Of a DNA stretch of 9,178 nucleotides, positions 1 to 9,178 are shown one piece after another. Within the stretch, counting starts at the first letter, position 1; every line of letters begins with the position of its first letter. The notes under the pieces were generated by a model. That model was not told the origin of the DNA, did not search any database, and was given only the letters and a program-made list of their open reading frames with translations. This stretch comes from Flavobacteriales bacterium (lineage in GTDB: Bacteria; Bacteroidota; Bacteroidia; Flavobacteriales; JABDKJ01), in the NCBI GenBank assembly GCA_013002285.1, contig JABDKJ010000067.1, positions 1-9,178 of the forward strand. The letters run 5' to 3'. The translations under genes were made by a program, and so were the position numbers.

Positions 1-377
1 GAACCGGAGGTTCCGAGATTTCCGTTGCTCTTGCTAAAATAGCTTCTCACGTTAGCAACAGTCCTGTTGTTGTTGTCTGTGGCACATTCCACAAGGATCG
101 CAATACCATGAGGCGCGTAACCCTCGAATACGACTTCTTTGTAGTCACTGGTGTCTTTGTCAGAAGCCTTTTTTATAGCCCTTTCAACATTTTCTTTAGG
201 CATGTTGGCGGCCTTTGCATTTTGAATTATCGCCCTAAGTCTGGCATTGCCATCAGGGTCAGGCCCTCCAGCCTTAACGGCCATAACAATGTCTTTTCCT
301 ATTCTCGTGAAGGTTTTGGCCATTTTGGACCAACGCTTCATTTTTCGCGCTTTCCTGAATTCAAATGCTCTTCCCAT
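1..377 (-). CDS. yebC: YebC/PmpR/TACO1-family protein, C-terminus cut by window edge
   Basis: Reading the minus strand from ATG at 377-375 gives 125 residues with no stop before the window edge, so only about half of the usual ~235-240 aa is present. The start [16 protein letters not shown], then [26 protein letters not shown] and [14 protein letters not shown], is the N-terminal helical domain of the family. The stretch [23 protein letters not shown] begins the second domain. Proteins of this family have been described as DNA-binding regulators (PmpR), as mitochondrial translation activators (TACO1) and, in recent reports, as factors that relieve ribosome stalling, so the exact role here is open. 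The Bacteroidota-type N-terminus replaces the HSKW start of proteobacterial members. The gene lies 76 bp downstream of the permease gene in the same direction and may have its own promoter, though no convincing one was seen. The family call is near certain. Confidence 0.95.
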
Positions 378-453
378 GAACTTAAATAATGTGGCCTGAA
401 ATTAATAAATGACTTTAGATAATGGATCACCGCAGCTTTGCTTTTTTAAACGG

Positions 454-1218
454 TTAGAGTGATGTGTTCACCAATAATCGGATCGAGATAAGCGATACGA
501 TAACCACCAACATGTAATAGGCAGCTTTATCTGCATACTTCCATTTAGATCCCAATTCAGCTCCTGCCCAGCCTCCTGTGGCTTGACCAATAGCCATAAT
601 GCCTCCTAGTTTCCAATCGATGAGCCCATGGTAGGCAAAGATCGCTATTGCTATGATGGTGTAGAGTAGGACCACGAAGATCTTGACTGCGTTCGACTCC
701 ATGATGTTGACCTTGGCCAGAATGACCATGACCATAAGGAAAAAAATGCCCATTCCCATCTGAATGAATCCACCATAAAAACCTAGAGGAATGAATAGTG
801 CTGCGGCCAAAATAGGCTTCATTTTAAAATCACTCTGTGTTGGTTTTAACCAACGCGAGGGTTTGATCAAGATGAAGAACAAGGTCAGCAACATGAGGTA
901 TTTATAGACCTGTTTGAATTGTTCGTTACTAACTTGTGTGGCGACATAAATACCTATGACCGCACCTATCATAACCATCGCTATATAAAATTTGGAATGT
1001 GCTAATTTCAGTTTTCCGTTCTTGCGGAAAGTCCAAGTGGTAGTAATGCCTTGTGCAAATATTCCAACGCGATTCGTTCCATTTGCCATATTTCCTGGAA
1101 GACCAAGTATTTCTGTTAATATGCCCAAGGTTATTGCACTTCCGCTTCCTGCTAAAGTATTTATAAACCCAGCTAACGCGCCACCAGCAATAGCAATGAT
1201 GTATGGAATATATTCCAC
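454..1218 (-). CDS. TauE/SafE (TSUP) family membrane permease
   Basis: A 254-aa inner-membrane protein with about seven to eight hydrophobic segments. It shows the internal duplication typical of the sulfite exporter TauE/SafE (formerly DUF81) family: repeat one has GFINTLAGSGSAITLG (17-32) and ANGTNRVGI (45-53), and repeat two has GFYGGFIQMGMG (146-157) and ESNAVKIF (174-181). A glycine-rich segment GQATGGWAGA lies at 211-220. Members move small sulfur or organic anions (sulfite, sulfoacetate and others), but substrate cannot be read from sequence. The start is GTG at 1218-1216; an in-frame TAG a few codons upstream rules out a longer form. The gene follows the lipoprotein stop by 13 nt, so it is almost certainly the last gene of the SPFH-lipoprotein-permease unit. 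Length is normal for the family. Confidence 0.9.
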   Translation of the reverse strand: MEYIPYIIAIAGGALAGFINTLAGSGSAITLGILTEILGLPGNMANGTNRVGIFAQGITTTWTFRKNGKLKLAHSKFYIAMVMIGAVIGIYVATQVSNEQFKQVYKYLMLLTLFFILIKPSRWLKPTQSDFKMKPILAAALFIPLGFYGGFIQMGMGIFFLMVMVILAKVNIMESNAVKIFVVLLYTIIAIAIFAYHGLIDWKLGGIMAIGQATGGWAGAELGSKWKYADKAAYYMLVVIVSLISIRLLVNTSL

Positions 1219-1231
1219 TAGGACCTACGCG

Positions 1232-1759
1232 TTATTTTGCTGCTTTGTCATGGGCAGTAGTGATCTCAAGCATCTTTTTCTCTGCGAAACGACCATACTC
1301 TATATCCCACAACATGTTACCCACATTTGAAACATAGGAGGCCTTTCCGACAGCATTGTGATCGAAAAAAGAGTAGTCCACACCTTCGATCGGCCTCATT
1401 AGAGAAATATCAATAACCATAGAAAAAGCTTCTTTTCTATCGTCTAGGGGTACATTGTGAGTGTCAATGGTCACGTACTTAGAAATATGTCCTTCCTTGA
1501 TGAATTCTATTCTGTATGACTGATCCAAGTCTAAAAAATGTGCGTATTTCCCCTTGCTGACCTCGCCTTGAAATAGGTCTTCACCGTTTTTTTGGACTTT
1601 AAACGTGCCATCTAATGGATCTCCCGAACTATAATCATTCACGGAACCGTAAACAATGATGTCTTGATCTTTGGCTGCCTTACTAATAAATGATCTCTCT
1701 GCACAAGAGCATAGCAAAATACAAAGAGAGAAAAAAAATAAGTACCAAGACCGCAACAT
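1232..1759 (-). CDS. Putative lipoprotein with carboxypeptidase-regulatory-like beta-sandwich
   Basis: A 175-aa protein from ATG at 1759-1757. The N-terminus is a lipoprotein signal peptide: a hydrophobic run YLFFFSLCILL and a lipobox LCSC, with the lipidated cysteine at residue 19 (a cysteine at the -2 position is a little unusual). The mature part, about residues 34-105, reads like the beta-sandwich repeat common in Bacteroidota surface proteins (VYGSVNDYSSGDPLDG, then KGKYAHFLDLDQSYRIEF, then GHISKYVTIDTHN), similar to carboxypeptidase-regulatory or CNA-B-like domains. No enzymatic motif is visible. It probably sits on the outer membrane, facing the periplasm. A TTG one codon earlier is in frame, but the ATG overlaps the SPFH stop codon as TGATG and is better placed behind a strong GGAGGT, so ATG is preferred. 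Function unknown; the operon suggests it works with the SPFH protein. Confidence 0.8.
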   Translation of the reverse strand: MLRSWYLFFFSLCILLCSCAERSFISKAAKDQDIIVYGSVNDYSSGDPLDGTFKVQKNGEDLFQGEVSKGKYAHFLDLDQSYRIEFIKEGHISKYVTIDTHNVPLDDRKEAFSMVIDISLMRPIEGVDYSFFDHNAVGKASYVSNVGNMLWDIEYGRFAEKKMLEITTAHDKAAK

Positions 1760-2604
1760 CAATTACCTCCTAAGATCAAAGGCAAGCCATCTGAACCAGA
1801 TCCAATGACGATTACTTTGGCATTGTCAGATTGAGATATTGTTTCTGTTGCTTCAATTCCTTTCCATTTCAATAATTGAGGTGTGATACTCTTCGCAACA
1901 ATATTTTGAAAGTCCTGAATACCTTGAGCTTCGATCCTTTTTCTTTGCGCTTCTTTCGTTGCTTTTTGGATACGGAATTCATATTCCAAAGACTCTTGTT
2001 CTTGCTGCAATTTCTTTTCGATCGATTCTCTAAGTTTAGCTGGAAGTTCAATATTTCTGATCAAGAAATCTTCAAGGTTCACATAGTTTGCAAGTAGTTT
2101 TTCACGCAAAACGTCTTCAAGTTCAACCTCAATTTGTTTCCTTTTTGTCGTATTGATCTCTTCTGGTAAATACTTTGCCATCACTTCTCTTGTTACAGAC
2201 CTGATCGAGGGTATGATCGTTTTTTCCATATATCCCTTTCCCCATTCAAGTTCCAAATTACCTAAGGATGATTTAATTGGTGTAATGAAAACGGATACGT
2301 CAAGATCAATATCTAGAAGATTAGAAGAAAGCACTGTCATTTTTGGATTTACTTCTTGTCTTCTTATCTCATAGTCAATGACATCATTCCATGGTGCAAT
2401 GAATTTCAATCCTTGTTCTAAAGGCTCATCGGAAGGGTCTATTCCCCCGCCAAATGTATGATAGACAAGACCTGCATGTCCAGAATCGATCTTTACGAAC
2501 ATTTTGTTGAATAGGAAAATAGCCAAAACGACTAATGCTACCAAAATGTATATGTATTTAAGGTTGCCCAAATTTGGGGCGCTACTATTGTTAAAGCTGC
2601 TCAT
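1759..2604 (-). CDS. SPFH/prohibitin-family membrane protein
   Basis: A 281-aa protein with one N-terminal membrane anchor (about residues 17-36), then an SPFH/band-7 domain (about 38-195) with the prohibitin-like sequence WGKGYMEKTIIPSIRSVTREV (121-141) and RNIELPAKLRESIEKK (183-198), then a charged coiled coil (about 190-230, rich in Q, E and K) and a short C-terminal tail ending GGN. Prohibitin-type SPFH proteins oligomerise into ring or cage assemblies on the membrane and in several bacteria hold the FtsH protease or organise membrane microdomains. Here the partner is unknown. No protease or NfeD-like gene is adjacent; instead the stop codon overlaps the start of a lipoprotein gene. The start ATG at 2604 follows a 104-bp gap from the VWA gene with a candidate promoter. 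Family call is firm, role inferred. Confidence 0.93.
   Translation of the reverse strand: MSSFNNSSAPNLGNLKYIYILVALVVLAIFLFNKMFVKIDSGHAGLVYHTFGGGIDPSDEPLEQGLKFIAPWNDVIDYEIRRQEVNPKMTVLSSNLLDIDLDVSVFITPIKSSLGNLELEWGKGYMEKTIIPSIRSVTREVMAKYLPEEINTTKRKQIEVELEDVLREKLLANYVNLEDFLIRNIELPAKLRESIEKKLQQEQESLEYEFRIQKATKEAQRKRIEAQGIQDFQNIVAKSITPQLLKWKGIEATETISQSDNAKVIVIGSGSDGLPLILGGN
1765..1770 (-). promoter_or_regulatory. Strong Shine-Dalgarno site for the lipoprotein gene
   Basis: On the minus strand the bases GGAGGT end 5 nt before the ATG at 1759. This is a near-perfect Shine-Dalgarno sequence, unusual in Bacteroidota, where most starts lack one. It also encodes the last glycines of the SPFH protein. 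Together with the TGATG stop/start overlap it argues for coupled or efficient re-initiation of the lipoprotein gene, and it decides the start in favour of ATG over the TTG one codon upstream. Confidence 0.6.
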
Positions 2605-2629
2605 AACTAATTTTGTGTTTAATGGACAT

Positions 2630-2637
2630 CAAAAATA
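2630..2637 (-). promoter_or_regulatory. Candidate -7 box of the SPFH operon promoter
   Basis: The minus strand reads TATTTTTG here, an exact match to the Bacteroidota TAnnTTTG consensus, about 25 nt before the SPFH start codon. No clear TTTG -33 element was found 19-21 bp upstream, so this is a weak call. The 104-bp gap itself makes a promoter in this region likely. Confidence 0.3.
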
Positions 2638-2708
2638 TCAATTAACTAATGTATTCGGGAATTATTATTGTGGAGTTTATCAGCAATTGATCATGAAGTG
2701 GTATAGTT

Positions 2709-4790
2709 TCAATATGCACCATGCCTTTTTCTGAAGAACCATTCAATTGACAGCAATAAAAGAATAAGAAAAAAGGGCCACTTCAAGTCTATGAGTTCTG
2801 ATAATTTCTGCCTGGTATATGAAACAGGAACGATCTCCTTTCTTGCAAGGATCTCTTGTTTCAATTCTTCCAATTGATCTGGATAATACATTTTTCCGTT
2901 GCTATTGTTTGCTAGGTTGTATAGCAATTGATGATCTGCCGTGGTATTTGATACTTCTGCAAGCACCTGCAGAACGGAGATCCGTCCAGAACTGGTAAGC
3001 ACTTGATCGTTCAATTCAGTTTTTGCTGTGTAATTGTATTCCCCAGCTGGCAAAGTGCCTGCATTTAAACGATATCCATTCTCTGTTTTGCTGAACGTGA
3101 AATTAAAAGTAGCGTCATTCTCATTTTTGAAAGTGATCTCAACATCTGGGTCATTGATGGCTTCATAACTCTCATTGTAGAGTTCAGCATCCATAAGAAT
3201 AGCCTCATTCTCTTTGAATTCGTTCTTGCCATAGACCCTGAACAGTCGTTTGTCTTTTCGTGCAGAAAGGAACTGTACCGTTTTTTGCATAATGTTGTCC
3301 GAAAAGTCATGATCTCCATTTTCTAACTGATCGAACAATCTCCATTTCCAAAACCCTTCTCCAACAACGAAACCGTTCTTTTGTTCATTGATCTCCGTAA
3401 ATACAAAAAGGGGGTCTGAAGTGGAGACTTGTCCAACCCTTTGCGTGAAAAGGCTTTCGGCATTGCCCCCAACTTTGTAATTTCCAAAAGGAGAGGTGAG
3501 AGGGGGGAACTTATTCAATTTGCGCTCGATGTCATCACCGAGTTTGAATAGAGAAAAACTGGAATTGTAGCCAGCATGAACTTCATTTGTAGTGCCGTTA
3601 AAGCGTTCTACGCTCAATCCCAGGTTCCTGCTCTCTAAGTTGCTATAGTCATTTTGAGCGCCAAGAACAAATAGTCGCGGGATCCTCAATTGTTCACTTT
3701 GGCTAATGACCTGATCCATTCTGTAGCTGCGTGATGGCAGCTGATGGAAAATGACCAACTGAAAGTCATTGATATTGCCTATTGGGTCATCAGCCATCTT
3801 AATTTCAACTTCGTAATTGCTGTTTGATGTTATAGAGCTCTGTATTGCTGCAATGTCGGGATGAGGGGAATTGGCGAGCAATAATACCTTCTGTCTACTA
3901 TCCAATACATCTATATAAATGGTCCTGTAATTGTTCTGCTTTATGAACTCACCTGCGATAGGACTGAGGCTAATATTGAATCTTTGTTTGCCTGTTTTTG
4001 TTGCATCAAGTTTGATCGGAACAGAAGTAAGGAAGTTCTTTTTGTCAATAGAAATGTCTTGTTGGACCAATACTTTGCCTTCATGGGCTACTTTTAGCCT
4101 GGCTTGTTTTCCTTCAAGGTCATTTGATCTGATGATCACTTCCAGAGGAAAGGAATTCCCCAAATATGCCAATCGATTGTGAGCAACATCCTGAAGGATA
4201 AGATCTCTTTTTTGAGTGGTGTCTCCCAATGCAATTGTATACAATGGAACATTTAATTGTTTGGATCGATATATGGGGCTCGTACCTCGATTATATATTC
4301 CATCAGAACTTAAAATAATTGCCCCTAAATTTCTATTAGACAACCTATTATATACTTCATCAAACAGAAATGAGATATCTGTTTGCTTATCAGAAAAATC
4401 GATCTCACCATCCTTGTTCACTTCTTCCCCGAAGCTATATGAAAGCACCTCATAGTTTTCTCCGAATGAATTCAAGATCTCCTGAAATTGAGGCAGGAAT
4501 TCATTTTTAATTATGGACGAATCTTTATTTAGGATTATCGATCCGGAATTGTCTTGTGCAAACACAATGATCGGCTTCTCGACTGTTTTGTCTAATGATC
4601 TTAGAAGAGGACCTAATAGAAAAAATGAAATAGCTGTAACCGAAATGGCCCTGATAATGCTTAATGTCCACTTAAGGCCATTTTTATCTTCAAAATTGGT
4701 GTCCTTTCTATAGAGTATGAATGCATACAACAAACCTGCTGCTATACAAAATACTAAAAACCAAATGGGATACTCTGTAATAAAACTCAC
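2709..4790 (-). CDS. Membrane-anchored VWA-domain protein with large periplasmic region
   Basis: A 693-aa protein with two N-terminal membrane segments (about 9-27 and 41-63), a von Willebrand factor A-like domain (about 73-190), a long beta-rich region, and a final membrane segment (about 671-686) ending in a basic tail. The metal-ion-dependent adhesion site looks intact: D80-N-S82-G-S84, a candidate threonine T137, and D163 in SSDG. The basic loop after the first segment and the basic C-terminal tail suggest that the VWA and beta-rich parts face the periplasm. The architecture resembles a widespread, mostly uncharacterised Bacteroidota family distantly like BatA/BatB. The start is GTG at 4790-4788, 7 nt after the fabG stop; an in-frame TAA just upstream leaves no other likely start. 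Co-transcription with fabG is nearly certain, but a functional link is not evident. Confidence 0.85.
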   Translation of the reverse strand: MSFITEYPIWFLVFCIAAGLLYAFILYRKDTNFEDKNGLKWTLSIIRAISVTAISFFLLGPLLRSLDKTVEKPIIVFAQDNSGSIILNKDSSIIKNEFLPQFQEILNSFGENYEVLSYSFGEEVNKDGEIDFSDKQTDISFLFDEVYNRLSNRNLGAIILSSDGIYNRGTSPIYRSKQLNVPLYTIALGDTTQKRDLILQDVAHNRLAYLGNSFPLEVIIRSNDLEGKQARLKVAHEGKVLVQQDISIDKKNFLTSVPIKLDATKTGKQRFNISLSPIAGEFIKQNNYRTIYIDVLDSRQKVLLLANSPHPDIAAIQSSITSNSNYEVEIKMADDPIGNINDFQLVIFHQLPSRSYRMDQVISQSEQLRIPRLFVLGAQNDYSNLESRNLGLSVERFNGTTNEVHAGYNSSFSLFKLGDDIERKLNKFPPLTSPFGNYKVGGNAESLFTQRVGQVSTSDPLFVFTEINEQKNGFVVGEGFWKWRLFDQLENGDHDFSDNIMQKTVQFLSARKDKRLFRVYGKNEFKENEAILMDAELYNESYEAINDPDVEITFKNENDATFNFTFSKTENGYRLNAGTLPAGEYNYTAKTELNDQVLTSSGRISVLQVLAEVSNTTADHQLLYNLANNSNGKMYYPDQLEELKQEILARKEIVPVSYTRQKLSELIDLKWPFFLILLLLSIEWFFRKRHGAY

Positions 4791-4797
4791 GCGCTTC

Positions 4798-5544
4798 TTA
4801 TGTTAACATTCCTCCGTCCACATTTATTACTTGACCTGTGATGTATGCGCTCATATCGGAAGCTAAAAATAGAGCCAGATTCGCAACATCCATAGGAGTT
4901 CCTCCGCGTTTCAGAGGAATTGCATCTCTCCATTCCTGAACCACTTTTTCATCGAGCGCTCCTGTCATTTCTGTTTCAATGAATCCTGGTGCAATTGCGT
5001 TGCAACGAATGTTCCTCGAACCTAATTCTAAGGCTATGGACTTGGTAAAACCTAAGATCCCAGCTTTTGAAGCTGCGTAATTGGATTGACCGGCATTTCC
5101 TTTGACCCCAACAACAGAGGACAAGTTAATGATAGAACCTGCTCGAGCCTTCAACATGTTTCTTTGAACAGCTTTCGTCAAATTGAATATGGACTTGAGA
5201 TTTGTTTTCATTACATCATCCCAATCTTCTTCGCTCATTCGCATAAGTAAGCCATCGCGAGTGATACCAGCATTGTTTACGACAATATCGATCTTGCCAA
5301 ATTCTGCCAATACGTCTTCCACCAATTTGTGCGCAGAGTCATGATCTGAAGCATCTGACTTGAAACCCTTGGCCTTTCCACCTATTGAAGAGAGTTCTTC
5401 CTCCAATTTCTTCGCTCTTTCTTCTGAGGACAGGTAAGTGAATGCCACTTGTGCACCTTGCGCACAGAACAGCTCAGCTATCCCTTTTCCTATACCTCTA
5501 GAGGCTCCTGTAATAAGTGCAACTTTCCCTTCAAGTATTTTCAT
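4798..5544 (-). CDS. fabG: 3-oxoacyl-[acyl-carrier-protein] reductase FabG
   Basis: A 248-aa classical short-chain dehydrogenase/reductase, exactly the usual FabG length. It reduces 3-oxoacyl-ACP to 3-hydroxyacyl-ACP with NADPH in the cytoplasmic type II fatty acid synthesis cycle. Visible motifs are the cofactor loop TGASRGIG (12-19), NNAG (90-93), active-site N115, the catalytic S143, Y156 and K160 (in SNYAASKAG), and PGFIETEMT (186-194). The C-terminus ITGQVINVDGGMLT is typical. The start chosen is ATG at 5544 (MKILEGKVALITG); the reading frame stays open upstream to 5601 but the extra 19 residues do not fit the family and would span the divergent control region. The gene heads a two-gene unit with the VWA protein and does not sit in a fatty acid gene cluster. 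FabG is the best call; another SDR of the same subfamily is possible. Confidence 0.93.
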   Translation of the reverse strand: MKILEGKVALITGASRGIGKGIAELFCAQGAQVAFTYLSSEERAKKLEEELSSIGGKAKGFKSDASDHDSAHKLVEDVLAEFGKIDIVVNNAGITRDGLLMRMSEEDWDDVMKTNLKSIFNLTKAVQRNMLKARAGSIINLSSVVGVKGNAGQSNYAASKAGILGFTKSIALELGSRNIRCNAIAPGFIETEMTGALDEKVVQEWRDAIPLKRGGTPMDVANLALFLASDMSAYITGQVINVDGGMLT

Positions 5545-5560
5545 TTGACAGTATTGATCA

Positions 5561-5580
5561 TTATATTTCGGTAAATATAA
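5561..5580. promoter_or_regulatory. Palindrome in the fabG/OMP divergent promoter region
   Basis: A perfect inverted repeat with 8-bp arms, TTATATTT-CGGT-AAATATAA, lies in the 59-bp gap between the two divergent start codons (5544 and 5604). Each arm carries a 7/8 match to the Bacteroidota -7 box TAnnTTTG on its own strand (TATATTTC on plus, TATATTTA on minus). It may be a pair of symmetric back-to-back -7 boxes, an operator, or both. No good -33 element was found on either side. Confidence 0.45.
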
Positions 5581-5603
5581 CCAACCTATTAAAACATACA
5601 CTC

Positions 5604-6350
5604 ATGAGAAAGTTTGGAATAATTTTAATTGTCATTTTAATATCCAGCCCGGTTTTTGCTCAGTTTAAAATTGGAGTGCAAGGCAGCTTTGACAATACGT
5701 GGTTGATCAATAGAAATCTATCGGATGCTGGTGATAGTGTTGATCCATTAGCGACATTTACCTATGGATATGGTGCTCAATTTGTATACGTTTTTAACGA
5801 GTCATTTGGTATCAGCACTGGCTTTGGAATACAGAATTACAATCAGAAAACAGATGGAACCTTTGGTGGGGGTGTATTTAGTTACGAAGCAGAAACTAAA
5901 TTGAGCGCATTGAATATTCCATTGCTTATGAGATTGGAAAATGCTGGAGGTACATATTTTGAAGTAGGTCCAACGTTTTCGTTCGTGTCCTCAGCGAAAG
6001 AAACTTATTCACAACAAGGTGGAATTGTGATCGTAGATCCAAATTACACAGATAGATCTTTTGACGATGATTTCTCAACCTTGAACATCTTTGGAACAGT
6101 AGGTTTTGGGGTATTGGTAGACTTGTCAGATAATATGCAAATGACTGCAGGTTTGAATCTGTCTTATGGATTTACAGATGCAACTGAGGAATATTCTACA
6201 GAGGCGGACCTAGACGCTGCCGATGCAAGCCTATATTCTAATGTAGCCCATGAAACTCAAACTGATGGATTCGGTTACGAAAGTACTGCAGCTGCCTCTG
6301 CTGGTGTGAAGATAGGTGTAGTTTATGTTATTAGGGGTACGGGTGAATAA
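5604..6350 (+). CDS. Outer membrane beta-barrel protein (PorT/OMP_b-brl-like)
   Basis: A 248-aa secreted protein. ATG at 5604 opens a clear signal peptide, MRKFGIILIVILISSPVFAQ, with likely cleavage after A19. The mature part alternates amphipathic strands with turns: FTYGYGAQFVYVFNESFGIS, LSALNIPLLMRLENAGGTYFEVGPTFSF (in part), FGTVGFGVLVDLSDNMQMTAGLNLSYGF and a closing SAGVKIGVVYVI strand. This is the pattern of small eight- to ten-strand porin-like barrels of Bacteroidota. The loop near residues 196-222 is acidic (TEEYSTEADLDAADAS). The frame is open back to 5517, but that would start inside fabG and bury the signal peptide, so it was rejected. It diverges from fabG and converges on sucD with a 14-nt gap. 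Substrate or role unknown; structural or adhesion functions are equally possible. Confidence 0.85.
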   Translation: MRKFGIILIVILISSPVFAQFKIGVQGSFDNTWLINRNLSDAGDSVDPLATFTYGYGAQFVYVFNESFGISTGFGIQNYNQKTDGTFGGGVFSYEAETKLSALNIPLLMRLENAGGTYFEVGPTFSFVSSAKETYSQQGGIVIVDPNYTDRSFDDDFSTLNIFGTVGFGVLVDLSDNMQMTAGLNLSYGFTDATEEYSTEADLDAADASLYSNVAHETQTDGFGYESTAAASAGVKIGVVYVIRGTGE

Positions 6351-6361
6351 AAGTGTTGATC

Positions 6362-6388
6362 GTGTTAAGCGCTCACTGCGCTTAATGC
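6362..6388. terminator. Shared hairpin terminator between OMP gene and sucD
   Basis: Between the convergent genes lies TTAAGCGC-TCACT-GCGCTTAA (6365-6385): perfect 8-bp arms with a 5-nt loop. In plus-strand RNA the stem extends to 11 bp through a G-C and two G-U pairs (6362-6388). The left arm contains the sucD stop codon (6365-6367), so the hairpin lies within the last codons of sucD. It starts 12 nt after the OMP stop. No clear U-tract follows on either strand, so it may be a non-canonical terminator or an mRNA 3'-end stabiliser. Confidence 0.55.
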
Positions 6389-7246
6389 CTTGATCATTGT
6401 TTCACCTATTTCAGCAGGCGAGTCGGACACATGAACTCCACACTCCCTTAGAATTGCTTTCTTAGCTTCGGCAGATTCGTTCTCTCCGGATACGATAGCA
6501 CCTGCGTGTCCCATTGTTCTTCCCTTTGGTGCGGTCACTCCTGCAATGAACCCTACTACAGGTTTGGTTCCATGTTTTTGGATCCATTTAGCTGCCTTGG
6601 CTTCAAGGTCGCCACCGATCTCCCCGATCATTACGATCCCTTCGGTTTCTGGGTCATCCATGAAAAGTTGAACTGCTTCCAATGTCGTTGTGCCAATGAT
6701 CGGGTCTCCACCAATACCTATGGCTGTGGTGACCCCTAAACCGGCTTTTACGATCTGGTCAGCTGCTTCATAGGTCAATGTTCCAGATTTTGAAACGATA
6801 CCGATCTTCCCTTTTTTAAATATGAATCCAGGCATGATCCCAACTTTTGCCTCGTCTGCAGTTATTACTCCAGGGCAGTTTGGTCCTACTAATCTGCAAT
6901 CTCTATTGCTAAGAAAGGCTTTAACTTTTACCATATCCGCAACCGGGATGCCTTCTGTTATTGCTATGATCACTTTTATTCCAGCGTCAGCCGCTTCCAT
7001 GATCGCATCTGCTGCGAATGCTGGAGGTACGAAAAGGATGGAGACATCTGCTCCTGTTACTTTAACAGCTTCAGAAACCGTGTTGAAAACCGGACGGTCA
7101 AGATGTGTTTGTCCACCTTTACCAGGTGTTACTCCACCTACCACATTTGTTCCATATTCGATCATTTGACCTGCATGGAAAGTTCCCTCTCCACCTGTTA
7201 TTCCTTGAACGATGATCTTTGATCCCTTATTTACTAAAACACTCAT
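6365..7246 (-). CDS. sucD: Succinate-CoA ligase (ADP/GDP-forming) alpha subunit
   Basis: A 293-aa protein, full length for the family. Together with the beta subunit SucC it interconverts succinyl-CoA and succinate with substrate-level phosphorylation of ADP or GDP in the TCA cycle. Visible motifs are the CoA-binding Rossmann signature QGITGGEGTFHA (14-25), GGVTPGKGG (37-45), GPNCPG (121-126), SKSGTLTYE (152-160), IGIGGDPIIGT (176-186), E209 in IGEIGG, and the phosphorylated histidine H247 in GRTMGHAGAIV. All key residues are present. Start ATG at 7246. sucC is not adjacent; in Bacteroidota the two subunits are often encoded apart. The gene converges on the OMP gene and shares a hairpin with it at the 3' end, and diverges from mnmE. 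The assignment is secure. Confidence 0.97.
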   Translation of the reverse strand: MSVLVNKGSKIIVQGITGGEGTFHAGQMIEYGTNVVGGVTPGKGGQTHLDRPVFNTVSEAVKVTGADVSILFVPPAFAADAIMEAADAGIKVIIAITEGIPVADMVKVKAFLSNRDCRLVGPNCPGVITADEAKVGIMPGFIFKKGKIGIVSKSGTLTYEAADQIVKAGLGVTTAIGIGGDPIIGTTTLEAVQLFMDDPETEGIVMIGEIGGDLEAKAAKWIQKHGTKPVVGFIAGVTAPKGRTMGHAGAIVSGENESAEAKKAILRECGVHVSDSPAEIGETMIKALSAVSA

Positions 7247-7264
7247 AATTTCCAGTTTTCGAGG

Positions 7265-7296
7265 CGAAAGTAAAATTAAAACATATCATAGCCAAT
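7265..7296 (-). promoter_or_regulatory. Candidate sucD promoter
   Basis: On the minus strand, ATTG (7296-7293, 3/4 match to the Bacteroidota -33 TTTG) is followed after 20 bp by TACTTTCG (7272-7265, 7/8 match to TAnnTTTG). Transcription would start near 7258-7260, giving a leader of about 12 nt before the sucD ATG. Spacing and position are right, but the motifs are imperfect. Confidence 0.35.
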
Positions 7297-7352
7297 AGAC
7301 ATGCCTCATAAAAGTCAACAAGATCTTCATGATCGCTTTGTGCTTTTCTAAT

Positions 7353-7360
7353 TATGTTTG
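7353..7360 (+). promoter_or_regulatory. Candidate -7 box of mnmE
   Basis: TATGTTTG is an exact match to TAnnTTTG and lies 4 bp before the preferred GTG start of mnmE at 7365. It would place the transcription start about at the GTG, implying a leaderless or nearly leaderless message. No good -33 element is seen at 19-21 bp upstream, so this is tentative. Confidence 0.3.
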
Positions 7361-7364
7361 CCAC

Positions 7365-8720
7365 GTGAATTTTAAAGACCCAAATGATACCATTATAGCC
7401 TTGGCTACAGGTGAGGCAGTTGCTGCTTTATCTCTGATCCGAATTTCAGGAAAGAACAGTATTCCAGTAGTTGATAAGATCTTCTCTAAAGATATTGTCA
7501 ATGCGAATAGTCACACATCACATTATGGCGAGATCATGGACGGGGACAAAACGCTGGATGAAAGTGTGATCTTTCTTTTTAAGGGGCCTTCATCATTCAC
7601 AGGAGAAGATGTTGTGGAGATCACATGCCATGGGTCTTCCTTCATTCGAAAGCGCATAATGGAAATTATTTTGGAACAAGGCGTGCGCTTAGCAGATCCT
7701 GGAGAATTCTCAATGCGGGCATTTTTAAACAGGAAAATGGACCTTTCACAAGCTGAATCAATTGCAGATCTTATTTATTCTGAAAATGAAAAACAACATG
7801 CTTTGGCCATGCACCAAATGAAAGGTGGGTTCAAGAATGAACTGGAATACTTACGTACGAAGCTCATTGATTTTGCCTCACTTATAGAATTGGAATTGGA
7901 CTTCTCTGAAGAAGATGTTGAGTTCGCCAATAGGGAAGACCTCGAACAATTGATCAAAGAGATATCTTTAAAACTCGATCAATTGATCGGTTCTTTTCAG
8001 CTTGGAAATGTGATCAAGAACGGAGTTTATACAGTGATCGCAGGAAGGCCGAACGCAGGTAAATCTACTTTGTTGAATGCGCTTTTGAATGAAGAAAGAG
8101 CTATCGTTTCAGACATACCTGGTACAACTAGAGATGTGATCGAAGACAGTATTCATATAGGTGGGATCAAATTCAGACTCTTGGATACTGCGGGTATTCG
8201 AGAAGCGACAGATAAAATAGAATCTATAGGAGTTCAAAAAACATTTGAATCCATTGAGAAAAGCTCCATTCTAATGTATGTCTTTGATCCATTAGAGCTA
8301 AACGAGGCAGAGCTTAAAAAGGACATTGCATACCTAAAATTCAAAGACGAAGAGGTCATTATTATCGCAAACAAATCGGACAAGAACAAAGTCTCTTTTC
8401 AAGATAGCAGAATGATCGAGATCTCTGCAAAAGAGGCAGACGGTATCGATAGGGTCAAGGAAGCAATGCTCCATAAAGTCCACGTCAAAGACATCAATAG
8501 AGGCGACTTTGTCGTAAGCAATCTTAGACATGTAGAAGCTCTCAAAAAAGCCAAACGATCGCTAGATGAAGTGGAAAAAGCAATGAGCAGAAATATTTCA
8601 GGTGACCTTTTGTCCATAGATATCCGAAAGGCATTGTTTCACATGGGAGAGATCACTGGTGAGATCTCCTCTGATGACCTTCTAGGAAATATCTTTGCCA
8701 ATTTCTGTATTGGGAAGTAA
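7365..8720 (+). CDS. mnmE: tRNA uridine-5-carboxymethylaminomethyl(34) synthesis GTPase MnmE
   Basis: With MnmG this GTPase builds the aminomethyl-type modification at wobble U34 of several tRNAs. From GTG 7365 it is 451 aa, close to the usual ~450-460. It has the N-terminal tetrahydrofolate-binding domain (NDTIIALAT, FTGEDVVEITCHGS), a helical domain, the inserted G domain and the C-terminal helix. G motifs in this numbering: GRPNAGKS (227-234), TTRD (254-257), DTAG (274-277) followed by the likely catalytic E280, NKSD (336-339), SAK (354-356). It ends in the conserved FCIGK with C448. The frame is also open to ATG 7329, but the added 12 residues (MIALCFSNYVCH) do not fit the family. One oddity: the glycine-rich loop usually like ATPxGxGA reads ATGEAVAA (14-21). 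The last codons form a possible phage/island attachment site. Tandem stops TAA TAA end the gene. Confidence 0.95.
   Translation: MNFKDPNDTIIALATGEAVAALSLIRISGKNSIPVVDKIFSKDIVNANSHTSHYGEIMDGDKTLDESVIFLFKGPSSFTGEDVVEITCHGSSFIRKRIMEIILEQGVRLADPGEFSMRAFLNRKMDLSQAESIADLIYSENEKQHALAMHQMKGGFKNELEYLRTKLIDFASLIELELDFSEEDVEFANREDLEQLIKEISLKLDQLIGSFQLGNVIKNGVYTVIAGRPNAGKSTLLNALLNEERAIVSDIPGTTRDVIEDSIHIGGIKFRLLDTAGIREATDKIESIGVQKTFESIEKSSILMYVFDPLELNEAELKKDIAYLKFKDEEVIIIANKSDKNKVSFQDSRMIEISAKEADGIDRVKEAMLHKVHVKDINRGDFVVSNLRHVEALKKAKRSLDEVEKAMSRNISGDLLSIDIRKALFHMGEITGEISSDDLLGNIFANFCIGK
8703..8720 (+). other. Candidate attachment site at the 3' end of mnmE
   Basis: The last 18 bp of mnmE, TTCTGTATTGGGAAGTAA, encode FCIGK-stop. 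From memory this is the same sequence as the 18-bp repeat flanking Salmonella genomic island 1, which integrates at the end of trmE (mnmE). Protein conservation explains much of the match, but third codon positions agree too. A recombinase-associated type of gene begins 217 bp downstream. The partner copy, expected at the far end of any element, lies outside the window, so the site is unproven. Confidence 0.4.
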
Positions 8721-8781
8721 TAACATTTCTTTTGTTTGTCAACCCCTTGTTTTTATTGACTATATAGCGTTTTAGCTTCCA

Positions 8782-8860
8782 TTATTTGTTGCCAAATAAC
8801 TCTTATTTGCGTATATTTGTTGCCTAACTGTTGCCAAGGCAACACGTTTGTTGCCCAAAC
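8782..8860 (+). repeat. Four GTTGCC sites, three within inverted repeats
   Basis: GTTGCC occurs at 8788, 8819, 8830 and 8850 (spacings 31, 11 and 20 bp, near 3, 1 and 2 helical turns). The first sits in TTATTTG-TTGC-CAAATAA (8782-8799), the third in TGTTGCC-AA-GGCAACA (8829-8844), the fourth in GTTTG-TTGCC-CAAAC (8846-8860). The first and second share the longer ATTTGTTGCC. The arrangement looks like a cluster of protein-binding sites on one face of the helix, probably for the regulator or recombinase of the downstream genes. A further ATTTGTTGCCC lies inside the next gene at 8988-8998. Confidence 0.7.
8789..8819 (+). promoter_or_regulatory. Candidate promoter of the Cys-rich HTH-type gene
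   Basis: TATATTTG at 8812-8819 is an exact TAnnTTTG -7 box. TTG at 8789-8791 lies 20 bp upstream, matching the spacing of the -33 element (GTTG, 3/4 of TTTG). Transcription would begin near 8825, leaving a leader of about 110 nt. The first GTTGCC repeat overlaps the -33 element and the second begins at the last base of the -7 box, so a protein bound to these sites would compete with RNA polymerase. Confidence 0.45.
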
Positions 8861-8867
8861 TCTATTT

Positions 8868-8901
8868 CTTATTGAGGTTGGCGAAATGATGCACCAATAA
8901 G
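8868..8901. repeat. Inverted repeat in the leader region
   Basis: CTTATTG (8868-8874) and CAATAAG (8895-8901) are exact reverse complements separated by 20 nt. In RNA this would be a modest 7-bp stem; in DNA it could be another binding site. The right arm joins the first two GCACC units of the 10-bp repeat array. Confidence 0.35.
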
Positions 8902-8935
8902 CACCATTCAGCAACAACGAGCAACATATAGCAAC
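8891..8935 (+). repeat. Five GCA(A/C)C direct repeats at exact 10-bp period
   Basis: GCACC at 8891 and 8901, then GCAAC at 8911, 8921 and 8931, all exactly 10 bp apart with unrelated 5-bp spacers; a degenerate GCGAA at 8881 may be a sixth unit. The last unit ends 2 nt before the ATG at 8938. GCAAC is the reverse complement of the core of the GTTGCC sites upstream, so one protein may bind both clusters in opposite orientation. The array lies in the probable 5' leader, so binding could act on DNA or on RNA around the start codon. Confidence 0.75.
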
Positions 8936-8937
8936 TA

Positions 8938-9178
8938 ATGAGCAGTAATATTAAAATACCAAAGTTTTGTCAGTATTGTGGACAGGCATTTGTTGCCCAG
9001 ACCACAACAACAAGGTATTGTTCTAAAACTTGCAACAGTAGACACTACAAGCAAAAGAAACGAGAAGAGAAAGTTCAAGCTGCCTTACAGCAAGAAATGA
9101 ACACACCTTCTCAAATGGAACAAATGCAAACTTTGCAAACCCTTCCAATTAAAGTTGGTAATCACGTAAACCTAAGAG
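8938..9178 (+). CDS. Cys-rich zinc-finger-like N-terminus of a putative HTH/excisionase-type protein (partial)
   Basis: ATG at 8938 opens a frame that runs off the window after 80 codons. An in-frame TAG at 8929-8931 excludes a longer start. The N-terminus MSSNIKIPKFCQYCGQAF, followed by RYCSKTCNSRHYKQKKREEK, has four cysteines (C11, C14, C28, C32) in a C-x2-C...C-x3-C pattern, plus H36, like a small zinc ribbon. A basic stretch then leads to a Q/M-rich linker (about 47-70). I recall this N-terminus from Bacteroidota proteins that carry a C-terminal excisionase-like helix-turn-helix and sit next to a site-specific integrase; the helix-turn-helix itself would lie beyond the window. The gene follows a repeat-rich control region and may regulate itself. 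The coding call is firm, the role inferred. Confidence 0.75.
   Translation, partial: MSSNIKIPKFCQYCGQAFVAQTTTTRYCSKTCNSRHYKQKKREEKVQAALQQEMNTPSQMEQMQTLQTLPIKVGNHVNLR

Follow-up and report, generated by a model that had tools for sequence, protein, structure and literature searches.

The closest described counterparts of the locus analysed here are the winged helix-turn-helix (wHTH) recombination directionality factors (RDFs), such as lambda Xis, phage 186 Apl, Pukovnik Xis, RdfS and P2 Cox, which are small proteins adjoining a tyrosine integrase. Published RDFs bind cooperatively to direct repeats that recur with every turn of the helix, and bend the DNA; their operators are reported to be weak and to be recognised flexibly, and Apl represses promoters as well (PMC7498355). 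RdfS is treated in PMC11963761. A similar wHTH of the HTH_17 type is found in BldC of the MerR-like regulators, which binds head to tail on direct repeats and contacts bases through the second and sixth residues of its recognition helix (Lys26 and Arg30 of helix 25-34; PMC5859096). Unlike the protein considered here, BldC is a developmental regulator without an integrase partner, and its crystallised site consists of 9-bp repeats. As to the site of insertion, SGI1 and other islands are tyrosine-integrase elements at the 3' end of trmE (PMC5704250); the likeness is drawn from the insertion site, and unlike the present element these islands are gammaproteobacterial. An article on Riemerella ICEs (PMC6491836) makes no mention of mnmE or trmE in its accessible part.

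The window, by which we mean the whole stretch of 9,178 nucleotides that was analysed (contig JABDKJ010000067.1 of a Flavobacteriales bacterium), has its closest relatives in Bacteroidota and, judged by the sequences of these relatives, contains attL, the integrase-side end, of an integrative element inserted at the 3' end of mnmE, the true start of which may lie a little downstream of position 7329 (Table 1). In the relatives the order, as far as it can be read from the DNA, is core, putative integrase arm sites, 10-bp array, zinc-finger/wHTH gene and tyrosine integrase; in L001, L005 and L030, for instance, the zinc-finger/wHTH gene lies between mnmE and the integrase gene. The window itself stops inside the wHTH gene, and its own element's integrase and far end lie beyond it. 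The FCIGK-stop end of mnmE was found by script in 38 of the 40 loci from named genomes, the other two being L008, where none was found, and L014, which offers too little sequence. By eye, L039 has the core alone with no mnmE sequence ahead of it, and the core-like sequence without a preceding mnmE in L008 and L039 suggests secondary insertion sites or rearrangement. The distance from the mnmE stop to the start of the HTH gene is 216-225 bp in 35 of 38 loci and 238, 243 and 249 bp in L030, L036 and L038, respectively. At least one match to the core TTYTGYATYGGNAARTA turned up in every one of 20 genomes searched, and in 11 of them the same contig carried it again 10-33 kb downstream. Ahead of the gene lies a match to the promoter consensus TTG-N-TATATTTG of the Bacteroidota type, which is matched in 47 of 111 loci vs 3 to 9 in ten shuffled sets. 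A further GTTGCC at window positions 8992-8997 lies inside the coding region, in a conserved AFVAQ segment, and is probably a coincidence. Behind the integrase of L001, at 6510-10239, are encoded a DUF6617 protein, two more HTH_17 proteins and a DUF3987/BT4734-like protein.

Table 1. Features at the attL end, in positions of the window
Feature	Position	Strand	Remark
mnmE (trmE/thdF)	7329..8720	+	TIGR00450, E 1.1e-119; 3' end is the insertion site
attL core repeat TTCTGTATTGGGAAGTA	8703..8719	+	codes FCIGK and the start of the stop codon
GTTGCC, candidate integrase arm-type site	8788..8793	+	
Bacteroidota-type promoter match TTG-N-TATATTTG	8789..8819	+	
GTTGCC, candidate arm-type site	8819..8824	+	
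GTTGCC, candidate arm-type site	8830..8835	+	11 bp after the 8819 site, the pitch of the attR pair
GGCAAC, inverted candidate arm-type site	8838..8843	-	
GTTGCC, candidate arm-type site	8850..8855	+	
GGCGAAAT, conserved element ahead of the array	8880-8887	+	recurs in relatives; candidate element
Five-unit GCA[AC]C 10-bp phased array	8891..8935	+	candidate binding array of the downstream wHTH protein
Start of zinc-finger/wHTH (HTH_17) excisionase-like gene	8938..9178	+	residues 1-80, zinc-finger part

An earlier note on this DNA had described five GCA(A/C)C pentamers at exactly 10 bp, and these are borne out: GCACC occurs at 8891 and 8901 and GCAAC at 8911, 8921 and 8931, the last pentamer ending 2 bp ahead of the ATG at 8938. 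When the whole window was shuffled 2000 times with dinucleotides preserved, evenly spaced GCA[AC]C runs at any period from 6 to 30 reached at most one unit in 1385 shuffles and two in 615, and none was longer, as against five in the window. A motif-free period-10 score has its window maximum at the array (10.7, vs at most 8.0 in 200 shuffled windows), and Tandem Repeats Finder counts only 2.7 copies (8891-8917) because the spacers diverge. A coding repeat is ruled out by a period of 10, which is not a multiple of three. What had been taken for a possible sixth unit at 8881 belongs to the separate element GGCGAAAT. A loose form of this element, G-N-G-A-R-A, precedes 55 of the 85 significant period-10 arrays of the family, a raw count for a short motif, and in 36 of the 55 it sits 9 or 10 bp ahead of the array start.

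The spacing is a property of the family. Relatives at E <= 1e-8 were found in 26 of 395, 50 of 370, 49 of 376, 68 of 395 and 78 of 393 genomes of partly overlapping sets; the resulting 188 loci, some present twice under two identifiers, were reduced to 177 with a full protein (11 dropped) and, by filters on 85% identity and on the 120 bp upstream that removed 66 more, to 111 non-redundant loci. An integrase homologue follows in 104 of these and mnmE precedes in 98. In a scan blind to the motif, 89 of the 111 beat all of their 200 shuffles, and among periods from 7 to 15 the top score fell on 10 bp in 94 of the 111 and in 85 of the 89 significant ones. A score of 8.5 with best period 10 was reached by 68 of the 111 array loci vs none of 253 control segments from elsewhere in the loci, and 2 of the 253 beat all their shuffles, of which there were 60 per control segment and 200 per array locus. 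The motif is not the same in all families of arrays, being GC[AT][AC]C, GNCAC, GATAC, GAAAC, GNCAG or TTGAC. Alignment of homologous loci, proposed in the earlier note as a check, thus gave a divided answer: the 10-bp period is kept, which supports its suggestion of selection for sites on one face of the DNA, but the GCAAC pentamer is often replaced by another motif. The array abuts the ATG in the window, but in relatives the end of the fifth unit lies a median of 5 bp and up to 172 bp upstream. In 22 of the 111 loci no array beat all shuffles; weak but visible arrays are present among these in L206, L156 and L167, and arrays are clearly absent from L091, L103, L109 and L150. L091 is a second copy of the HTH gene, and the gene is found in two copies about 1.1 kb apart in G285, G1332, G1414 and G1434. 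In L040 (5001 onwards, 56 aa) and L039 (28 aa) the HTH gene is broken or truncated and the array is kept. One scan of viral contigs gave no relative, and phage and plasmid records gave distant matches only, in 1 and 5 records, respectively.

Which protein would read the array is indicated by the way in which its motif varies. For this comparison we used the 85 arrays that were matched by 0 of 200 shuffles and had 10 as best period, minus L130 (a T-rich run), that is 84 loci; protein columns with more than 30% gaps or more than 95% of one letter were dropped, leaving 107, and the units were registered by a template that fixes positions 1, 4, 5 and 6 and leaves positions 2 and 3 free. Residue 99, in the recognition helix of the wHTH domain, has the highest excess mutual information of the 107 columns with both unit position 2 (0.47, next 0.28) and unit position 3 (0.48, next 0.16). 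Residue 98 is best for positions 5 (0.10) and 6 (0.23, next 0.18). The zinc-finger part is rejected as the main reader, none of its columns being first for any unit position, although its residues 17 and 10 equal residue 99 at position 4 (0.12). C stands at position 2 in 28 of 28 loci with W99 and in 3 of 56 others, and at position 3 in 29 of 31 loci with R99 and in 6 of 53 others. The proposed code reads GC[AT][AC]C for W99, GNCAC for R/K98-R99, GNCAG for E98-R99, GNCACTTA for I/V/T98-R99, GATAC for M or V99, GAAAC for T99 and TTGAC for Q99. All 28 W99 loci of the 111-locus set have a significant array, and P0001, which is identical to the window's protein over its 80 residues and complete at 131 amino acids, carries W at residue 99. 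In several loci of the M99 class (L120, L123, L132, L177, L225 and others) the first unit is GTTAC and the later ones are mostly GATAC, which may mean that the first position serves a separate purpose. The array of L227 (F99) has GCAAC and GATAC units side by side and may be an intermediate of motif switching.

Could this covariation reflect shared ancestry only, with residue 99 as a mere clade marker? Residue 99 is indeed strongly clustered on a tree built without the recognition helix (18 changes vs 44 in shuffles), in which 13 of 81 inner branches are well supported, and supported branches yield too few independent pairs for a significant result: two for W99, going the same way in 1.9, two for R99 (1.7 the same way) and one for M99 (0.7). 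For residue 98 and position 6, four such pairs gave an equivocal result, 1.3 the same way and 0.7 the other way. However, the other columns share the same relatedness, yet residue 99 comes first by a wide margin both within and between clades. The tree has two main clades (SH-aLRT 95), and among pairs drawn across them, which are not independent of each other, the dinucleotide at positions 2-3 is shared in 161 of 306 with the same residue 99 vs 59 of 1457 with different residues; here residue 99 is again first, of 110 columns (0.194, next 0.062). W99 occurs with its motif in both main clades (24 and 4 rows), and T99 is accompanied by GAAAC at three points in the best tree, though possibly from one origin. 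We therefore regard ancestry alone as a very unlikely cause of the covariation.

The code was also applied, with the rule fixed beforehand, to 60 further loci from the remaining matches of the same searches, which gave 55 non-redundant loci, 35 with a significant period-10 array and 27 to which the rule was applicable. It was right in 16 of the 27, compared with a mean of 4.1 and a maximum of 11 for permuted residues (0 of 5000 as good). By class it succeeded in 4 of 4 for W, 2 of 2 for M, 6 of 8 for T and 3 of 4 for I/V-R, and was weak for K/R-R99 (1 of 5), K99 (0 of 2) and Q99 (0 of 2); the R99 class was scored a little more strictly than the rule is worded, in that A-C was also demanded at positions 4-5, and L244 counts as right under the looser wording. 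One W99 locus of this set, L235, has no significant array. The code is real, but in the more divergent families it is incomplete.

The integrase has to be considered as an alternative reader of the array. In lambda attP the integrase arm sites stand in tandem, and the present units are direct repeats near an integrase gene and, in the window, the reverse complement of the GTTGC arm motif. This likeness is limited to some families: L028-L035 have GTTGC arms but a GACAC array. Moreover, the arm motifs are found at both element ends, the attR carrying two GTTGC, placed in 10 of 11 cases at -55 and -44 relative to the core and in one case at -56 and -45, with GTACC in place of GTTGC in L036, whereas no period-10 array beating all 100 shuffles was found at any of the 11 attR ends (in those of L005 and L012 only 1 of 100 shuffles scored as high at period 10). 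The two kinds of site also follow different proteins. In the 82 loci with an alignable integrase (303 integrase columns), the arm class, GTTGC in 39 and GTACC in 30 with 13 unclear loci left out, is best predicted by integrase residue 26 (0.92), then by residue 28 (0.88), which is R in all 30 GTACC loci; both lie within Arm-DNA-bind_5, the domain that in the L001 integrase is accompanied by SAM-like and catalytic domains. The best wHTH column for the arm class reaches 0.63, and residue 99 reaches 0.35. Conversely, array positions 2 and 3 are predicted at best with 0.27 and 0.25 by an integrase column vs 0.48 and 0.50 by wHTH residue 99. Hence GTTGC and GTACC, present at both att ends and tracking the arm domain, behave like lambda-type arm sites, unlike the array, which is present at attL only and follows wHTH residue 99 over the integrase columns. 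The array as a set of integrase arm sites is accordingly rejected on the GACAC families, the absence from attR and the dissociation from the integrase, and we give it very little probability.

Still less probable, to the point of being scarcely credible, is the reading as regularly spaced sites in the RNA leader that the earlier note had raised by comparison with TRAP, an RNA-binding protein that reads repeated triplets in RNA. In its favour, the array probably forms part of the transcript and runs up to the start codon, and the fold of the leader is slightly more stable than that of its shuffles (z -2.0; equalled by 8 of 200). However, the exact helical pitch and the covariation of the 10-bp units with a DNA-recognition helix point to DNA, arrays lying as much as 172 bp ahead of the ATG do not fit a leader array, and no Rfam match was obtained. 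As to a replication complex, which the note had mentioned too, nothing was found that points to replication.

The fold of the protein suggests what kind of DNA-binding protein this would be. HTH_17 was recognised above the cut-off at residues 84-128 of the equivalent L001 protein, and a structure model (mean pLDDT 81, pTM 0.39) has its recognition helix at 98-106. Pukovnik Xis was matched in a profile search (E 7e-6) and was the best match of the fold search (target-normalised TM 0.86 over 51 columns, Foldseek E 0.003), where no match had an E below 0.001; RdfS follows, and BldC, P2 Cox and Tn916 Xis (rank 35) come further down, among unrelated winged-helix proteins. By position in the helix, Lys26 and Arg30 of BldC would correspond to residues 99 and 103. 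Thus, a small winged-HTH of excisionase fold is encoded alongside a tyrosine integrase, which in the relatives lies beyond the point corresponding to the window's end, and next to arrays (89 of 111 loci) that the covariation assigns to it as putative binding sites. The connection with the encoded protein and with site-specific recombination that the earlier note had in view is supported. Unlike the described wHTH RDFs, this protein has an N-terminal zinc-finger-like part, its array is placed after the arm sites and just ahead of the start of its own gene, and its motif covaries with one helix residue across the phylum; its role in excision is putative.

Taken together, we consider it very probable, from the covariation of motif and protein, that the array is the binding site of the adjacent wHTH protein. 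The wHTH domain would read the array, with residue 99, which comes second in the recognition helix, setting unit positions 2-3 and residue 98 contributing at positions 5-6, and, going by its fold and by published relatives, monomers would line up head to tail, one per turn and on one face, cooperatively and with bending of the DNA.

What, then, would the bound protein do? By analogy with the known excisionases it probably acts as an RDF and would help the integrase to excise the element. A direct role of the array in the recombination complex is not obvious, because, viewed from the core, it is placed on the far side of the arm sites and is found at none of the 11 attR ends. Since the likely promoter is upstream of the array and the start codon downstream, we expect on balance that its occupancy represses the protein's own operon. 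It might even be argued that this is the whole function and that the wHTH protein is purely an autorepressor with no part in recombination, in favour of which speak the same position, the absence from attR and the precedent of BldC, a transcription regulator of similar fold. However, the gene is paired with an integrase in 104 of 111 loci, its best fold and profile matches are excisionases, and RDFs often do both jobs, as Apl does. We thus hold a purely operator function to be improbable, and a binding array of an excisionase-like protein that is probably also its operator to be a likely description of the locus as a whole.

RDF arrays of direct repeats spaced by one turn are already known; what is new is the family-wide readable code and the array that changes along with it. 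Among the matches listed in searches of open-licence papers, there was no description of the family or of the code. The window and its relatives outline a family of elements at the end of mnmE across the Bacteroidota, in which core, arm sites, array and integrase can be placed. Each genome shows five or six copies of the preferred site next to the gene, and the specificity of many natural orthologues can therefore be read without experiment, which provides a ready data set on wHTH-DNA recognition and on the joint change of a regulator and a whole array of its sites. It seems to us fairly likely that these elements carry a natural, readable code in which two helix residues set the motif and that all five or six repeats have been switched together several times. 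If the code is true, the change of a whole array in step with a single residue becomes testable.
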